Positions 1-64,000 of a DNA stretch of 64,000 nt are shown one piece after another. The stretch is taken from positions 2,914,001 through 2,978,000 of the forward strand of contig NZ_CP049143.1 of the NCBI RefSeq assembly GCF_011044495.1, read 5' to 3'. The number at the start of each line of letters is the position of its first letter. Position 1 is the first letter of the stretch. Position numbers and translations under genes: made by a program. This DNA comes from Roseimicrobium sp. ORNL1 (GTDB lineage: Bacteria; Verrucomicrobiota; Verrucomicrobiia; Verrucomicrobiales; Verrucomicrobiaceae). The notes beneath the pieces are model-generated. The model did not search any database. It was not told where the DNA came from and was given only the letters and a program-made list of their open reading frames with translations.

Positions 1-17
1 GCCTGCGGGGCGCAGGC
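1..17. repeat. GC-rich hairpin at the window edge
   Basis: A perfect 7-bp stem (GCCTGCG / CGCAGGC) with a GGG loop. It lacks a T-run on the plus strand, so it is not a clear terminator. The rest of positions 18-253 holds no gene that I can support; it contains one repeat fragment (84-190). Confidence 0.45.
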
Positions 18-83
18 GTGCAAGCGCGTTGAGATGTGGACAGATTTGGTATGGAACTGGGCAGAATTGTGCGCTGTTGATGA

Positions 84-190
84 ATGTGCGCTGCACCTCC
101 CCAAGGCCGAAGGCCTGAGATATGTCAGACCAGGGCAACGCCCTGGGTTGGATGCCCAAGCATTCATGGAGCGCTGAAAGGGCGAAACAA
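84..190. repeat. Intergenic palindromic repeat fragment
   Basis: Two short hairpins sit in series: AAGGCCGAAGGCCT near 103-116 and CAGGGCAACGCCCTGG near 131-146, followed by a stretch rich in CGCTGAAAGGGCG. The make-up (gene-free, short GC stems) resembles the other dispersed palindromes in this window, in particular the GCTGAAAGCG segment inside the 250-bp element at 11.8 kb. It lies just downstream of the BatA/VWA gene and could help end its transcript, but no T-run is present. Confidence 0.45.
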
Positions 191-253
191 AAGCGCGCAA
201 TCTCGCTTCGCGTTTATATGCCATGATGACTGTTGGGTTCGCGTACATCTTTA

Positions 254-2413
254 TCATGCCTTCCCAATCCTCTGTTGCAAAAACACCTCACCGAAGAGGA
301 ACAACAGCAGCAGCACGAGAATAGGCTGCCACAACTCCGTGCCGTGGCGGCGGGAGCGGTCGAGGCGGGCGTATTCGTCGTAGCTCTCGGCGTAGCCGGC
401 ATTCATGCGGCTGGCGACTTCGCGGGTCTTTTCGCTGGCGGTGGCGGTGAGGTTGGACTCGGAGGGGTCCAGGTTGAAGGCGAAGCGGCGCGTGGGTTCG
501 TTGGCGTTGGGCACCTTGGGACGCAGCTCGTAGAGGCCGGGCGCATAGGTGGCGGCGTAGTCCACGTACACCGCGCCGGTCTCATCCTTCTTCGCCACGA
601 GTTCGTGGATCTTGTTGAAGGGGTCGGTCAGCACATACTCGGACTTCTCCTTGGTAATATCCAGCGGAGCACGCAGGAGGGTGCCGCACATCTGGAATTG
701 TGGCGCGGCATTCTGCGTGGCGAGGTAGGTCACCAGTCGCTGCGTGAGCGGCACGAAGACGGGCTGCAGCGGCAGATTGTTCCAGCGCGCATTCGCCGTG
801 GAAGCGACGGCGAGCACACGCCCTTTGCCAAAGGGCTTCTCCACCAGCAGTGCATCGCCGCGGTCGAGGCTGAGCAGCACGCGTGTGTCGCCTTGAATCT
901 TGTCGAAGCGCACCCAGTGGCTGAAGGAGCCATCCTGCAGGCGCAGTCCGCGCGCATCATTGAAGTAGGTCGTGGCAGGGTGGGTGAAGCGCTGGCTCAG
1001 CACGCGTGCCGGCGACTGTCCTTCATCCACATGACCGAAACCCGAGATCGCGGCGGGCAGCAGGCCTTTGCCATCGCGATAGAAGTCCTTCTCATACCAG
1101 CGCAGATCCATGTCCGGCCCGGCGAAGATGAGCAGGCCGCCACCGCGCTTCACGAATTCCTCCAGATCCTTGGTTTGCTTGTCATTGAGCTTCGGGACAT
1201 TCGCGAGAATCACCACCTCGGCGCCTTCGGTGGCCTTGTCCCGTAGCTGGCGATAGTCCACGAGCCCGGTGCGAATCACATCCTTCAGCGTGACTTCCGC
1301 GCTCTGGTGTGGGGTCAGCGCGATTTGCAGGAAGTCCGCATCGCCTTCCAATGCAGTGCCGCTCTTGTTCTCGCCGTGGACGATCAGGGTATTCACCTGC
1401 TCACGCACCGGGATGACGAGGGAGAAGGCATTGTCCTCCGGAAAGGAATCACCCTCTAGCCGCACCGTGAGCGAGTGATCGCCTGGTGTATCAAAGGCAT
1501 GGCTGAGTGTGAGCACCGTCTCCGCATTCGGAGCGATGGACACGCGCGTGGTGCGCAGCCTCACACCATCTGCCTCCAGGTGCACGGCGATGTCCTGATA
1601 CGCACGCGTGCCATGATTTTGAATGCGGGTGCGCAACGCAATCGCCTGCTCGCGTGCCACCACGAAGGCCGAGGGATCCACCGAGGCGATGGAAAGGTTC
1701 TCCTGCAACTCACTGGGCACTCGCAGGAAGGTTAGCAGCGGCTTGGGCTCATTCTTCGACAGGGCATCGAGCGCTGGCACGGTGCCGCCTTCCACCGCAT
1801 TGCGCCAGTCGGTCTGCTGGAAGTCGGAGATGAAGAGCACCTCGCGCCCGGCATTGCCCATGCGCTTCAGTTCTGCCTGCGCGAGCTGGAAGGCTTCATT
1901 GATCTTCACCGGACCGGAGAGGCTCGGCTCGCTGTCCATCGCTTCCGTCACCACATCCATCGCGGTGCTCGGCTGGGCCATGAGCAGGCGCGGCGGGCTG
2001 CCAGCGAGAATGATGCTCACATCCGAACCACCGGGCAGTTCGCTGAAAATGCGGCGCAGGTGATTGCGCGCCTGGTCACGGGCAGTGCCACCTTCACCCG
2101 GTGCGCGCATGGAGTAGCTGTTGTCCAGCACCACCACGAGCGAGTTCTTGTTCAGCCCCGGAAGCTGTCGCAGCAAGGTGAAGACCGGCCGCGCGAGCAG
2201 CAGTGCGAGCAGGATGGGGATGCTGATGCGCGCGATGAGCAGGAGAAGCTGCTCCACCCTCACGTTGCGTTTCTTCTGCCGCAGCGCCTCGTGCAGCAGG
2301 TGCATGGCGCCCCACGCGACCGTCACCACGCGCCGCTTGTTCAGCAGATGGATGATCAGCGGGATGAGAAACGCTGCCGCGCCCGCCAGGAGGATGCCGT
2401 TAAGAAACCACAT
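254..2413 (-). CDS. BatA/VWA-domain membrane protein
   Basis: A 719-residue membrane protein with a BatA (aerotolerance-regulator type) N-terminus. Two hydrophobic segments (about 5-25 and 55-80) surround the HLLNKRR loop typical of that domain. A von Willebrand A domain follows, with the metal-site start DNSYS at 97-101. A middle region around 390-430 (ending GGGLLIFAGPD) looks like the glutamine-amidotransferase-like fold found in related proteins. A last membrane helix (about 697-712) ends in a short basic tail. It is the third gene of a MoxR, DUF58, BatA/VWA series; only 7 bp separate it from the DUF58 gene. In such clusters the MoxR ATPase is thought to act as a chaperone for VWA proteins. 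The exact role is unknown here. Confidence 0.85.
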   Translation of the reverse strand: MWFLNGILLAGAAAFLIPLIIHLLNKRRVVTVAWGAMHLLHEALRQKKRNVRVEQLLLLIARISIPILLALLLARPVFTLLRQLPGLNKNSLVVVLDNSYSMRAPGEGGTARDQARNHLRRIFSELPGGSDVSIILAGSPPRLLMAQPSTAMDVVTEAMDSEPSLSGPVKINEAFQLAQAELKRMGNAGREVLFISDFQQTDWRNAVEGGTVPALDALSKNEPKPLLTFLRVPSELQENLSIASVDPSAFVVAREQAIALRTRIQNHGTRAYQDIAVHLEADGVRLRTTRVSIAPNAETVLTLSHAFDTPGDHSLTVRLEGDSFPEDNAFSLVIPVREQVNTLIVHGENKSGTALEGDADFLQIALTPHQSAEVTLKDVIRTGLVDYRQLRDKATEGAEVVILANVPKLNDKQTKDLEEFVKRGGGLLIFAGPDMDLRWYEKDFYRDGKGLLPAAISGFGHVDEGQSPARVLSQRFTHPATTYFNDARGLRLQDGSFSHWVRFDKIQGDTRVLLSLDRGDALLVEKPFGKGRVLAVASTANARWNNLPLQPVFVPLTQRLVTYLATQNAAPQFQMCGTLLRAPLDITKEKSEYVLTDPFNKIHELVAKKDETGAVYVDYAATYAPGLYELRPKVPNANEPTRRFAFNLDPSESNLTATASEKTREVASRMNAGYAESYDEYARLDRSRRHGTELWQPILVLLLLFLFGEVFLQQRIGKA

Positions 2414-2420
2414 CGATTCG

Positions 2421-3317
2421 TCAGTGCCGCATGCGCAGCGCGAGGTAGCTCTTCACCGCGGCGGTGAGTGGTTCATCTGTCATGATGGGCACCAGATCCA
2501 CCTGGTGCTTGCGCAGGCCTTCGAGGAGTTCCTCGCGGAACTTTGCCAGCACCTGCAGATAGCGCTGGCGGATCACCACCGGATCGACCTGCTCGAAGTC
2601 CTCCGGATTCTCCAGGTTCTCAAATCGCGCCCAGCGTGAGAAGGGGAAGTCGATTTCATCGCGGTCCCACAATTGGAACACGATGATTTCATGCCCCTGC
2701 TTCCGCAGCACACCCACGGCCTGCAGAAGAGCTTCGGCATCATCAAAGCAATCCGAGAGCAGCATGAGCAGCCCGCGTCGCTTCATGCGAGCTGCCAGTG
2801 CCTGCAACACACCAGCAAGCGACGTATCCGCGCCCGGCTGTGTTTTCATGAGCACCTCAAGGATGTTGTGCAGGTGCGTCGTCTTCGTGCGGCAGGGAAT
2901 GTGTTCACGTACTTTGCTGTCGAAGGTCACGAGACCCACCGCATCCTGCTGACCGGTGAGCACATAGGCCAGCGACGCCGCCAGCTTTCGCGCATGCTCG
3001 AACTTCACCTGCCCCTTCGTCCCGCGATACTTCATCGAGCCGCTGGCATCCAGCAGGATGGTCGCGCGCAGGTTCGTCTCCTCATCGTACTCGCGGATGT
3101 AGAAGCGGTCACTGCGGCCAAAGATCTTCCAGTCCAGCCGCTTGATTTCGTCCCCCTGCACATACGGGCGATGCTGGCGGAACTCGACGCTGAAACCCTT
3201 GTGCGGAGACGCGTGCATCCCCGTGGAGAAACCCTCCATGACCGTCCGCGCGAAGAGCGGCAGCCCGGTGAGCTGCGCCAGATCTTCGGCGGGAAGGAGG
3301 TCGGAGAGTTTGGCCAT
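2421..3317 (-). CDS. DUF58 domain protein (VWA-like)
   Basis: A 298-residue soluble protein of the DUF58 family. The signature block around residues 50-75 (YVQGDEIKRLDWKIFGRSD) is intact, and a degenerate VWA fold follows with LLDASGSMKY near 92-101, so the DxSxS metal-site start is present. No membrane segments are seen, unlike the membrane-anchored forms. It stands between the MoxR gene (458 bp upstream, same strand) and the BatA/VWA gene (7 bp downstream), so it is translated with the latter. The start is an ATG without a good Shine-Dalgarno site, directly preceded by a dispersed repeat (3324-3367). Confidence 0.88.
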   Translation of the reverse strand: MAKLSDLLPAEDLAQLTGLPLFARTVMEGFSTGMHASPHKGFSVEFRQHRPYVQGDEIKRLDWKIFGRSDRFYIREYDEETNLRATILLDASGSMKYRGTKGQVKFEHARKLAASLAYVLTGQQDAVGLVTFDSKVREHIPCRTKTTHLHNILEVLMKTQPGADTSLAGVLQALAARMKRRGLLMLLSDCFDDAEALLQAVGVLRKQGHEIIVFQLWDRDEIDFPFSRWARFENLENPEDFEQVDPVVIRQRYLQVLAKFREELLEGLRKHQVDLVPIMTDEPLTAAVKSYLALRMRH

Positions 3318-3323
3318 GCTATG

Positions 3324-3367
3324 GAGTTTTCAGTGTTTAGTATTCAGTGGCCAGTAGTGAATGGTAA
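3324..3367 (-). repeat. Dispersed ACTGAATACTG-type repeat upstream of DUF58 gene
   Basis: Read on the minus strand, this segment (cttaccattcactactgg, then cactgaatactaaacactg and aaaactcc) closely matches 60519-60569 before the GT9 gene and, more loosely, 43698-43742. It ends 6 bp before the DUF58 start codon. It is gene-free and may carry promoter or leader signals. Confidence 0.6.
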
Positions 3368-3404
3368 GAAGCCTGTAAGGGGTGGACTTGTGTGGCGTAG
3401 CCAC

Positions 3405-3475
3405 CTTGGACTGCGGCAGCCTGCTGCCGCTTTCCAGAGTCCGCAGCCTGCTGCGGCGATTGTTGCACTCGCCGA
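3405..3475. repeat. Dispersed CTGCTGC-type palindromic repeat
   Basis: The segment carries GGCAGCCTGCTGCC and CCGCAGCCTGCTGCGG hairpins in series, joined by gctttccagagt. A second copy with the same order of blocks is at 58645-58710. It fills the gap between the DUF58 gene and the small plus-strand gene. Confidence 0.6.
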
Positions 3476-3521
3476 GCGCGGTGCATCTTGCAGTCGGCTA
3501 TTGTGAGAGCTATCTTCATGC

Positions 3522-3728
3522 ATGAGTTCGGAGAACTTTGCAGAAATCCATTCTGGCACATCGGAAGAACTCTCTCCCGCCATGCAAGCCCTGCTGGAGG
3601 ATCGCCTGACGCTGTATGAACAGCATCCTGAAGCAGTTCTCACGACAGATGAAGTGACAGAGGGCATCAAGTTGTTGAAGGCGAGAATCAATGCACGAGC
3701 GAAAGCTTCAGACGCTACAGAGGAATAA
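3522..3728 (+). CDS. Putative addiction-module component (orphan)
   Basis: A 68-residue acidic protein. Its centre (LLEDRLTLYEQHPEAV, then TTDEVTEGIKLLKARI) resembles the C-terminal part of the TIGR02574-type putative addiction module component, where a short helix with an R-x-x-x-Y-E pattern leads into a W/T-x-E-V helix. The usual N-terminal half is not evident, and no RelE/ParE-like toxin gene lies next to it. It is encoded on the plus strand between the minus-strand MoxR and DUF58 genes, so it interrupts an otherwise co-oriented series. Two overlapping ATGs (3518 and 3522) are present; only 3522 is in this frame. Assignment rests on pattern only. Confidence 0.55.
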   Translation: MSSENFAEIHSGTSEELSPAMQALLEDRLTLYEQHPEAVLTTDEVTEGIKLLKARINARAKASDATEE

Positions 3729-3774
3729 AGAGAGGCGATGACTTGATCACCGCTTCGTCTTCCCATTTTCAAAC

Positions 3775-4785
3775 TCACATCACCTTCCCACTCGGGCGCT
3801 TCGTGTTCTCAAGGAGGTGCTTCACGATGTGATCCACCGTCACGCCTTCGGCTTCCGCGTGGAAGGTGGTCACGAGGCGGTGGCGCAGCACGGGGGTGGC
3901 CAGGGCCTCCACGTCGTCCATGGTCACATGCGTACGGCCGCGCAGCAGGGCTCGCACCTTGCTGGAGAGGATGAGGTGCTGGCTGGCACGCGGGCCTGCG
4001 CCCCAGCCGACCATCTGCTTCACATAGCTGCTCACACCGGCCTCGGTGGTGCGGGTGGCACGCACGAGGTCCAGGACAAAGTCCGTCACATGATCCGGCA
4101 CCGGCACACGGCGGGCCAGGGCCTGTGCCGCCTGCAGGTCCTCACCACTCAGCACGGGGCGGATGTCATCACCCGCGGTGCCGGTGGTGCGGGCGAGGAT
4201 CTCGCGTTCATCATCACGCGTGGGGTAGGCCACCTTGATGAGGAAGAGAAAGCGATCCTTCTGTGCTTCGGGCAGTGGGTAGGTACCTTCCTGCTCAATC
4301 GGATTCTGCGTCGCCAGTACGAAGAAGGGCCTCGGCAGCACAAAGGTCTCCTGGCCTACGGTCACGCTGCGCTCCTGCATGGCTTCGAGCAGAGCCGCCT
4401 GCGTCTTGGGCGGCGTACGGTTGATTTCGTCCGCCAGGATGATTTGGGAGAAAATCGGACCGCGCATGAAGACCATCTTGCGGCGTCCGGTCTGCTCATC
4501 TTCCTGGATGATTTCCGTGCCGGTAATGTCCGCTGGCATGAGGTCCGGCGTGAACTGGATGCGGCGGAAGGTGAGATGGATGGCGTCGGCGAAGGACTTG
4601 ACCAGCAGCGTCTTGGCCAGCCCCGGCACGCCTTCCAGCAGGGCGTGGCCCCCGGCGGCCATGGCGATGAACACCTGCTCAATCACATCCTCCTGACCCA
4701 CGATGCGCTTGGAGAGCTCGGCGCGCAGCTTTTGGTAACCGTTGACGAATTGTGCAGCCGCCTGGGAATCTGAGATGTCGGGCAT
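3775..4785 (-). CDS. MoxR family AAA+ ATPase
   Basis: A 336-residue AAA+ ATPase of the MoxR family, usual length. Walker A is EGVPGLAKT (51-59), Walker B is IILADEINR followed by [15 protein letters not shown], and sensor 1 is [21 protein letters not shown]. The C-terminal lid domain ends with helices around [12 protein letters not shown]. MoxR proteins are regarded as chaperones that insert cofactors or help assemble VWA-domain complexes; the DUF58 and BatA/VWA genes downstream are the likely partners. The 458-bp gap to DUF58 holds repeats and an opposite-strand small gene, so the three may not share one transcript. Confidence 0.92.
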
Positions 4786-4788
4786 GGG

Positions 4789-4812
4789 GGAAGATCAGTG
4801 GTCAGTTTACGT
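4789..4812 (-). repeat. Short copy of the ACTG-type repeat upstream of MoxR gene
   Basis: On the minus strand this reads gtaaactgaccactgatctt, immediately before the MoxR ATG. It resembles part of the repeat that precedes the DUF58 and GT9 genes. The match is short, so this is tentative. Confidence 0.35.
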
Positions 4813-5010
4813 TCCTTAACCGGGCGAACTTACAGGCCCTCCGGACAATCAATATCCATTCAACGCCGGAGGGGCGATCTGATCGGATCGCATCGTTCTT
4901 GTTTTCACACAAGGATTTTGCCACCGGCGGGCGGAAAATGACGGGGAGGGGGCGGTCCCGGAGCGACCGGCCCAGGGGAGCGCATTCCAAAGTAGCGCAT
5001 TGACGAGTCG

Positions 5011-5760
5011 ATGGTGAAAAGGTTTTCTCATGCCATGGATCCATGGCATGCCAACAAACCTCGAAGCCCAGACGCCTTCGCGCCGGGGCCCCGGCCATAC
5101 ACGCCCACCCTCACTCCCGCGCTCTATGCGGCATCGAGGCCTGTGGGATTGCAGTCCAGCTTCACGAGGTTCGTTTGCACGGCGTCGGGTGCGCTCAACT
5201 TCTGCTGCATTGCCCTGGCCTTGCTGGGCATCAGCGTCCTGTTGTTCTGGAAGGTGGCGTGGTGGGCTGGGATTTTGCCATTTGTTGCCGGCTCAGTCCT
5301 TGTGGCGGCTTGTTTAACGAGTCACAGGAACAATGCGCACTCCCATCTTAAAGGGGACTTGGTTGCTGCCATCGTGACGAGTCGTTCACCGTTCCGCTAC
5401 CTGGCCGTGACGGACTTGCGGAAGAGGCTGGATATACCGCCCATCATTGCCGTCCGGCTCCACGAAGATAACTGCCCTGCTCTGTTCACGCCCAAGCGTG
5501 GCACTCGCATCGGATGCTCGGCGTGTTACTACGGAGGGACCGACGCGGATGACTCGTGGCACAGCTTTTTTCCCGTCCCGATGTTTGAGGCCACGTGGAG
5601 CAGGCGCAAGGTGGCGCAGCGGGAAGCCCTGCTCGATGCGGAGGACTTCACTCTATTGGAACTGGTGATCGCGCAGGGACTGGCTCCCAGGAGACCAGGC
5701 GAAACTGTTCGTCTGGATCATGACTTCGCGATGCAAGTGCTGGGCCCGTCGAGGTTCTAG
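5011..5760 (+). CDS. Hypothetical membrane protein
   Basis: A 249-residue protein of unknown function. Two hydrophobic segments lie close together (about 57-80 and 83-100), followed by a soluble C-terminal region of about 145 residues with a Cys-x-x-Cys-like CSACYYGG segment near 171. No family is recognised. A second in-frame ATG at 5035 is an equally possible start: a 22-bp perfect palindrome (5029-5050) spans it. The gene is divergent from MoxR and convergent with the carbonic anhydrase gene; a long imperfect inverted repeat lies just after its stop codon. Confidence 0.6.
   Translation: MVKRFSHAMDPWHANKPRSPDAFAPGPRPYTPTLTPALYAASRPVGLQSSFTRFVCTASGALNFCCIALALLGISVLLFWKVAWWAGILPFVAGSVLVAACLTSHRNNAHSHLKGDLVAAIVTSRSPFRYLAVTDLRKRLDIPPIIAVRLHEDNCPALFTPKRGTRIGCSACYYGGTDADDSWHSFFPVPMFEATWSRRKVAQREALLDAEDFTLLELVIAQGLAPRRPGETVRLDHDFAMQVLGPSRF
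5029..5050. repeat. Perfect 22-bp palindrome at a gene start
   Basis: Arms CATGCCATGGA and TCCATGGCATG are exact reverse complements with no spacer. The site overlaps the first codons of the membrane protein gene and one of its two possible start codons. A symmetric site without a loop is more typical of a DNA-binding dimer than of an RNA hairpin, but no regulator is identified. Confidence 0.6.
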
Positions 5761-5761
5761 G

Positions 5762-5857
5762 TATTTTGAATTGAACTATAGCCGCAGAATGAAGCAGGTG
5801 CGGCGGCTTTCATCCCTCCGGGAAGTCGAGTGCACGGCTATAGTCTAAATTAAAATG
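5762..5857. repeat. Imperfect inverted repeat between convergent genes
   Basis: Outer arms end in ACTATAGCCG (5775-5784) and CGGCTATAGT (5835-5844), extended by imperfect A/T-rich flanks to about 23 bp per side. Inside is ATCCCTCCGGGA, which recalls the GTCCCTCCGGGAC hairpin near 60.4 kb. It lies between the stop codons of two convergent genes and may end both transcripts. Confidence 0.55.
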
Positions 5858-5916
5858 CTAAGCCCAGACGTTGGCGGCAGGGTGCTGCCGCAGTTCAAGG
5901 GATCTCATGCTTCCGC

Positions 5917-6588
5917 TCACAGCCACTTGTGCGCCTTCGCGATCAGCTTCGTCGCGGCGGCATCACGGCTTTCCGTGAGGTTGTCATTGGCCGTGACGTT
6001 GATGCTCAGGTCGCGGATGATGCCGTCGCTCAGGCGGTAGATCCATCCATGGATGCTCAGGTCCTGGCCGCGTTCCCAGGCGCCTTCCACCACGGTGGTC
6101 TGGCAGACGTTCATCACCTGCTCCACCACGTTGAGTTCGCACAGGCGATCCACGCGGGCGTCTTCGTCTTCGATTCCCTTGAGCTGGAAGTCATGCTTCT
6201 GCTGCACGTCCTGTACGTGGCGCAGCCAGTTGTTGATGAGGCCCAGCTTCTGATTCTGCAAGGCGGCACGGACACCGCCGCAGCCGTAGTGACCCACCAC
6301 GAGGATGTGTTTCACCTTCAGCACTTCCACCGCGTATTGCAGCACGCTCAGGCAGTTCAGGTCGGTGTGCACCACCACATTGGCCACGTTGCGATGCACG
6401 AAAAGTTCCCCCGGCGCCATGCCCACAATTTCATTCGCTGGCACGCGACTGTCCGAGCAGCCAATCCACAGGTACTGCGGCACCTGCTGCTCCACCAGGC
6501 GCATGAAGAACTCCGGATCCTCCGCTCGCATCGACTCCGACCAGGCACGATTTTGAGACAGAAGGGGAGTCAGGGGGGGAGTAGGCAT
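5917..6588 (-). CDS. can: Beta-carbonic anhydrase
   Basis: Catalyses reversible hydration of CO2 to bicarbonate in the cytoplasm. The start is placed at the ATG at 6588 (223 residues, normal length), with AGGG a few bases upstream; a longer frame would need a TTG at 6642. Zinc ligands of the family are visible: Cys44 in CSDSR (44-48, including the Asp46-Arg48 dyad), His100 and Cys103 in GHYGCGGV. The VHRNVAN block (64-70) is also typical. The gene lies 68 bp downstream of lptF on the same strand and could be read from that transcript. Confidence 0.93.
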   Translation of the reverse strand: MPTPPLTPLLSQNRAWSESMRAEDPEFFMRLVEQQVPQYLWIGCSDSRVPANEIVGMAPGELFVHRNVANVVVHTDLNCLSVLQYAVEVLKVKHILVVGHYGCGGVRAALQNQKLGLINNWLRHVQDVQQKHDFQLKGIEDEDARVDRLCELNVVEQVMNVCQTTVVEGAWERGQDLSIHGWIYRLSDGIIRDLSINVTANDNLTESRDAAATKLIAKAHKWL

Positions 6589-6655
6589 TGCAACCCTGTG
6601 GTTAGCAGTGTGCGGGCCAATTGCAAATGGCGTGAAGGACAAGGTAGCTCGCGCC

Positions 6656-7846
6656 TTACTTCTTGCTCAGCTTGTAAAACAACCGAGCGCCCACGAGCGT
6701 GAACAAGATCGTCGGCACCCACATGAGCAGGTGCGGATAGGCGCCGCGCTTCTCCGCCAGGTTCGACGCGAGAATCACGAAGACCTGATAGGACACGGCC
6801 ACGAGCAGGCTCAAGGCAAAGCCGATGGAGGTCTCACGTCGCTGGGCCGTGATGGCCAGCGGGATGCCCACGAGGCAGAACACAAGCGCCACCAGGGAGA
6901 AACTGTAGCGCAGGGAGAGCTCCGTGCGCACGGCAGAGACGAGCGGCTTCGTCATCGGCTGGCCGTTCACCACGCTCACTTCGGTTTGCACTTCCCTCCA
7001 GAGATCGGTGGTGCTCTTCATGCTGTTGGAGACTCGCTCGGTCTTGGCCTTCAGCTCACTCAGGGGGAAGGTGAGAGCCGTCTCCTTGAAGTAAACGGGC
7101 TGGAACTTCGCACTGGGATCGTCTTCCTGCGGTGCGGCAGGCACAGCTGCTGCCGTAGCGGCACCGGGAGGCGGGGGCTCATCCGGCTTGGTCGTTTCGA
7201 TCTGGCAATCGTACAGGCGCAGGATGAAATCGGTCACCCCGGGAGTCACTTCCACCTCGGCGCGTTCCGCGCGGATGTAGCGCTCCATGTTTCCCAGCGT
7301 GGTCTGCACGATCTCCACACCCCAGAGCTTCTTGTCCTTGCGCTTCTTCGTGTAGATGCGGTAGCCGGGGAATTTCTCCAGCACCTTGCCCTCCTGGAAA
7401 AGCATGGCCGGATCGTCCAGGGCCATGCTGTAGAAGAGTTGCTTGATCTTGGTCTTCGCCATCGGCGCCAGGTGGATGTTCACCCAGAAGCACACGCCGG
7501 ACATGGCGATGGCGAGGATGAAGACCGGCATGCAGATGCGCCACATGGGCATGCCCGTCATGCGTAGCGCGGTCATTTCATTGTCCGCGCTCATGCGGCC
7601 GAACACGAGCAGGATGGCCGTGAGCAGCGCCCAGGGAATGGTGAAGATGAGCGAGTAGGGCACCACGTAGCTGATGAACTGCAGCACCGCCAACAGGGGC
7701 AGGGTGGAGGTGTCACCCAGCAGGCGCTCCATTTCCTTGAACACGGTGCCCAGCACCATGACCCCGGTGAGGATGAGCACGCCCATGATGGTGGACCATG
7801 CCACCTGGGTGAAGATGTATCGGTCAAAGATGCGCAGTCTCGGCAT
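6656..7846 (-). CDS. LptF/LptG family permease
   Basis: A 396-residue inner-membrane protein of the YjgP/YjgQ family, which forms the transmembrane part of the LptB2FG transporter that extracts LPS and passes it to the periplasmic bridge. Three hydrophobic helices in the N-terminal 120 residues (the third group near MPMWRICMPVFILAIAMSG) and three in the C-terminal 90 residues flank a soluble periplasmic domain (about 125-310). A short Pro/Ala-rich insertion (about 225-240) interrupts that domain. The characteristic N-terminal phrase FDRYIFTQV is present. Only one LptF/G gene is seen here; its partner must be elsewhere. It follows the FtsB-like gene on the same strand. Confidence 0.9.
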   Translation of the reverse strand: MPRLRIFDRYIFTQVAWSTIMGVLILTGVMVLGTVFKEMERLLGDTSTLPLLAVLQFISYVVPYSLIFTIPWALLTAILLVFGRMSADNEMTALRMTGMPMWRICMPVFILAIAMSGVCFWVNIHLAPMAKTKIKQLFYSMALDDPAMLFQEGKVLEKFPGYRIYTKKRKDKKLWGVEIVQTTLGNMERYIRAERAEVEVTPGVTDFILRLYDCQIETTKPDEPPPPGAATAAAVPAAPQEDDPSAKFQPVYFKETALTFPLSELKAKTERVSNSMKSTTDLWREVQTEVSVVNGQPMTKPLVSAVRTELSLRYSFSLVALVFCLVGIPLAITAQRRETSIGFALSLLVAVSYQVFVILASNLAEKRGAYPHLLMWVPTILFTLVGARLFYKLSKK

Positions 7847-7914
7847 CGGTACAGCAGGGGTCGGCGTTACGTCAGGTTTACGTGGCGGGAGGGGTTCCCG
7901 GTTCCGGTTCTTTC

Positions 7915-8250
7915 CTATTCCTCGAAGTGCAGGATGATCTCTCCATCCTTCTGCAGGCTCAGCCTGTCACGGGCCATGGTCTCGAGGTACTCGGGATCGT
8001 TCTTGATGAGCTCCAGCTTCTTTTCCAGTTTCTCCACCTTGTGCGCCAGGGCATCGCGTTGGCTGGTGAGGTCATGGAGCGTCTGCTTGGCGGCCTCCTG
8101 CTTCTTCCATTCGGGACCGGGCCAGAAATAAATGACACCGGCGGGAATGAGCAGAAGGAGGAGCGCGTAGCGATTCAGCCGCACCAGACTCTGGAGCAGC
8201 GAAGGGCGGTCCGCACCTGAGTGCGGGTGGCCGGCTTCGTCCAGAGTCAT
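7915..8250 (-). CDS. FtsB/DivIC-like septum formation protein
   Basis: A 111-residue single-pass protein. A short cytoplasmic N-terminus leads to one membrane helix (about 29-45), then a coiled coil rich in Leu/Lys (about 50-82), then the NDPEYLETMARDRLSLQKDGE segment typical of the septum formation initiator family (FtsB/DivIC). It would act in the divisome at midcell. The gene sits 26 bp after enolase; the eno-ftsB neighbourhood is common in bacteria and supports the call. Confidence 0.85.
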   Translation of the reverse strand: MTLDEAGHPHSGADRPSLLQSLVRLNRYALLLLLIPAGVIYFWPGPEWKKQEAAKQTLHDLTSQRDALAHKVEKLEKKLELIKNDPEYLETMARDRLSLQKDGEIILHFEE

Positions 8251-8276
8251 GGTGGGATGAATGCGGATATACTGTA

Positions 8277-9824
<1,548 letters not shown>

Positions 9825-11678
9825 ATGCCTCCATTCTGGATGGATATGGTAAAAACGGAAACAGGCGCGCCACTGGTGAGAATCGAAGACTACGGCATCA
9901 TTGGAGACACGCAGACGGTCGCTCTCGTCGGGCGGAATGGCTCCATCGACTGGCTCTGTTTTCCACGGTTCGACTCGGCAGCATGCTTCGCGGCGCTGCT
10001 GGGAAAGGAGGAGCACGGCTGCTGGAAGATCGCTCCCGCGGAAGGTGAGAAGATCACCGCCTCCCGTCGTGCATATCGCGACGGCACCTTGATTCTGGAA
10101 ACGGAATTCGAAACGGCCAGCGGCTGCGTGCGCCTCGTGGATGCCATGCCCATCCGCGAGCGGGATGCGGACATCGTGCGGATCGTCGAAGGCGTGCGCG
10201 GCACGGTGCGCATGAAGATGCTGCTCATTGTGCGCTTCGACTACGGGTCCATCGTACCGTGGACGCGTCGTGTCGATGACCGTCTGGAAGCCGTGGCCGG
10301 GCCAGATGCGCTCAGCCTCTGGAGTGATGTGGCCACGCATGGCGAGGGACTCACCACGGTGGCGGAGTTTGAGATCAAGGAGGGGGAGAGTGTGGCCTTT
10401 GACCTGCTCTGGCACGCGTCCCACCAGCCTCCCGATAGGCGTGGTGATACTCAGAAGAAGATCGCCGAGACCGAGCGCTGGTGGCGGGACTGGCTGGCCG
10501 ATGCGAAGTGCGACGGCGAATGGTGCAAGGAAATCGAGCGGTCCCTGGTCACGCTGAAGGCGCTCACCTACGCACCCACCGGCGGCATCGTCGCGGCGGC
10601 CACCACATCCCTGCCCGAGTTCATCGGCGGCGTGCGAAACTGGGACTACCGCCTGTGCTGGCTGCGTGATGCCACCTTCACCTTGTACACCCTCATGCAG
10701 GGCGGCCACACCAGCGAGGCGAAGGATTGGAGGGACTGGCTCCTGCGCGCCGTGGCCGGAGATCCGGGCAAGCTGCAGATCATGTACGGCCTCGCGGGTG
10801 AGCGACGCCTTGAAGAGTATGAGCTTCCTTGGCTGCCGGGTTATGAAAATTCCAAACCCGTGCGCGTGGGGAATGCGGCCTACAGCCAGTTCCAATTGGA
10901 CGTGTATGGCGAAGTCATCGACTCCATGCATCAGGCACGGTGCACCGGGATCAACTCCGCCCCGCAGTCCTGGGCCATGGAGCGGGCCATTCTGCAGTTC
11001 CTCGAAACTGCGTGGAAGGAACCGGATGAAGGCATCTGGGAAGTGCGTGGGCCACGACGCCACTTCACGCACTCGAAACTCATGGCCTGGGTCGCATTTG
11101 ATCGCGCCGTGAGAGCCGTGGAGCAGTTCGGCATGGAAGGACCCGTGGAGCGATGGAAGGAACATCGCGACGCACTGCACCTTGAGATCTGCGAACGCGG
11201 GTATAGCAAGGCCAAGCAATCCTTCGTGCAGGTGTATGACGGCGATGCCATCGATGCGAGCCTGCTCATGGTGCCACTGGTCGGCTTCCTGCCGCCAGAG
11301 GATGCACGTGTGCGGGGCACCATCGCCGCCGTGGAGCGTGAGCTGCTCGTGGAGGGTTATGTGTTGCGCTATCTCAGTGAGCAATGCTCGCATGTTGATG
11401 GCCTGCCACCAGGCGAGGGTGCGTTCCTGTTATGCTCCTTCTGGCTCGCGGATAACTATGCGATGTGTGGTCGCATGGACGAGGCACGTGCCCTGTTTGA
11501 GAAGTTGCTCAAGGTGCGCAATGACCTTGGCCTTCTCGCCGAGCAGGTGGACCCCCGCAGCGGGCGCATGCTTGGGAATTTCCCCCAGGCCTTCTCTCAT
11601 GTGGGACTCATCAACACCGCGCGAAACCTTTCCCAGGAGGGAGGTCCGGCACACCAGCGGCGGAAGGCGGGGAAGTGA
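9825..11678 (+). CDS. Glycoside hydrolase family 15 (trehalase/glucoamylase-like)
   Basis: A 617-residue cytoplasmic enzyme of GH15. The N-terminal beta domain begins with the usual GIIGDTQTVALVGRNGSIDW and CFPRFDS; the (alpha/alpha)6 catalytic domain has GGVRNWDYRLCWLRDAT and GIWEVRGPRRHFTHSKLM, which carry the expected catalytic acids and substrate contacts, and a late SFWLADNYAMCGR block. Members of this length without a signal peptide are often trehalases or glucoamylase-like enzymes acting on alpha-glucans; which substrate is used here cannot be read from sequence. The start is uncertain: ATG 9825 is chosen, but TTG 9813 has a better-placed purine tract and ATGs at 9840 and 9846 are possible. 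It stands alone. Confidence 0.88.
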   Translation: MPPFWMDMVKTETGAPLVRIEDYGIIGDTQTVALVGRNGSIDWLCFPRFDSAACFAALLGKEEHGCWKIAPAEGEKITASRRAYRDGTLILETEFETASGCVRLVDAMPIRERDADIVRIVEGVRGTVRMKMLLIVRFDYGSIVPWTRRVDDRLEAVAGPDALSLWSDVATHGEGLTTVAEFEIKEGESVAFDLLWHASHQPPDRRGDTQKKIAETERWWRDWLADAKCDGEWCKEIERSLVTLKALTYAPTGGIVAAATTSLPEFIGGVRNWDYRLCWLRDATFTLYTLMQGGHTSEAKDWRDWLLRAVAGDPGKLQIMYGLAGERRLEEYELPWLPGYENSKPVRVGNAAYSQFQLDVYGEVIDSMHQARCTGINSAPQSWAMERAILQFLETAWKEPDEGIWEVRGPRRHFTHSKLMAWVAFDRAVRAVEQFGMEGPVERWKEHRDALHLEICERGYSKAKQSFVQVYDGDAIDASLLMVPLVGFLPPEDARVRGTIAAVERELLVEGYVLRYLSEQCSHVDGLPPGEGAFLLCSFWLADNYAMCGRMDEARALFEKLLKVRNDLGLLAEQVDPRSGRMLGNFPQAFSHVGLINTARNLSQEGGPAHQRRKAGK

Positions 11679-11806
11679 GGTGGAGAGAAAATAAACTCAA
11701 ACAATCGCCGTGTATCTCGTGATATGTTTGGAACCTTCGGCATTTGGATTTCAATGCTTGTGCAACCTCACACGAAGCGTGACTAGACTGTTGATATAGC
11801 CGCTTC

Positions 11807-12056
11807 TACGCCGAAGGCGTTGCACATTGTCCAGCCCAAGGTCAGCTTGCGAAGCAAGCGCCACCTTGGGATATGGAGCCAAGATGTTTGAACGCTGAAA
11901 GCGTTCCACAATCGTGTTGCTGGATGAAGGATGCAGCCATCGTCGGACATGCCTTTGTAGAACCCTTTCAGGGTTCGATCGACGCTCAGCTACCCAAGGT
12001 GGCGCCCGCTTCGCGGACTGACCTTGGGCTGGACAATGTGCAACGCCTTCGGCGTA
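11807..12056. repeat. 250-bp palindromic repeat element, copy 1
   Basis: The two ends are long inverted arms: TACGCCGAAGGCGTTG at the left and CAACGCCTTCGGCGTA at the right, continuing inward through ACATTGTCCAGCCCAAGGTC and its complement. Inner hairpins include GCTTGCGAAGCAAGC and an inverted pair around GAACGCTGAAAGCGTTC. A second copy with the same order of blocks lies at 29549-29802. No reading frame inside looks real. It fills most of the 11679-12160 gap between two convergent genes. Confidence 0.85.
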
Positions 12057-12160
12057 AATACGGGCACAGTTCTGGTTAGAATGCTACAGGCTCTTCCAGG
12101 CTGAAACTCCCTACCAAAGCGGTGCTTCGTAAGTTCCTCTTTGCTTCAGTTCCCCCCCCT

Positions 12161-13252
12161 TCACCGCTGCTGTCCCAACGCCGCGCGCACCATCATCATC
12201 TCACCGATATTTTCCAAGGTAAGCAGGCCGAGCAGTTTCCCTGAGAGCGGATCCAGCACGGGCAGGGCAGGGGAGGAACTGCTGCGCAGGTGGTCCATGG
12301 CATCCTGCAGGGGATGGTAGGGTTTCAGGACCACCTCACACGGTTCGGAGACGGTGGTTACAGCCTGTTGGGGGCCATGCTGGGCGAGGCCGGAGATGAG
12401 CGAGGTGCGTGTGAGCATGCCGTGAACCTGCCCCTCGGTGTTCATCACGGGGAAGTCATGCTGCGTGCCGGACAGCAGCAGATCCACCGCGTCCTTCAGT
12501 ACCGCATCCAGCCGCAGGGTGCGGAACTCCGTGAGCATGGCATCCTGCACACGCAGGCCACGCAGCGCTTCCTGGTCACTCACATACGCTGCCTCCTGCC
12601 CGGCGCCCATGAAGATGAAGATGGCGATGATGACGATGAGAGGATTCCCTGTCGTGAAGAGAGCAAGGACCCCGGCGATCACCGCGATGGTCTGGCCGAT
12701 GGTCGCCGCAATGCGGGTTGCGACAGCATAGTCCATGAAATGAGCGAGGGTTGATCTCAACACACGGCCACCATCCATGGGGAAGGCGGGAATCATGTTG
12801 AAGGCCACCATCATCATGTTCCAGTAGGCGAGCCGTTCAAAAAAGGGTGCCTGTATGATGTCATACCTGAACGAGAATGGTGGCGCTGACGGGAGAAACG
12901 GCAGGAGCAAAAGATAAATGGCCACATTCACCGCCGGACCCGCGAGTGCCACCGCAAGTTCCTGGCTTGGCTTGCGTGGCATGCGCTCCAGCCTTGCCAG
13001 ACCGCCAATGGGCAGCAGGGTCACATCCGTCGTCTGGATGCCATAGCGCCGCGCCGCCAGCACGTGGCCGAACTCATGCAGCAAGACGCAAAAGAAAATC
13101 GCGATGATGAACGCAACCGTCTGCAGGGCCACAGCCGGTCCGTGGTTGACGAGCGTCACCCAGCCAAAGAGAGCAACGAGCAGAAGAAAGGTGGCGTGCA
13201 GCCGCACTTCCGTGCCACCAAAGGTTCCAACATGCAGGGACCAGCGTTTCAT
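12161..13252 (-). CDS. Site-2 protease family metalloprotease with CBS domains
   Basis: A 363-residue intramembrane zinc protease (M50B type). After a short N-terminus, several membrane helices carry the zinc site HEFGH near residue 60 and the NMIPAFPMDGGR motif (third ligand Asp) near 155. The C-terminal third has two CBS modules (about 215-360) separated from the membrane core by a linker, as in the CBS-containing S2P subfamily; CBS pairs usually bind adenine nucleotides and gate activity. The start is set at the ATG at 13252 because homologues begin with a short basic segment followed by the FGG-x-E-V-R-L-H strand; a longer frame would run into the neighbouring gene's start. The substrate is unknown. 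Confidence 0.88.
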   Translation of the reverse strand: MKRWSLHVGTFGGTEVRLHATFLLLVALFGWVTLVNHGPAVALQTVAFIIAIFFCVLLHEFGHVLAARRYGIQTTDVTLLPIGGLARLERMPRKPSQELAVALAGPAVNVAIYLLLLPFLPSAPPFSFRYDIIQAPFFERLAYWNMMMVAFNMIPAFPMDGGRVLRSTLAHFMDYAVATRIAATIGQTIAVIAGVLALFTTGNPLIVIIAIFIFMGAGQEAAYVSDQEALRGLRVQDAMLTEFRTLRLDAVLKDAVDLLLSGTQHDFPVMNTEGQVHGMLTRTSLISGLAQHGPQQAVTTVSEPCEVVLKPYHPLQDAMDHLRSSSSPALPVLDPLSGKLLGLLTLENIGEMMMVRAALGQQR

Positions 13253-13377
13253 AGAAGCAAGAAACAAACTCCGTCCATGGATACGCACCATACGAGAGGA
13301 ATGGAAGCAAAAGTGAGCGCCACCCACCGGGAATTTTTTCAAGACAGAACAGCGATTTACGTTAGCATCGTTTGCAG

Positions 13378-14337
13378 ATGCCCCCCATCTCCTCATTCCT
13401 TTCCCTGCAAGCCTTCACTTTTTATGGACTGCAAAAAAGTCTCTCCGAAGTGAGCATGCTTTCGCTGGGGTGCTGTGCGCTTTTGCTGCTGGTGATGCTC
13501 GTCTGTGTGCTCAAGTGGATCTCGCGCAGCTCGAGCATTGCAAAGACGAACAAGGCGGATGAGGAATTCACCGCGTCGTTCCGTGGCTCCGCCCATCTGC
13601 TGGCGCTCTTCCAGACCGGCATGGTGTTTCCCGGTTCCGCGCGGGCGGCGGTGTATCAGAATGCCTGCCGTGAGCTTTCCTGGCACCTGCTGGGTACGGA
13701 TACGGTGGACAAGAATTACATGGCCCGGCTGCGCACGGCGGGCCGCATCACTCCCTCCCAGGGAGAGGCCGTGAATCGCACGGCCCGTCACGTGACGGAT
13801 GAGGTCACGCGCCCGTTCATGGTCGGTGTGGGAGGCATGTCGGCGTGGAGTCTTCCCGTGCTGGGACTGGTCGGCGCGCTGCTGTGTCTTCTGGATGGTC
13901 TGGGTCGGGAGCAGACTGGAGTGGGACTGTGGAGTTCCGTCTTGCTGCCTTTGCTGGCCGGCGCGCTGTTTTCCCTTCTGGTCGCCGCCTGCCAGCGGAG
14001 TCTCGCTCACCAGGCGCGGAAGGCCACGACGCAGGTGCACGACTTTGCCGTGGAGATCGGAGTCGCCCTGGATCGCATGTTCGTGGATCACCGCCAGCCC
14101 ATGGAACTCCTGCCCAGCCTCGGCGGCATGGGCATCACGGACGGACCAAACTTCAGCCAGCCTCCGGCAGAGACCGTGGCCCCCATGCCCCCTCCCGCTG
14201 CCACGCCATTTACCGCAGCGGCACCCAGTCCTGCACCGGTGCCCGCGCCATCACCTGGGATTGGTTCCGGTCCGGGGTCTGGTCCTGCACCCGCGGCGCC
14301 ATCCGCCCCGGCAGCACCGCGTCCGGCGGGAGCTTGA
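13378..14337 (+). CDS. MotA/TolQ/ExbB-like membrane protein
   Basis: A 319-residue protein with one N-terminal helix (about 22-45), a cytoplasmic stretch of about 100 residues, then two helices (about 155-175 and 182-203). This 1+2 layout, with SLPVLGLVGALLCLLDGL followed by a second helix rich in small residues, matches the TolQ/ExbB/MotA proton-channel fold, but sequence identity to the family looks low. The last 80 residues are a Pro/Ala-rich tail. The ATG at 13378 is preferred over a TTG at 13372. No ExbD/TolR-like gene follows; a zinc-ribbon membrane protein gene does, 66 bp downstream, probably in the same operon. Confidence 0.55.
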   Translation: MPPISSFLSLQAFTFYGLQKSLSEVSMLSLGCCALLLLVMLVCVLKWISRSSSIAKTNKADEEFTASFRGSAHLLALFQTGMVFPGSARAAVYQNACRELSWHLLGTDTVDKNYMARLRTAGRITPSQGEAVNRTARHVTDEVTRPFMVGVGGMSAWSLPVLGLVGALLCLLDGLGREQTGVGLWSSVLLPLLAGALFSLLVAACQRSLAHQARKATTQVHDFAVEIGVALDRMFVDHRQPMELLPSLGGMGITDGPNFSQPPAETVAPMPPPAATPFTAAAPSPAPVPAPSPGIGSGPGSGPAPAAPSAPAAPRPAGA

Positions 14338-14403
14338 GTCCGCGCCAGTTTTCGCAACGTCGCCGGTTGCGCCACACGTTCACCTGCGCTTCATGCACGG
14401 CGC

Positions 14404-15549
14404 ATGTCCGCCGCCTCTGCCGCTGCCTCCCGTGAAGTCAATTGCCCCCAGTGTGGTGCGGATACTCCGGTGCACGGAAAAGTGGCCACGGCCTGCTCAG
14501 GATGCGACACACTGCTCGTCTCTCTGCAAGGCCAGGTAAAACGCGCCCGCGGTTTCGAAGGACACCTGCCGCGTGAAGACGACACCGTGGCATTGGTCTG
14601 CCGCCTCTGCGCCGGAGCGCTGCCGGATGAAGTGCTGAAAGCGGGCACGGGCGCGAAGTGCACCTACTGCGGCGAGCGCGCGGACATTCCGCCGACCATT
14701 CTCGCCATGCTGCGTGCGATGGTCACGCATCCCAGCGCGGTGCCACTGGCGGCGAAGCGCGTCGCGCAATTCTGGATGGGTGCGGCCATCGCCTTCGCGG
14801 TCATCGTGGGCATTTATATGTTCACGCCAGACACCAGCGTGCGCATGGACACACAGGTGCCTCTGCCACATCCTGAACTGGTGAAGACAGAGGGAGACGC
14901 AAGGTTCTACCGTGTCTCTGCGCAGGCAGGGCCGCTTGAGTTCAAGCCGCGCGGCAATCTCTATCCCTCGATGTACCTGAAGGCCTATGACTTCAAGCCG
15001 GGCGAGGTCAAGAGCCACGACCTCATCCACCATCAGGAAATCTTTTTCCTGACCACGCTGATCTATGAGAAGACCGGCGAGCGTCGCACCCAGTGGATCT
15101 CCATGTTCGATGGCGCGCAGTTCAGCCGCATGAAGGAGATCCCGGAGCAGGACCTGTCCGGCGAGTTTCGTCTCCATGGTATCGACAGGTCCTACCGTCT
15201 GCCTGTGGGGAAATACCGGGTGGAGATCAGCGAGATCATCCTGCGAGGTGAAGGCGACCCACCGGCCTACATTGTCTGTGAATGGAGCGCCAGATACTCG
15301 GAGATGACTCTGCTCTTTGTCTTCATGTTTGCCGCAGTCGCCTGGATTCTCTTCCTCGACGTCCACCGGATTGCCCGAAAGAAACTGGGCGATACAAAAT
15401 GGTTCGGTCTCCCCCAGTGGATCACCATTGCCGCTGGCATTTTCCTCCTCGTGGAAGTGTTGCACCCTATTGATCCCTTTGGCGGCAAAGGCGCCTTCGA
15501 GCCCCAGGAAGCGCCGGCGGTGCCGCCGGTGCTGATGCCGAAGAAGTAG
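14404..15549 (+). CDS. Zinc-ribbon membrane protein, hypothetical
   Basis: A 381-residue protein. The N-terminus has two treble-Cys pairs, CPQC with CSGC (14-34) and CRLC with CTYC (66-91), which look like two four-cysteine zinc ribbons. A membrane helix follows (about 122-140), then a soluble domain of about 155 residues that would lie outside the cytoplasm, then two more helices (about 300-318 and 334-352). The layout and the alternation of ribbon and extracytoplasmic domain suggest a DUF4178- or sensor-like protein, but no family is assigned. It follows the TolQ-like gene closely and is probably co-transcribed. Confidence 0.65.
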   Translation: MSAASAAASREVNCPQCGADTPVHGKVATACSGCDTLLVSLQGQVKRARGFEGHLPREDDTVALVCRLCAGALPDEVLKAGTGAKCTYCGERADIPPTILAMLRAMVTHPSAVPLAAKRVAQFWMGAAIAFAVIVGIYMFTPDTSVRMDTQVPLPHPELVKTEGDARFYRVSAQAGPLEFKPRGNLYPSMYLKAYDFKPGEVKSHDLIHHQEIFFLTTLIYEKTGERRTQWISMFDGAQFSRMKEIPEQDLSGEFRLHGIDRSYRLPVGKYRVEISEIILRGEGDPPAYIVCEWSARYSEMTLLFVFMFAAVAWILFLDVHRIARKKLGDTKWFGLPQWITIAAGIFLLVEVLHPIDPFGGKGAFEPQEAPAVPPVLMPKK

Positions 15550-15596
15550 GTGGCGGGTGTTCTTAACCCGCCTTTCCCACGTGATGAGGTTGCGCT

Positions 15597-16090
15597 TCAG
15601 GGACGCTTCCGGTTAACCGCAAAGGGGCAGAGAGGCAAAGGACGCAAGAAGCTCTGGGGTGAGCCTGTGGATGCGGTGGAGATGCCTTGGCGTGGTACAC
15701 CTCGATGCAAAGGTGGCGAGACGCGCAGAAGGGCGTGGCCATTGCTGTAGAGCGTTGCGACCTGCCAGGGAGTGGGAGCATTCCTGCTCCCATGGTGATC
15801 TGTTGTTCACCACTTCATGAAGGCCACTCCTCAAGCATCGCCGGGAACGAAGGTATGACGGTTGCTGGTCAGGCGGGGACGCCTAACGCCCACTGTCTGG
15901 CGGGACGTCTAACCTCCAGTCCATGCAATACTCAACAGGACGAGCGGAACTCCTGCGCGTCTCTGCCTCCTTTGTGTCGAGGCGAACCATCCTTCAAACA
16001 CGCCCACCACCCCTGAGCCAACCCAACCAATCCTCTGCGTCCTTTGCTCCTTTTGCTCCTTTGCGGTTAACCGGAAACGTCCCTGCGGTG
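15597..16090. repeat. Composite inverted-repeat element A
   Basis: Outer arms are inverted: TTCCGGTTAACCGCAAAGG with a purine tail (from 15608) and its complement CCTTTGCGGTTAACCGGAAA (to about 16078). Inside are a hairpin GTGGGAGCATTCCTGCTCCCA (15772-15792) and a 50-bp double hairpin (15868-15917) of the family also seen at 38.5, 55.3, 55.4, 57.0 and 57.1 kb. No real gene is visible in 15550-16180. Confidence 0.75.
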
Positions 16091-16113
16091 TGACTACGCC
16101 ATATGACAAGAAA

Positions 16114-16160
16114 GGCGGGTAGGAAAACCCGCCAACCACTGTCCGGTCAGGAGACCCGAC
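16114..16160. repeat. Double hairpin, variant type
   Basis: Two stem-loops in series: GGCGGGT-AGGAAA-ACCCGCC (16114-16133) and GTCCGGTC-AGGA-GACCCGAC (16141-16160). The same pair in reverse orientation is at 22885-22931. It lies just past the stop codon of the E1 alpha gene (minus strand), a position that fits a transcript end. Confidence 0.75.
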
Positions 16161-16180
16161 TTCCTGGCACGAATATCATC

Positions 16181-17206
16181 TCAGTGCACCTCCCAGCCCT
16201 CAGCCAGGCCGGGGGTGGAGAGTGCCATCCACGTTTCGCGGAAGGGATCGGGAGAGGGTTCACGGCTGGTCTGGGAGACGGCCTTTTCCACTTCCTCCTT
16301 GGCTTGCTCGCGCAGGGCGCGCAGCTCGGTGGGCGACATCCAGCCCAGTTCCTGAATCTTCTGTTCGGTGACGATCAGACTGTCGCGGCCGAGCTTCTTC
16401 GTGGCATCGGGAATATAAGAAGCGTCATCGTGCTCGCCGTGACCGGAGAGGCGGAGCAGATTGCCCACGATCATCTGCGGACCATGTCCTGTCCGGGCGC
16501 GTTGCACCGCGTGCTGGAAGATGGCGATGCAGGCGGCGAGGTCCGTACCATCCACCTCATAGCCTTCAACACCGTAGCCAATCGCACGATCCACCAGGCT
16601 CTTGCAGGCATACTGGCGGTCCGTGGGAGTGGAGTAGGCGAACTGGTTGTTCGCCACGGAGACGATGAGAGGCAGGCGCTCGACGGCGGCTACGTTGAGT
16701 CCCTCGTGGAAGGCACCGGTGGAGGTACCGCCATCGCCGATGGACGTGGCGCCCACGGCATCACCCAGCTTGCCGAGCATGCGTCGGGCCATGAGCATGC
16801 CGCAGACCACGCCCACCATGGAACCCAAGTGGGAGATCATGGCGGGAAGCCCTTCGGTGGGGCGGCCACGGTGGATGTTGCCATCACGACCGCGCATGGG
16901 GCCCATGGCAGAGCCCAGGTAGGTGCGGGTGCAGTCCAGCATGGGCTCGCCGAAGGCCAGCTTCCCGGCCTGGTCACGAATGAGCCCCGCGTAGATATCC
17001 TTGCCCTTTTGCAGATGCACGGCGAGCGAGGCGCTGAAGGCCTCCTGGCCCCTGCCCACGTACACGCCACCCACGATGCGACCGCCCGCCCGGTAGAGGG
17101 CGGCCAGTTTGTCTTCCAGTATCCGCGCCCGGACCATGTAGCCGTAGGCGGTCAGATAGCTTTCCTTCAGGGTGTCGATCGGAACAGCAGACTGTGTCGA
17201 AGGCAT
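16181..17206 (-). CDS. Pyruvate dehydrogenase-type E1 component, alpha subunit
   Basis: A 341-residue thiamine-diphosphate enzyme subunit that decarboxylates a 2-oxoacid and passes the acyl group to lipoyl-E2. The TPP/Mg site is clear: GDGGTSTGAFHEGLN and, after the expected spacing, SVANNQFAYSTP. SGHGEHDDASYIP matches the phosphorylation/activation loop region of the family. The start is set at the ATG at 17206 because the longer frame overlaps the divergent thioesterase gene. No E1 beta, E2 or E3 gene is adjacent, so the partner subunits are encoded elsewhere. Whether the substrate is pyruvate, a branched-chain 2-oxoacid or acetoin cannot be told from this sequence alone. Confidence 0.88.
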   Translation of the reverse strand: MPSTQSAVPIDTLKESYLTAYGYMVRARILEDKLAALYRAGGRIVGGVYVGRGQEAFSASLAVHLQKGKDIYAGLIRDQAGKLAFGEPMLDCTRTYLGSAMGPMRGRDGNIHRGRPTEGLPAMISHLGSMVGVVCGMLMARRMLGKLGDAVGATSIGDGGTSTGAFHEGLNVAAVERLPLIVSVANNQFAYSTPTDRQYACKSLVDRAIGYGVEGYEVDGTDLAACIAIFQHAVQRARTGHGPQMIVGNLLRLSGHGEHDDASYIPDATKKLGRDSLIVTEQKIQELGWMSPTELRALREQAKEEVEKAVSQTSREPSPDPFRETWMALSTPGLAEGWEVH

Positions 17207-17300
17207 GTTTGCGGGAGATGAAGAGGGGGAGCGCGCCCGGAGTGTGACACAAGGTTTACCGCCGGGGAAGGAAATTCTTGCAGGTCGCCCCGGCGCGTCC

Positions 17301-17789
17301 ATGCTCGCTGCCATGCCTGAGCACCGCTTTGTTCACCGCGATCTGGTCCAGTTTTCAGACACGGATATGGCTGGGATTGTGCACTTTTCGAACTTTTTCC
17401 GGTTCATGGAGCGGGCCGAGCACGCCTTCTTCCGGTCCTTGGGGTTGAGCATCGTGGAGCGCCCCGGCACCATTCCCACCATGGAGGGGAATCCCGTGGG
17501 CTGGCCGCGCGTGCACGCCTCCTGCGACTTCTTCACCCCGCTCTTCTTTGAAGACGAAGTGGAGGTCGAGCTTTTGGTGGAGGAACTCCGCACCCGCTCC
17601 ATCCGCTACCTCTTCCGCGTGCGGAAGCTGGACGGCACCCTCGCCGCCGAAGGCCGCATCGCCGCCGTGTGCGTGCAGAAGGACAAGGAGAAAGGCGGCA
17701 TGAAAGCCGTGGAGATCCCGTCTCGCGTGAAGGACAAGCTGGAGACTGCACCCGCGGAGGTGCTTGGTGCTCGCAAGGGGCAGGGGTAG
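17301..17789 (+). CDS. Acyl-CoA thioesterase, YbgC/4HBT type
   Basis: A hot-dog-fold thioesterase of 163 residues (159 if the ATG at 17313 is used). The catalytic-site motif FSDTDMAGIVHFSNFFRFMERAE has the conserved Asp of DTDMAGIVH (in YbgC the same Asp is the key residue). The rest (VHASCDFFTPLFFEDEVEVEL) fits the central strands. It would hydrolyse acyl- or aromatic-acyl-CoA; members near Tol-Pal genes act on phospholipid-linked substrates, but no tol genes lie here. It is divergent from the E1 alpha gene, with overlapping upstream regions. Confidence 0.85.
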   Translation: MLAAMPEHRFVHRDLVQFSDTDMAGIVHFSNFFRFMERAEHAFFRSLGLSIVERPGTIPTMEGNPVGWPRVHASCDFFTPLFFEDEVEVELLVEELRTRSIRYLFRVRKLDGTLAAEGRIAAVCVQKDKEKGGMKAVEIPSRVKDKLETAPAEVLGARKGQG

Positions 17790-17814
17790 GGGAGGTGGAG
17801 GCGACGTCAGGGTG

Positions 17815-17945
17815 TTCAACACAGAGACACGGAGACGCCGAGACACGGAGTTGTTGAGAATATAAGTGCGAGACTTGGCGCGGCTCCCATCAGTCTTGGG
17901 TTCCTTATGCTCTGTGTTTTTGTGTCTCCGTGTCTCTGTGTTGAA
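17815..17945. repeat. Inverted repeat with CACAGAGACACGGAG arms
   Basis: The left arm (17815-17850) begins TTCAACACAGAGACACGGAG and the right arm (17910-17945) ends CTCCGTGTCTCTGTGTTGAA; the 36-bp arms pair with few mismatches around a 59-bp centre. The motif is of a kind often seen as dispersed intergenic repeats. Positions 17790-18154 hold no gene that I can support. Confidence 0.75.
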
Positions 17946-18154
17946 TTCCAGCGCTTCGACCATCACCCATCGGAAAGGTCTGCCGCAATCATCTCCCTGT
18001 CCAAATCCCCGCCCACCGGCAGTGTGATTTCCCGGCAAGCGGGTTGGGTTAATACAATCTGTTTGCTGCAAAGCCGGATCACTGCTTTGCGTTTAGTTCT
18101 GCCACATAACTTCACCCTTCACTCGTGACTCCCACTCCACAGAAGAAACCCATC

Positions 18155-18715
18155 ATGTCCTCCTGGCTCCTTTTCGCCCTGCTCACCGTCCTTTCCTGGG
18201 GCGTTTATGGAATTCTCCTGCATCAAGGCCGCAGCCTCATGCTGGGATCGGAGCCGGCCAATGCCAGTCTGAAGGCCTTCCTCTTCGTGGGTGTCGCCTA
18301 TTTCGTGGTAGCCATCGTGGGGCCGGTCGTCGTGCTGATGCAGCGTGAAACCGACTGGAAATTCACCCCGGGCGGCATCACCTGGAGCTTCCTCGCCGGT
18401 GTGGCGGGTGCGGTGGGTGCCTTCACCCTCATTCTTTCCCTCGGCGCCGCGGCGGCCATCTTTAAAGGCGCGGCTCCCGCGCAGGTCATGCCCATCGTCT
18501 TCGCTGGCGCGCCGGTGGTGAATACCATCGTGGCCATGATCATGCATCCTCCGGAAGGTGGCATCAAAGCCATTCCGGTGCCCTTCTTCATCGGCATTGT
18601 GCTGGCTGCGGTGGGCACGTTCCTCGTGGCGTACTTCTCTCCCTCGAACCGCGGACCAGCTGCCCACAAGCCCGCTGCCACCACCGCGAGCGCACCCTCG
18701 ACGCCGGGACACTGA
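18155..18715 (+). CDS. EamA-like multispanning membrane protein
   Basis: A 186-residue protein with five hydrophobic helices (about 3-20, 38-60, 76-100, 104-124, 140-162) and a Pro/Ala/Thr-rich cytoplasmic tail. The opening SWLLFALLTVLSWGVYGILL and the later FKGAAPAQVMPIVFAGAPVVN resemble half of a drug/metabolite (DMT/EamA) transporter, which normally has two repeats of five helices; a single repeat would need to dimerise. Start at the ATG at 18155; an upstream GTG at 18125 is possible. Substrate unknown. Confidence 0.65.
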   Translation: MSSWLLFALLTVLSWGVYGILLHQGRSLMLGSEPANASLKAFLFVGVAYFVVAIVGPVVVLMQRETDWKFTPGGITWSFLAGVAGAVGAFTLILSLGAAAAIFKGAAPAQVMPIVFAGAPVVNTIVAMIMHPPEGGIKAIPVPFFIGIVLAAVGTFLVAYFSPSNRGPAAHKPAATTASAPSTPGH

Positions 18716-18841
18716 AGAAAGAAGTCTCGTCTCGCAACCATCTGGCGAACCCGGGGCGTAATGCAAACACCCCCCATCTGCGCAGAGTAGCGTTCGCGTG
18801 CCAATCCAGTTGACGATAGAATTTCGTCACTAGATTGGTAT

Positions 18842-18867
18842 GGCATCACAAGCTCGCTTGTCATGCC
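18842..18867. repeat. Hairpin in the leader of the PaaK-like gene
   Basis: Arms GGCATCACAAGC and GCTTGTCATGCC pair with one mismatch around a TC loop. It lies between the membrane-protein gene and the ligase gene. There is no T-run, so a terminator is not clear; a leader hairpin is equally possible. Confidence 0.4.
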
Positions 18868-18944
18868 GCGCTGCGTCGTGCTCCCCGGGTCGAACCATCT
18901 CCATTACTGACTGATCGTTTCGTTTCCCTCCGTCCCCTTCCACC

Positions 18945-20240
18945 ATGGCCGTCTCCCCGCACACCATGCGCATCGAGCTCCCCGGCAGCACTGCCGGGCT
19001 TCGTGAGCGGCAATGGGAGAAATTGAAACGCCTGCTCATCAAGGTAGGCACCACGGAGAACTTCAATTCGCAGCGCCTGCAGCAGCACGGCGTGGACCCG
19101 TACAGCATCACCAGCCTGGATGACTTCATCCGGCGCGTGCCTTTCACCACGAAGGCGGACCTCTTGCAGGATCGCCTGCTGTACCCACCCTTCGGCTCGA
19201 ACTTCACGGAGCCCGTCGAGCGTTATACCCGATTCTGCCAGACGAGTGGCACACTCACCGGCGCGCCTATGGCAGTACTGGATACACCCGCGAGCTGGGA
19301 GGCCATGCTCTCCTGCTGGCGTCAGGTCTATCGTGCGGCGGGCGTGCACGCGGGGGATCGGGTGTTCTTCGCTTTCAGCTTCGGTCCTTTCCTCGGCTTC
19401 TGGACCGCGTTCGAAGCAGCGGCCCGCGACTGCCTGGTCATCCCCGGCGGCGGACAGTCCACCAATGCGCGACTGGAGATGATGGCCCGCTACAAGGCCA
19501 CCGTGCTCTGCTGCACACCGACCTATGCCTTGCGGCTCGGGGAGAACATCGGCGCGCCCAGCGGCGTGCATCTCGATCAGCTCAACGTCCGCCGCATCAT
19601 CGTGGCCGGCGAACCCGGTGGCAGCATCCCGGTGGTGCGGGATCGTCTCAATGAACTCTGGGGTGGCGTGAAAATCTTCGACCACCACGGCCTGTCTGAG
19701 ATCGGCCCGGTGAGCTATGAAGACCAGAACCAGCCCTCCAGCCTCTGCGTGATTGAGGATTCCTATTTCGCCGAGGTGCTGGATCCGAACACGGGTGAAC
19801 CCGTGCAGGAAGGGGAGGAGGGCGAACTCGTCCTCACCACGCTGGATCGCACGGCGTGCCCGCTCATCCGCTACTGCACCGGTGATTGGGTCTCGCCTCA
19901 TCACGTGGATGACAAGCTCTACCTCGAAGGCGGCGTGCTCGGTCGTGTGGATGATATGGCCGTGATCCGAGGCGTGAATATCTACCCCAGCGCGCTGGAG
20001 AATGTCATCCGCCGCTTCCCGGAGATCGCCGAGTTCCAGGTGGAGCAGCGCAAGGTGGAGGCCATGGATGAGATTGAGCTCATCGTGGAGCTCGCTCCCG
20101 GCTCTGACGATGCCGTGGTGCACAAGCTGCAGGAGCGCCTGCGGGACACCTTCACCCTCCGCATCCCCGTGCGCCTTGCCGCGCAGGGTTCACTGCCCCG
20201 GTTCGACTTCAAGTCGCGGCGGTGGCGGCGGGTGCAGTGA
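18945..20240 (+). CDS. Phenylacetate-CoA ligase-like AMP-forming enzyme (PaaK family)
   Basis: A 431-residue adenylate-forming enzyme. The phosphate-binding loop is TSGTLTGAPM (about 98-107, usually TSGTTGKP), the mid motif HHGLSEIGPVSYE and late motif GDWV-x(n)-RVDDMAVIRGVNIYP are as in PaaK ligases, and the C-terminal AMP-binding_C2 domain is present. It activates a carboxylic acid to an acyl-AMP and then a CoA thioester. No phenylacetate-catabolic genes are near, so the acid is unknown; PaaK homologues also work in pigment and natural-product pathways. The altered P-loop (Leu for the second Thr and Ala for Lys-adjacent Gly) is worth noting. Confidence 0.85.
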   Translation: MAVSPHTMRIELPGSTAGLRERQWEKLKRLLIKVGTTENFNSQRLQQHGVDPYSITSLDDFIRRVPFTTKADLLQDRLLYPPFGSNFTEPVERYTRFCQTSGTLTGAPMAVLDTPASWEAMLSCWRQVYRAAGVHAGDRVFFAFSFGPFLGFWTAFEAAARDCLVIPGGGQSTNARLEMMARYKATVLCCTPTYALRLGENIGAPSGVHLDQLNVRRIIVAGEPGGSIPVVRDRLNELWGGVKIFDHHGLSEIGPVSYEDQNQPSSLCVIEDSYFAEVLDPNTGEPVQEGEEGELVLTTLDRTACPLIRYCTGDWVSPHHVDDKLYLEGGVLGRVDDMAVIRGVNIYPSALENVIRRFPEIAEFQVEQRKVEAMDEIELIVELAPGSDDAVVHKLQERLRDTFTLRIPVRLAAQGSLPRFDFKSRRWRRVQ

Positions 20241-20253
20241 GGTGGTGCTCTCT

Positions 20254-20573
20254 CAAGGAGTGGGAGCATTCCTGCTCCCATTTGATGGCTTGCCAAGAGC
20301 CTGTAACGGTTCACGTGTCTCTGAGCGTGATAGGCCGACCCGCAGGGAGCGGCACTAGCCTTAGTGCCGGTGGTTGGCAAGTGTGGGCGCGGAGCCTTTC
20401 TTTTCGAAGCTTTCGAGGACGCCTCCAAGCTCCTCGCGCGGCCATGCTGCCTATGACGGCACTAGGCTAGTGCCGCTCCCTGCGAGACAGTCGCTTCGTG
20501 AGTGCGGTTGGGTAGCTACTATGTTGAGATGTAGCACACCTCAACATAGGGACAGGAATGCCCCCACTCCTTG
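20254..20573. repeat. Nested inverted-repeat element
   Basis: Outer arms: CAAGGAGTGGGAGCATTCCT (from 20254) and, inverted, AGGAATGCCCCCACTCCTTG (to 20573). Inner arms: GCAGGGAGCGGCACTAGCCT (20342-20361) and its exact 20-bp complement (20464-20483). A further palindrome, ATGTTGAG to CTCAACAT, is at 20521-20547. The outer arm is shared with elements at 15.8, 23.0 and 36.2-36.4 kb. Positions 20241-20783 contain no gene; the rpmF gene often found before plsX is absent. Confidence 0.8.
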
Positions 20574-20783
20574 ACAGGTGCGCACGTGTCTCCGCCAACT
20601 TCACCCCAGAGTACTCTGCCTCCCAAATGTTAATTTACCCGCCGGTTGCGCCACCCAATTTCCCCCCTCACTACCAGCGCGCCGCGATACTTTTCCCGCC
20701 CCTCCGATTGTGCCTTGCATCCGCTTTCGGCCTGCGCTAACTGCCCAACCCCTAACCTTGCAGCATAGCCAGTCAGAACCCAC

Positions 20784-21797
20784 ATGAAGATCGTCCTCGA
20801 TGCGATGGGCGGCGACATAGCGCCCAAGAATCCCATTGGAGGCCTGAAGCTGGCCCTGGATACGCTGGCGGACGTGGAGAAGTTCTACCTCACTGGCCCG
20901 AAGGACACCCTTGAAGCCGAACTGGATGCCCAACAGGTGGGCCAGCGCGAGCGCATTGAAATCGTCAATGCCACCCAGGTGGTGGACATGCACGACTCCG
21001 GTCTGGATGCGGTGCGCAAGAAGAAGAATTCCTCCATCACCGTCGCTGTCGACTTGGTGAAACAGGGCGCCGCGCAGGCCGTGGTGAGCGCAGGCCACAC
21101 GGGTGCATCCGTCACCGCCGGTACCCTCATGCTGGGCCGATTGGAAGGCGTGGACTTTCCCGGCATTGCGAGCCCCATGCCGAATGAGCACGGCGTCTGC
21201 TACATTCTGGATGCCGGAGCGAATCCGGACGCCACTGCCCGCCACCTCGTGCAATACGCCATCATGGGCTCTACCTATGCCCAGTACGTGCACGGCAGGT
21301 CATCCCCCGTGGTGGGTCTCATGAATGTTGGTGAGGAGGATTCCAAGGGGAATCTCCTCGTGAAAGAGGCCTTTGCCCTGCTGAAGAAGGCACCGGTGAA
21401 CTTCAAGGGCAACGTCGAAGGGCACGACATCTTCGACACCGAACTGGACGTCATCGTGTGTGACGGCTTCACCGGCAACGTCGTGCTGAAGAGCTGCGAA
21501 GCCACCGCGAAGGCCATGTTCACCTGGCTGAAGCGTGAGATTGAATCCTCCGTTGTCCGCAAAATGGGCGCCTTCATTGCCAGGGACGCCTTCCGTGCTG
21601 TAAAAAAGCGCGGCAGCTACGAATCCTACGGTGGCAGTCCCCTTCTCGGTGTGAAGGGCGTAGTCATCATCGGGCATGGCAGCAGCTCGCCCGTGGCCAT
21701 CATGAACGCACTCCGTGTGGGCATGGAGGCCGTGACGCACGAGGTCAATCCGCACATCCAGACCGCCATTACTTCCCACGTTTTCGCACATGTCTAA
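20784..21797 (+). CDS. plsX: Phosphate acyltransferase PlsX
   Basis: Converts acyl-ACP and phosphate to acyl-phosphate, the substrate of PlsY in phospholipid synthesis; a peripheral membrane enzyme. Length (337) is normal. The N-terminus DAMGGDIAPKNPI, SAGHTGASVTAG and the VGEEDSKGN and CDGFTGNVVLKSCE motifs are diagnostic. The stop overlaps the start of fabH by 8 bp, a classic plsX-fabH translationally coupled pair that ties phospholipid and fatty-acid initiation together. Confidence 0.97.
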   Translation: MKIVLDAMGGDIAPKNPIGGLKLALDTLADVEKFYLTGPKDTLEAELDAQQVGQRERIEIVNATQVVDMHDSGLDAVRKKKNSSITVAVDLVKQGAAQAVVSAGHTGASVTAGTLMLGRLEGVDFPGIASPMPNEHGVCYILDAGANPDATARHLVQYAIMGSTYAQYVHGRSSPVVGLMNVGEEDSKGNLLVKEAFALLKKAPVNFKGNVEGHDIFDTELDVIVCDGFTGNVVLKSCEATAKAMFTWLKREIESSVVRKMGAFIARDAFRAVKKRGSYESYGGSPLLGVKGVVIIGHGSSSPVAIMNALRVGMEAVTHEVNPHIQTAITSHVFAHV

Positions 21798-22788
21798 GCC
21801 CTGCCAATGCAGCATCATCGGGACCGGCAGTTATATGCCTACGAAGGTCCTCACGAATGACGACCTCTCCAAGATGGTGGAGACGTCTGACGAGTGGATC
21901 ACCACCCGCACCGGCATCAAGGAGCGCCGCATTGCTGCTGAGGACGAAACCACCAGCGACATGGCCACCGCCGCGGCAAGGCAGGCTCTGGAAGCCGCGG
22001 GTGTGAAGCCCGAGGAACTCGATCTCATCGTCGTGGCCACGGTCACTCCAGACATGTTCTTCCCCTCCACGGCCTGTCTGGTGCAAGCCAAGTTGGGTGC
22101 GAAGAATGCCATCGGCTTTGACATCAGCGCAGCGTGCTCCGGTTTCCTCTACGCTCTCCAAGCCGCACGTCACTTTCTGAACGGCGGCCCGCGCATGACG
22201 GCGCTCGTCATCGGTGCGGAGAAACTCAGCAGTCTGATCAACTGGAAGGATCGCAACACCTGCGTGCTCTTCGGCGATGGCGCTGGTGCCGTGGTGGTGC
22301 GCCGCGACGATCGCAAGAGCGCTCCCGGACGCGTGCTCTCCACCGTGATGGGCAGCGACGGCACGCTGGCGGATCTTCTCAAGGTGCCCGGCGGCGGCTC
22401 TGCCTGCCCCATCACTGCTGAGAATGTGGCCCTGCGCCCGAATACGATTTACATGGAAGGTCGCGAAACCTTCAAGCACGCCGTGACCCGCATGTATCAG
22501 GCCAGCCTCGATGCCCTCGAGCAGGCCGGTGTGAAAGCGGAGGATGTGAAGCTCGTGATTCCCCATCAGGCGAACGCGCGCATCATCTCCGCCATCGCCG
22601 AGCGTCTCAATGTCCCGCCGGAGCGCACCTTCATCAACGTGGACAAATACGGCAACACCAGCGCCGCGACCATTCCCGTGGCGCTCGATGAAGCCCAGCG
22701 CGCCGGCCGCCTGCAGAGTGGAGACATCCTCCTCCTCGTCGCCTTCGGCGGCGGCTTCACCTGGGCCAGCTCCGTGGTGGCATGGTGA
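21790..22788 (+). CDS. fabH: 3-oxoacyl-ACP synthase III (KASIII)
   Basis: Condenses acetyl-CoA (or another starter CoA) with malonyl-ACP to begin type II fatty-acid synthesis. The catalytic triad is visible: Cys116 in DISAACSGF, His259 in VIPHQANARI, Asn289 in YGNTSAAT. Length 332 is typical. The 8-bp overlap with plsX implies coupled translation. No fabD/fabG/acpP follows; instead a long repeat region begins within a few bases of the stop. Confidence 0.97.
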   Translation: MSKPCQCSIIGTGSYMPTKVLTNDDLSKMVETSDEWITTRTGIKERRIAAEDETTSDMATAAARQALEAAGVKPEELDLIVVATVTPDMFFPSTACLVQAKLGAKNAIGFDISAACSGFLYALQAARHFLNGGPRMTALVIGAEKLSSLINWKDRNTCVLFGDGAGAVVVRRDDRKSAPGRVLSTVMGSDGTLADLLKVPGGGSACPITAENVALRPNTIYMEGRETFKHAVTRMYQASLDALEQAGVKAEDVKLVIPHQANARIISAIAERLNVPPERTFINVDKYGNTSAATIPVALDEAQRAGRLQSGDILLLVAFGGGFTWASSVVAW

Positions 22789-22789
22789 C

Positions 22790-23161
22790 AACGTAGCTCG
22801 CGAGTCCCTTCGCGTGCTTTGTGCCAGCCCCGTCTGAGGGAATGGCCGCAAAAGAACGCAAAGATCGCAAAAGCAGTTCAGGAAGTCGGGTCTCCTGACC
22901 GGACAGCGTCTGGCGGGTTTTCCTACCCGCCATTGTGGTGCGATGCATGGTGTGTTGATAGAAGTCTGCACCTGAGCCAACCCTCAAGGATTGGGGGCAT
23001 TCCAGCCTTCATTTTCTCAGCCGCAAAAAGACGCAAAAAACTCAAAAAGGTCGTGATTGCGGCCCTGCGAAGTGCCTCCGAAATGACGCCCGCCTACTGA
23101 GTCAGCTTCGCCTACAAAACACCGCAGGCTAGGCAGTCCAATTTTGCGTCTTTTTGCGGCT
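22790..23161. repeat. Composite inverted-repeat element B
   Basis: In order: an ACGTAGCTCGCGAGTCCCTT segment (22791-22810) shared with 47.76 and 63.84 kb; a CGCAAAAG-rich arm (22852-22876); a double hairpin (22885-22931) that is the reverse of 16114-16160; a TTGGGGGCATTCCAG copy (22991-23005); and a perfect 20-bp inverted pair AGCCGCAAAAAGACGCAAAA (23019-23038) and its complement (23142-23161). Positions 22789-23205 have no gene. It lies between convergent fabH and gdx. Confidence 0.8.
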
Positions 23162-23205
23162 ACCTTATCAGGCTTCTTACCCCTGGCGAGTTAGCCGGGT
23201 CGGTC

Positions 23206-23520
23206 CTACTCCACCACTTTCAGCCCGATCACGCCTGCCAGGATGAAGCCGATGCACACCATGCGGCTCACCGTGAGAGGCTCTCCCAAAAAGAAGATCC
23301 CGCACACAATGGTGCCCGCGGCACCGAGCCCGGTCCACACGGCATAAGCGGTGCCAATGGGCAATGACTTCGCGGCCCACCCCAGCAGCACCACGCTGGC
23401 TACCAGCGCCACACCCACGCCGACCGAAGGCCATAGACGGGTGAAGCCCTCAGTAAACTTCAGGCCCACGGCCCACCCGATTTCAAACAACGCGGCAACG
23501 ATCAAGATAATCCAAGGCAT
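23206..23520 (-). CDS. gdx: Guanidinium exporter Gdx (SMR family, SugE type)
   Basis: A 104-residue, four-helix small multidrug resistance protein. The N-terminus MPWIILIVAALFEIGWAVGL, with the essential Glu13, and the LPIGTAYAVWTGLGAAGT segment are close to the Gdx (formerly SugE) subtype, which exports guanidinium by proton antiport as an antiparallel dimer. The start is the ATG at 23520; a longer frame would run into the riboswitch. The two-hairpin guanidine-II riboswitch just upstream (23544-23591) independently supports the guanidinium assignment. It follows an amine oxidase gene on the same strand. Confidence 0.93.
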   Translation of the reverse strand: MPWIILIVAALFEIGWAVGLKFTEGFTRLWPSVGVGVALVASVVLLGWAAKSLPIGTAYAVWTGLGAAGTIVCGIFFLGEPLTVSRMVCIGFILAGVIGLKVVE

Positions 23521-23543
23521 AACAAAACAGGGGATGAATGTGG

Positions 23544-23591
23544 CAGGGTCGTCCCTAGTCTGCGAAGGAAACATCAAGGCCGTCCTCGATG
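23544..23591 (-). promoter_or_regulatory. Guanidine-II riboswitch (mini-ykkC)
   Basis: On the minus strand two stem-loops have the diagnostic ACGR tetraloops. P1 (23591-23572): CATCGAGG-ACGG-CCTTGATG, an 8-bp stem with one G-T pair. P2 (23557-23544): TAGGG-ACGA-CCCTG, a 4-bp Watson-Crick stem plus a wobble. In both, GG precedes and CC follows the loop, as in the consensus. The linker is 14 nt and P2 ends 23 nt before the gdx ATG. This class binds two guanidinium ions through the paired loops and raises expression of exporters. I see no strong Shine-Dalgarno site between P2 and the ATG, so the mode of control (translation in other members) is inferred. Confidence 0.9.
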
Positions 23592-23733
23592 TCCGTGATA
23601 TTCATCAATTCATTACGAATATCGTTCTCATAAGATGCATCATTTCTGCCCGGGGTCAAGCGATGGCCCCGCGTCCTCCTGGCCAGCAAGTTGAAGTGGC
23701 ACACATTGGCAGAGCTCCGCCGCTCCATCACAT

Positions 23734-25134
23734 TCAACCCGCCGCTATCTTGAGTATTCTTTCCGCTTCACGCCTTCCGCTCAGGATGGCCCCGGGCACG
23801 GTGCCGAAGAGCCCCTTGTTCGTCGCTTCTCCTGCGAAAAACAAGCGGCTGCCCACTGGCTTGGCCAGCTCTGCGACATCGCTCATGGGAGAATTCACCT
23901 TGGGAAAGAAGTAGGCGCCACGGCTGAACGGGTCTGTTCCCCAGCGAGTGATCTTCGCCTTCAAGGGAGCAGGCACTGGTTCTCCCGTGGCGGTGCGCAA
24001 CTCCTCAAGTGCGATCTGAGCCACCGCCTCGTCAGACATCGCTTCGCGTTCTCGTGCCAGGGCCCCGCTGTGCCACATAAGAAGAATATGCCGGTCTGGG
24101 ATCACGCGTGAGAGACTGGAGAACGCCACGCCCCAAGGCGCGGAGGACTTCAAACTCAGGAACCAGTTGGTATCTTCCGGCCAGAACCTTTTGGGAAATT
24201 CCAGGAATACCTTCCCCAGGCACCCCATGCCCATCCGGGCAATCGCCTGGCTCTTCGCAGGTGGCAGAGCAGGGGAGAAGCGCACGCTCTGCGACTGGAG
24301 TACTCCCAGCGGCAGCGTGCACAGCACGTGCTCCGCGTGGTAGACGTCCCCGCCCTTGGTGGTCACGGTGCATACTTCCTCCCTGTGATCGATCTCCGTT
24401 ACCACCGCTCCAAGTCGCACATCGAGCAGCCCGGTGGCGAGCAGGGCTGGCACCTGATCATAGCCTCCGGTCAGAATGTGGTTCCCACCCGAAAAACCCT
24501 CCTCGTCGCCGATGCTCTGGATCGCTATCTGATTGATATCGCCCCCGTATTCCAAACCCACCTCGGAGGCTACCATGGCGCGCAGCTCTGCTGCCTGTCG
24601 GGGCGTCAGTGATTCCTCCGCTACATAACGGTCCATGGCGTCCTGAACCGAGTGCTTCAGTTCGATCTCATCTTCCGCCTCCTCGATCACTTCCGTGAAT
24701 GCCTCCATGCGTTCCGAGAGCTCTTCCGCGTCCACGTCTTCACCCTTGCGCACCGCCTGGACCGCGTCCGAGGAAAATGGCACGCTCGCCCAGCGATGCC
24801 TCTTCGCCATCTCCCAGACTGGATTCATCTCTCCGTCGCTGTTCTTCGTGCCCTGCACATACTGTGCGCCGATTTCCACCGGCACGCCGAAGGTGGCGCG
24901 GTCCGTATGCACCCTGCCTCCGATTCGCTTGCGGGCCTCCAGCACCGTGACCTTTGCTCCTGCTTCTTGAAGCAGCTTCGCTGCCGCCAGGCCTGACACG
25001 CCCGCGCCGATAACAATGACGCGCAGCCCCGGTCGCACGGCGCCACTCCCCACACGCGCGCCCATACCAGCCAGGGACGCCATCGCACACCTGCCCATGA
25101 AAGCCCGGCGCGCCAGCCTCGGTGGTTTTGACAT
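23734..25134 (-). CDS. FAD-dependent amine oxidase, Tat-exported
   Basis: A 466-residue flavin monoamine/polyamine oxidase-like protein. A twin-arginine signal (RRAFMG, then a short hydrophobic stretch) is at residues 9-30, so folded export to the periplasm is likely. The FAD dinucleotide motif VIVIGAGVSGLAAAKLLQEAG is at about 39-59, followed by RRIGGR-type ARKRIGGRVHT, and the C-terminal FAD contact LFFAGEATN plus GTVPGAILSG is intact. It oxidises a primary or secondary amine to an aldehyde or imine; the substrate is unknown. It ends 142 bp before the gdx riboswitch. A link between amine oxidation and guanidinium export is possible (for example from guanidino compounds) but not shown. Confidence 0.85.
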   Translation of the reverse strand: MSKPPRLARRAFMGRCAMASLAGMGARVGSGAVRPGLRVIVIGAGVSGLAAAKLLQEAGAKVTVLEARKRIGGRVHTDRATFGVPVEIGAQYVQGTKNSDGEMNPVWEMAKRHRWASVPFSSDAVQAVRKGEDVDAEELSERMEAFTEVIEEAEDEIELKHSVQDAMDRYVAEESLTPRQAAELRAMVASEVGLEYGGDINQIAIQSIGDEEGFSGGNHILTGGYDQVPALLATGLLDVRLGAVVTEIDHREEVCTVTTKGGDVYHAEHVLCTLPLGVLQSQSVRFSPALPPAKSQAIARMGMGCLGKVFLEFPKRFWPEDTNWFLSLKSSAPWGVAFSSLSRVIPDRHILLMWHSGALAREREAMSDEAVAQIALEELRTATGEPVPAPLKAKITRWGTDPFSRGAYFFPKVNSPMSDVAELAKPVGSRLFFAGEATNKGLFGTVPGAILSGRREAERILKIAAG

Positions 25135-25300
25135 ATCGGGATGTTACACAGAAAGCCTCAGGCACGTCAATCCGCGAGCCCTCGTGTGTTCGTTCTGGGT
25201 CTGACCGGTTTTCTGGCATTTGTTCCATCCGGTCCAAACTTCCGCATTTTGTCTGGAACTTTCCCCCAAGGGTTGGTGCAATGGCCAATACTCCAATATT

Positions 25301-26179
25301 ATGAAAACCCTGATGCTTGCCCTGTCTCTGCTGGTCATGCCTCATGCAGGCATGGCTGAGGTGCTCTACCAGAAGGAGGGCACCTCGCGTATCTCAGGAT
25401 CCAAGGTGTACCATGAGGTGACGGATCGCATCGAGATACCCAGCGAAGAATACCGCTCGCTGCCCCGATTTCAGATGGGCAAGGACCCCATACCCGTCAC
25501 CATGGAGGACGTTATTCGACTGGCCGATGCCCATTTTCAGAAGACTTTGGGAGTTCCATTCACGGAAGACAACGGCTTCATCGACATCAAACTGAGTTGG
25601 ACGGGGGGGCGCGGGAATCCCATCTGGTGGTATCACGTCCGCTTTGATCTATTTCATGGAGCAAAGCCCCGCACAGACGACAGGGACGAGTATCAACTTG
25701 GTATTCCCATGAATGGGAAGGTCTACGCCGGGACAAGCACAAGGAAGGAGATCATCGACACCAGCGACCCCATCAAGGAATCCGGCATCCCATTTTTGCA
25801 GACCGGGAAAAGGTCTGAACTTCATCCCATCGAGGCCGAATTGGTTCGGCTTGGAAATTCTCCGGTGATTCAAACGGATAAGATTCCCGGGGTGTATCTC
25901 CATCAGAATGGGACTTCTGCATACGTCTTCTATCCAGATGGAACCATGTTCACCTTTTACTTCAACAAAGGGCTCTACAAGGTGGACGACAAGGGCAGGG
26001 TGCTCAAAAGCTATGTGTACGGCCCTGACAAGGATAAGCTCGCCGACTTCCAGTACACTGGGGTTATCCGAAACGGAGCGTTCGTGAGCGATCACGGCGA
26101 CTACACCCAGGTGTATCATCTGAGGGATGAACGAACGTCCTCAACCCAAGAACCGGCATCCCCCCAGCTTCCGAAATAG
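25301..26179 (+). CDS. Secreted hypothetical protein
   Basis: A 292-residue protein with a clear signal peptide (MKTLMLALSLLVMPHAGMA, cut near residue 19). No family is recognised. The mature part is rich in Tyr/Asp/Lys and has no membrane segment; a C-terminal beta-rich region (YVFYPDGTMFTFYFNKGLYK, then DKGRVLKSYVYGPDKDK) might be a beta-propeller blade or sandwich. Base composition is slightly lower in GC than its neighbours. The start is the ATG at 25301, because the longer frame lacks a signal peptide. It is divergent from the amine oxidase gene. Confidence 0.7.
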   Translation: MKTLMLALSLLVMPHAGMAEVLYQKEGTSRISGSKVYHEVTDRIEIPSEEYRSLPRFQMGKDPIPVTMEDVIRLADAHFQKTLGVPFTEDNGFIDIKLSWTGGRGNPIWWYHVRFDLFHGAKPRTDDRDEYQLGIPMNGKVYAGTSTRKEIIDTSDPIKESGIPFLQTGKRSELHPIEAELVRLGNSPVIQTDKIPGVYLHQNGTSAYVFYPDGTMFTFYFNKGLYKVDDKGRVLKSYVYGPDKDKLADFQYTGVIRNGAFVSDHGDYTQVYHLRDERTSSTQEPASPQLPK

Positions 26180-26215
26180 GCAACAGCGTGGGGCCATTCG
26201 CCAAGAAACAACAAA

Positions 26216-26238
26216 GCGCGTGCCATGCCGGCACGCGC
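26216..26238. terminator. Probable bidirectional terminator hairpin
   Basis: A 9-bp perfect stem, GCGCGTGCC and GGCACGCGC, with an ATGCC loop. It lies between the stop codons of two convergent genes. On the minus strand it is followed by TTTGTTGTTT; on the plus strand only by CCTGCC and an A-run, so the minus-strand reading is better supported. Confidence 0.6.
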
Positions 26239-26296
26239 CCTGCCTAAAAAATAAACTCTGCGGCTTCGCTGCTTTGCGTTTCAACAACGCATCGGC

Positions 26297-26611
26297 CTAG
26301 AAACCCATCCCTGGAGGCAATCCCATGCCCTGGGTGATCTTGCCCATTTCACCGGCGGCGAGTTCCTTGCTCTTGCTCAGCGCCTGCTGCACGGCGGTGA
26401 GCACCAGGTCCTGCAGCATCTCCACATCTTCCGGATCCACCACTTCCTTCGCGATGGTGATGGAAGTGATTTCCTGTGCGCCATTCGCCGTGGCTTTCAC
26501 GCGGCCGCCTCCGGCAGCGCCTTCAACCGTCTTGCCGGCGAGTTCCTGCTGCGTCTGCGCCATGTCGGTCTGCATGCGCTGCATCTGTTTGAGCATTTTC
26601 TGGATATTCAT
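26297..26611 (-). CDS. YbaB/EbfC family nucleoid-associated protein
   Basis: A 104-residue DNA-binding protein that dimerises into a tweezer shape and coats the nucleoid. The N-terminal helix (MNIQKMLKQMQRMQTDMAQTQ) and the VEGAAGGGRVKATANGAQEI strand pair are typical, as is the acidic-aliphatic stretch ending in EMGKITQGMGLPPGMGF. It follows dnaX with a 69-bp gap, the usual dnaX-ybaB(-recR) order; recR is not seen downstream. Confidence 0.93.
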   Translation of the reverse strand: MNIQKMLKQMQRMQTDMAQTQQELAGKTVEGAAGGGRVKATANGAQEITSITIAKEVVDPEDVEMLQDLVLTAVQQALSKSKELAAGEMGKITQGMGLPPGMGF

Positions 26612-26680
26612 GGGGAAAGAGAAGGGGATGGAAGGTTGGAATACTGGAAGAGTGGAATGATAGAAGGTGAGGTCGTTTTG

Positions 26681-28573
26681 TTACTTCACCAACGTCGCCT
26701 TGAACTTCACAATCGCGGCCTGGATCAGAGGATCGTTGTAAAACTCGGGATCGGCGGCCACGCCTTCGGGTTCCTTGGGAGTTTCAGGGGCAGGGGCGGC
26801 TGCTGCAGGGGCCTCCTTCGGGGGCGGGGGAGCGGAGTCGCCGAAGTTCAGGCCGAAGGTCATCTCTGTGGCCGGTGGCGGCTTGAGGCTCGGGTCGAGC
26901 ACGACCTCCATCTTCAGGGGGCGTTGCAGCACCTTCGTGATGCACTCTTCCACCTTGGCCTTGCTGGCGGGGCGCAGCAGGCTTTCGCGAGCCATGGACT
27001 CGGTAGTCGGCAGGCCAATTTTGGCCGTCTGACCGGAGACTTCCAAGAGGGCGCCGTGCAACAACCACTCCTCATACAGAGGATAGTTCTGGTGAACCGC
27101 TTCGAGGATGTGTTTCCACGCTTCCTCCAGCGTTTCAGGAATGGGCAATGCCGCTGCTGCTGCAGGTGCAGGTGCAGCTTCCTCCACGGGAGCGGGAGCA
27201 GCGGGTGCCGGTGCAGCCTGCGGGACAGGAGCGGGAACAGCGGCAGGTGCGGGCGCGGGCTGCGGGGCCGCGCTCACGGGTTGTACAGGAGCGGGAGTCG
27301 GTACGGGGGCAGGCGCTGGCGCAGGTGCAGCTTGCACAGGCGTGGGAACTGGCGCAGGTGCCGCACTGATCGTCGCGGCCGGTGCAGGAGCCACGGGCAC
27401 GGCGGCGCGTCGCGGTTGCGTCGGGGCGAGATTCGCGCCACCGCTGCCATCGTTCATGGCCACGATGACATCGCTGAGGGTCACTTCGCCGAGCGTCTGC
27501 ACGGCCTGGATGAGGCCGAGTTCGAGATGCAGCAGCTTGTTGCCTGCCCATCGCATGCGGGCATCCACCTCGGCGAGTTCGTCCATCACACGGAGCAGAC
27601 GGTCGGCATCGACCATGGCGGCCTGGGCGCGCGTCATGGCGGCGACTTCGGGAGAGAGATCCTCCTCCGCAGCGGCGGGGTCCACCTGATGCACCAGCAC
27701 GGTGCGCAGATGCTGGATGAGATCCCCCAGCAGGCGCGCCAGATCCTTGCCTCCTTCGGCCTGCGTGTGCAGTTCCTGCAGGGCGCCTACGGTGTCGCGT
27801 TCCAGCACACGCAGCGCCAGATTGGCCACGGTCTCACCCTGGGTGAAGCCGAAGATGTCCAGCACGTCCTGCTCGCCAATGCTCTCGCCGCAAAAGGCCA
27901 CGAGCTGGTCCAGCATGGACTGGGCATCGCGCATGCCGCCCTCGGCACCCTTGGCGATGGCGTAGGCTGCCTTCTCACTGAGTTTCACATTTTCCAGCGA
28001 AGCGATGTGCAGCAGGTGCTTTGCGATCAGGCTGGTGGGGATGCGTCGCAAATCAAACCGCTGGCAGCGGCTGATGATCGTGGGCAGGACCTTGTGCGCC
28101 TCCGTGGTGGCGAAGATGAACTTCACGTGCTCCGGCGGCTCCTCGAGCGTCTTCAGCAGCGCGTTGAAGGCGGCGGTGCTCAGCATGTGCACCTCGTCAA
28201 TGTAGTAGATCTTGAAGCGGCAGCGGCTGGGGGCGAATTTTACCTCCTCGCGCAGCTCGCGGACCTGCTCCACGCCGTTGTTGCTGGCACCGTCGATCTC
28301 ACGCACGTCGAGGCAGATGCCTTTTTCAATCTCGATGCAGAGCTCGTTGTCCGGGTCGAAGTCCACCTTCGGACCGCCGGGGCAGTTCAGGGCCTTGGCA
28401 AAGATGCGCGCCGTGGAGGTCTTCCCCGTGCCGCGGGGGCCCACGAAGAGATAGGCATGCGCCAGACGGTTCTGCGCGATGGCATTCCTCAGCGTGCGGA
28501 CGACATGCTCCTGACCCAGCACGTCATCAAACGTGCGCGGGCGATATTTGCGGGCGAAAACCTGGTAACTCAC
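26681..28573 (-). CDS. dnaX: DNA polymerase III subunit gamma/tau
   Basis: The clamp-loader ATPase of the replisome, 630 residues, from a GTG start. Domain I: Walker A GPRGTGKT (45-52), Walker B YYIDEVHML, sensor 1 FIFATTEAHK and the SRC arginine finger. The zinc module is degenerate: only Cys64, Cys79 and Cys87 remain, where the family normally has a C-x(8)-C-x2-C-x2-C set. A Pro/Ala-rich linker of about 100 residues (about 385-475) leads to a C-terminal domain. No obvious slippery frameshift site for a short gamma form was identified. It is followed by ybaB. Confidence 0.95.
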   Translation of the reverse strand: MSYQVFARKYRPRTFDDVLGQEHVVRTLRNAIAQNRLAHAYLFVGPRGTGKTSTARIFAKALNCPGGPKVDFDPDNELCIEIEKGICLDVREIDGASNNGVEQVRELREEVKFAPSRCRFKIYYIDEVHMLSTAAFNALLKTLEEPPEHVKFIFATTEAHKVLPTIISRCQRFDLRRIPTSLIAKHLLHIASLENVKLSEKAAYAIAKGAEGGMRDAQSMLDQLVAFCGESIGEQDVLDIFGFTQGETVANLALRVLERDTVGALQELHTQAEGGKDLARLLGDLIQHLRTVLVHQVDPAAAEEDLSPEVAAMTRAQAAMVDADRLLRVMDELAEVDARMRWAGNKLLHLELGLIQAVQTLGEVTLSDVIVAMNDGSGGANLAPTQPRRAAVPVAPAPAATISAAPAPVPTPVQAAPAPAPAPVPTPAPVQPVSAAPQPAPAPAAVPAPVPQAAPAPAAPAPVEEAAPAPAAAAALPIPETLEEAWKHILEAVHQNYPLYEEWLLHGALLEVSGQTAKIGLPTTESMARESLLRPASKAKVEECITKVLQRPLKMEVVLDPSLKPPPATEMTFGLNFGDSAPPPPKEAPAAAAPAPETPKEPEGVAADPEFYNDPLIQAAIVKFKATLVK

Positions 28574-28639
28574 GCCGACATGCTAGCGAGGGTGGGGGAG
28601 GGATGCCAGCGGGTGTTTTTTGAATTTCACACCCCTGTG

Positions 28640-29431
28640 TCAACTCCCATTCGAAAGCATTGAGAGTGAAGCATGTATTTCCTTCTCTGCGGTTGCCGTC
28701 GGGCGTGCGCCGTGGCGGGAGGAAGGAGCCTCCCGGAGCCTGCGAATGAAGCGGCCCATATCCCTCCAGATGCCGCCGTAGAACTCGCCATCCGTGGCGC
28801 CCATGGCGAGGAGGGCTGAGCGGTGATTCACCCAGAGCACCGTGCCTGCCGCCAGCCCGCGTGCGCGAAACAGGCTCTCCCACACCCGCCCATAGGACCG
28901 GCCATGCTGCCTGCCCTCCGCCCGCAGCCGCGCGCGGTGAAAGGCGATGTGCCCGGCCTCATCCCGGATGATGAGACGACACATGCCGCGCACCGCTTCA
29001 TCCGGGCAGTGGCGGTACATCATCTTGTAATACACATGGCTCACGATTTCCGTGAGCAGCAGGGCCGACAGCTCGAACTGCACTCCCAGATGCTCCCGCA
29101 ATCCGCAGAAGAGCGAAAAGCTCCAGTGCGATTGGATTTCCGGCGCGCCGAACCGCTGCAGTGCCGAGCCCAGCAGCCGCGAGTGCTCCGCTTCTTCGGC
29201 AAACCAAAGGTCCACCAGCCGCTTCATCCCGGCATCGGCATCCAGCAACGTGCCGCGGTTTCCTGCGATGAGATACGCAGGACCACCTCCGTCACCCAAC
29301 TGGAACTGCTGCAGGGAGCGGATGAGTTTTCTTAACGTGCCTCCGTGCAGCCGGTGGGGCGCCTGCCAGTTCGGCTCGATGCGATGGTGCTTGTTGCGTT
29401 CGAAGTGTTGGGTCCATTCGGTGACATTCAT
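28640..29431 (-). CDS. Ferritin-like fold protein, putative diiron
   Basis: A 263-residue, helix-rich protein. Metal-type motifs at helix spacing are seen: EEAEHSRLLG (E-x-x-H) near 80, LLLTEIVSHVYY near 127, and RDEAGHIAFH (E-x-x-H) near 156. This is the pattern of a ferritin-like diiron carboxylate protein (rubrerythrin/reductase-like or an oxygenase). The function is unknown. It lies after dnaX on the same strand, 67 bp upstream in genomic order, but has its own upstream region that contains the 254-bp repeat. GC content is similar to neighbours. Confidence 0.65.
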   Translation of the reverse strand: MNVTEWTQHFERNKHHRIEPNWQAPHRLHGGTLRKLIRSLQQFQLGDGGGPAYLIAGNRGTLLDADAGMKRLVDLWFAEEAEHSRLLGSALQRFGAPEIQSHWSFSLFCGLREHLGVQFELSALLLTEIVSHVYYKMMYRHCPDEAVRGMCRLIIRDEAGHIAFHRARLRAEGRQHGRSYGRVWESLFRARGLAAGTVLWVNHRSALLAMGATDGEFYGGIWRDMGRFIRRLREAPSSRHGARPTATAEKEIHASLSMLSNGS

Positions 29432-29548
29432 GGCTGAATTGTGGGTTCAGCGATGAGTGTCCCGGAACTGTGTGTAGGGATGTTGAAGGACCTATGAAAT
29501 CCCGGCGAATATCTGGTGCAGACATGCGCGACCTGTATTGGAAACTCC

Positions 29549-29802
29549 TACGCCGAAGGCGTTGTACATTGTCCAGCCCGTGGTCAGCTCGCGAAGCGAG
29601 CGCCACCCCGGGGACGTTCCGGAAATTTTTCGAACGCCGAAGGTGTTCCACAATGGTGGCATTCTGGTGAAAGGTACGGCGCGTCACATGAGCCGCCTTT
29701 GTGGAACACCTTCGGCGTTCATGAATGATTGCCTTGCACCCAAGGTGGCGCTCGCTTCGCGAGCTGACCTTGGGCTATTCAATGTGCAACGCCTTCGGCG
29801 TA
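29549..29802. repeat. 254-bp palindromic repeat element, copy 2
   Basis: Same block order as 11807-12056: ends TACGCCGAAGGCGTTG and CAACGCCTTCGGCGTA, inner ACATTGTCCAGCCC and a GCTCGCGAAGCGAGC hairpin. The inner inverted pair here is CGAACGCCGAAGGTGTTCCA (29629-29648) and TGGAACACCTTCGGCGTTCA (29701-29720). It fills the gap between the ferritin-like and PycTM genes. Confidence 0.85.
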
Positions 29803-29845
29803 GAAGTTTCGCCAGCCATATGCATCGAAACCAGCGTTCAGCACC

Positions 29846-30565
29846 TTAACCTCCCGCCAGTCTGCCATACGCCAGCACCAGCAGTCCCCTGGCCACCAGC
29901 CAGAGGATGAGTGCGACGCCCAGGCAACGCAGACCCACGCGGATGTGTGAAAGCTTCATCTCAAGCACACGCGACTTCGCATGCACCTGCTTGATGAGGC
30001 GGCTGAGCACTTGCGCGTTCGCCTGCTCCTCGAACCGCTGGGCATAGTCTTCGCAATCAAGCGTGATGATGTGCCCGCTGAAATAAAGGCTGGGATTTGT
30101 AGCAGTGTCTTTTGTCCGCAGGACAGCGCGGGGATACGTGGCCATCAGTGCATGAATGATGGTGGCACACAGGCACAGGAGGAAAAGTAGATACACAATG
30201 GCGGCCACCCATTCCATGGGGATCCACTGACGCAGCTCGAGGGTGGTGATGCCGAATCCCACATTCACCACCAGCGCCGCAAGAATGGCTGCGGTGCTCA
30301 GCGTGATTTGCGCTTTCAGGTCCGCGCGATTGATCTGCATCTCCACATCCTGATACAGGATCTGAATCACCCGCGTGATGTCCAGCGGCGTGCCCGCCAC
30401 TTGAGTCGTCGCCGTGACCGTTGTGGGAAAAATGGGAACGGGTGGCGGCGGTGGGAGCGGAGGGGAGGGGGGCGTGGCCTCAGAGGAGGAAGCCTCAGCA
30501 GCCGCGGTGGTCGTGGCCGGAGCGGGAGAGGAAGACGACGATGAGGAGGGCTTGGCAGATTCCAT
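29846..30565 (-). CDS. PycTM (DUF5706)-like membrane protein, paralogue 1
   Basis: A 239-residue protein. After a 50-residue Ser/Pro-rich N-terminus comes the core shared with the gene at 32611-33246: INRADLKAQITLSTAAILAA near 78, then helices about 90-110, 120-140 and a C-terminal helix (about 212-232). The AD-x-KA signature before the first helix, the two-helix hairpin, a YFSGH segment and a late Q-x-H-x-KSRVLE-x-K helix fit the PycTM/DUF5706 fold, the membrane effector of Pycsar anti-phage systems that responds to a cyclic nucleotide. No adenylyl/guanylyl-cyclase-like gene is adjacent, so a defence role is only inferred. Confidence 0.6.
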   Translation of the reverse strand: MESAKPSSSSSSSPAPATTTAAAEASSSEATPPSPPLPPPPPVPIFPTTVTATTQVAGTPLDITRVIQILYQDVEMQINRADLKAQITLSTAAILAALVVNVGFGITTLELRQWIPMEWVAAIVYLLFLLCLCATIIHALMATYPRAVLRTKDTATNPSLYFSGHIITLDCEDYAQRFEEQANAQVLSRLIKQVHAKSRVLEMKLSHIRVGLRCLGVALILWLVARGLLVLAYGRLAGG

Positions 30566-30640
30566 GGTGTGGGTCCTGCGCCTTCAGCAGTGCGCTCATT
30601 CTGACACAGTCACGGGCTTCATCGCAAGAGGGATGAAGCG

Positions 30641-30809
30641 TGAGAAGTCGATAGTTTATGGTCGATAGTTGATAGCCTGAGAAAAGAGCGACGCGACCCG
30701 GCTCATGTATTTTTGGCCATCATTGTCTTGACTGTGCTGAGCCACGGCACCCCCCTCGCTGCTCGGCTCAGGCTATCAACCATCGACTCTAAACTATCAA
30801 CCCTTCTCA
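30641..30809. repeat. Inverted repeat with GATAGTT arms
   Basis: Left arm 30641-30681 ends GTCGATAGTTGATAGCCTGA; right arm 30767-30809 begins TCAGGCTATCAACCATCGAC. About 42 bp per arm pair with a few mismatches and a 3-base insertion. Together with the flanks it fills the 247-bp gap between the PycTM and cupin genes. Confidence 0.8.
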
Positions 30810-30812
30810 CCC

Positions 30813-31142
30813 TCACGCCACCGTCAGCGGCCCATCAAACACGGTGAGACTCACCACTTCCGTCTTCGCCACATGCGGCCCATGCTTCACCCCCTTGGGC
30901 GCATGGAAGAGCGTGCCCGGCACATACGCCACGCCATCCTCCTCCCACTCGCCGGAGAGCACCCACGCCCATTCGTTCGCGTGCGGATGCGTGTGCGCTG
31001 GGATGGTCTTACCCGCGGCAAACTTCCGCAGTACCACCACGCCGCCCGTGGTCTCGTCCTTGTGCAGGATTTTCAGCTCCACGCCTTCATAGGGACCAGG
31101 CTGCCACGGCTTCTCATCTGCGAGTGCGATGTAGGGAAACAT
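30813..31142 (-). CDS. Cupin domain protein (ChrR-like)
   Basis: A 109-residue single-domain cupin. The two cupin motifs are clear: G-x5-HTHPHANEWAWVLSGEWE with three His and a Glu as metal ligands, and then a P-G-T-L-F-H-A-P-x-G-V-K-H-G-P-H block with more His. It probably binds a metal and acts as a small sensor, isomerase or dioxygenase-like enzyme. The start at the ATG at 31142 is preferred over a TTG at 31154, but GGGAG upstream fits both. It is followed 3 bp later by the repeat and then PycTM paralogue 1. Confidence 0.75.
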   Translation of the reverse strand: MFPYIALADEKPWQPGPYEGVELKILHKDETTGGVVVLRKFAAGKTIPAHTHPHANEWAWVLSGEWEEDGVAYVPGTLFHAPKGVKHGPHVAKTEVVSLTVFDGPLTVA

Positions 31143-31208
31143 GTCGTCATGCAACCGCTCCCTTGCATCTCAGGCAAGCGGAAAGGATCATCTCATTCAT
31201 TCACTTAC

Positions 31209-32543
31209 TCACTCCGCATCCTTCTGAGCCGCTGACTCACCACCCGCACCCACCGGTGGCACCCCCACGAAATACTCCCGGCGCAGCTTGCTGAACATCA
31301 CCTCGGACGTGCCGTACTTCGGCAGCAGCCGGCGTTTGCCCGTGCTGTAGGAGACATACACCTCGTCGTTGTAGAGATGCATGAAGGGGGTATTCACCGC
31401 ATTGTAGTCCACGATGGAGAAGACCGGCTCATATCTGCTGTAGCTGCGATCGATGCGTACGACGTCCACGCGATTCCGCGAAACTCCCTGCGTGCTCAAG
31501 GTGACACTCGGTGCCGTGAACATCGCCACCAGCCCAATGGGTCTGCCGAAATCCGCCAGCGCGGGGCGGCCGATGCCGTAGGTCCATTTCTTCACGGGCT
31601 TGTCGAAGGTGAAAAGGTCGTCCTTCTTCACCCGGCTCAGCACATAGCCATTCTCCTGCACGTTGCTGCGGAGATGCAGGTAGATGTTCTTATCATCAAA
31701 GGTGAGGACCGGTTCTGCGAGAATCTGGGTCTCACCCGGCAGCAGACGCGGATCCGGTGCGCCGAGCAATTCCCACGTGGCGCCGCCATCCTTGCTGCGC
31801 ATGAGCACATTCGTCATGAAGCGCGTTCTGCCATCCACGGTGGCTTTGATCTGAATGGTGCTGAAGAGCGCCCCATCGCAGGCCACCATGTCGCATGTCG
31901 GATTGATGCCGCTGTCGAACTTCGCACCAAAGCCCCCGCCAAAGAGATGGTCCAGATGCGCCTGCACGGCGGGCACCGCGAGGTCGTGCGCCTGGTTCGC
32001 ATCCTTCGCCACAGTGCACTTCACCTGCTGCAGGTCGGAGAGCTTTCCCGTGGAGATGGTGTAGTCCTTGTACAGCACGCGGTAGGATGCCTCCGTGTCC
32101 TTGGGGGCTCTCCCAGAGAAGAAGATGCGCAGTGTGTCCTCATTCAGCGCGTGAATGATCGGCGAGCCCACGAAGGTGTTGGCGAGTGTGATGCCATTGG
32201 AGCTCTCGCCGGGTTTGCACACATCCACCCACTGCACCGTGCCCATGGGATTCAGCAGGTGAAACACGGCCATGCGCACGAGTTGCCCGGCCTTGTTCTC
32301 TTCTGGCGTGGATTCATTGCACTGGTACACCACGTATCCCACGCTCTTCACGATACGCAGGGTGGACTGGTGGGCGTACTGCTCCGTGGTGTACTTGCTG
32401 ATGACCTGCGCTGTATCGATGAACGAACGCGCGGAGACTTCGCCATTCGGAAGCGGCGCTGCCTGTTGACCAAGCGCCACTGACGAAAGGCAAAGCAACG
32501 CGAGAAGACCAGAAAGATGGGGTCGCGTGAGAGCGAAACGCAT
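31209..32543 (-). CDS. Secreted sialidase-like (BNR/Asp-box) protein
   Basis: A 444-residue secreted protein with a signal peptide (about 1-26, ending ALG). An Asp box, MRSKDGGATWELLG, sits near residue 252, and the blades around it suggest a six-bladed beta-propeller as in exo-alpha-sialidases, but only one Asp box is well formed and the usual catalytic Arg triad and Tyr/Glu pair cannot be confirmed by eye. Two CDMVACDG-type Cys residues may form a disulfide. The start at 32543 is used because AAAGGG lies at a good distance upstream; a longer start at 32561 is possible. The gene lies between the cupin and PycTM paralogue 2 genes, all on the minus strand. Confidence 0.6.
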   Translation of the reverse strand: MRFALTRPHLSGLLALLCLSSVALGQQAAPLPNGEVSARSFIDTAQVISKYTTEQYAHQSTLRIVKSVGYVVYQCNESTPEENKAGQLVRMAVFHLLNPMGTVQWVDVCKPGESSNGITLANTFVGSPIIHALNEDTLRIFFSGRAPKDTEASYRVLYKDYTISTGKLSDLQQVKCTVAKDANQAHDLAVPAVQAHLDHLFGGGFGAKFDSGINPTCDMVACDGALFSTIQIKATVDGRTRFMTNVLMRSKDGGATWELLGAPDPRLLPGETQILAEPVLTFDDKNIYLHLRSNVQENGYVLSRVKKDDLFTFDKPVKKWTYGIGRPALADFGRPIGLVAMFTAPSVTLSTQGVSRNRVDVVRIDRSYSRYEPVFSIVDYNAVNTPFMHLYNDEVYVSYSTGKRRLLPKYGTSEVMFSKLRREYFVGVPPVGAGGESAAQKDAE

Positions 32544-32610
32544 GCGTCCCTTTACCCGCATGCGCTGTCAGAGCGCAACCTCAAAGGCGCTTGGCTGGCC
32601 ATGCCAGCCT

Positions 32611-33246
32611 CTACGTCCCCGGCAGCCTCCCGTACGCAATCACGATCACGGCCCGCGACACTGCCCAGAGCAGCAGCGCTATTCCCAGCAGTCGCAGCGC
32701 CCAGCGCACATGCCTGAGCTTTGCCTCCAGCACCCGTGACTTCGAGTGAATCTGCACCAGCACGCGCTCCAGCAACTCCCGGTTCGTCTGGTCCATGAAA
32801 CGCTCGGTGTAGTCCTGCGCCGGAAGCTGGATCACATGGCCGGAGAAATAGAGTCCCGGGAGACCCCGGTGCGTGTCCTTCCGCCCAACCGCACGCGGAT
32901 ACGCCGCCAGCAATGCATGCACGATGGAGCAGCACGCGCACGTGAGGAAGAGGGTGTACAAGACCACCACACCCCAGTCGAGGGGCGTCCACTTGGTGAC
33001 CTCACGCGTGGCCAGGCCCATGCCCAGATTCGCCACCAACGCGGCGAGGATGGCCGTGGTGCTTAGCGCGATCTGCGCCTTGAGGTCCGCACGGTTGATT
33101 TGCGCCTCCACATCGGCATACAGCACCTGGATGATGCGGGTGAGTTCCAGCGGCGTCTCTCGCAGCGGCGTATCGCTGGTGACCAGATTCGGATAGACCG
33201 GCACCTTGTCCTGGTCATCTTCGGTAAACGTTTCTACGGTCTCCAT
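32611..33246 (-). CDS. PycTM (DUF5706)-like membrane protein, paralogue 2
   Basis: A 211-residue close relative of the gene at 29846-30565. From LTRIIQVLYADVEAQINRAD onward, much of the chain matches it: the AD-x-KA motif, helices at about 62-80, 88-112 and 185-203, LYFSGHVIQL, and KSRVLEAKLRHVRWAL. The N-terminal low-complexity region of paralogue 1 is missing here. The start is the ATG at 33246; a longer frame has no family support. The two paralogues flank the cupin and sialidase-like genes, all on one strand. Confidence 0.6.
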   Translation of the reverse strand: METVETFTEDDQDKVPVYPNLVTSDTPLRETPLELTRIIQVLYADVEAQINRADLKAQIALSTTAILAALVANLGMGLATREVTKWTPLDWGVVVLYTLFLTCACCSIVHALLAAYPRAVGRKDTHRGLPGLYFSGHVIQLPAQDYTERFMDQTNRELLERVLVQIHSKSRVLEAKLRHVRWALRLLGIALLLWAVSRAVIVIAYGRLPGT

Positions 33247-33517
33247 GAATATTATCTGGCAGGGCGATGGATAAAAGGGCCGTGACGCGCATTTGCGGAT
33301 CAACGGGAGGGCACTGAATGACGGAGTTTCCCCAGACTTCAAATGGTGGAATGTGAACAAATGCGTGGGCGCGGCTTTCTGCAATGCATCGGCAGGGTGC
33401 TCACGGGTGACGAAATCGCAGGCAATCCCTGCATGTTTCATGGGGCAACTCGCGTTTTGCCCATGCGACGCCTGACTTTTATCCTCAGGTTTGAGCTTTC
33501 CCTCCAGGAACCACCCC

Positions 33518-34312
33518 ATGAAGAACCTGAACATTGTGCGCGTCATCAGCCTGTTGCTCTTCGCACCCGCGGTCTCTGTCTCTGCGAACGACGCCTTGCC
33601 CAAGACGGCTGAGAAGTTCGAGGTCAACGGCCACATGACCTACCTCTATGCGGCGCCACAGCCTGCGGCGGGGAAGCCGTGGATCTGGTATGCACCCGTG
33701 ATAAAGGGCTTTTCGCTCGCGGGGAAGAAGGTGTATTTCGAGGGATTTCTGCGCGGAGGCATCAGCCTTGCAGGGATGGATCTCGGAGAGGTGCGGGGCG
33801 GACCCGCCAGCACGGAGCAGTTCACCCTCTTCTACCAGGAGATGGTCAAGCGCGGCTGGTCACCCAAGCCGATCCTGCTTGGTCAGAGTCGCGGTGGACT
33901 GATGACGCTGGCCTGGGCCATGCGGAATCCTGACAAGGTGCAGGCCTTCGTGGGGATTTATCCTGTGTGCAATCTTGAAACTTGGGGCATGAAGAACCTG
34001 CCGGTCACGCTTGCCGATTACAAACTGACCGAGGCCGACCTTCGCACGAGGTTGCCTGAGTTTAATCCCCTGGATAATCTGAAAGGGCTGATCGAGAGAA
34101 AAGTGCCAATGTTCGTCGTGCACGGCGATGTGGACAAAGCCGTGCCGTATGAGGAAAACACCCTCATCCTAAAGCAGCGTTATGAAGCCGGCGGCGCCCC
34201 GATCACCGTGAAGCTCATCGCCGGGGAGGGACACCAGGCAACGCCATCGTTCTTCGAGAACAAGGAGTTGATCGAGTTTGTGCTGAAGCAGGCGGGAGCC
34301 AAGGCACCCTAG
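33518..34312 (+). CDS. Secreted alpha/beta hydrolase
   Basis: A 264-residue hydrolase with a signal peptide (about 1-21, cut after VSA). The nucleophile elbow is GQSRGG; a late Asp in HGDVDKAVP and His in GEGHQATP complete a plausible Ser-Asp-His triad. The fold and the APVIKGFSLAGKKVYFEGFL opening suggest the dienelactone-hydrolase or prolyl-oligopeptidase-like side of the superfamily. The ATG at 33518 has AGGA eight bases upstream. Positions 33247-33517 contain no gene I can support. Confidence 0.8.
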   Translation: MKNLNIVRVISLLLFAPAVSVSANDALPKTAEKFEVNGHMTYLYAAPQPAAGKPWIWYAPVIKGFSLAGKKVYFEGFLRGGISLAGMDLGEVRGGPASTEQFTLFYQEMVKRGWSPKPILLGQSRGGLMTLAWAMRNPDKVQAFVGIYPVCNLETWGMKNLPVTLADYKLTEADLRTRLPEFNPLDNLKGLIERKVPMFVVHGDVDKAVPYEENTLILKQRYEAGGAPITVKLIAGEGHQATPSFFENKELIEFVLKQAGAKAP

Positions 34313-34351
34313 ACTCGCAGTCTTGAGCGCATTGGCACACCTGAGCGAAGG

Positions 34352-34386
34352 AGCATTCCAAACAATCTTCCATTATTCCATCACTC
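34352..34386. repeat. Short ATTCCA-type dispersed repeat
   Basis: The text attccaaacaatcttccatt, then attccatcactccg, is the reverse of a segment upstream of ybaB (26631-26660: ggaaggttggaatactggaa then gagtggaatga). These short ATTCCA repeats lie between genes in both places. The match is imperfect. Confidence 0.4.
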
Positions 34387-34854
34387 CGCTCCTTCCCCCT
34401 GCTTCTCCAGATAAGCCGCGAGACAAGTCCACCCACTCGTCCACCCGTGCACATGACCGGCGTAACTGTCGGAGTTCGGGAATCCCGTCTGAGTCATACG
34501 CACTTCCGTCTCATCGCCGACAGAAACGAACTCAAGCTGCACGATGGACTCCAGATTTTCCCAGTCCGGGTCGTCTTTCCATTGCCACGTATACTCCAGT
34601 TGGTGAGGGGACTCGATTTTCTTGTACGTGCCACCTACAATGAAGAGGCCGCGTGGTGATTTCATATTGAGGAGAAAGTTTCCTCCCTCGCGGAAGTCGA
34701 CAAAGCCTTCCGTCACACTGCAGTCCTCTGGGCCGAACCAGGCAGCTAGATTTTCATACGAAGAAAATGCAGCAAACACTTGCTCACACGTGGCAGGGAA
34801 GCGGTGGGTGAGCTTCAGGACTTGGGGTGTTTCGGTGGCGGCGATGGTGCTCAT
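34381..34854 (-). CDS. SRPBCC (AHSA1-like) domain protein
   Basis: A 157-residue START/Bet v1-like protein of the activator-of-Hsp90 (AHSA1) group. Typical marks: LTHRFPATCEQVFAAFSS opening, AAWFGPEDCSVTEGFVDFREGG, and a late TGFPNSDSYAGHVHGWTSGW ending in a long helix. Its start codon overlaps the stop of the ArsR-type gene by 4 bp, and this ArsR-SRPBCC pair is a very common bacterial operon. The ligand is unknown. Confidence 0.9.
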   Translation of the reverse strand: MSTIAATETPQVLKLTHRFPATCEQVFAAFSSYENLAAWFGPEDCSVTEGFVDFREGGNFLLNMKSPRGLFIVGGTYKKIESPHQLEYTWQWKDDPDWENLESIVQLEFVSVGDETEVRMTQTGFPNSDSYAGHVHGWTSGWTCLAAYLEKQGEGAE

Positions 34855-35261
34855 GGCTTTGGCTTGGTCTTTGGTTTCCTAGGGGATTGCGATGTGGATG
34901 GCGCGTTGGATGGGCCGGTGGTCTTGGTGTCTCGAAATAGTTTCTCCAGCCGCTGGAAGCTTCCGGTCCAGAATTGGCGCTGTTGTTCCATCCAGTTCAT
35001 GGCCTGATCGAGTGGGGCGGGATTGGCGGAGATGTAGTGCAGCCGGCCATCCACGCGACGTTTCAGCAGACCAGCATTCTCCAGCACGCGAAGGTGTTTT
35101 GAGACGGCGGGTAGGGACATTTCCAGCGGCTCCGCCAGCTCTCCCACCGTAGCTTCCCCTTGCCGCAGCCGCTCCAGCATGTGGCGGCGGGAGGCGTCAC
35201 TGAGTGCTGCGAACACGGCATCAAGATGCTGGGCAATCGGAACAGCAGGCGGGCGGCGCAT
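34851..35261 (-). CDS. ArsR family transcriptional repressor
   Basis: A 136-residue winged-helix repressor. LSDASRRHMLERLRQGEATVGELAEPLEMSLPAVSKHLRVLENAGLLKRR is the canonical ArsR/SmtB DNA-binding block (quoted pieces: SDASRRHMLERL, AVSKHLRVLENAGLL). A Pro/Lys/Ser tail follows residue 115. No metal-binding Cys set is seen, as usual for the SRPBCC-linked subgroup. It is autoregulated in all likelihood: a perfect inverted repeat (35269-35290) lies 7 bp before its ATG. Confidence 0.9.
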   Translation of the reverse strand: MRRPPAVPIAQHLDAVFAALSDASRRHMLERLRQGEATVGELAEPLEMSLPAVSKHLRVLENAGLLKRRVDGRLHYISANPAPLDQAMNWMEQQRQFWTGSFQRLEKLFRDTKTTGPSNAPSTSQSPRKPKTKPKP

Positions 35262-35268
35262 GTGAAAA

Positions 35269-35290
35269 CAGTTAACCAAAAGGTTAACTG
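35269..35290. promoter_or_regulatory. ArsR operator, perfect inverted repeat
   Basis: Arms CAGTTAACC (35269-35277) and GGTTAACTG (35282-35290) are exact complements around an AAAA centre. It lies immediately upstream of the arsR-type start codon. The size and AT-rich centre fit a dimeric winged-helix repressor. Binding has not been shown. Confidence 0.8.
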
Positions 35291-35413
35291 TTGCAAGGGC
35301 ATTTTTTGAAATTCGTCGGCCGCGATCCCGCAAAATGCCGTTTGCGTGAGCATTTCAGGAACGTAGATGGCTTCTCCAGAAGCCTTGTATTCTTCATTCC
35401 GCACCTCCACACC

Positions 35414-36172
35414 ATGTCCACCACTCCTCAGCTCCCATACTCCGAACTCCTGCAGCTCAAACGCTGGAACACCCCCACCATCTACAACGGCTGGGAACAG
35501 GTCACGAAGCGCAATCCCGCCGCTGATGCTTTCAATATCGAAGAGACCCGCGACTTCATGCCGCAAATGGGACCCATGGTGGGCTACGCGGTCACCGTGG
35601 TGATCGAGCCGAGCAATCCCAATCACCGCAAGACCAACCCCAATGCCGGCGCGGAATACCGCCGCTACATCGCCAGCATTCCTGGGCCGAAGATTGTGGT
35701 CATCCAGGATCTCGACAAACCGAGAGTCATCGGCTCCTTCTGGGGGGAGGTGAATGCGAATGCGCATCGGGCCCTCGGCTGCATCGGTACCATCACGGAC
35801 GGCGCCATTCGCGACCTGGATGAGATGACCAATGCCGGGTTCAAGTCCCTCGCGCGCCGTCTCTGTGTGGGGCATGCTTTCCCATCACCCGTGCGTTGGG
35901 GATGTGAGGTGGAAGTCTTCGGCACGAAGGTGAATCCGGGCGATCTCATTCATGCAGACAAGCACGGCTTCATGGTGCTGCCTCCGGAGGAGCAAGCGGG
36001 CCTGCTCGAAGCCGCGCGCTTCATGGATGCCAATGAGTGCAATACCGTAATCCCCGTGGTGCGCAACTCCACCGGCCGCCCCACGCTGGAGATTGCTGAG
36101 GAGCTGGAGAAGTCCATCGCCACCTTCAGCCAGAACGTGCGTGAGAAGTTCAAGAGGGAAGGGGAGTGGTGA
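35414..36172 (+). CDS. RraA family protein
   Basis: A 252-residue RraA-like fold protein (formerly annotated dimethylmenaquinone methyltransferase-like). The signature FWGEVNANAHRALGCIGTIT and TDGAIRDLDEM is the metal/substrate site of the family, whose biochemically known members are 4-hydroxy-4-methyl-2-oxoglutarate/oxaloacetate aldolases or, for RraA itself, RNase E inhibitors. The protein is longer than RraA at the N-terminus (about 60 extra residues), which suggests the aldolase-like group. The start is the ATG at 35414, just after a noncoding stretch; a longer frame has no family match. Confidence 0.85.
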   Translation: MSTTPQLPYSELLQLKRWNTPTIYNGWEQVTKRNPAADAFNIEETRDFMPQMGPMVGYAVTVVIEPSNPNHRKTNPNAGAEYRRYIASIPGPKIVVIQDLDKPRVIGSFWGEVNANAHRALGCIGTITDGAIRDLDEMTNAGFKSLARRLCVGHAFPSPVRWGCEVEVFGTKVNPGDLIHADKHGFMVLPPEEQAGLLEAARFMDANECNTVIPVVRNSTGRPTLEIAEELEKSIATFSQNVREKFKREGEW

Positions 36173-36215
36173 TCCTCACGGTGCACCACTACACCGACCA
36201 TGCGTGGCTTCTCTT

Positions 36216-36400
36216 CAAGGAGTGGGGGCATTCCTGCCCCCATTTGGCGTCGCAAGTCTCTTGTGTCGATGATACGTGATCATGACGCCCGCACCCCTGG
36301 CGATCTTCCTTCCCGACTTTCGCTGCTTGTTCCAATCGTGATGCAACCCTTCCCCGGCTCGTCACGCCTCAAATGGGGCCAGGAATGACCCCACTCCTTG
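36216..36400. repeat. Inverted pair of GTGGGGGCATTCC repeats
   Basis: Left copy CAAGGAGTGGGGGCATTCCT at 36216-36235 (stem continues to 36243), right copy inverted, ending GACCCCACTCCTTG at 36400. The same unit occurs in inverted pairs at 20.25/20.57 kb and singly at 15.77 and 22.99 kb. It fills most of the gap 36173-36474. Confidence 0.8.
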
Positions 36401-36474
36401 AAGGGAAGCTCACCTGTAATGATAGATCTGTTGCCGAAGGCCCTGAACCGAACACGCAGCGTACGGACCTCCTC

Positions 36475-38337
36475 CTAAAACCCCGTCGTCGGAAACCATC
36501 GGCTGTACTCATTCTCATCCAGCTTCTTCAGCGGAATCGCAAGCGGCACGGGCACGCCTTGCTTCGACCACCTCGCGATATCTTCACGATGTCCCAGCCT
36601 GCCCAGCACTTCGAAGAGATTGCCATGCGGCTTCTCCGTCCAGCCCACCTCCACGCTGGGGTCCCATACGGCAATGCCGGTGGCGCCAGCCTTGTAGAAA
36701 TTCGTCACTTTGGTGCACAGGTCCTTGGGTTGGCCGGACTTCCATGAAATGACAAAGGGATACAGCCCCACCTTCGTACCCTCGACCAGCTTCTTGTAAT
36801 ACACCATATCAGGCTGCGCGAAGGACGTGTGATGCGCGAACCACGCCACGCCGAGGTCGTCCACCAGGCCTTCCTTGATCCAGAGCGGCAGGTCGAGTCC
36901 CCACCGTTTGTTGTCCGCCTCCTTGCTGAAGGTGCCGAGCGAAATCTTGTACCGTTCTGTGCGGCCCTGCTTCTTCGCCGTGTCATCCAGCAGCGTGCGG
37001 ATTTGCCTCAGGAAGTCCGTCATGATCGCCGCGCGTGTGGCCTGCAGTCGCGGGTCATCTTCATCCACATCACGCGCCTCGGTGCCGTGCATCTCCTTGA
37101 AGCGGGCGCAGAAGGCATCCTCCCAAAGCATGAGCGGCATGCCGCGGTGGAAGAGAATGCCCACGCCCTCCGGCTGGAGTTCCAGCGTCTCGCTCAGGAT
37201 GTCGAGCAGATGCTGCCGCACTTCCGGCACGGCATGGCTCATGTGCATGGTGGGAGTGCCATCGCGGTCCACACAGCGCCACTCTGGATGCGCGTGGTAG
37301 AATTTGCTGTCGAAGGTCTCCTCATACGGCATGGAGGCCTTCCATCCCGCAGGGCGCAGCATCACGTGAAACTCCACGCCCTGCTCGCGCGCGGCTTCAC
37401 GCGCGACCTCCAGCGGGTTGATGCCCTTCTTGTGCAGGTCCTTGATGGAATTCACAAACCACTCATGCTCACGCGTGGGGAAGTCGGTCGTGTTCTCACC
37501 GGGAATGTTTCCCACCTTGCTCGGATAGATCACAAGGTCCGCACCCAGCACCTGGAACCACCACTTGCCGATGTCCGTATTTTCCATGCCACGGAAGGAC
37601 GCGAGCAGATCATCCTTCGTCTCTGGCGCATACGGCCAGATCCAGCTATGCCCATCAAACGTGGCGATCGATGTGCGTGTGCCTTCGCCTGGCTTGGTGT
37701 TCTGCTGCTGCGTACTCCACGCGCTGGCTTCCGCATCTGTGAGTGGCACCAGCTTCACGTAGCAGAGGGTGGCGGGGAGGTTCGGCAGTGAGCCGATCTG
37801 CAGTGACTGATCATCGAGCTTTGCCACGGTGAGGAACTCATCCTGGATCATATCCACGCGGTTCGGCAGCAGGCCCATGTTGTTCGCCATGCGCTTGAAG
37901 ATGCGCTCACCGCTGAGCTTCGCCCGCATGCCGTTCTTTGCCTCCTTGAAGCCGGTGGATACGGAGCTCACGCCGAGATACACCGCGTGCCAGCCCTTGG
38001 CATTCAGCGGCAGGTCCACCACTGGCGCATGGGTGAATGAGTAAGTGGAGAGCGCCCAGCCCTTCATCTCCGCCGTGGCGAAGGGGATGACCTTCCACTT
38101 GCCCTTCTCGCGCTGGCCCTTCGTGAGTGCCGTCTCCGGGGCGACTTGCGAGAGGTCCGTGAGCATCACCGCCTTGCCATGCTGCGACCAACGCCGGGCA
38201 TCGGTGGGCATGAGCTCCGCACTCGTCGGCGCTACTGGCTTGTGCTCCTTGGCATCGGTGGCCAGAGCGAGGGAAGGCAGGCCATGCAGACCTGCGACAA
38301 GCGTGAGGGCGGACATTCCACGAGATAGGCGAATCAT
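36475..38337 (-). CDS. Secreted glycoside-hydrolase-like TIM-barrel protein
   Basis: A 620-residue secreted protein with a signal peptide (about 1-27, cut after SLALA). After a beta-rich N-terminal region comes a likely TIM barrel: FHVMLRPAGWKASMPYEET, then EGVGILFHRGMPLMLWEDAF, then DLGVAWFAHHTSF and GLYPFVISWKSGQP are barrel-strand ends with acidic and His residues. This resembles the family-10-like or GHL putative glycosyl hydrolases of Planctomycetes and Verrucomicrobia, but no CAZy family is assigned. Start at the ATG at 38337 is chosen for the signal peptide. Confidence 0.65.
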   Translation of the reverse strand: MIRLSRGMSALTLVAGLHGLPSLALATDAKEHKPVAPTSAELMPTDARRWSQHGKAVMLTDLSQVAPETALTKGQREKGKWKVIPFATAEMKGWALSTYSFTHAPVVDLPLNAKGWHAVYLGVSSVSTGFKEAKNGMRAKLSGERIFKRMANNMGLLPNRVDMIQDEFLTVAKLDDQSLQIGSLPNLPATLCYVKLVPLTDAEASAWSTQQQNTKPGEGTRTSIATFDGHSWIWPYAPETKDDLLASFRGMENTDIGKWWFQVLGADLVIYPSKVGNIPGENTTDFPTREHEWFVNSIKDLHKKGINPLEVAREAAREQGVEFHVMLRPAGWKASMPYEETFDSKFYHAHPEWRCVDRDGTPTMHMSHAVPEVRQHLLDILSETLELQPEGVGILFHRGMPLMLWEDAFCARFKEMHGTEARDVDEDDPRLQATRAAIMTDFLRQIRTLLDDTAKKQGRTERYKISLGTFSKEADNKRWGLDLPLWIKEGLVDDLGVAWFAHHTSFAQPDMVYYKKLVEGTKVGLYPFVISWKSGQPKDLCTKVTNFYKAGATGIAVWDPSVEVGWTEKPHGNLFEVLGRLGHREDIARWSKQGVPVPLAIPLKKLDENEYSRWFPTTGF

Positions 38338-38410
38338 GGGAGAAGCGTGGGAATTGGGTTGAGGCGACGCTTGGTACGGTGGGGGCCACTTGGTTCCTTC
38401 GTTCACCTTT

Positions 38411-38585
38411 GGAGGGGTTCATCGCAAAGCAGCGAAAGGAGCCAAGCAGCAAAGAGAATGCACCATGCTGCGCGTGGGTTCTGCTGTCGGGTCGGAAGAC
38501 CCAACGCCCACTGTCAGGCCGGAAGGCCTAACCTCCGTGGAATTCTTTGCTGCTCTGCTGCTTTCGCTGCTTTGCGACAAAAAGA
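38411..38585. repeat. Composite inverted-repeat element C
   Basis: Outer arms are ATCGCAAAGCAGCGAAAGGA (from about 38415) and, inverted, TTTCGCTGCTTTGCGACAAA (to about 38580). Between them is a 51-bp double hairpin (38486-38536) of the GTCAGGCCGGAGGCCTAAC type. The architecture (outer CGCAAAG arms around a double hairpin) is the same as at 15.6 and 22.85 kb. Confidence 0.8.
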
Positions 38586-38704
38586 GCCTTCGACGCCAGG
38601 GCGGCCCCACCCACATATCGGACCTGACTATTGTGGATTCTGGGTTAGGTTGTACTTCCCGCCCGTTTGCCCGGGAGTGGACCCCCAAGCCAAACCGAGT
38701 CTCC

Positions 38705-40501
38705 ATGCCAGATACCGTTTCGATTCAGAACATTGCCGCCTACAAATTCGCGCCCATGCAGGACTTGCGTGACCTGCGCGCGTGCCTGCTTGCCAAATGC
38801 AAGGGCTGGAACCTCAAGGGCACCATTCTGCTGAGCCCGGAGGGCATCAATCTCTTCGTCGCGGGCGAGGCGTCCGGCATCGAAGCACTGCTGGCTGAGT
38901 TGCGTTCACTGCCCGGCCTCGCGGACCTCGCGCCGAAGTACAGTGAGACGGACCACCAGCCCTTCCGCCGCATGCTGGTGCGGTTGAAGAAGGAGATCAT
39001 CACCTTCGGCGTGGAGGGCATCAACCCCGCCCTGCGCACCTCGCCCAAGTTGCAGGCCAGGGAGCTGAAGCAGTGGCTCGATGAAGGCCGACCCGTGACG
39101 CTGCTGGACACGCGCAACGACTACGAGGTGAAGCTCGGCACCTTCAAGAACGCGCTGCCGATTGGCATCGATACCTTTCGTCAATTCCCCGATGCGGTGC
39201 GCAAGCTGCCGGAGGAAATGAAGGATCAGCCCGTGGTGATGTTCTGCACCGGCGGCATCCGCTGCGAGAAGGCGGGTCCCTTTATGGAGCGTGAGGGCTT
39301 CAAACACATCCTGCAGCTCGATGGCGGCATCCTGAAGTACTTCGAGGAATGCGGCGGCGAGCATTACGATGGCGAGTGCTTCGTCTTCGACCAGCGCGTG
39401 GGCGTGGACCCCGCACTGCAGGAGACCGAGTCCACCCAGTGCTTCCAGTGCCAGTCACCGCTCAGTCCGGAGGATCAGCGACACGAGCGCTACGTGAGGA
39501 ATGAGTCCTGCCCGTACTGCTTCACGGAGCCTGTGGATAAGATGCTGGAGAACATCGCGACCAGGCATGAGGCGATAGCTCGCATCACCTCGCCGCTTCC
39601 GGGCAGCAAGCCATATGAAAACCTGCGCCCTTTCAACATCCCTGCCGCGTGCGATGGCATGCCACTGGCGGAGGCGCTGGCGCGGCTGGTTGTGCCGGTC
39701 GGTCGCGAGGCGTGGGTTACCGCGTGTGAGTCAGGTCGCATCCTGAACGCAAATCATGAGCCAGTGAAGCCAGAACAGATCGTGTACGGAGGCCAGCGCT
39801 ATCTCCACAAGCTCGGGGAGATTACTGAGCCGGACGTGAATGTCTCCATCAACATCCTGCACGAAGATGAAGCCATCATTGTACTGAACAAACCAGCGCC
39901 ACTGCCTGTGCACCCCGGCGGGCGATTCAATCGCAATACCCTGCGGCACATCCTCCATGAAGTGTATCAGCCGCAGAAGCCCCGCCAGGCTCACCGGCTG
40001 GATGCGAATACCAGCGGCGTCATGGTGTATGCGCGCACCAGACATTTTGCTGGGATAATCCAGCCCCAGTTCACCGCTGGCGAGGTCGCCAAGTTCTACC
40101 TCGTCCGCGTGAAAGGCCATCCTGACCAGGACGCGTTTTCCTGTGATGCTCCCATCGGCAATGAGTCGGGAACCATGGGCACGCGTGAGGTGGATGATGC
40201 CAATGGCAGGAAGTCGCGCACCGAGTTCAAGGTGTTGCGCCGCGATGGCGATGGTACGGCCTTGCTCGAAGCCCGGCCGCTCACCGGCCGCACCAATCAG
40301 ATCCGCCTGCATCTCGCGCACCTCGGCTGGCCTGTGGTGGGAGACCAGGCTTATCTCTCCGGTGTTCAGCGCGGAGACACCCAGACTCATGAACCCGATG
40401 ACGCACCCCTCTGCCTGCACTCCTCCCGCATCCAGTTCGTGCATCCGTTGACTCGCCAGACTGTCGAGTTCACCGCGCCACCGCCTGCGTGGGCCGTGTA
40501 G
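38705..40501 (+). CDS. TrhO (rhodanese)-RluA pseudouridine synthase fusion
   Basis: A 598-residue two-enzyme protein. Residues 1-300 match TrhO (YceA), the oxygen-dependent tRNA U34 5-hydroxylase: an N-terminal acylphosphatase-like domain, LLDTRNDYEVKLGTF (133-147) and the catalytic CTGGIRCEK loop with Cys181; a CFQC...CPYC set (246-272) is the zinc knuckle of that family. Residues 380-598 match RluA-type pseudouridine synthase: HRLDANTSG (430-438) carries the catalytic Asp433, and PLTGRTNQIRLHLAHLGWP is the conserved late motif. The two act on RNA but at different sites (tRNA wobble versus rRNA/tRNA uridine). Start at ATG 38705; a longer frame overlaps repeats. Confidence 0.85.
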   Translation: MPDTVSIQNIAAYKFAPMQDLRDLRACLLAKCKGWNLKGTILLSPEGINLFVAGEASGIEALLAELRSLPGLADLAPKYSETDHQPFRRMLVRLKKEIITFGVEGINPALRTSPKLQARELKQWLDEGRPVTLLDTRNDYEVKLGTFKNALPIGIDTFRQFPDAVRKLPEEMKDQPVVMFCTGGIRCEKAGPFMEREGFKHILQLDGGILKYFEECGGEHYDGECFVFDQRVGVDPALQETESTQCFQCQSPLSPEDQRHERYVRNESCPYCFTEPVDKMLENIATRHEAIARITSPLPGSKPYENLRPFNIPAACDGMPLAEALARLVVPVGREAWVTACESGRILNANHEPVKPEQIVYGGQRYLHKLGEITEPDVNVSINILHEDEAIIVLNKPAPLPVHPGGRFNRNTLRHILHEVYQPQKPRQAHRLDANTSGVMVYARTRHFAGIIQPQFTAGEVAKFYLVRVKGHPDQDAFSCDAPIGNESGTMGTREVDDANGRKSRTEFKVLRRDGDGTALLEARPLTGRTNQIRLHLAHLGWPVVGDQAYLSGVQRGDTQTHEPDDAPLCLHSSRIQFVHPLTRQTVEFTAPPPAWAV

Positions 40502-40537
40502 CGAAGCGTGTTGGCAAGGAGACTCCCATCTGCTGTC

Positions 40538-41722
40538 ATGCGGTTCATGCGCTCTCTTTGCCTGTGTATCTGGGTGAGTGGTTTCGTTGCTGCACTCACT
40601 CTTGCGGCTCAAGAAGTGGTGCCGGTTGCGGAGACACAAACACAGTCGCCTGCTCTGCACGAGGTGCCTCGCGTCGCCTTGTTGCTCGATGCTGCTCTTT
40701 GTGATGGCTTCGACTTCCCTGCCGGAGATGTGAACGGCAAGGGCAGCTACCGGGACAAGAGCACGCGACGCTATCATCAGGGCTGGAGTATCACTCCTGT
40801 CTTACCAGAGGCAGGAGGCTCCGTTGACGTTGCGTTCCCAGGCGAACTTTGGAATGGCCAGGGTGGTGGTGCCACGGATGCAGGTCAATCCGTGTACGCT
40901 ATCGGCAGTGGCACGGTGCGTTCCGTCATCGATGATGGAGCTGCGGAAAGATCGGTCATCGAGATAGAGCATCGCTTTGTCGAAAACGGCACGCTCCGCA
41001 CGGCGGTGTCTTACTACAAGGGCATAGCTGACACCAAGCTGAAGCCCGGTGATCCAGTGAAACGACGTCAGCAGATTGGCGTGATTGCCCGGGGAGCGGG
41101 GGATGCACCCACGGGATTGATGCTCGGCATTCAAGTGGAGACTGCCGGCGCGCCTGCATCGCCCACACTCACGCCGTCCGCTTTCATCCGCGAACGCCGC
41201 AAGCTCCTCGTGCCCTCGCGTGAGCCGGAGATCTTCATTGCCATGAAGCAGGACTATCGGCTCTACCTTTTTCGCAAGGGAAAGCTCGTGAGCACCTTTC
41301 CCATCGCACTCAGCCAGGATCCCATCGGTCCGAAGACGCGCGAAGGCGACAATCGCACCCCGGAAGGGGAGTACCGCATCACGCAGAAGGCGAAGGGACC
41401 CTTCGGCGGCGACTACGGCGACTACCTCGGCAAGGCGTGGATCCGCATCAGTTATCCGAATGCCTATGATGCCCGCTTGGCATTGGCCGAGGGCCGCATC
41501 ACCGAGAGCCAGTGCACCACCATCGTCTCCGCCACGAACGCACGCAAGATGCCACCCGCCAAGACCAGCCTCGGTGGCGGCGTGGGCATTCACGGCTGGG
41601 CCAGCGACTGGCCGGATGGTCCGCAGCATCTCACGTGGGGCTGCCTGAGCCTGCGGGAGGCAGACCTCATGGCGTTGTATGATCTGATGCAGCAGGGGGC
41701 GCTGATTCTGATGCACCCGTGA
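40538..41722 (+). CDS. Exported M23-like/YkuD L,D-transpeptidase protein
   Basis: A 394-residue envelope protein with a signal peptide (about 1-25). Residues about 50-215 look like a degenerate LytM/M23 fold (HQGWSITPVLPEAGG, VYAIGSGTVRSVID, LKPGDPVKRRQQIGV), where the metal-binding His residues are largely missing. Residues about 230-394 are an L,D-transpeptidase (YkuD) domain: the HGWASDWPDG and TWGCLSL motifs correspond to the HGT and S-x-GC-x-R catalytic region, with the Cys nucleophile. It would cross-link or modify peptidoglycan. GTG 40508 is an alternative start. A decayed copy of its C-terminus lies 620 bp downstream. Confidence 0.8.
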   Translation: MRFMRSLCLCIWVSGFVAALTLAAQEVVPVAETQTQSPALHEVPRVALLLDAALCDGFDFPAGDVNGKGSYRDKSTRRYHQGWSITPVLPEAGGSVDVAFPGELWNGQGGGATDAGQSVYAIGSGTVRSVIDDGAAERSVIEIEHRFVENGTLRTAVSYYKGIADTKLKPGDPVKRRQQIGVIARGAGDAPTGLMLGIQVETAGAPASPTLTPSAFIRERRKLLVPSREPEIFIAMKQDYRLYLFRKGKLVSTFPIALSQDPIGPKTREGDNRTPEGEYRITQKAKGPFGGDYGDYLGKAWIRISYPNAYDARLALAEGRITESQCTTIVSATNARKMPPAKTSLGGGVGIHGWASDWPDGPQHLTWGCLSLREADLMALYDLMQQGALILMHP

Positions 41723-41790
41723 ACTGAAACGGTCTCGGTGACAAACGCACTGAACTGTGCAATAACATCAAGTCGGCCGGAGAGGAACGC

Positions 41791-42387
41791 ATGAGCACGC
41801 TGGAGCGAGAAAGGAAGTACATCGAGAAGTGGCGCCCCAAGGCCGTTCGAGGGGATGTGGTTGCCATGTCGAACCTGGCAGCGGCGTATCGTATTCTGGA
41901 GAACTTCAGGCTTTCAGCCCATTGGTATCGGAAGGCTTCCGAGCTAGGGGATGGTGAAGCTCAAATGGAATGGGGCTACTGCCTCCAGCATGGCATCGGT
42001 GTTCAAAAAGATGAGAAAGCTGCTGAGCAAGCATATCGTTGTGCCATAGGCTCTGAGTGTGTCACGGACTACAGCCGCGAAGAGGCGATGTATCACCTCG
42101 CAGTGTTGCTTCTCGGCAGGCGGTCGCCCTCGTCGCGTCGCGCCGCCTCTCAACTGCTTCGTGAGGCGAATGTAGACGGGGACTATCCCCAGGCAGAGGC
42201 CCTCTCGCGAAATATCGAGTTAAGGGATATCAAGGAAATCTGCATCTGTCGTCGACATCTCAGGCCCCGCCTCGCGCGGAGACACTGTCCCCTGCACGGA
42301 CCACATCGAGACCTGCAAGGCGGTGTAGCGAAAGGGAGCCATCCAATTTTGCGGCCTCTGCCTCGCAAACCTCACAGCGCACTATGA
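41791..42387 (+). CDS. Sel1-repeat protein
   Basis: A 198-residue protein. Residues 15-150 hold about three Sel1-like repeats (A-x-x-N-L-A-A-A-Y-x, A-x-x-x-W-Y-R-K-A-S-E-L-G-D, A-x-M-E-W-G-Y-C-L-Q-H-G-I-G-V), a helical protein-protein interaction fold. The last 45 residues are atypical, Arg- and Pro-rich with CICRRHLRPRLARRHCPLHG, and are encoded by DNA that overlaps a decayed YkuD tail (42341-42427), so the natural end of the protein may have been lost. GC content is lower than in the flanking genes. Partners are unknown. Confidence 0.6.
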   Translation: MSTLERERKYIEKWRPKAVRGDVVAMSNLAAAYRILENFRLSAHWYRKASELGDGEAQMEWGYCLQHGIGVQKDEKAAEQAYRCAIGSECVTDYSREEAMYHLAVLLLGRRSPSSRRAASQLLREANVDGDYPQAEALSRNIELRDIKEICICRRHLRPRLARRHCPLHGPHRDLQGGVAKGSHPILRPLPRKPHSAL

Positions 42388-42427
42388 TCCGATGCCGCAG
42401 GGCTCCCTGATTCTGACGCATTCGTAG
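42341..42427 (+). pseudogene. Decayed copy of the YkuD C-terminal end
   Basis: Read in this frame, 28 codons and a stop give IQFCGLCLANLTAHYDPMPQ then GSLILTHS, which lines up with the end of the gene at 40538-41722 (WGCLSLREADLMALYDLMQQ then GALILMHP). DNA identity is also clear (for example gcgctgattctgatgcac versus tccctgattctgacgcat). A TAG lies in frame just upstream (42325-42327). It appears to be a remnant of a duplicated YkuD gene. Confidence 0.75.
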
Positions 42428-42650
42428 CCGCGGCATCCGTGAGTTTGCGTGTGCGTTTCGCCTTCCGCTGCATCGCCAGATGCGTCTTGAATTCCTCAAG
42501 CGTCACCGCGTTTCCAGACGCATTCAGAAACGCCTCCCACGTTTGAACCAGCCGCTTCCGATGTGCGGTGGATGCAGATGCCTGTCGTGCCCGGGTTCGT
42601 GTTTGCACCCGCCTCCGTTGTGTCCGTGTCCCCCTATGCCTCACCCTCAT
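42372..42650 (-). CDS. Possible small basic protein
   Basis: A 92-residue reading frame on the minus strand. The middle (RKRLVQTWEAFLNASGNAV and TLEEFKTHLAMQRKAKR) looks protein-like, with a helix-forming pattern, while the N-terminus is very Arg-rich and the C-terminus overlaps the decayed YkuD tail on the other strand. No family is known. It may be a chance frame. Confidence 0.3.
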   Translation of the reverse strand: MRVRHRGTRTQRRRVQTRTRARQASASTAHRKRLVQTWEAFLNASGNAVTLEEFKTHLAMQRKAKRTRKLTDAAATNASESGSPAASDHSAL

Positions 42651-42701
42651 GATTCTCTTTCTCGTTCATCTCCAAAAAAATGCTCGCTGCGGTTTGATGT
42701 C

Positions 42702-42836
42702 CTACTCCCCGCTGTCGGGATAGTGAAAAATATCCTTCCTCGGATGATCCGCCACCACGAGATACAAAAGATCTTCCGTGCCCTTCGATGAGATTTGCTC
42801 CACCCAGGGAAGAGTATCGAGTGGGGCGGTGTTCAT
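42702..42836 (-). CDS. Small hypothetical protein (44 residues)
   Basis: An ATG at 42836 opens a 44-residue frame, MNTAPLDTLPWVEQISSKGT and then a run ending HPRKDIFHYPDSGE, with ordinary codon use and no overlap with another gene. It lies 26 bp downstream of the VOC gene on the same strand and could be its last small operon member. It might instead be the end of a larger lost gene. No family is recognised. Confidence 0.4.
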   Translation of the reverse strand: MNTAPLDTLPWVEQISSKGTEDLLYLVVADHPRKDIFHYPDSGE

Positions 42837-42861
42837 CTCATGATTCCGCGCTGGCCGGGCC

Positions 42862-43323
42862 CTACTGCTTGCATCGCTCGTTGAGGCGGCGTTGCATTTC
42901 CTCTGGGGAAACATCTTCGACACGGGTGGAGAAGGTCCACGCATGGCCCGAGGGATCCTCCAGCTTGCAGGTACGGTCGCCATAGAAGGCGTCCTCCAGA
43001 GGCTGTAGCACCTTCGCGCCTGCGGCCACCGCCTTTTGAAAGAAGGCATCCACATCTTCCACATAGATGAGGGTTGAGGAACCCGAACCGCCAATCGTCG
43101 CCGGGCTCAGACATTTCCAATCAGGAAACTCATCTGCCAGCATGATCGTGCCACCGCCGATCTCCATCTCTGCGTGGCCGATCTTGCCATCGGGCATGTG
43201 GAGCTGGTACTCCAGGATGGCGCCGAATGCTTTCTTATAGAACTCAATTGTCGCCTTGGCGTCCTTGCAGACGAGGTAGGGTGTCGCGCCTTCGTATCCT
43301 TGAGGAATCGGTTTGGCTTTCAT
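42862..43323 (-). CDS. VOC family protein (glyoxalase/PhnB-like)
   Basis: A 153-residue protein with two beta-alpha-beta-beta-beta modules of the vicinal oxygen chelate fold. TPYLVCKDAKATIEFYKKAFGAILE and the second-module YVEDVDAFFQKAVAAGAKV with DPSGHAWTFST are as in the PhnB/glyoxalase-like subfamily (quoted in pieces: ATIEFYKKAFGA, VEDVDAFFQKAV). Residues such as His51 and Glu in HAEMEIGGG may bind metal. The substrate is unknown. Start is the ATG at 43323. Confidence 0.88.
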   Translation of the reverse strand: MKAKPIPQGYEGATPYLVCKDAKATIEFYKKAFGAILEYQLHMPDGKIGHAEMEIGGGTIMLADEFPDWKCLSPATIGGSGSSTLIYVEDVDAFFQKAVAAGAKVLQPLEDAFYGDRTCKLEDPSGHAWTFSTRVEDVSPEEMQRRLNERCKQ

Positions 43324-43443
43324 GCCGCCAGAGTGCCATGACACGGAAGGAGGGGAAAGGGTTTTTGGAGCGAGTAGTCGGTAGTCAGAAGGGGCGTCCA
43401 TCAGCAGTCGAAAAGGGTCCTGTGCAGGGAGCGGGGGACTGGG

Positions 43444-43611
43444 CAAAGGAGCGTGGACACTCTTGTCCGCCGTTCTGTTGCGTAGCGACTTCCCTCATGT
43501 GGAGGCTGCGAGGGACGCCTCTGGAGCAGCTGGTGGAATGTGGCCTTGCCTGCCAGATGAAAGAGATTGGCGTGTCAGGGATGGCGGACAAGAGTGTCCA
43601 CGCTCCTTTGA
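43444..43611. repeat. 168-bp element with perfect 28-bp inverted ends
   Basis: The ends are exact complements over 28 bp: left CAAAGGAGCGTGGACACTCT + TGTCCGCC (43444-43471), right GGCGGACA + AGAGTGTCCACGCTCCTTTG (43584-43611). Each arm can itself fold (GGACA-CTCT-TGTCC). The centre (112 bp) has no reading frame. No flanking target-site duplication was recognised, and no transposase is near. It looks like a MITE-like or REP-type unit. Confidence 0.85.
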
Positions 43612-43697
43612 ACTGCCCGGTGCTTCACCTTGGGATTGAATGGCGCGCCTCTCACAGGTCTGGCATCAAGACGTGTTTTTAGCTCTTCACGGTATTG

Positions 43698-43742
43698 CCA
43701 CTCACTACTTACTGAACACTGATGACTGGCTACTGCGCACTC
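43698..43742. repeat. Dispersed ACTGAACACTG-type repeat
   Basis: Reads ccactcactacttactgaac then actgatgactggctactg; resembles 60519-60569 and the reverse of 3324-3367. Here it lies just past the stop codon of the 927-residue protein gene rather than before a start. Confidence 0.5.
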
Positions 43743-43750
43743 TCCACCCC

Positions 43751-46534
43751 TCACTCATACTCCTTCTCCAGCGAATCCAGATAGCGCGAGAGAACATCGG
43801 GGCGCTGGGAGCGCTCGCGTTCCAGGCGGTCGCGGAGCTTCAGGTAGTCGTCGAAGAGGTTGCTGTAGTTCTGCGTTTCAGAAGCCTCATACCAGTCGAG
43901 GAAGCTCTCCACGGCCTTCGCCTTGCCCTGGATCTGCATGCGGCGCTGGCGCAGGGTTTCCAGCTTCTCCGCCACACCGCGTTCCTTGCCATTCACCAGT
44001 TGCTGCACCACGGCGGCGTAGTCTTCCACGAGCGGCCTGTAGAGCGGATGCGCGCGCATGGTCAGCGCGTTGAGCATCGCGAGATTTCGATTGAGGATGT
44101 CCTCACGGTCGGAGCGTTTCCAGATGCGGCGATAGTCTTCCAGAGCAGCCAGCTCGGGCTTGCGCTTGGAGCTGGAACCGGAGTCCGAAGATGACGAGCG
44201 CGATGCGGTGCGGCCACTAGTGCTGGGCTGGGACGGCGGCTCGATTGCCTTCTCCGGCAGGTCGGTGGCAGCGCGTGCGGGTGTGGAGCGGGCCGGGGCG
44301 GAGGCTGATTTGTCTGCCTCAACTGGGGCAGGAGCACCGGGAGTGGGCGTGCCGGCAGTTGCCTCTTCTTCCTTCTTCTCTTTGTCCTCGCGCTTGAACC
44401 ACTTCAGGGGATTGAATCGCCCGGGCTTCTTTTCCGTCGCGGGTGTTGCTTCTTCTGCCGTAGTCGCGGGAGCGGGAGCGGGAGCGGGAGCTTCTGCGGG
44501 TTTTGCTGCGGGTGCAGGAGTGGGAGCAGGAGCGGCAGGCTTCGCAGGTGCTGGAGACTCTGGCAGGCCGGGAGGCTTTGCTCCTGCGCGGCGATTGTTA
44601 CGCGGAAGTGCAGGCACGGCGGCTTCTTCCGTTTTGGCTTTCTCTTCTTCCTTCGTCGCAGGCTTTTGATTTTCCTTCTCCTTGGGTGTGATCGCACTCT
44701 CTGCCACGGCAGCCATCGCGAAGAGCATGATGGTGTAGGTCACATCCTTCCCGCCGAAAATTTTCGGAAAACGGAAACCCTTGCGCTCCTTCGGCGCTTC
44801 CGGTGTGTCCGTGCCTGTGCCTTCGGCTGGCGGCTTCGCACCGTCAGCAGGTTTTTCCGCGGCCTTGTCTTTCTCCTTCTCCTTGCCCGGCTGGGTTGCG
44901 GGTGCAGCAGGAGCGGAGTTACTACCAGCAGGTGTGGCCGGCTTGGATTCAGCAGGCTTTGCGGTCGGCTTGGGTGCGGGGCGACGGGGCTTCGGCTTCT
45001 CTTTCTCTGCGGCAGCTTCTTCCTTGGGTTTGGTGTCGCCAGCGGACTTCGCAGCTTCTTTGTCCTTTTCCTTCTCCCTGGCAGTATCTGCGGGAGGAGC
45101 ATCGGGAGAAGGAGCAGGAGTTGCAGATGGGGGTGCCGCATCCGCAGCCGGTGAAGAGGCGGCAGGCATGGACGGAAGCGCATCCTGAGGCCCAGGTGCA
45201 TTCGCACCCGTAGTCGGCGCCAAAGAATCAGGCAGCGGAGGCAGGTCAGACATCGGCTTGCCGAGAGGCGCGGGGAAGTCCGAGGGGGCGGTGCCTTCCA
45301 CCGGCAGCGCCGAGGAGGCTGCATTGGAAATGGGCATCTGCGGAGCGTTGGACACCGCTGTGGCGACTTCCTGAGGCTTGGCCGCCTCCTGCTCCTTGGC
45401 TTTTGCCTTGTCCTTCGCTTTGTCGTCGCGCTTCAGCCAGCCGAGGATGCCCTTGCCCAGGCGGCCTGCCTTCACGTCTTCAGGCTCTTCACCGATGCGA
45501 TCCGTGAAGTGGAGCGTGAGTGCCTTGTCGAGCATCTCCTCTGTCTCCTTGATGGTCATGGCCTCGAAGGCCGACGGCGTGGCGAGCGAGGCCATCTGCA
45601 GCGTCCACCATTTTTCCAGGCTGTTCTTCGAAGCCCCCAGGGTGGGGAAGTGCTGCTGGAGCAGTTCGCGATCCGGCCGGTCATCCATGGCCAGCGCATC
45701 GAGAAACCGGGATACACGCAGCGGACCATCCGGCTGGTCGAGCAAAGTCAGCAGCAAGGCACACGAAGACACTTCATAGATGCCGCGGGATTGCGCTTCG
45801 AGATTCTTCGGATCTGCCGCGAGAATGCGGTCGATGCTGTAGACCTGGCCGCTCTTGAACACAGCGGCGAAGAGCACGCTGGGCCGGTTGCGGCTGCGGA
45901 ATTCCATGGCCTGCATCACACCGGTGAGCAGCCACTCGGGGAGGATGGGCTTTTCCCGTGCGGTGTTGATATCCTTGTGATTTCTCAGGATGCGCTCCGC
46001 CAGGAGAATGCGCACCAGTTCGCGGGTGTAGTCCTCTGTGCGGAAGTCATTGCGGAGCTGCACGGAGAGCTGCAGGTGGAAGCCGCCGTAGTCCATGAGG
46101 CTGATCCTGTACTTCACCGGCGGCTCAGCGGGATTGATATTCGGCGGAGTCTTCACTTCCACCACGACCGGGATGGCGTAGCGCCCCTCATCCTTCAGCA
46201 GGCGACCGAGCGTCGCTGCCGTCTCCTCGCTCATCAGACAGAAGGTGCTGCGCACGGAAAGGTCAGCACCGTGCACGACGAACTGCTTGCTTGAGCTCAC
46301 GGAGCTGCTGAGCGTGGGGCCCGGTTGGGCGTGAGTCGGCTGCTGTGCCCTGGGAGGAGCGGCGAGGTCTGCTGCAGGAATGGGCGCCGTGGCACCGGCT
46401 GGCAGGGGGGCAGGGACTGCAGTATCTTGCGCTTCGAGTGATACCGAAGCGAGGAGGCAGAGCCCAATCCACAGGGACAGGGGGACCAGAGGGAGATGCA
46501 GAAGCGGGGTGCTGATGAGGGTGCGCAGGCGCAT
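43751..46534 (-). CDS. Large secreted low-complexity protein, possible dead MA-clan peptidase fold
   Basis: A 927-residue protein with a signal peptide (about 1-36, ending SLEAQD). Residues about 75-375 are a folded domain: the LPEWLLTGVMQAMEFRSRN segment and surrounding helices resemble gluzincin-like (peptidase MA) domains, but the HExxH zinc motif is not seen where it would be expected (ILLAERILRNH instead). Residues about 385-800 are Ala/Pro/Lys/Glu-rich low complexity, then comes a helical C-terminal domain (about 805-927). It follows two small genes on the same strand. Function unknown. Confidence 0.55.
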   Translation of the reverse strand: MRLRTLISTPLLHLPLVPLSLWIGLCLLASVSLEAQDTAVPAPLPAGATAPIPAADLAAPPRAQQPTHAQPGPTLSSSVSSSKQFVVHGADLSVRSTFCLMSEETAATLGRLLKDEGRYAIPVVVEVKTPPNINPAEPPVKYRISLMDYGGFHLQLSVQLRNDFRTEDYTRELVRILLAERILRNHKDINTAREKPILPEWLLTGVMQAMEFRSRNRPSVLFAAVFKSGQVYSIDRILAADPKNLEAQSRGIYEVSSCALLLTLLDQPDGPLRVSRFLDALAMDDRPDRELLQQHFPTLGASKNSLEKWWTLQMASLATPSAFEAMTIKETEEMLDKALTLHFTDRIGEEPEDVKAGRLGKGILGWLKRDDKAKDKAKAKEQEAAKPQEVATAVSNAPQMPISNAASSALPVEGTAPSDFPAPLGKPMSDLPPLPDSLAPTTGANAPGPQDALPSMPAASSPAADAAPPSATPAPSPDAPPADTAREKEKDKEAAKSAGDTKPKEEAAAEKEKPKPRRPAPKPTAKPAESKPATPAGSNSAPAAPATQPGKEKEKDKAAEKPADGAKPPAEGTGTDTPEAPKERKGFRFPKIFGGKDVTYTIMLFAMAAVAESAITPKEKENQKPATKEEEKAKTEEAAVPALPRNNRRAGAKPPGLPESPAPAKPAAPAPTPAPAAKPAEAPAPAPAPATTAEEATPATEKKPGRFNPLKWFKREDKEKKEEEATAGTPTPGAPAPVEADKSASAPARSTPARAATDLPEKAIEPPSQPSTSGRTASRSSSSDSGSSSKRKPELAALEDYRRIWKRSDREDILNRNLAMLNALTMRAHPLYRPLVEDYAAVVQQLVNGKERGVAEKLETLRQRRMQIQGKAKAVESFLDWYEASETQNYSNLFDDYLKLRDRLERERSQRPDVLSRYLDSLEKEYE

Positions 46535-46640
46535 GGGCGGGCAGGCGGGCAGACAGGCAATCGGGAGACCGGCGGGTCAGAATATCAGGAAGTCAGGCAG
46601 ACAAGAAGACAGAAAGTCACTCAGACGGAAAGCGCGTAGA

Positions 46641-47234
46641 TCACGACTTCACCGTTTCCGAGCGCGGGTCGAGGATGACCTTGTCCTTCTCGAAGCGGAT
46701 CTGGTTCATCTGGAACACCGTGTGGATTTCGGTCGCCAGGCTCTCGGTGAGGCTCTGCAATCCCGGCACCAGCGCGCTCATCACGCCACGGGGCAGCGGC
46801 AGCCGGCCAAAGGCGCCACGCTGCACCTCCACCACGAAATTCCCGCCCTCGCGCTTCACCGTGAAATCCAGCGATGCCGTGGTGGAGTGCCTCTTCTCCG
46901 GCCCTCCCCAGGACAGGCAGACGCGGGCGACGCCCGGCTCGAAGTCGAGCGCTACCCGATCAAAAGGCTTCAGGGACTCCGTAAATGCCGATTGGTGGCC
47001 CTGGACGGTCGCTGCGAGGTAGCGATTCACATCCTCCTCGCTCAACTCCAGTGTGGCATTGCGACGCCACACGGCTTGCTCGATGCGGTCAATGATGGGC
47101 GGTGTGGCATTCTTCGCCGCAGGCTCCAACCCCCGCAGGTGGGACCAGTCCGCTGCGCGGTGACTTTGGACCACCGCAGCAGTGAAAAGACCGAGCCACG
47201 CGATGAGGAAGAGATTGTAGGCAAATCGAAACAC
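46641..47234 (-). CDS. Single-pass membrane protein, hypothetical
   Basis: A 197-residue protein with one N-terminal membrane helix (about 4-22) and a periplasmic region of about 170 residues with a beta-rich centre (ASLDFTVKREGGNFVVEVQR). No family is recognised. It lies 69 bp after the FmdB-type gene and 106 bp before the 927-residue protein gene, on the same strand, so the three may be co-transcribed. The 46535-46640 gap carries a degenerate run of GGCAGACAGG-like units. Confidence 0.6.
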   Translation of the reverse strand: MFRFAYNLFLIAWLGLFTAAVVQSHRAADWSHLRGLEPAAKNATPPIIDRIEQAVWRRNATLELSEEDVNRYLAATVQGHQSAFTESLKPFDRVALDFEPGVARVCLSWGGPEKRHSTTASLDFTVKREGGNFVVEVQRGAFGRLPLPRGVMSALVPGLQSLTESLATEIHTVFQMNQIRFEKDKVILDPRSETVKS

Positions 47235-47302
47235 GCGCGAGCCGGAGTGGTGGGAGGAAGGGGACGGCGCAGATGCCGTGGCGGTGGCAGGACCGGAGCC
47301 GA

Positions 47303-47677
47303 TCAGGCAACCTTGCTGGAGGTCCCGGACGAACTGGAACCACCGCTGCTGGAAGAGGAGGTCGAACTGGAGCCTGAGCCTGTGCTTGAGCTGGAAGACG
47401 AGGAACTCGATGAGGACGACGACGACGAGCCGCCGCTGTCTCCACCGCCCCCGCCGGCACTATCCTTCTTGGCGGCAGCCTTGTAGGATTCGCTGCGGTA
47501 GTCGGTGATGTAGAAGCCGCTGCCCTTGAAAATGATGCCAGCGCCCTTGCCGAGCTTGCGTTGCACCGGTCCGGCACAGCTCTCTTGGGGGCAATCCGTG
47601 AGCTTGGGGTCCTTCATCGACTGCACGGCCTCGAACTGGTGGCCGCAGGTGGTGCATTCGTACTCGTAGGTGGGCAT
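47303..47677 (-). CDS. FmdB-type zinc ribbon protein with poly-Ser tail
   Basis: A 124-residue protein. Residues 1-50 are an FmdB/CxxC zinc ribbon: MPTYEYECTTCGHQFEAVQS, then CPQESC. The IFKGSGFYITDYRS segment is common in this family. The last 55 residues are Gly- then Ser-rich low complexity (many TCC/TCG/TCT codons) and may vary in length. Start at the ATG at 47677; a longer frame has no family match. Function in bacteria is largely unknown. Confidence 0.85.
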   Translation of the reverse strand: MPTYEYECTTCGHQFEAVQSMKDPKLTDCPQESCAGPVQRKLGKGAGIIFKGSGFYITDYRSESYKAAAKKDSAGGGGGDSGGSSSSSSSSSSSSSSSTGSGSSSTSSSSSGGSSSSGTSSKVA

Positions 47678-47756
47678 GGGGGCAGGAGGGAGAAACAGGA
47701 TGTTTTGGACCAAAACGATGCCTCACCGGACGGCGGCTGGCAAGGGGGATGTTGGA

Positions 47757-47800
47757 ACGTAGCTCGCGAGTCCCTTCGCGAGGAGATTCCTCCTTCGTCT
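47757..47800. repeat. Dispersed ACGTAGCTCGCGAG repeat
   Basis: The segment ACGTAGCTCGCGAGTCCCTT runs on through CGCGAGGAGATTCCTCC. Related copies lie at 22791-22816 and 63841-63890, both within a few bases after a stop codon. The gap 47678-47968 has no gene that I can support. Confidence 0.65.
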
Positions 47801-47968
47801 GGCTTCTCTAACGCAAGGTGAGTTGAGCTTACCCCTTCACTCCCGTCACCTCCTGCGGTCGGCTCCGTTCCCCCCCCCATCTCGTTTCACGGAACAACCG
47901 TTGCCACTAAGCGGCGACAACCTGATTTGCGTCTGCCCTCAAATGTTTCTTTTGAAATTCCATACCAA

Positions 47969-48412
47969 TCAAACACGGATTTCCCAAAATCGATTAATTG
48001 ACCGGCTGTAGTGTTTGAAAATCTTCTCCTGAAAGCCGTCTGTTTGACCAAAGAGCATGGTTTGGGGAAGTTTGCTTTCCGTGATGTACACCATCGAGTC
48101 TCGGAATAACAGAAAGTCTTTGGCCCTGGCTGTACCACGCAACTTGAAGGTCAGCTTCCATCCATAGGACACAAATTCATCCGGTCCCGCCGGATTGAAC
48201 TTTTTCTCCACAGCTCGATCTTTTTTTATCTTCTCCGAAGACATTCCCAAGAGAAGTTGCGCCACTTCCATGGCTAACAAATTGGAGTGTGCACCCGTAT
48301 CCAGAAGTGCAGTTATCGGGCGCGAATCAGCTCCGTCCACGAGAAAGGAAACGTGCCCAATTGGCATCCTCCAAATATCGAAATTACCTCTAACGAAGTT
48401 ACTGGGGACCAT
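47969..48412 (-). CDS. Retropepsin-like aspartic protease
   Basis: A 147-residue protein with the single-domain clan AA aspartic-protease motif ALLDTGAHSNLL (DTGA at 38-41), preceded by strands VSFLVDGADSRPIT. Bacterial retropepsin-like proteins of this size usually dimerise to form the active site. A later hydrophobic-Gly turn (LLFGQTDGF) may be the flap-distal psi strand. It overlaps the upstream gene by 14 bp and is the last of three co-oriented genes in the low-GC island. Substrate unknown. Confidence 0.7.
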   Translation of the reverse strand: MVPSNFVRGNFDIWRMPIGHVSFLVDGADSRPITALLDTGAHSNLLAMEVAQLLLGMSSEKIKKDRAVEKKFNPAGPDEFVSYGWKLTFKLRGTARAKDFLLFRDSMVYITESKLPQTMLFGQTDGFQEKIFKHYSRSINRFWEIRV

Positions 48413-48920
48413 GAGAGACAAATGCCGTGATCGCATCATCGCCGCGATCATTATCCGCCAATTTGGCAAGCAACTCACCAAATGTTTCCGCTGACGCGAT
48501 TACACCTTCACCCTCCAAGAATCCTACGTGCATCCCTGAAAACTTAAGGGCTGCTTCTGAGGACATCCACTTTTCAAAGTCGCCCAGAGGGGGTGATTGC
48601 ACTTCCTTGTCCTGAAGTAACGCTAACACTTCCCCTTGAGTTCTAATTACTTCCTCTTGTCTTTTGGATACTTCCTCAAGGCGGCTGATTCTTAGCTCCA
48701 AGGCTGCCAATTGGAGCGCAGCCTTGACCTTCTGAACATACTCATACGCCTTGCTGACCGCTAGCTCAACGCCAGTGTCATAATTCCATTCCGAAACATC
48801 ATGTCCCGTGGCATTCCTCCCAGCACGGTGATTCAAAGAATAAGCTAGACGCTCCTCTTCCTCTGTAGAAGAAGCCTCCAACCGAAATATCTTACGTATA
48901 GATTGTTCTTGAGTAGGCAT
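48399..48920 (-). CDS. Coiled-coil protein with DUF5678-like C-terminus
   Basis: A 173-residue protein. Residues about 55-105 form a coiled coil (heptads in KVKAALQLAALELRISRLEEV and KRQEEVIRTQGEVL). Residues about 118-160 (FEKWMSSEAALKFSGMHVGF, then a GVIASAETFGELLAKL helix) resemble the DUF5678 pattern of a short beta hairpin and helix that is often encoded next to bacterial aspartic-protease genes. The start is 1 bp after the stop of the upstream gene, and its end overlaps the protease gene. Confidence 0.5.
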   Translation of the reverse strand: MPTQEQSIRKIFRLEASSTEEEERLAYSLNHRAGRNATGHDVSEWNYDTGVELAVSKAYEYVQKVKAALQLAALELRISRLEEVSKRQEEVIRTQGEVLALLQDKEVQSPPLGDFEKWMSSEAALKFSGMHVGFLEGEGVIASAETFGELLAKLADNDRGDDAITAFVSHGPQ

Positions 48921-48921
48921 C

Positions 48922-49569
48922 TTACTTGAAGACTTGTTTTAGTATCGGCCACGTCAACTCACAAGCTTTTTCCATGCATTGACCGTCCAACCGCAATGGA
49001 AAATTGCTTGAAATCGTAAATCTTGCGCTGTCTTTAATTAATTCGATCTCTAATCCGTTGCATGGAGGGGATTCGGATTCGACGGTCAGTTTCTCAGCGA
49101 CAACTTTAAAGCCGGGCAAAGGCGATGAATCTCTCATCGAAATTACAATGGGAGTCTGGTTTGTGTCCATCACCCACCCTCTGATATGCACATCACATAG
49201 TATTTCGGGCTCTTTAAGTTCCGCCAAAACCTTGAAAAATCCCCATGGCCATCCTCCGGCAAGTTCGCTTTTCTCTATAATTCCTTTAGGGGGAGTTGCT
49301 TCTGGCTTTCGTCTAAGTTGGAGTTTTAGATCAGAAATAGATTCTCCATGAAAGTGTCCGTGAAGGCTTCCATACAAACCAAGGGGATGAGGGCTGGAAG
49401 ACAACAAAGGTACTGTAAAAGACTCTTCCCCCTCACATCGATCACGGAAAGGCTCGATTAACTCCATAAATTTTGTGTGCGGGATGGGGACTTCCTGCAA
49501 ACATTTTATCTGTAGATTTACCCCCACGATCCCGTGGACTAGTTGAACCGTCTCTGTGAGGAAATTCAT
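48922..49569 (-). CDS. Hypothetical protein, first gene of the low-GC unit
   Basis: A 215-residue soluble protein of no recognised family. It has no signal peptide or membrane segment; the centre is rich in beta-forming residues (CDVHIRGWVMDTNQTPIVI). The ATG at 49569 follows a 236-bp AT-rich gap. The three minus-strand genes from here to 47969 are packed without gaps, so they probably act together. Confidence 0.6.
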   Translation of the reverse strand: MNFLTETVQLVHGIVGVNLQIKCLQEVPIPHTKFMELIEPFRDRCEGEESFTVPLLSSSPHPLGLYGSLHGHFHGESISDLKLQLRRKPEATPPKGIIEKSELAGGWPWGFFKVLAELKEPEILCDVHIRGWVMDTNQTPIVISMRDSSPLPGFKVVAEKLTVESESPPCNGLEIELIKDSARFTISSNFPLRLDGQCMEKACELTWPILKQVFK

Positions 49570-49805
49570 GAAGTCCGTGCAATTAACCCGTTAAAGGCGC
49601 CACTCACCAGCGAAATCGCGTTCACTCGTGCAAGCAGCTGTGCCACTTCGTTTAAGGAGCCGAGGTTGGTCTGAACTATTGCGTTGTCGTTTTCGTTGGC
49701 TCAGTTGTGCTGTTAAAGGAATTTCTCATTCGTGAGAAGGAGGTCATGGAGAAGGAATTGAACTAGAATGCGTATAGCTAGAGAGACCCGACACTCCAGC
49801 CCTAC

Positions 49806-50495
49806 TCACCCCATCACCCACGTCCCCACCTTGATTGCCTCCCGGGGCATCCACCGCTGCTGGGTCCAGCAGTAGCCTTGCAGCCCCTGGAGCTGCTTTT
49901 TGTAATCATACGCGCTCGACCCGCTGGTGGCGTAGCCGGGGTAGTACAGGGCGTACCCCTGTGCCTGCGCCCACAACATTTCCTGCAGGAGGGTGTAGAT
50001 GCCGAGGCTGCGCTTGGCATGCTCCGGGTCGAACATGCCGTACACGCTGGACACTGCTTTCTCTCCTAGGTCGAGGTAGCTGATGGCGGCCAGCTTGCCC
50101 GCGACCCATGCCTGGAACTCCATGCAACGACAGGGGACGGTGCCCGGCTCTGTGGAGAGGAAGGTGGTGAGCGCCTCGGGGACATTCTCAGTGAAGCGCT
50201 CCTTGTGCCGCTGGAACATGGCCTTCGCTTCGTCGGAAATCGTGGCAGGCACGACGCGCAGTTCCACGTCCTCATTCTTCCTCAGCACGCGCCGCTGGCT
50301 TTTGGTGAGGGTGAGGCCTGCAAGGCTCAAGCGCAGCGGCACGATGGTCTGCCAGCCGTCCGCCTGCGGACTCACGCTGTAGCGGAAGAACTCCGCGCCG
50401 AAATGCCTCCATCCCTCCGCCCAAAGGTCATCCATCGCCTGCGGCGGGGCATGCAGCGCTTGGAACGTATCCCAGATGAGGGGGGGCAGGCTCAT
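49806..50495 (-). CDS. GNAT-fold protein resembling the ATE/Bpt C-terminal domain
   Basis: A 229-residue protein. The C-terminal half follows the arginyl/leucyl-tRNA-protein transferase pattern: SSVYGMFDPEHAKRSLGIYT and LLQEMLWAQAQGYALYYPGY, then YDYKKQLQGL, as in Bpt/ATE1. The LTLTKSQRRVLRKNEDVEL segment is also similar. The N-terminal cysteine-rich ATE domain is missing, and the protein starts instead with an extended non-homologous region. So it may be a truncated or specialised aminoacyl transferase. The start at the ATG at 50495 is chosen; a longer frame exists. Confidence 0.65.
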   Translation of the reverse strand: MSLPPLIWDTFQALHAPPQAMDDLWAEGWRHFGAEFFRYSVSPQADGWQTIVPLRLSLAGLTLTKSQRRVLRKNEDVELRVVPATISDEAKAMFQRHKERFTENVPEALTTFLSTEPGTVPCRCMEFQAWVAGKLAAISYLDLGEKAVSSVYGMFDPEHAKRSLGIYTLLQEMLWAQAQGYALYYPGYATSGSSAYDYKKQLQGLQGYCWTQQRWMPREAIKVGTWVMG

Positions 50496-50582
50496 GGCGT
50501 CTTGCACGACTACGATAGCCAGAACGAATCGCGGTGGGAAGCGGACGCAATCGGCGTTCGCCCACCGCATGCGCGACACATC

Positions 50583-50876
50583 TCACTCGTAAAACTTTCC
50601 GGAATGCAAAATCTCTGCGAATGCACGCCATGATGCCTGTTCCGAAACCATCGGCTCGCCGGTGATGCCGGAATTGGCTGAGCTCCATGTCGACATCGCG
50701 CCAAGGAAAGCAGCAATGCTCCCATTCTCCCAACCGCCAGGGCTCAGATTCAACTTCCCGTCGGCGGTGATCTCGGGCTCTTCATCAGCCGCCGCCGCGT
50801 CCGCCGCGAGCGCCTGAACAAAATCCAAGAATGACTCTTTCGAGTCTACCCTCTCTGCCATCTCGTAAAAGCTCAT
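50583..50876 (-). CDS. DUF7660-like small protein
   Basis: A 97-residue acidic protein. The SKESFLDFVQALAAD opening, a central GGWENGSIAAFLGAMSTW and the late SWRAFAEILHSGKFYE ending fit the pattern of the DUF7660 family as I recall it. Such small proteins often travel with immunity or toxin genes, but none is adjacent. It lies upstream of the ATE-like gene on the same strand, 87 bp away. Confidence 0.6.
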   Translation of the reverse strand: MSFYEMAERVDSKESFLDFVQALAADAAAADEEPEITADGKLNLSPGGWENGSIAAFLGAMSTWSSANSGITGEPMVSEQASWRAFAEILHSGKFYE

Positions 50877-50913
50877 GTGGTGTGAAGCGTGCGAAGCAGG
50901 TTAACAACTCAAC

Positions 50914-52728
50914 TCAATGCTCCAGCTGCAGCTTCGCCAGCGTGCGGTACAGGCTGTGCTCGCGGGCGTAGAGCTCATCATGCGTGCCATTCTCCACCAC
51001 GGTGCCGCCGCTCATCACGAGAATCTGGTCCGCACGGCGCACGGTGCTGAGACGGTGGGCGATGATGATGCTGGTGCGATTTTCCATGAGCTTGTCCAGC
51101 GCCTCCTGTACCAGACGCTCGCTCTCGGAATCCAGGCTGCTGGTCGCTTCATCCAGTACCAGAATGGCCGGATTCGCGAGAATGGCGCGGGCGATCGCGA
51201 TGCGCTGGCGCTGACCACCACTGAGCTGCGTGCCGCGCTCACCTACGAGGGTCTTGTATCCCTCGGGAAGTTTCTCGATGTATTGATGCGCGTTGGCCTG
51301 CTTCGCCGCCTCGATGATTTCTGCCTCGGTCGCATTGGGTCTGCCGTAGCGAATGTTCTCCTCGATGGAGCCGCCAAAGAGCAGCACCTCCTGCGGCACG
51401 AGCGCGAAGTTCTTGCGCAGGGAGGCGAGGGGATAGTCTGAGGAAGGTCTGCCGTCCAACAGGAGTTCGCCCTTGTCCGGCTGGTAAAAGCGGTAGAGCA
51501 GGTTCACCACCGTGCTCTTGCCCGCGCCACTGGGACCCACGAGGGCGATCTTCTGCCCCGGTGCGGCTTCCAGATTGAACTCCGCCAGCACCGGTGCTTC
51601 CGGGCGTGAGGGATAGCGGAACCACACATCGCGCATGGAGATGGCACCGCGCAGTTTCACGGGTTCTCCCTCGAGAGCTTCTTCCGGCTCCTCAAGCAAT
51701 TCGCGAACCCGCTCCAGGGCGCCTCCTGTTTTCTGTAGCTGCGAGACAAGCTCCGGAAGCATGGCGATGGAGGCGCTGAGGGCGCCCGTGGTGAAGGCGA
51801 GGGCAATGAAAGCCTTACGGGTGATTTCGCCGTCCTGGACCATGCGCACGCCGAACCACACGCAGAGCACGACCACGCTGGTGAAAACGAAGATCACAAA
51901 TGCCACAAACGCTCCGCGCAACCATGCGCCGCGAATGGCGGACTTCAGGAAGCGATCGAGGAACATGCCGTAGCGGCCGATTTCATAAGCTTCATTGGCA
52001 TAAGCCTTCACGCTCACGATGCTCTGCAGGCTCTCGTCCACCACGACCTGACTGGCGGCCAGTTCGTCTTGAGCTTGCCGTGACACCTTGCGAATGCGCT
52101 TGCCGAACAAGGCAACGAGCAGGATGGCCGCCGGAATGCAGGCCAGCATGAAGAGAGAAAGTTTCAGGGAAGTGGCGAGGACCACCGCGAGGCACCCGAT
52201 CAGAATCACCGTGTGCCGGATGAACATCGGGATGGTGGTCACCAGACTTTCGCGAATCGACTCCACATCATTCGCCAGTCGAGAGCCCAATTCGCCGACA
52301 CGCCGTGCCTGGAGCAGGGGCATGGGAAGTTTCAGTATACGGCTGAACGTGTCCTGTCGCACATTCACCAGGGCGCCTTCTGCCGCGCGGCTGAAAAAGA
52401 GGATGCGCCAGAAGGCCATGATCGCCTGGATGCCGAGCACGCCCGCAATCATCAGCGCGTATCGATTCACATCCTCCTTCGCCTGCGCCAGCGCAGCGCC
52501 CTCTGCCGGGAGCGCGCGGTCGATGAGCACACTGCCGAGTTGGGGCAGCAGCACCGTGAGGCCCCCTGTGATCACCAGCACCAACACCGCGGGAACGAAC
52601 ACCTTCGCGTGCGGCTTCAGGTACTTGTAGAAGAACGCGGCCTCATGCTTCAGGCCGTGCTTCGCCTTGGTGGAGACTTTTTCTGGGGGAATAACGTCGG
52701 ACACGGGGCTGGCGGCGCGATCGCTCAC
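50914..52728 (-). CDS. ABC exporter (MsbA/LmrA type), half transporter
   Basis: A 604-residue fusion of a six-helix membrane domain (about 35-325) and an ATPase. Walker A GPSGAGKST (398-406), signature LSGGQRQR (502-509) and Walker B ILVLDEA (522-528) are intact, and the Q-loop is VPQEVLLFGGS. It starts with GTG. Such homodimeric exporters move lipids or hydrophobic drugs across the inner membrane; the substrate is unknown. It is the downstream neighbour of the SGNH gene on the same strand, with a 56-bp gap. Confidence 0.9.
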   Translation of the reverse strand: MSDRAASPVSDVIPPEKVSTKAKHGLKHEAAFFYKYLKPHAKVFVPAVLVLVITGGLTVLLPQLGSVLIDRALPAEGAALAQAKEDVNRYALMIAGVLGIQAIMAFWRILFFSRAAEGALVNVRQDTFSRILKLPMPLLQARRVGELGSRLANDVESIRESLVTTIPMFIRHTVILIGCLAVVLATSLKLSLFMLACIPAAILLVALFGKRIRKVSRQAQDELAASQVVVDESLQSIVSVKAYANEAYEIGRYGMFLDRFLKSAIRGAWLRGAFVAFVIFVFTSVVVLCVWFGVRMVQDGEITRKAFIALAFTTGALSASIAMLPELVSQLQKTGGALERVRELLEEPEEALEGEPVKLRGAISMRDVWFRYPSRPEAPVLAEFNLEAAPGQKIALVGPSGAGKSTVVNLLYRFYQPDKGELLLDGRPSSDYPLASLRKNFALVPQEVLLFGGSIEENIRYGRPNATEAEIIEAAKQANAHQYIEKLPEGYKTLVGERGTQLSGGQRQRIAIARAILANPAILVLDEATSSLDSESERLVQEALDKLMENRTSIIIAHRLSTVRRADQILVMSGGTVVENGTHDELYAREHSLYRTLAKLQLEH

Positions 52729-52784
52729 GGGGGACTTGGCTGGATGAGGGGGGTGGGTCAGATTCGGCAGCTCTCTGAAGAGAG

Positions 52785-55118
52785 CTAGTAGAGCCGTACG
52801 GTCCAGCGGCCGGTGGGCTTGTCAGAAAGTTCCAGCGCGGCGAGGGATTCCGCATCGTCCCGGTGACGTCCGTTCGAGGTCAGGCAGAAGTTCTGGTATG
52901 AGCCCTGTCCGTTTTCGCCGTTCTGCCAGATTTGCAGCGTGGTGTTGATGCCGAGCTCGCTGTTTGCATTGCCCATGGCCCACTCGTGCAGGTACAGGTA
53001 GCCGCGTGGCAGGGTGATGGTCACGCGGCGCGCGCCATCCGGGCGGCTGGTCACGCGGCACTTCACCTGCTTCTCATCGTAATACATGGCGTACTCATTG
53101 CCGAAGACCCATGCAGGTAGAGGGCCCACCGTGGCATCTCCGTCCGCAGCACTTGCGACGATGCGAATGACATCCGTGGAGCCGGGGGCGAGGCGCTTCC
53201 CGTAGCTGCGAGCATCCACGCTGAGCTCCAGGCCCACGGCGCCGCTGCCCGCGGGGCTGTCCTGCAGGCGGTAGCCGTAGATGTCATACGTGAGGTAGAG
53301 CGCATTCGAGTCTGCATCCGCGCGGAAGATCACGCCGGGTGAGGTGGTGTCTGGCATGAGCGGGTTCTGCACCTGGTCACGCACATAGATATTGGGTGAG
53401 AGCAGCGGCACGGACTCCTTCAGCGAGATGTTCCGCACCACTTCCAGTTCGCGGTCGAAACGGTAGGTGTTGCTCCCGACGGTCACCTGGAAGGTCACGG
53501 TGCCCTTCTGGCGGGTGGTCGGTGGGAAATTGAACTTCACGCGGAAGGGTTCCTCGCTCTGGCCTGCCGCGCTGAAGGTACCGGTTGCGGTCTGGCCCAT
53601 CCACTTGGCCTCCCACTTGCCCACCACGGTCTGGCCGCTGGTATTGGCGATGCGGCCGGCGAGATCTACCGACTGCTGGTTGAAGGCAGCACCGGTATTC
53701 CACAGCACCGCGACGGGGGTGACACCGGCGCGAGCTTCCTCAATGCGGGCCATGCCGCCGCCCACGGTGAGAATCGGCAGGCGAAAGATGGCCTCATGCG
53801 GGGGCAGGAGATCCGAGCGGCCCTGCGAGGTGGCGGGAGCGGCGCGCTTGTACAGGATGTTTACCAGGGTCTTCTTGCCCGGCTTCAGGGTCACCTGGCT
53901 GGGGGCATCCTGCGGGGTCCACGTGGGAGTGAGCAGGGGCAGCACGGCGTAGGTCTGCTCTTCCTGGGTGGGATTCTCCAGGCGGTAGTTCAGCTTGCAG
54001 GTCTCTGCATTCTCCAGGTTCACCGTCGCAGCGGCCATGGTCCAGGGCACTTGCTTGGGGCCATTGATGAGTTCCTGGTAGACACGGCGTCCGAGAAGCT
54101 GCTGGCTGTGTGTATCAGGGTGTACGAGGTCCACGATGTCGCCGTGGTTGAAGCGGGTTTTCAGCAACTCCACGATCTGCTGGAAACTCACCATCGCCTT
54201 CTTGTCCGGGTCGTTGCTCAGCTCCTCGGACATCGGATTCTCCAGCACGGGTCCACGCGGGGCAGGGGGCGCCGGGGGTGCCTTCGGGTCGTCCTTGGCC
54301 GCATCGGCTGCCGCTGCTGTCGCGGCTGCAGTCTTGGCCGCTTCCTTGGCCAGCTTCTTCTTCACTTCATCCAGGGGATGCACGCGCTTCTCGAACTGGA
54401 CGAGCCACGCCAGATCTCCGAGGTCCGCGAAGAACACCCCGTTCGCCTGCGCCACCTCACGCATGGTATCCGTGTAGGGGCGGGTGAGCGCGAGGCTCTG
54501 CTCCGGCGGATCCAGGAGGATCAGCGAGGGACCGCACAAGATGAGGTCCGCGCCCTTGCTCTTCACCACATCCACCACCTGCTGCACGTTCTTGCGGTAC
54601 ACATCCAGCGGCTGGCCGTTGAGGCAGTCGTTGATGCCGTAGCTCACAATGACGAGATCCGGATCATTCTCAAAAGCCGTCGTGCTCAGCGGTTGCAGCG
54701 CATGGAAAATCAGACGGCCACCGCGTGAGAAATTCTGCACCGTGATCTCCGGTCCAAAGAAGTTGGTGAGCTTCGCAGGCTGGTCCTTGGCAGGCCTCAC
54801 CAGGCGCACGCCGCCATTGTAGATGAATTGATCCGCCAGCTCCTGGAGGAAAATGCCGTTCCAGGCCTTGAGCACGTTGCCGTTGTCCGCGCCGTGGCCC
54901 CAGTTGATCATCACGCTGTCGCCAATGCAGATGGCGTGCACCGGGGCGCGCTTGGCGAGTTTCGGATAGGTGCGGGGCAGGTATTGCTGGATGCGGGCGG
55001 TCTGCTCGGCATTCAGCTCAAAGCTGGCTGCCTGGGTGCTCGTGCTCGCGCTGAGGCAGGTCATCCCAACAACCGCGGCAAGAAAGGCGAGGGGATGAAG
55101 AAATCGGGGCAACATCAT
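52785..55118 (-). CDS. Large secreted SGNH/GDSL hydrolase
   Basis: A 777-residue secreted protein with a signal peptide (about 1-30, ending STQA). The N-terminal SGNH hydrolase domain (about 55-365) shows block I CIGDSVMINWG (GDS at 66-68), block III SYGINDCLNG and a late HPDTHS with the catalytic Asp/His. The remaining 400 residues form beta-sandwich-like domains (about 390-777). A Lys/Ala-rich insert (about 270-310) splits the hydrolase domain. It probably removes acetyl or other ester groups from a polysaccharide. The start at 55118 is chosen for the signal peptide. Confidence 0.75.
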   Translation of the reverse strand: MMLPRFLHPLAFLAAVVGMTCLSASTSTQAASFELNAEQTARIQQYLPRTYPKLAKRAPVHAICIGDSVMINWGHGADNGNVLKAWNGIFLQELADQFIYNGGVRLVRPAKDQPAKLTNFFGPEITVQNFSRGGRLIFHALQPLSTTAFENDPDLVIVSYGINDCLNGQPLDVYRKNVQQVVDVVKSKGADLILCGPSLILLDPPEQSLALTRPYTDTMREVAQANGVFFADLGDLAWLVQFEKRVHPLDEVKKKLAKEAAKTAAATAAAADAAKDDPKAPPAPPAPRGPVLENPMSEELSNDPDKKAMVSFQQIVELLKTRFNHGDIVDLVHPDTHSQQLLGRRVYQELINGPKQVPWTMAAATVNLENAETCKLNYRLENPTQEEQTYAVLPLLTPTWTPQDAPSQVTLKPGKKTLVNILYKRAAPATSQGRSDLLPPHEAIFRLPILTVGGGMARIEEARAGVTPVAVLWNTGAAFNQQSVDLAGRIANTSGQTVVGKWEAKWMGQTATGTFSAAGQSEEPFRVKFNFPPTTRQKGTVTFQVTVGSNTYRFDRELEVVRNISLKESVPLLSPNIYVRDQVQNPLMPDTTSPGVIFRADADSNALYLTYDIYGYRLQDSPAGSGAVGLELSVDARSYGKRLAPGSTDVIRIVASAADGDATVGPLPAWVFGNEYAMYYDEKQVKCRVTSRPDGARRVTITLPRGYLYLHEWAMGNANSELGINTTLQIWQNGENGQGSYQNFCLTSNGRHRDDAESLAALELSDKPTGRWTVRLY

Positions 55119-55281
55119 GGAAAGGGAAGGGGAGTGTATTTCCACCATACGTCGCACATTTCCAGCAGGAAAAGCGGAAGTGCGGACAGCAGGCGGGAGT
55201 GATTGAGACAAGACGGGTCACGACTGGATTGCAAAAAATCAGGAATTGTGACAACCCCCTGCCGCTGAGGGGGCGGTGAAA

Positions 55282-55496
55282 GGAGGTTGGGCGTCCTCGC
55301 CTGACAGTGGACGTTAGGCCTCCGGCCTGACGTTGGGTTGAGCGAAGGTGTGGGGGTGATTGTACCCCTCTGCGTCCTTTGCCTCTTTGCGGTTAACCGG
55401 ATGTGGCCTTGCAGCGTGAAAAGCGACATGCACGAGCCGTTGCCCGTCAGGCCGGAGGCCTAACGCCCACTGTCAGGCGAGGACGCCTAACCTCCG
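55282..55496. repeat. Inverted pair of 51-bp double hairpins
   Basis: Copy 1 (55282-55332) and the reverse complement of copy 2 (55446-55496) differ at only two positions. Each copy holds two stem-loops in series: GGCGTCCTCGCC and GTTAGGCCTCCGGCCTGAC. Between them is CTGCGTCCTTTGCCTCTTTG and GCGGTTAACCGGA, which is also part of the 15.6-16.1 kb element. The gap 55119-55582 has no gene. Confidence 0.9.
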
Positions 55497-55582
55497 TGCC
55501 CGCTGCTTTGCGTTCTCCCCTCAGCAAGGCAACTTTACGAAGCACTTGTCGCCCGGAAATCCCTGCTTAACGTATCCGACAC

Positions 55583-56482
55583 ATGACCCCCAAGATCGAC
55601 CCCGCGCTGCACACTGACAAGAAACCCGATTGGATCCGGGTGAAGTTGCCGCGCGACCCGGTCTTCTGGAGCACCAAGGCCCTCATTTCCGACCTGAAAC
55701 TGCACACCGTGTGCGAAGAAGCCCAGTGCCCGAACCGCTGGGAATGCTGGAGCCAGGGGACGGCCACTTTCATGATTGCCGGCGACCGCTGCACGCGCGC
55801 CTGTGGTTTCTGCGCGGTGAAGACCGCCAAGCCCTTCGCCCTGGAGGCGGATGAGCCCCAGCGCGTGGCCCAGGCGGTGAAGCGCATGAAGCTCAACCAC
55901 ATCGTCATCACCGCCGTGGCGCGTGACGACGTTGCGGATGGCGGCGCGGAGCATTTCGCCCGCACCATCGAGGCCGTGCGTGAGGTGCAGCCCACCATCA
56001 CCATCGAGATCCTCGTGCCTGACTTCAATGAGAAGGACGATGCCCTGCGCACCGTGATGCTCTCGAAGCCGCACATCTTCAATCACAACCTGGAAACCGT
56101 CGAGCGCCTCACGCCCCTCGTCCGCAGCCGCGCGAAATACCATCGCAGTCTGCACGTGCTGAAGCGCGCCAAGGAAATGGCGGAAGAACTCGGCACCAAG
56201 GTCGCCACGAAGAGCGGCCTCATGCTCGGCCTCGGCGAGACCGAGCCGGAGCTCTTCCAGGCCATGGACGACCTCCTCGACCACGGCGTCACCGTCCTCA
56301 CCCTCGGCCAGTACCTGCGCCCCTCACCCCAGCACCTTCCCGTGGTGAGCTATGTGCATCCAGATACCTTCGAAAACTACAAGCAGATCGCGCTGAACAA
56401 GGGCTTCCGCCATGTGGCGAGCGCACCGCTGGTGCGCAGCAGCTATCATGCGGCGGACTTCAAGCCGGAGTTGGATTTGTAG
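55583..56482 (+). CDS. lipA: Lipoyl synthase
   Basis: A radical SAM enzyme that inserts two sulfurs into octanoyl groups on E2/GcvH proteins. The 299-residue length is normal. The auxiliary cluster ligands are Cys44, Cys49 and Cys55 (CEEAQCPNRWEC) and the radical SAM ligands Cys70, Cys74 and Cys77 (CTRACGFC). TVLTLGQYLRPSPQHLPV is also typical. The lipB partner is not adjacent. The product modifies the lipoyl domains of 2-oxoacid dehydrogenases such as the complex to which the E1 alpha at 16.2 kb belongs. Confidence 0.97.
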   Translation: MTPKIDPALHTDKKPDWIRVKLPRDPVFWSTKALISDLKLHTVCEEAQCPNRWECWSQGTATFMIAGDRCTRACGFCAVKTAKPFALEADEPQRVAQAVKRMKLNHIVITAVARDDVADGGAEHFARTIEAVREVQPTITIEILVPDFNEKDDALRTVMLSKPHIFNHNLETVERLTPLVRSRAKYHRSLHVLKRAKEMAEELGTKVATKSGLMLGLGETEPELFQAMDDLLDHGVTVLTLGQYLRPSPQHLPVVSYVHPDTFENYKQIALNKGFRHVASAPLVRSSYHAADFKPELDL

Positions 56483-56501
56483 CCGACCACGGTCGCCAAG
56501 T

Positions 56502-56950
56502 ATGTATTTCTTGGGCCACCTCGGTGATCATCTCAAGTCTGACGAGGTCATCGACGTGTTGGAGTGGGCGGACATGGAGGTGATTTATGCCTTCGATCGC
56601 GCGCGCGCGAGAACGCCCCGGACGTGTATCGGGCATCCGCCTACGAACACGGCTTCGAGTTCATGTTCGATGAGAAGCAGATACTGGATACCATCTTCCT
56701 TTATCTGGAGCCGACAGAAGAATTCGAGTCGTTGAACTTGGAGGAAGAGTGCGATGTGCCGTTTTTTACTTCGCTCAAGGAAGCCCAGGCCAAGGGAGCG
56801 CGGAACAACTGGCCGACGGATACAGGAAAGGCTGATTTTCTTGGAATAGTTCGCGAGTGGATTCGGTTTCGCTTCGAGGGGCACACCGTGCACTATGAAT
56901 TTCACAAGGGGAAGCTTGCGATGGTGACTTTGTCGAGCGCACAGGATTGA
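56502..56950 (+). pseudogene. Hypothetical gene frameshifted in a (CG)6 tract
   Basis: Frame 1 from ATG 56502 reads MYFLGHLGDHLKSDEVIDVL, then EWADMEVIYAFDRAR and runs to a stop at 56735 in nonsense. Frame 2 from 56610 reads ENAPDVYRASAYEHGFEFMF and continues to 56950 with normal protein character. The join lies in CGCGCGCGCGCG (56598-56609): with five CG units instead of six, one 148-residue protein would result. So the gene is either broken, phase-variable or hit by a sequencing error. Family unknown. It lies 19 bp after lipA on the same strand. Confidence 0.75.
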
Positions 56951-56957
56951 AGTGCAA

Positions 56958-57102
56958 GGAGGTTGGACTTTCCAGTCCGACAGTGGGCGTTGGGCCTTCT
57001 GGCCTGACGATCATTGCCCTTCTGGCACAAGGCCCCGTTTCTTTTCTGCTGTCGGGCCGGAAGGCCCAACGCCCGCTGTCAGGGCAGAAGCCCTAACCTC
57101 CA
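56958..57102. repeat. Inverted pair of double hairpins
   Basis: Copy 1 (56958-57009) and copy 2 in the opposite orientation (57051-57102) belong to the same family as 55282-55496. Stem examples: TTGGACTTTCCAGTCCGA, GTTGGGCCTTCTGGCCTGAC, and GGCCGGAAGGCCCAAC. They occupy the gap between the frameshifted gene and the next gene. Confidence 0.85.
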
Positions 57103-57146
57103 TCATTGATCGCCGCTCACTCGCGTGGCAGCATTTCTCCATTGTC

Positions 57147-57479
57147 ATGCACCCCTTCTCCAACAAGTTCCGAATTCTGAAGCTTCTGGCGAAAATCGCC
57201 TTGCTGGCGATACCCCTCGGTCTGGTCGCATGGTACCTGCCTCATGATTCCACCGGCTCCAAGGCGTGCGCCATCGCGGTGGCACTTCTGATCGTGCCGG
57301 TTTTTCTTTTCACCTATGTCCTCACCATTCTCCACTGGAAGAGCCGGTACAAAGGTGACCACAGCGACCTCTGGGGGGTACTGCTGCTGATTGAGACCAG
57401 CGGATGGCTGAAGATTGTCTACCTCATTCGGCACCTGTTGCCTGACATGATGGGGAAGGGGAGATATGAGCCGCGCTGA
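57147..57479 (+). CDS. Small membrane protein, hypothetical
   Basis: A 110-residue protein with two hydrophobic helices (about 12-30 and 40-62) and an amphipathic C-terminus with Trp/Lys (KSRYKGDHSDLWGVLLLIET, then SGWLKIVYLI). No family is recognised. Start at the ATG at 57147; a longer frame would include the repeats upstream. It precedes the glycosyltransferase cluster by 76 bp on the same strand. Confidence 0.55.
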   Translation: MHPFSNKFRILKLLAKIALLAIPLGLVAWYLPHDSTGSKACAIAVALLIVPVFLFTYVLTILHWKSRYKGDHSDLWGVLLLIETSGWLKIVYLIRHLLPDMMGKGRYEPR

Positions 57480-57555
57480 GAGCATTCTCTATTGCATTGA
57501 AGGATGCTGGGCTTGTGATGCAGAATGGTAATGGTCTGTCCATCCGCTGATATCC

Positions 57556-58557
57556 ATGCTCTCCATCATCATCCCCGCCCATAACGAGGAACTCCTCCTC
57601 GGGCGGACGCTGTATCATCTGACCACGGCAGTTGATGAACTGGGGCTCCCTTCTGAAATCATCGTCGTGGACGATGCCTCCACGGACCGCACGGCTGCCA
57701 TTGCGGAGGAGTATGGCGTGCGTGTCATTCACGTGAATCACCGTCAGATCGCCGCTACACGCAATGCCGGTGCGCGTGAGGCGCGGGGAGACATGCTGCT
57801 GTTTGTGGATGCGGACACACTGGTAAGTGTGTATCCCCTGCGCGCTGCCGTTGAAGCCATGGAGAAGAAGGGCGCTGTGGGCGGTGGCTGCCGGTTCCGC
57901 TTCGAAGGGCGCCTGCCTCTCTATGGTCGCATCATGCAGTCCCTCGCCATGCCGCTCTACAGTTTGGCCAGGCTGGCGAGTGGTTGTTTTCTCTTCTGCA
58001 GACGCGAGGCCTTCGAAGCGGTGGGTGGCTTCGATGAGAAACTTTTCGCTGCCGAAGAAGCTTATCTGAGTCGCGCGTTGCACAAGAAGGGGCGCTTTGT
58101 GATCCTCCGCGAATCCGTCTTCACTTCCGGTCGCAAGCTCCGCACCTATTCCTTCGGCGAAGTCCTTCGCCTGTTCGGAGGCATTGCCATGTCCGGCTTC
58201 AAGTCGGTGCAGCAACGCGAAGGGCTGGACATCTGGTACGGCGAGCGGCGGCAGGATCCGGAGGAGATGGCAAGGCAGGCGCAAATAGCCAATGACGAGT
58301 GGGTGGTGGAGGTCGATGGCCGCCCAGTGGCACTGCTCACGGAGCCGGAGTGGGCGGAGATGTTTCGCACCAGCTACAAGATCAAACCTCTCGCAGAGGA
58401 CGCGGAGACCCTGGCGAAGCTGAACGATGTGGAATTCTGGAACGCCATGGAAGGCATGAAATTCCGGCACCGTGCCACGGCGCAGCTTGGCGAGATGGCC
58501 TTTCCCCTGATGAATGCGCTCAGCCGCGGACGAATCGTGATGCGTGGCATGTATTGA
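57556..58557 (+). CDS. Glycosyltransferase family 2
   Basis: A 333-residue GT-A fold glycosyltransferase. Motifs: SIIIPAHNEELLLGRTL opening, VVDDASTDRT and FVDADT (the metal-binding DxD-type), GCFLFCRREAFEAVGGFDE near the catalytic region, and a C-terminal part with a possible amphipathic segment. It transfers a sugar from a nucleotide-sugar donor to an envelope or polysaccharide acceptor. It opens a cluster with GT4, GT9 and an MsbA-type exporter, so LPS or another surface glycan is likely. Confidence 0.85.
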   Translation: MLSIIIPAHNEELLLGRTLYHLTTAVDELGLPSEIIVVDDASTDRTAAIAEEYGVRVIHVNHRQIAATRNAGAREARGDMLLFVDADTLVSVYPLRAAVEAMEKKGAVGGGCRFRFEGRLPLYGRIMQSLAMPLYSLARLASGCFLFCRREAFEAVGGFDEKLFAAEEAYLSRALHKKGRFVILRESVFTSGRKLRTYSFGEVLRLFGGIAMSGFKSVQQREGLDIWYGERRQDPEEMARQAQIANDEWVVEVDGRPVALLTEPEWAEMFRTSYKIKPLAEDAETLAKLNDVEFWNAMEGMKFRHRATAQLGEMAFPLMNALSRGRIVMRGMY

Positions 58558-58644
58558 GGAGAGTGGATGGGCGCTCCCGGGTGGAGAAATCCACTTTGCG
58601 CCATGAGCGTCAGGTGAAGGATATGGAAGCGGTGCCGAAGGCCT

Positions 58645-58785
58645 TGGACTGCGTGCAGCCCTGCTGCCGCTTTGAAGAGTCCACAGCCTGCTGTGGCGAT
58701 GGCGGCACTTGCTCGTAAGGTCATATCTTCCAACGATCAGGCGACTTCGTCGCGGCAAAGCGTGCAGCAGGCTGCACGCAGTCCA
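58645..58785. repeat. Palindromic CTGCTGC-type repeat with 31-bp arms
   Basis: Left arm (58645-58675) begins TGGACTGCGTGCAGCCCTGC; right arm (58755-58785) ends GCAGGCTGCACGCAGTCCA. The arms pair with few mismatches. The left half, plus CCACAGCCTGCTGTGGCGAT, matches 3405-3475. It lies upstream of the GT4 gene. Confidence 0.75.
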
Positions 58786-59061
58786 GGGACGCTGCGCGTC
58801 ACAGCGTCCGGATCCAATCGTGTGTATTTCCTTCTTCAGGGTGGTGCAGCATCTCTCCCATCACCTGTTCGTGTCAGGAGACGCCTACATTTTCGGCTTG
58901 CCAGTGCGGAATTGTTGCATCCGAGCCCCTCGCTCCTTCGGCCGTTCTCCCTTTCTCCCAGCTTGCATCCCGCCCGGGATTCGCTTTCCTGTACCCTCCC
59001 CACTTCCTTGTTCGCTTCACCACCCGACCGTCCCACTACGCAGCCGCAGGAGGCTGTGTCC

Positions 59062-60231
59062 TTGCAGCCCCATGCCCTGCTGTACGCCACCAGCGCAGGA
59101 TTGGGGGGCTCCGGACTGGATTCGACCTCGCTGGAGGGAGTGCTGGCCTCGTGGCGCAAGGGGTTCCTGAAGAAGGCGTTGTGCTACCCGAACCGCCAGA
59201 AGGAGATTGCCTCCGGGCATATCCGGTCACTCCAGTACCATCCCGTGCGCCTTCTCTCCGCTTTGGGGAGCCGGGACTACTACGCGGCAAAGAAGCAAAC
59301 CCTGGACAAGCTGGCGGCTCGTGAACTGGAGCGCGGCGGCTATGATTTCTTCCACGGCTGGAGCGGTGAGTGTTTCCGCTCGCTCGTGGAGGCCAAGATG
59401 CGCGGGATCCCTTCCGTGATGGATGTGCCCACGTGGCATCGCAACAAGGGCGTCGCCAAGCCGAACGAAACGAAGAAGGAACGCGAAGCCCGCCTGGCGG
59501 ATCGCGGTTGGAAGGACTGGCGCAAGCATCTGCACGTGACCCGCCAGCAGCAGCTCGCCGAGTATGATCTGGCCACGCTGCTTTTCATGCCTTCACAACG
59601 GTCCAAGGAAACCTTCCTCGCGGCCGGCATTCCCGAAAGCAAACTGCACTACGTGGGCCGCGGCGTGGACGTGGGGCGCTATCAAGTGGCCGAGCAGCCA
59701 CCGGAGATCTTCCGTGTGATCTTCGTGGGTGCACTCATCAAACGTAAAGGCGTGCACCTCCTGCTGGAGGCCTGGAAGAAACTCAATCTGCCCAATGCGG
59801 AACTCCTTCTTGTGGGAAGTGTGCACAAAGAAATCAAGCCGGCGCTTCAGGAGTTCTCCACTCCCAGCGTGAAGCTCCTGGGCTTCACCAAGAACGTGTC
59901 CGAGGAACTACGCCGCAGCTCTGTATTCGCGTTCCCCACCGAGTGCGAAGGTTTTGCTAAGGCGACCCTCGAAGCCGCTGCCTGCGGCCTGCCGCTCATC
60001 GCCACGCGCGAGTCTGGCGATGCGATCATCGGTGGCAATACCGGCATCATGATTCCGCCAAACGATGCCGACGCCCTCGCCGTGGCCATGGAGTATGCCC
60101 ACACCCACCGCGAAACTTTCCAGAGCATGGGCAGAAACGCCCGTCGTCTGGTGGAGCAGAAATTTACCTGGGATGACTACCGCGAGCGTGTGCTCGCCGG
60201 GTATGCGAAGGCGATGCAACTGATGAAGTGA
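59062..60231 (+). CDS. Glycosyltransferase family 4
   Basis: A 389-residue GT-B glycosyltransferase. The C-terminal donor half is clear: VIFVGALIKRKGVHLLLEAW, LLGFTKNVSEELRRSSVFAF, and the E-x7-E motif ECEGFAKATLEAAACG with GLPLIATRESGDAI. I place the start at a TTG (59062) because AGGAGG lies 8 bases upstream, at ideal spacing, and the following LQPHALLYATSAGLGGSG is a normal N-terminal strand; a frame from 58672 would translate the repeats. It belongs to the envelope-glycan cluster. Confidence 0.8.
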   Translation: MQPHALLYATSAGLGGSGLDSTSLEGVLASWRKGFLKKALCYPNRQKEIASGHIRSLQYHPVRLLSALGSRDYYAAKKQTLDKLAARELERGGYDFFHGWSGECFRSLVEAKMRGIPSVMDVPTWHRNKGVAKPNETKKEREARLADRGWKDWRKHLHVTRQQQLAEYDLATLLFMPSQRSKETFLAAGIPESKLHYVGRGVDVGRYQVAEQPPEIFRVIFVGALIKRKGVHLLLEAWKKLNLPNAELLLVGSVHKEIKPALQEFSTPSVKLLGFTKNVSEELRRSSVFAFPTECEGFAKATLEAAACGLPLIATRESGDAIIGGNTGIMIPPNDADALAVAMEYAHTHRETFQSMGRNARRLVEQKFTWDDYRERVLAGYAKAMQLMK

Positions 60232-60254
60232 AGGCTTTGATGCTATCCGCTCCG

Positions 60255-60569
60255 TTCCCGATGATCCGGCGTGCCTTCCGGGACGCTTTGATTTTCTCTG
60301 CTGATCCGGTGGTTGCGGTCGTCCAGATTGCCTTCGTTCCTCAGGCTTCACGGCTTGCGCTTTCGCGTCTAAACGTGCCGCTTGCGCGGCAGGGTGTTCC
60401 CTTCACCACCGGCTACCAGCCAACGTCCCTCCGGGACGAATGAGTCGACAGCGTTTTGTGCTAATTCCGTCACTCGTTCTTCTATCTTCTATCAGCCACA
60501 TACCAACCGCCGGCCGCTACTTACCACTCACTCCTCACTGAATACTGATCACTGTTTACTGAGAACTCC
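60255..60569. repeat. Intergenic repeats before the GT9 gene
   Basis: A stretch with GTGCCTTCCGGGACGCTTTG and ACGTCCCTCCGGGACGAATG (hairpin GTCCC-TCC-GGGAC near 60426-60436) resembles the short ATCCCTCCGGGA unit at 5811. From 60519 to 60569 follows the ACTGAATACTGATCACTG repeat (copies near 3324 and 43698), ending 11 bp before the GT9 start. No gene is seen in 60232-60580. Confidence 0.55.
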
Positions 60570-60580
60570 TCCCTTCCTCC

Positions 60581-61588
60581 GTGTCCCGCATCCTCCTCAT
60601 CCAGCTCAAGCGCATCGGTGACTTCATCCTCACTGCGCCAGCCGCGCAGGCGTTGCATGAGGCCATGCCGGGTGCGGAGCTGGTGATGCTGGTGCCTTCG
60701 GGAGTGGCGGACCTGGCGCGGTGCCTGGCGCCGGTGCAGCGGGTGATTCCGTACACCGCAGGGCGTGTGAATCTGGAGACGTGGGCCTCCACGATCGCGG
60801 GTGAGTGGGCAGCGTGTCTGGATTTCACGGGCACGGATCGCAGTGCGCTCATCGCGCAGCTTTCACGCGCGAAGCGGCGCATCGGCTACAGCAAGTTCAC
60901 GCGTGGTCTGCGCAGCATGGCCTTCACTGAGACGTGTGATGCCTCGGTGCGTGAACTGCACACGGTGGACTTCCATCTCGCGCTCGTTGGCACGTTGCTC
61001 GGGCATGAGGTTCGCGCATCCGAGAAGTCACCCTTCAGCATTCCTGACGGCACGACTGCCAGTGCGCGGGAAAAGCTGGCCGAGTCAGGCGTGGGCGAGC
61101 ACGAGCCGTACGCCATCCTGCACATCGGCACCGCCCGGGAGGAAAAGTTCTGGCCGGACGAGCGCTGGGCGGAAGTCGCGCGCCATCTGCACGATCACCA
61201 ACATTTGAAGATTGTCCTCACGGGCAGCGGCGATGGCCTGGAGAAGCCGCACCTGGATCATCTTCGTTCCCTTTTGCATGTGCCATATGCCGACTTGACT
61301 GGCAAACTTCCCCTGACCGAGCTGGCCGCAGTCATACGCGACTGCCGTGTCATCGCCGGCGTGGATAGCATGGCCATGCATCTGGCGTCCCTGTTTGCGA
61401 AGCCGCAGGTGGCGCTTTTTGGTCCTACCAACCCATACCAGTGGAGAGCGCGCCACCCCCAGGCGCGCGTGCTTACGCCTTTCAGCGAGAACCCTGTGCA
61501 AACCTTTGCCCCCAAGATGAAAAAGGGGAGCATGGCGGACATTCCGACCGCACGGGTGACAACCTCGCTGGATTCTCTAATTGGTTGA
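60581..61588 (+). CDS. Glycosyltransferase family 9 (heptosyltransferase-like)
   Basis: A 335-residue protein of the ADP-heptose:LPS heptosyltransferase family. LLIQLKRIGDFILTAPAAQA at the N-terminus, HIGTAREEKFWPDERWAEVA and the late GVDSMAMHLASLFAKPQVAL and FGPTNPYQWR motifs are characteristic. It starts with a GTG. It most likely adds a heptose or similar sugar to the LPS inner core. It lies between the GT4 gene and the MsbA-type exporter gene, which supports an LPS core assembly cluster. Confidence 0.87.
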   Translation: MSRILLIQLKRIGDFILTAPAAQALHEAMPGAELVMLVPSGVADLARCLAPVQRVIPYTAGRVNLETWASTIAGEWAACLDFTGTDRSALIAQLSRAKRRIGYSKFTRGLRSMAFTETCDASVRELHTVDFHLALVGTLLGHEVRASEKSPFSIPDGTTASAREKLAESGVGEHEPYAILHIGTAREEKFWPDERWAEVARHLHDHQHLKIVLTGSGDGLEKPHLDHLRSLLHVPYADLTGKLPLTELAAVIRDCRVIAGVDSMAMHLASLFAKPQVALFGPTNPYQWRARHPQARVLTPFSENPVQTFAPKMKKGSMADIPTARVTTSLDSLIG

Positions 61589-61637
61589 TTCCTGAACGGC
61601 CCGTGGGATGCTTCGCACCCGCGCCGCAATATACCGA

Positions 61638-63836
<2,199 letters not shown>

Positions 63837-63840
63837 GGCA

Positions 63841-63890
63841 ACGTAGCTCGCGTTAGCGAAGCCCGACGAAGGAGGAATCCCTTCGCGAGT
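63841..63890. repeat. Dispersed ACGTAGCTCGCG repeat
   Basis: Starts with ACGTAGCTCGCG four bases after the ABC exporter stop codon and runs through CCCGACGAAGGAGGAATCCC and TTCGCGAG. It is related to the copies at 22791 and 47757. It can fold, because its ends CTCGCG (63847-63852) and CGCGAG (63884-63889) are complementary. Confidence 0.65.
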
Positions 63891-63921
63891 GTGTTTGGAA
63901 GGTGCTACAGGCACCTCATGG

Positions 63922-63957
63922 GTGGCTTGCGCGGAACTCCGCGTGAGCCACTTTTTT
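63922..63957 (+). terminator. Rho-independent terminator after the ABC exporter gene
   Basis: A stem GTGGCT with AGCCAC, a side bulge, and an inner GCGGA/CCGCG-type pairing closes around ACT, followed by TTTTTT. The long GC-rich stem and T-run make a good intrinsic terminator for the exporter transcript. Confidence 0.85.
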
Positions 63958-63959
63958 AG

Positions 63960-64000
63960 TATAATACCGAGAAGAGTTGAAATCATGTCTTGGTATGAGA
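63960..64000 (+). promoter_or_regulatory. Possible promoter and start of a gene cut by the window end
   Basis: A TATAAT box lies at 63960-63965, right after the terminator. An ATG at 63985 opens a frame (MSWYE) that is cut off by the window edge, with GAAGAG about 10 bases upstream. No -35 box is clear, so this is tentative. Confidence 0.35.

Follow-up and report, generated by a model that had tools for sequence, protein, structure and literature searches.

We propose that a guanidine-II riboswitch upstream of the gdx gene of Roseimicrobium sp. ORNL1 regulates a guanidinium exporter at the translational level, in a genome where initiation mostly proceeds without Shine-Dalgarno (SD) pairing, a reading that the modelling makes probable. 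The aptamer is an ordinary, well-supported guanidine-II and the sensor itself is already known; what appears to be new, judging from predicted leader structures, is its SD-independent expression platform. Across relatives, complementarity between the linker of the aptamer and the start region of the gene goes beyond chance, and in the computed unbound state of this leader the linker is predicted to pair with the initiation region.

The aptamer and the exporter gene

Positions refer to the window, i.e., the whole stretch of 64,000 nucleotides that was analysed. The features of the leader and its gene are as follows:

23654-23659, minus strand: candidate -35 box TTGACC, read from the sequence, 17 nt 5' of ATCTTA
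23631-23636, minus strand: candidate -10 box ATCTTA, which we infer; the 17-nt spacing and ATCTTR also occur in the leader of the same-genus relative (L166, genome G061)
23544-23591, minus strand: guanidine-II aptamer, matched by Rfam RF01068, its end 23 nt 5' of the gdx ATG
23572-23591, minus strand: P1 hairpin with loop ACGG, from the RF01068 alignment and a two-sided change in L166
23558-23571, minus strand: P1-P2 linker of 14 nt, TTTCCTTCGCAGAC, characterised by free-ensemble pairing and shuffling
23558-23563, minus strand: predicted anti-start strand GCAGAC, the last six linker nucleotides, from free-ensemble pairing
23544-23557, minus strand: P2 hairpin with loop ACGA, from the RF01068 alignment
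23521-23543, minus strand: SD-less spacer of 23 nt, from its sequence and anti-SD duplex energy
23518-23520, minus strand: gdx start codon ATG, its U and G predicted to pair with linker A and C in the OFF state and its A free
23206-23520, minus strand: gdx/sugE-type SMR exporter gene (104 aa), from Pfam, NCBIfam and solved relatives

The original prediction of a guanidine-II riboswitch at 23544-23591 on the minus strand, for which a covariance-model scan had been suggested as a check, was borne out by cmscan. RF01068 matched over positions 1-48 of its 48 and scored 37.3 bits, above its gathering score of 32 (E = 7.4e-4 in the full 64-kb window), and it was the sole Rfam match in the window to reach any family's gathering score. 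At E <= 0.001, this is the one RF01068 locus in the 7.96-Mb, one-contig genome. P1 (CATCGAGG-ACGG-CCTTGATG) comprises 8 bp including one G-U, while P2 (TAGGG-ACGA-CCCTG) comprises 5 bp including one U-G, and each loop is closed by two G-C pairs. The loops had been called textbook ACGR loops; both are indeed ACGR, but the ACGG of P1 is unusual, being present in 3 of the 57 parsed leaders among the matches listed (L001, L166 and L044), where the commonest P1/P2 orders were ACGA/ACGA (28) and ACGA/ACGG (26). The ACGG loop in P1 might confer a lower guanidine affinity here.

The Gdx-type SMR exporter that had been predicted downstream was likewise confirmed. The gene product matched Pfam Multi_Drug_Res at 93.5 bits, and its best NCBIfam model was SugE at 122.6 bits, slightly below the cut-off of 126. 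Compared with solved chains, it scored highest against the SMR protein 6wk5/6wk8 (109 bits), which we take to be Gdx-Clo, versus 51 bits for EmrE. By these similarities the product is a Gdx/SugE-type SMR protein, nearer to Gdx/SugE than to EmrE, and guanidinium export is predicted. A TTGAC box is found 38-68 nt 5' of P1 in 10 of the 13 leaders of the window's family, which suggests a dedicated gdx promoter; the candidate TTGACC box of the window was absent from the output of a generic promoter scan. Just 3' of the gdx stop codon lies a 20-nt perfect inverted repeat (23019-23038 and 23142-23161, 103 nt apart). The genome has 23 copies of its 19-nt end and 0 of a reversed control pattern, and five times the end is found as facing pairs 105-154 nt apart. 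Repeated and paired in this way, it resembles a small MITE-like element.

RF01068 matches were present in 12 of the 68 genomes from the window's family, and in 24 of 386, 20 of 384 and 21 of 387 genomes sampled from the order, class and phylum, respectively; these samples overlap one another and each count includes the genome itself. The 44 RF01068 loci comprise 37 that were parsed as gdx leaders, one (L019) that precedes gdx and was missed by the parser, and six without gdx (L024-L028 and L036; 28.7-33.6 bits, with L024 above the cut-off). Addition of L164 and L166 gave 39 Verrucomicrobiota leaders in all. A set from outside the phylum consisted of 18 gdx leaders parsed from at least 119 pattern-matched loci; among the matches listed, these were 17 from Proteobacteria and one from Campylobacteraceae.

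Covariation of both stems in relatives, a further check put forward with the original prediction, was observed. Across 34 distinct Verrucomicrobiota aptamers, 229 of 272 cells were paired in P1 and 163 of 170 in P2, versus maxima of 205 and 154, respectively, in 500 column shuffles. Two-sided changes occurred at seven of the eight P1 pairs and three of the five P2 pairs, and the two outer P1 pairs were formed in only 20 and 14 of the 34 aptamers. The closest comparison is with L166, the leader of G061, which is the one additional member of the genus among the genomes searched and has a gdx that is 87% identical. This leader went unreported by the RF01068 search at E <= 0.001 and was located through its gdx gene instead. 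The linker, both loops and the first 12 spacer nucleotides are identical to those of the window; P1 shows a two-sided change from A-U to G-C, P2 lacks its outer pair and the spacer has 2 extra nucleotides. The lack of both a model match and compensatory changes would have spoken against the aptamer, and neither applies.

Several other loci deserve mention in their own right. In G446, repeated GGGACGACC hairpins (L025 and L028) imitate the guanidine-II motif; they score 28.7-29.3 bits, below the Rfam cut-off, with no gdx parsed, and are probably an unrelated dispersed repeat. In family f1 (L169-L194), a start was found for 29 SMR loci, and the aptamer was present in 10 by eye and 9 by a stricter pattern. 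Most of the aptamer-less loci encode another SMR type, with 14 beginning M-x-W-L/F-H-L. G021 carries a second SMR match.

The missing Shine-Dalgarno site and the host

The spacer had been described as lacking an evident SD site, which the anti-SD duplex energy of +1.5 kcal/mol upholds: there is no masked SD between P2 and the start. The AGGGA of P2 was considered as a hidden SD within the aptamer and rejected, since at 31 nt 5' of the ATG it is too far away. By anti-SD duplex energy, a clear SD is absent from all 13 leaders of the window's family (12 RF01068 leaders and L166). The 12 RF01068 leaders range from +2.4 to -3.3 kcal/mol, the last value being that of L012 and due to a GGAA at the P2 edge, and L166 is at +1.5 kcal/mol. 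Among the matches listed, 17 of the 18 leaders from outside the phylum lie between -4.5 and -12.1 kcal/mol, the exception being L055 with -3.2. The two classes overlap at their edge (L055 at -3.2 vs L012 at -3.3), and leaders were sorted as SD-less or SD by hand around -3.4, with L037 borderline.

A similar scarcity is seen in sampled stretches of the genome. Both 16S copies carry the CCUCC tail, and 15% of 113 unambiguous ATG starts reached -4.5, compared with 31.6% of 339 internal control sites. In a second count, 15% of 144 starts were SD-like versus 28% of controls. Both samples include a stretch overlapping the window; with this stretch left out, the numbers were 21 of 136 starts and 124 of 408 controls. 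For contrast, 62% of 50 starts from 28 Proteobacterial loci were SD-like, against 18% of controls. Furthermore, SD-like sites were fewer at starts than at controls in 11 of the 12 Verrucomicrobiota genomes sampled that have SD-less leaders, and more frequent at starts in five of the six that have SD leaders. Leader type thus tracks host type (Mann-Whitney P = 0.028, 18 genomes), with depletion holding in only 9 of the 12 genomes at a stricter cut-off of -6. The exceptions at -4.5 were G661, an SD-depleted genome whose leader is SD-like, and G542, which shows the reverse. The leader from G661 (L030) carries GGAGAG 5' of the gdx start that is complementary to CUCUC in its linker, and this GGAGAG may be a pairing partner of the linker rather than an SD. 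The NCBIfam model Verru_Chthon_A matched 12 stretches in the window's genome, 11 of them above the cut-off, and was found in none of 14 control genomes, which points to a host within the Verrucomicrobiota.

Given the depletion of SD sites at the sampled starts of this genome, its intact CCUCC and the equally SD-less leaders of its family, the lack of an SD most likely reflects the host rather than a defect of the leader. In the excerpt available of PMC10783764, SD-scarce bacteria with a conserved CCUCC are described, Akkermansia among them; like such Bacteroidota and Akkermansia, the genome studied here combines an intact anti-SD with few SD sites. For Flavobacterium johnsoniae, mRNA structure is reported in a partial text to tune initiation (PMC6847099). 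As far as these excerpts go, unlike the present case, both works concern initiation in general and not riboswitches (PMC10783764, PMC6847099).

Predicted masking of the start region

In the predicted free ensemble of the window leader without ligand, P1 has a probability of 0.99 and P2 of 0.03. The GGG of the P2 5' arm and the first loop A are predicted to pair with UCCC of the spacer (-14 to -11), the linker GAC with the spacer GUU (-8 to -6), and the linker GCA with UGC at the start; the paired spacer stretches fall within 23526-23534 on the minus strand. Within the start codon, pairing probabilities were 0.79 for U, 0.94 for G and 0.01 for A. The best structure has an energy of -21.7 kcal/mol versus -15.4 kcal/mol for P1 and P2 alone. 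CCCUG, the sequence of the P2 3' arm, recurs exactly in the spacer and allows an alternative register with a probability of about 0.2 in the free ensemble. The 171-nt leader of the window as a whole was no more stable than its shuffles (z = 0.41). When P1 and P2 were forced and the linker left free, the energy needed to open the start region of the window leader dropped from 5.14 to 1.99 kcal/mol; the average over the leaders dropped from 6.6 to 2.6.

A mechanism can be proposed from these folds. Without guanidine, P1 would form and P2 would be dissolved, its 5' arm and the linker being paired with the spacer and AUG. The initiation region would be hidden because the P2 5' arm and the loop A hold UCCC while the linker GCAGAC holds GUU and UGC. 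Guanidinium bound at both ACGR loops would allow P2 to form and kiss P1; the linker and P2 arm would then be released, leaving the U-rich, SD-less start open to the ribosome, and more exporter would be made. From the modelled energies we infer that guanidine would restore P2 and free this start. Ligand binding, the P1-P2 kissing interaction and the ON direction are carried over from the published class, and translation is presumably the controlled step. How the switch might act without an SD had been left open in the original prediction; the modelling indicates that the start region itself is likely hidden instead.

It is unlikely that the aptamer is a degenerate remnant and that gdx is expressed constitutively from an SD-less start. 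The rare ACGG loop in P1, the modest score of 37.3 bits, and the loss of the outer P2 pair in L166 together with its failure to be reported by the RF01068 search at E <= 0.001 would all fit such decay. However, the linker and both loops are the same in the two species of the genus, and the one P1 change between them is two-sided. A fold resembling the predicted OFF state of the window is also predicted in L166, in two registers, despite the changes in its P2 arm and spacer.

Control of transcription is rather improbable. Here, the alternative helix UAGGG...CCCUG followed by UUUUGUU would serve as an intrinsic terminator whenever guanidine is absent, and the U-rich tract does lie directly 3' of that helix; its stem is short, however, its loop spans roughly 20 nt and the U run is interrupted. 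A terminator scan, which covered loops of 3-8 nt only, gave none in the leader. At least six T directly follow P2 in 3 of the 39 Verrucomicrobiota leaders (L015, L031 and L037), where P2 could be terminator-like or the run could be a U-rich landing site for the ribosome, whereas the remaining 36 leaders have no five-T run in the spacer. The class is also described as translational in the partial texts of two reports (PMC9561414, PMC12186494). An in-frame ATG at 23574 inside P1, which would make the aptamer partly coding, was rejected as the true start and is a very remote prospect: the frame is open from 23577 into gdx and a GAGGA is well placed eight nt before this ATG, but the longer spacer puts it out of frame in the same-genus relative, and the best solved relative begins at an M-x-W aligned with the downstream ATG.

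Masking of the start region by aptamer and linker was assessed by a swap test, in which aptamer-linker parts were exchanged among leaders and the free energy needed to open positions -10 to +6 was calculated. Near-identical leaders were collapsed prior to the swap and shuffle tests, which reduced the 31 SD-less leaders to 21 representatives. Their opening energy was 6.62 kcal/mol with native parts compared to 4.44 kcal/mol with swapped parts, and none of 20,000 and none of 50,000 permutations was as extreme. Two other target ranges gave P = 0.0001, and a control target in the coding region showed no effect (P = 0.63). When each of the 14 genera contributed a single leader, the values over all 54 picks were 6.32 vs 4.45, with a median P of 0.0003 and a largest P of 0.0043. 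The result also held without the window leader (n = 20, P = 2e-5), in the window's family alone (n = 6, P = 0.0015), in the remaining leaders (n = 15, P = 0.002) and with the borderline L037 added (n = 22, 0 of 50,000 permutations). Shuffling of the linkers of the 21 leaders gave a Fisher P of 1.3e-6, and the window leader itself reached p = 0.005, the floor for 200 shuffles. The effect is uneven, as the shuffled-linker p was at least 0.15 in 11 of the 21 leaders, and in 10 of the 21 under 15% of the start region is taken up by the linker.

Under 16 definitions, simple linker-start duplex energies gave P values of 0.0006-0.066 for the SD-less leaders and none below 0.23 in two SD sets; ensemble opening energies were adopted because they account for competing structure. 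In leaders with an SD, the swap test gave P values of 0.004, 0.10 and 0.12, and the shuffle test 0.07 and 0.54, with 0.29 for eight Verrucomicrobiota leaders. Because the tests are weak in SD leaders, the swap and shuffle method has no strong positive control. Weak specificity in these sets would not be surprising if any SD can be masked by a wide choice of pyrimidine-rich strands.

The two kinds of leader also differ in which strand is predicted to cover the start region. In predicted unbound ensembles, among the matches listed, 23% of the start region is paired with the linker in SD-less leaders versus 2% in the outside set (P = 0.002), and 7% versus 30% with the P2 loop and 3' arm (P = 0.0004). 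By this prediction, SD leaders therefore mask the SD largely by the conserved P2, and SD-less leaders mask the start more by the variable linker. On balance, we lean towards one aptamer serving two platforms that follow host initiation: in one, an SD would be masked largely by P2; in the other, an SD-less start would be masked by a freely evolving linker together with the P1/P2 arms, with linker and start co-varying between lineages.

Comparison with known switches and significance

The arrangement resembles the guanidine-II (mini-ykkC) switch of E. coli sugE, which, in the available portion of its description, likewise has two ACGR hairpins, a linker and a Gdx/SugE exporter downstream (PMC9300104). 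In the model proposed there, P1-P2 kissing induced by guanidinium weakens the pairing of the linker to the SD, and the P1 ACGA loop is the stronger ligand site in E. coli (PMC9300104, in part). Both would be ON switches in which the linker releases the initiation region. Unlike in E. coli, there is no SD to release here, and the predicted target is the SD-less spacer and the AUG; the loop order also differs, with ACGG in P1 and ACGA in P2 where E. coli has the reverse (PMC9300104). For the guanidine-II switch of Pseudomonas aeruginosa, the partial text reports guanidine-dependent ribosome loading in vitro and proposes that a P0 helix masks the SD (PMC9561414). In both cases initiation is proposed to be blocked by a helix outside the aptamer, but the P. 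aeruginosa SD would be held by a P0 made of flanking sequences (PMC9561414), whereas here the region predicted to be held, by the linker and the 5' arm of P2, has no SD. Among the matches listed in a search of open-licence PMC titles and abstract beginnings, no description of a guanidine-II switch in SD-scarce bacteria was found.

A switch of this kind would escape any search that demands an SD after P2. The usual description of translational riboswitches is that they hide a Shine-Dalgarno site. The present set offers one sensor joined to one kind of gene in natural leaders from SD-using as well as SD-scarce bacteria, which makes riboswitch control of initiation without an SD directly testable. 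These leaders show how an expression platform can change while the aptamer stays fixed.
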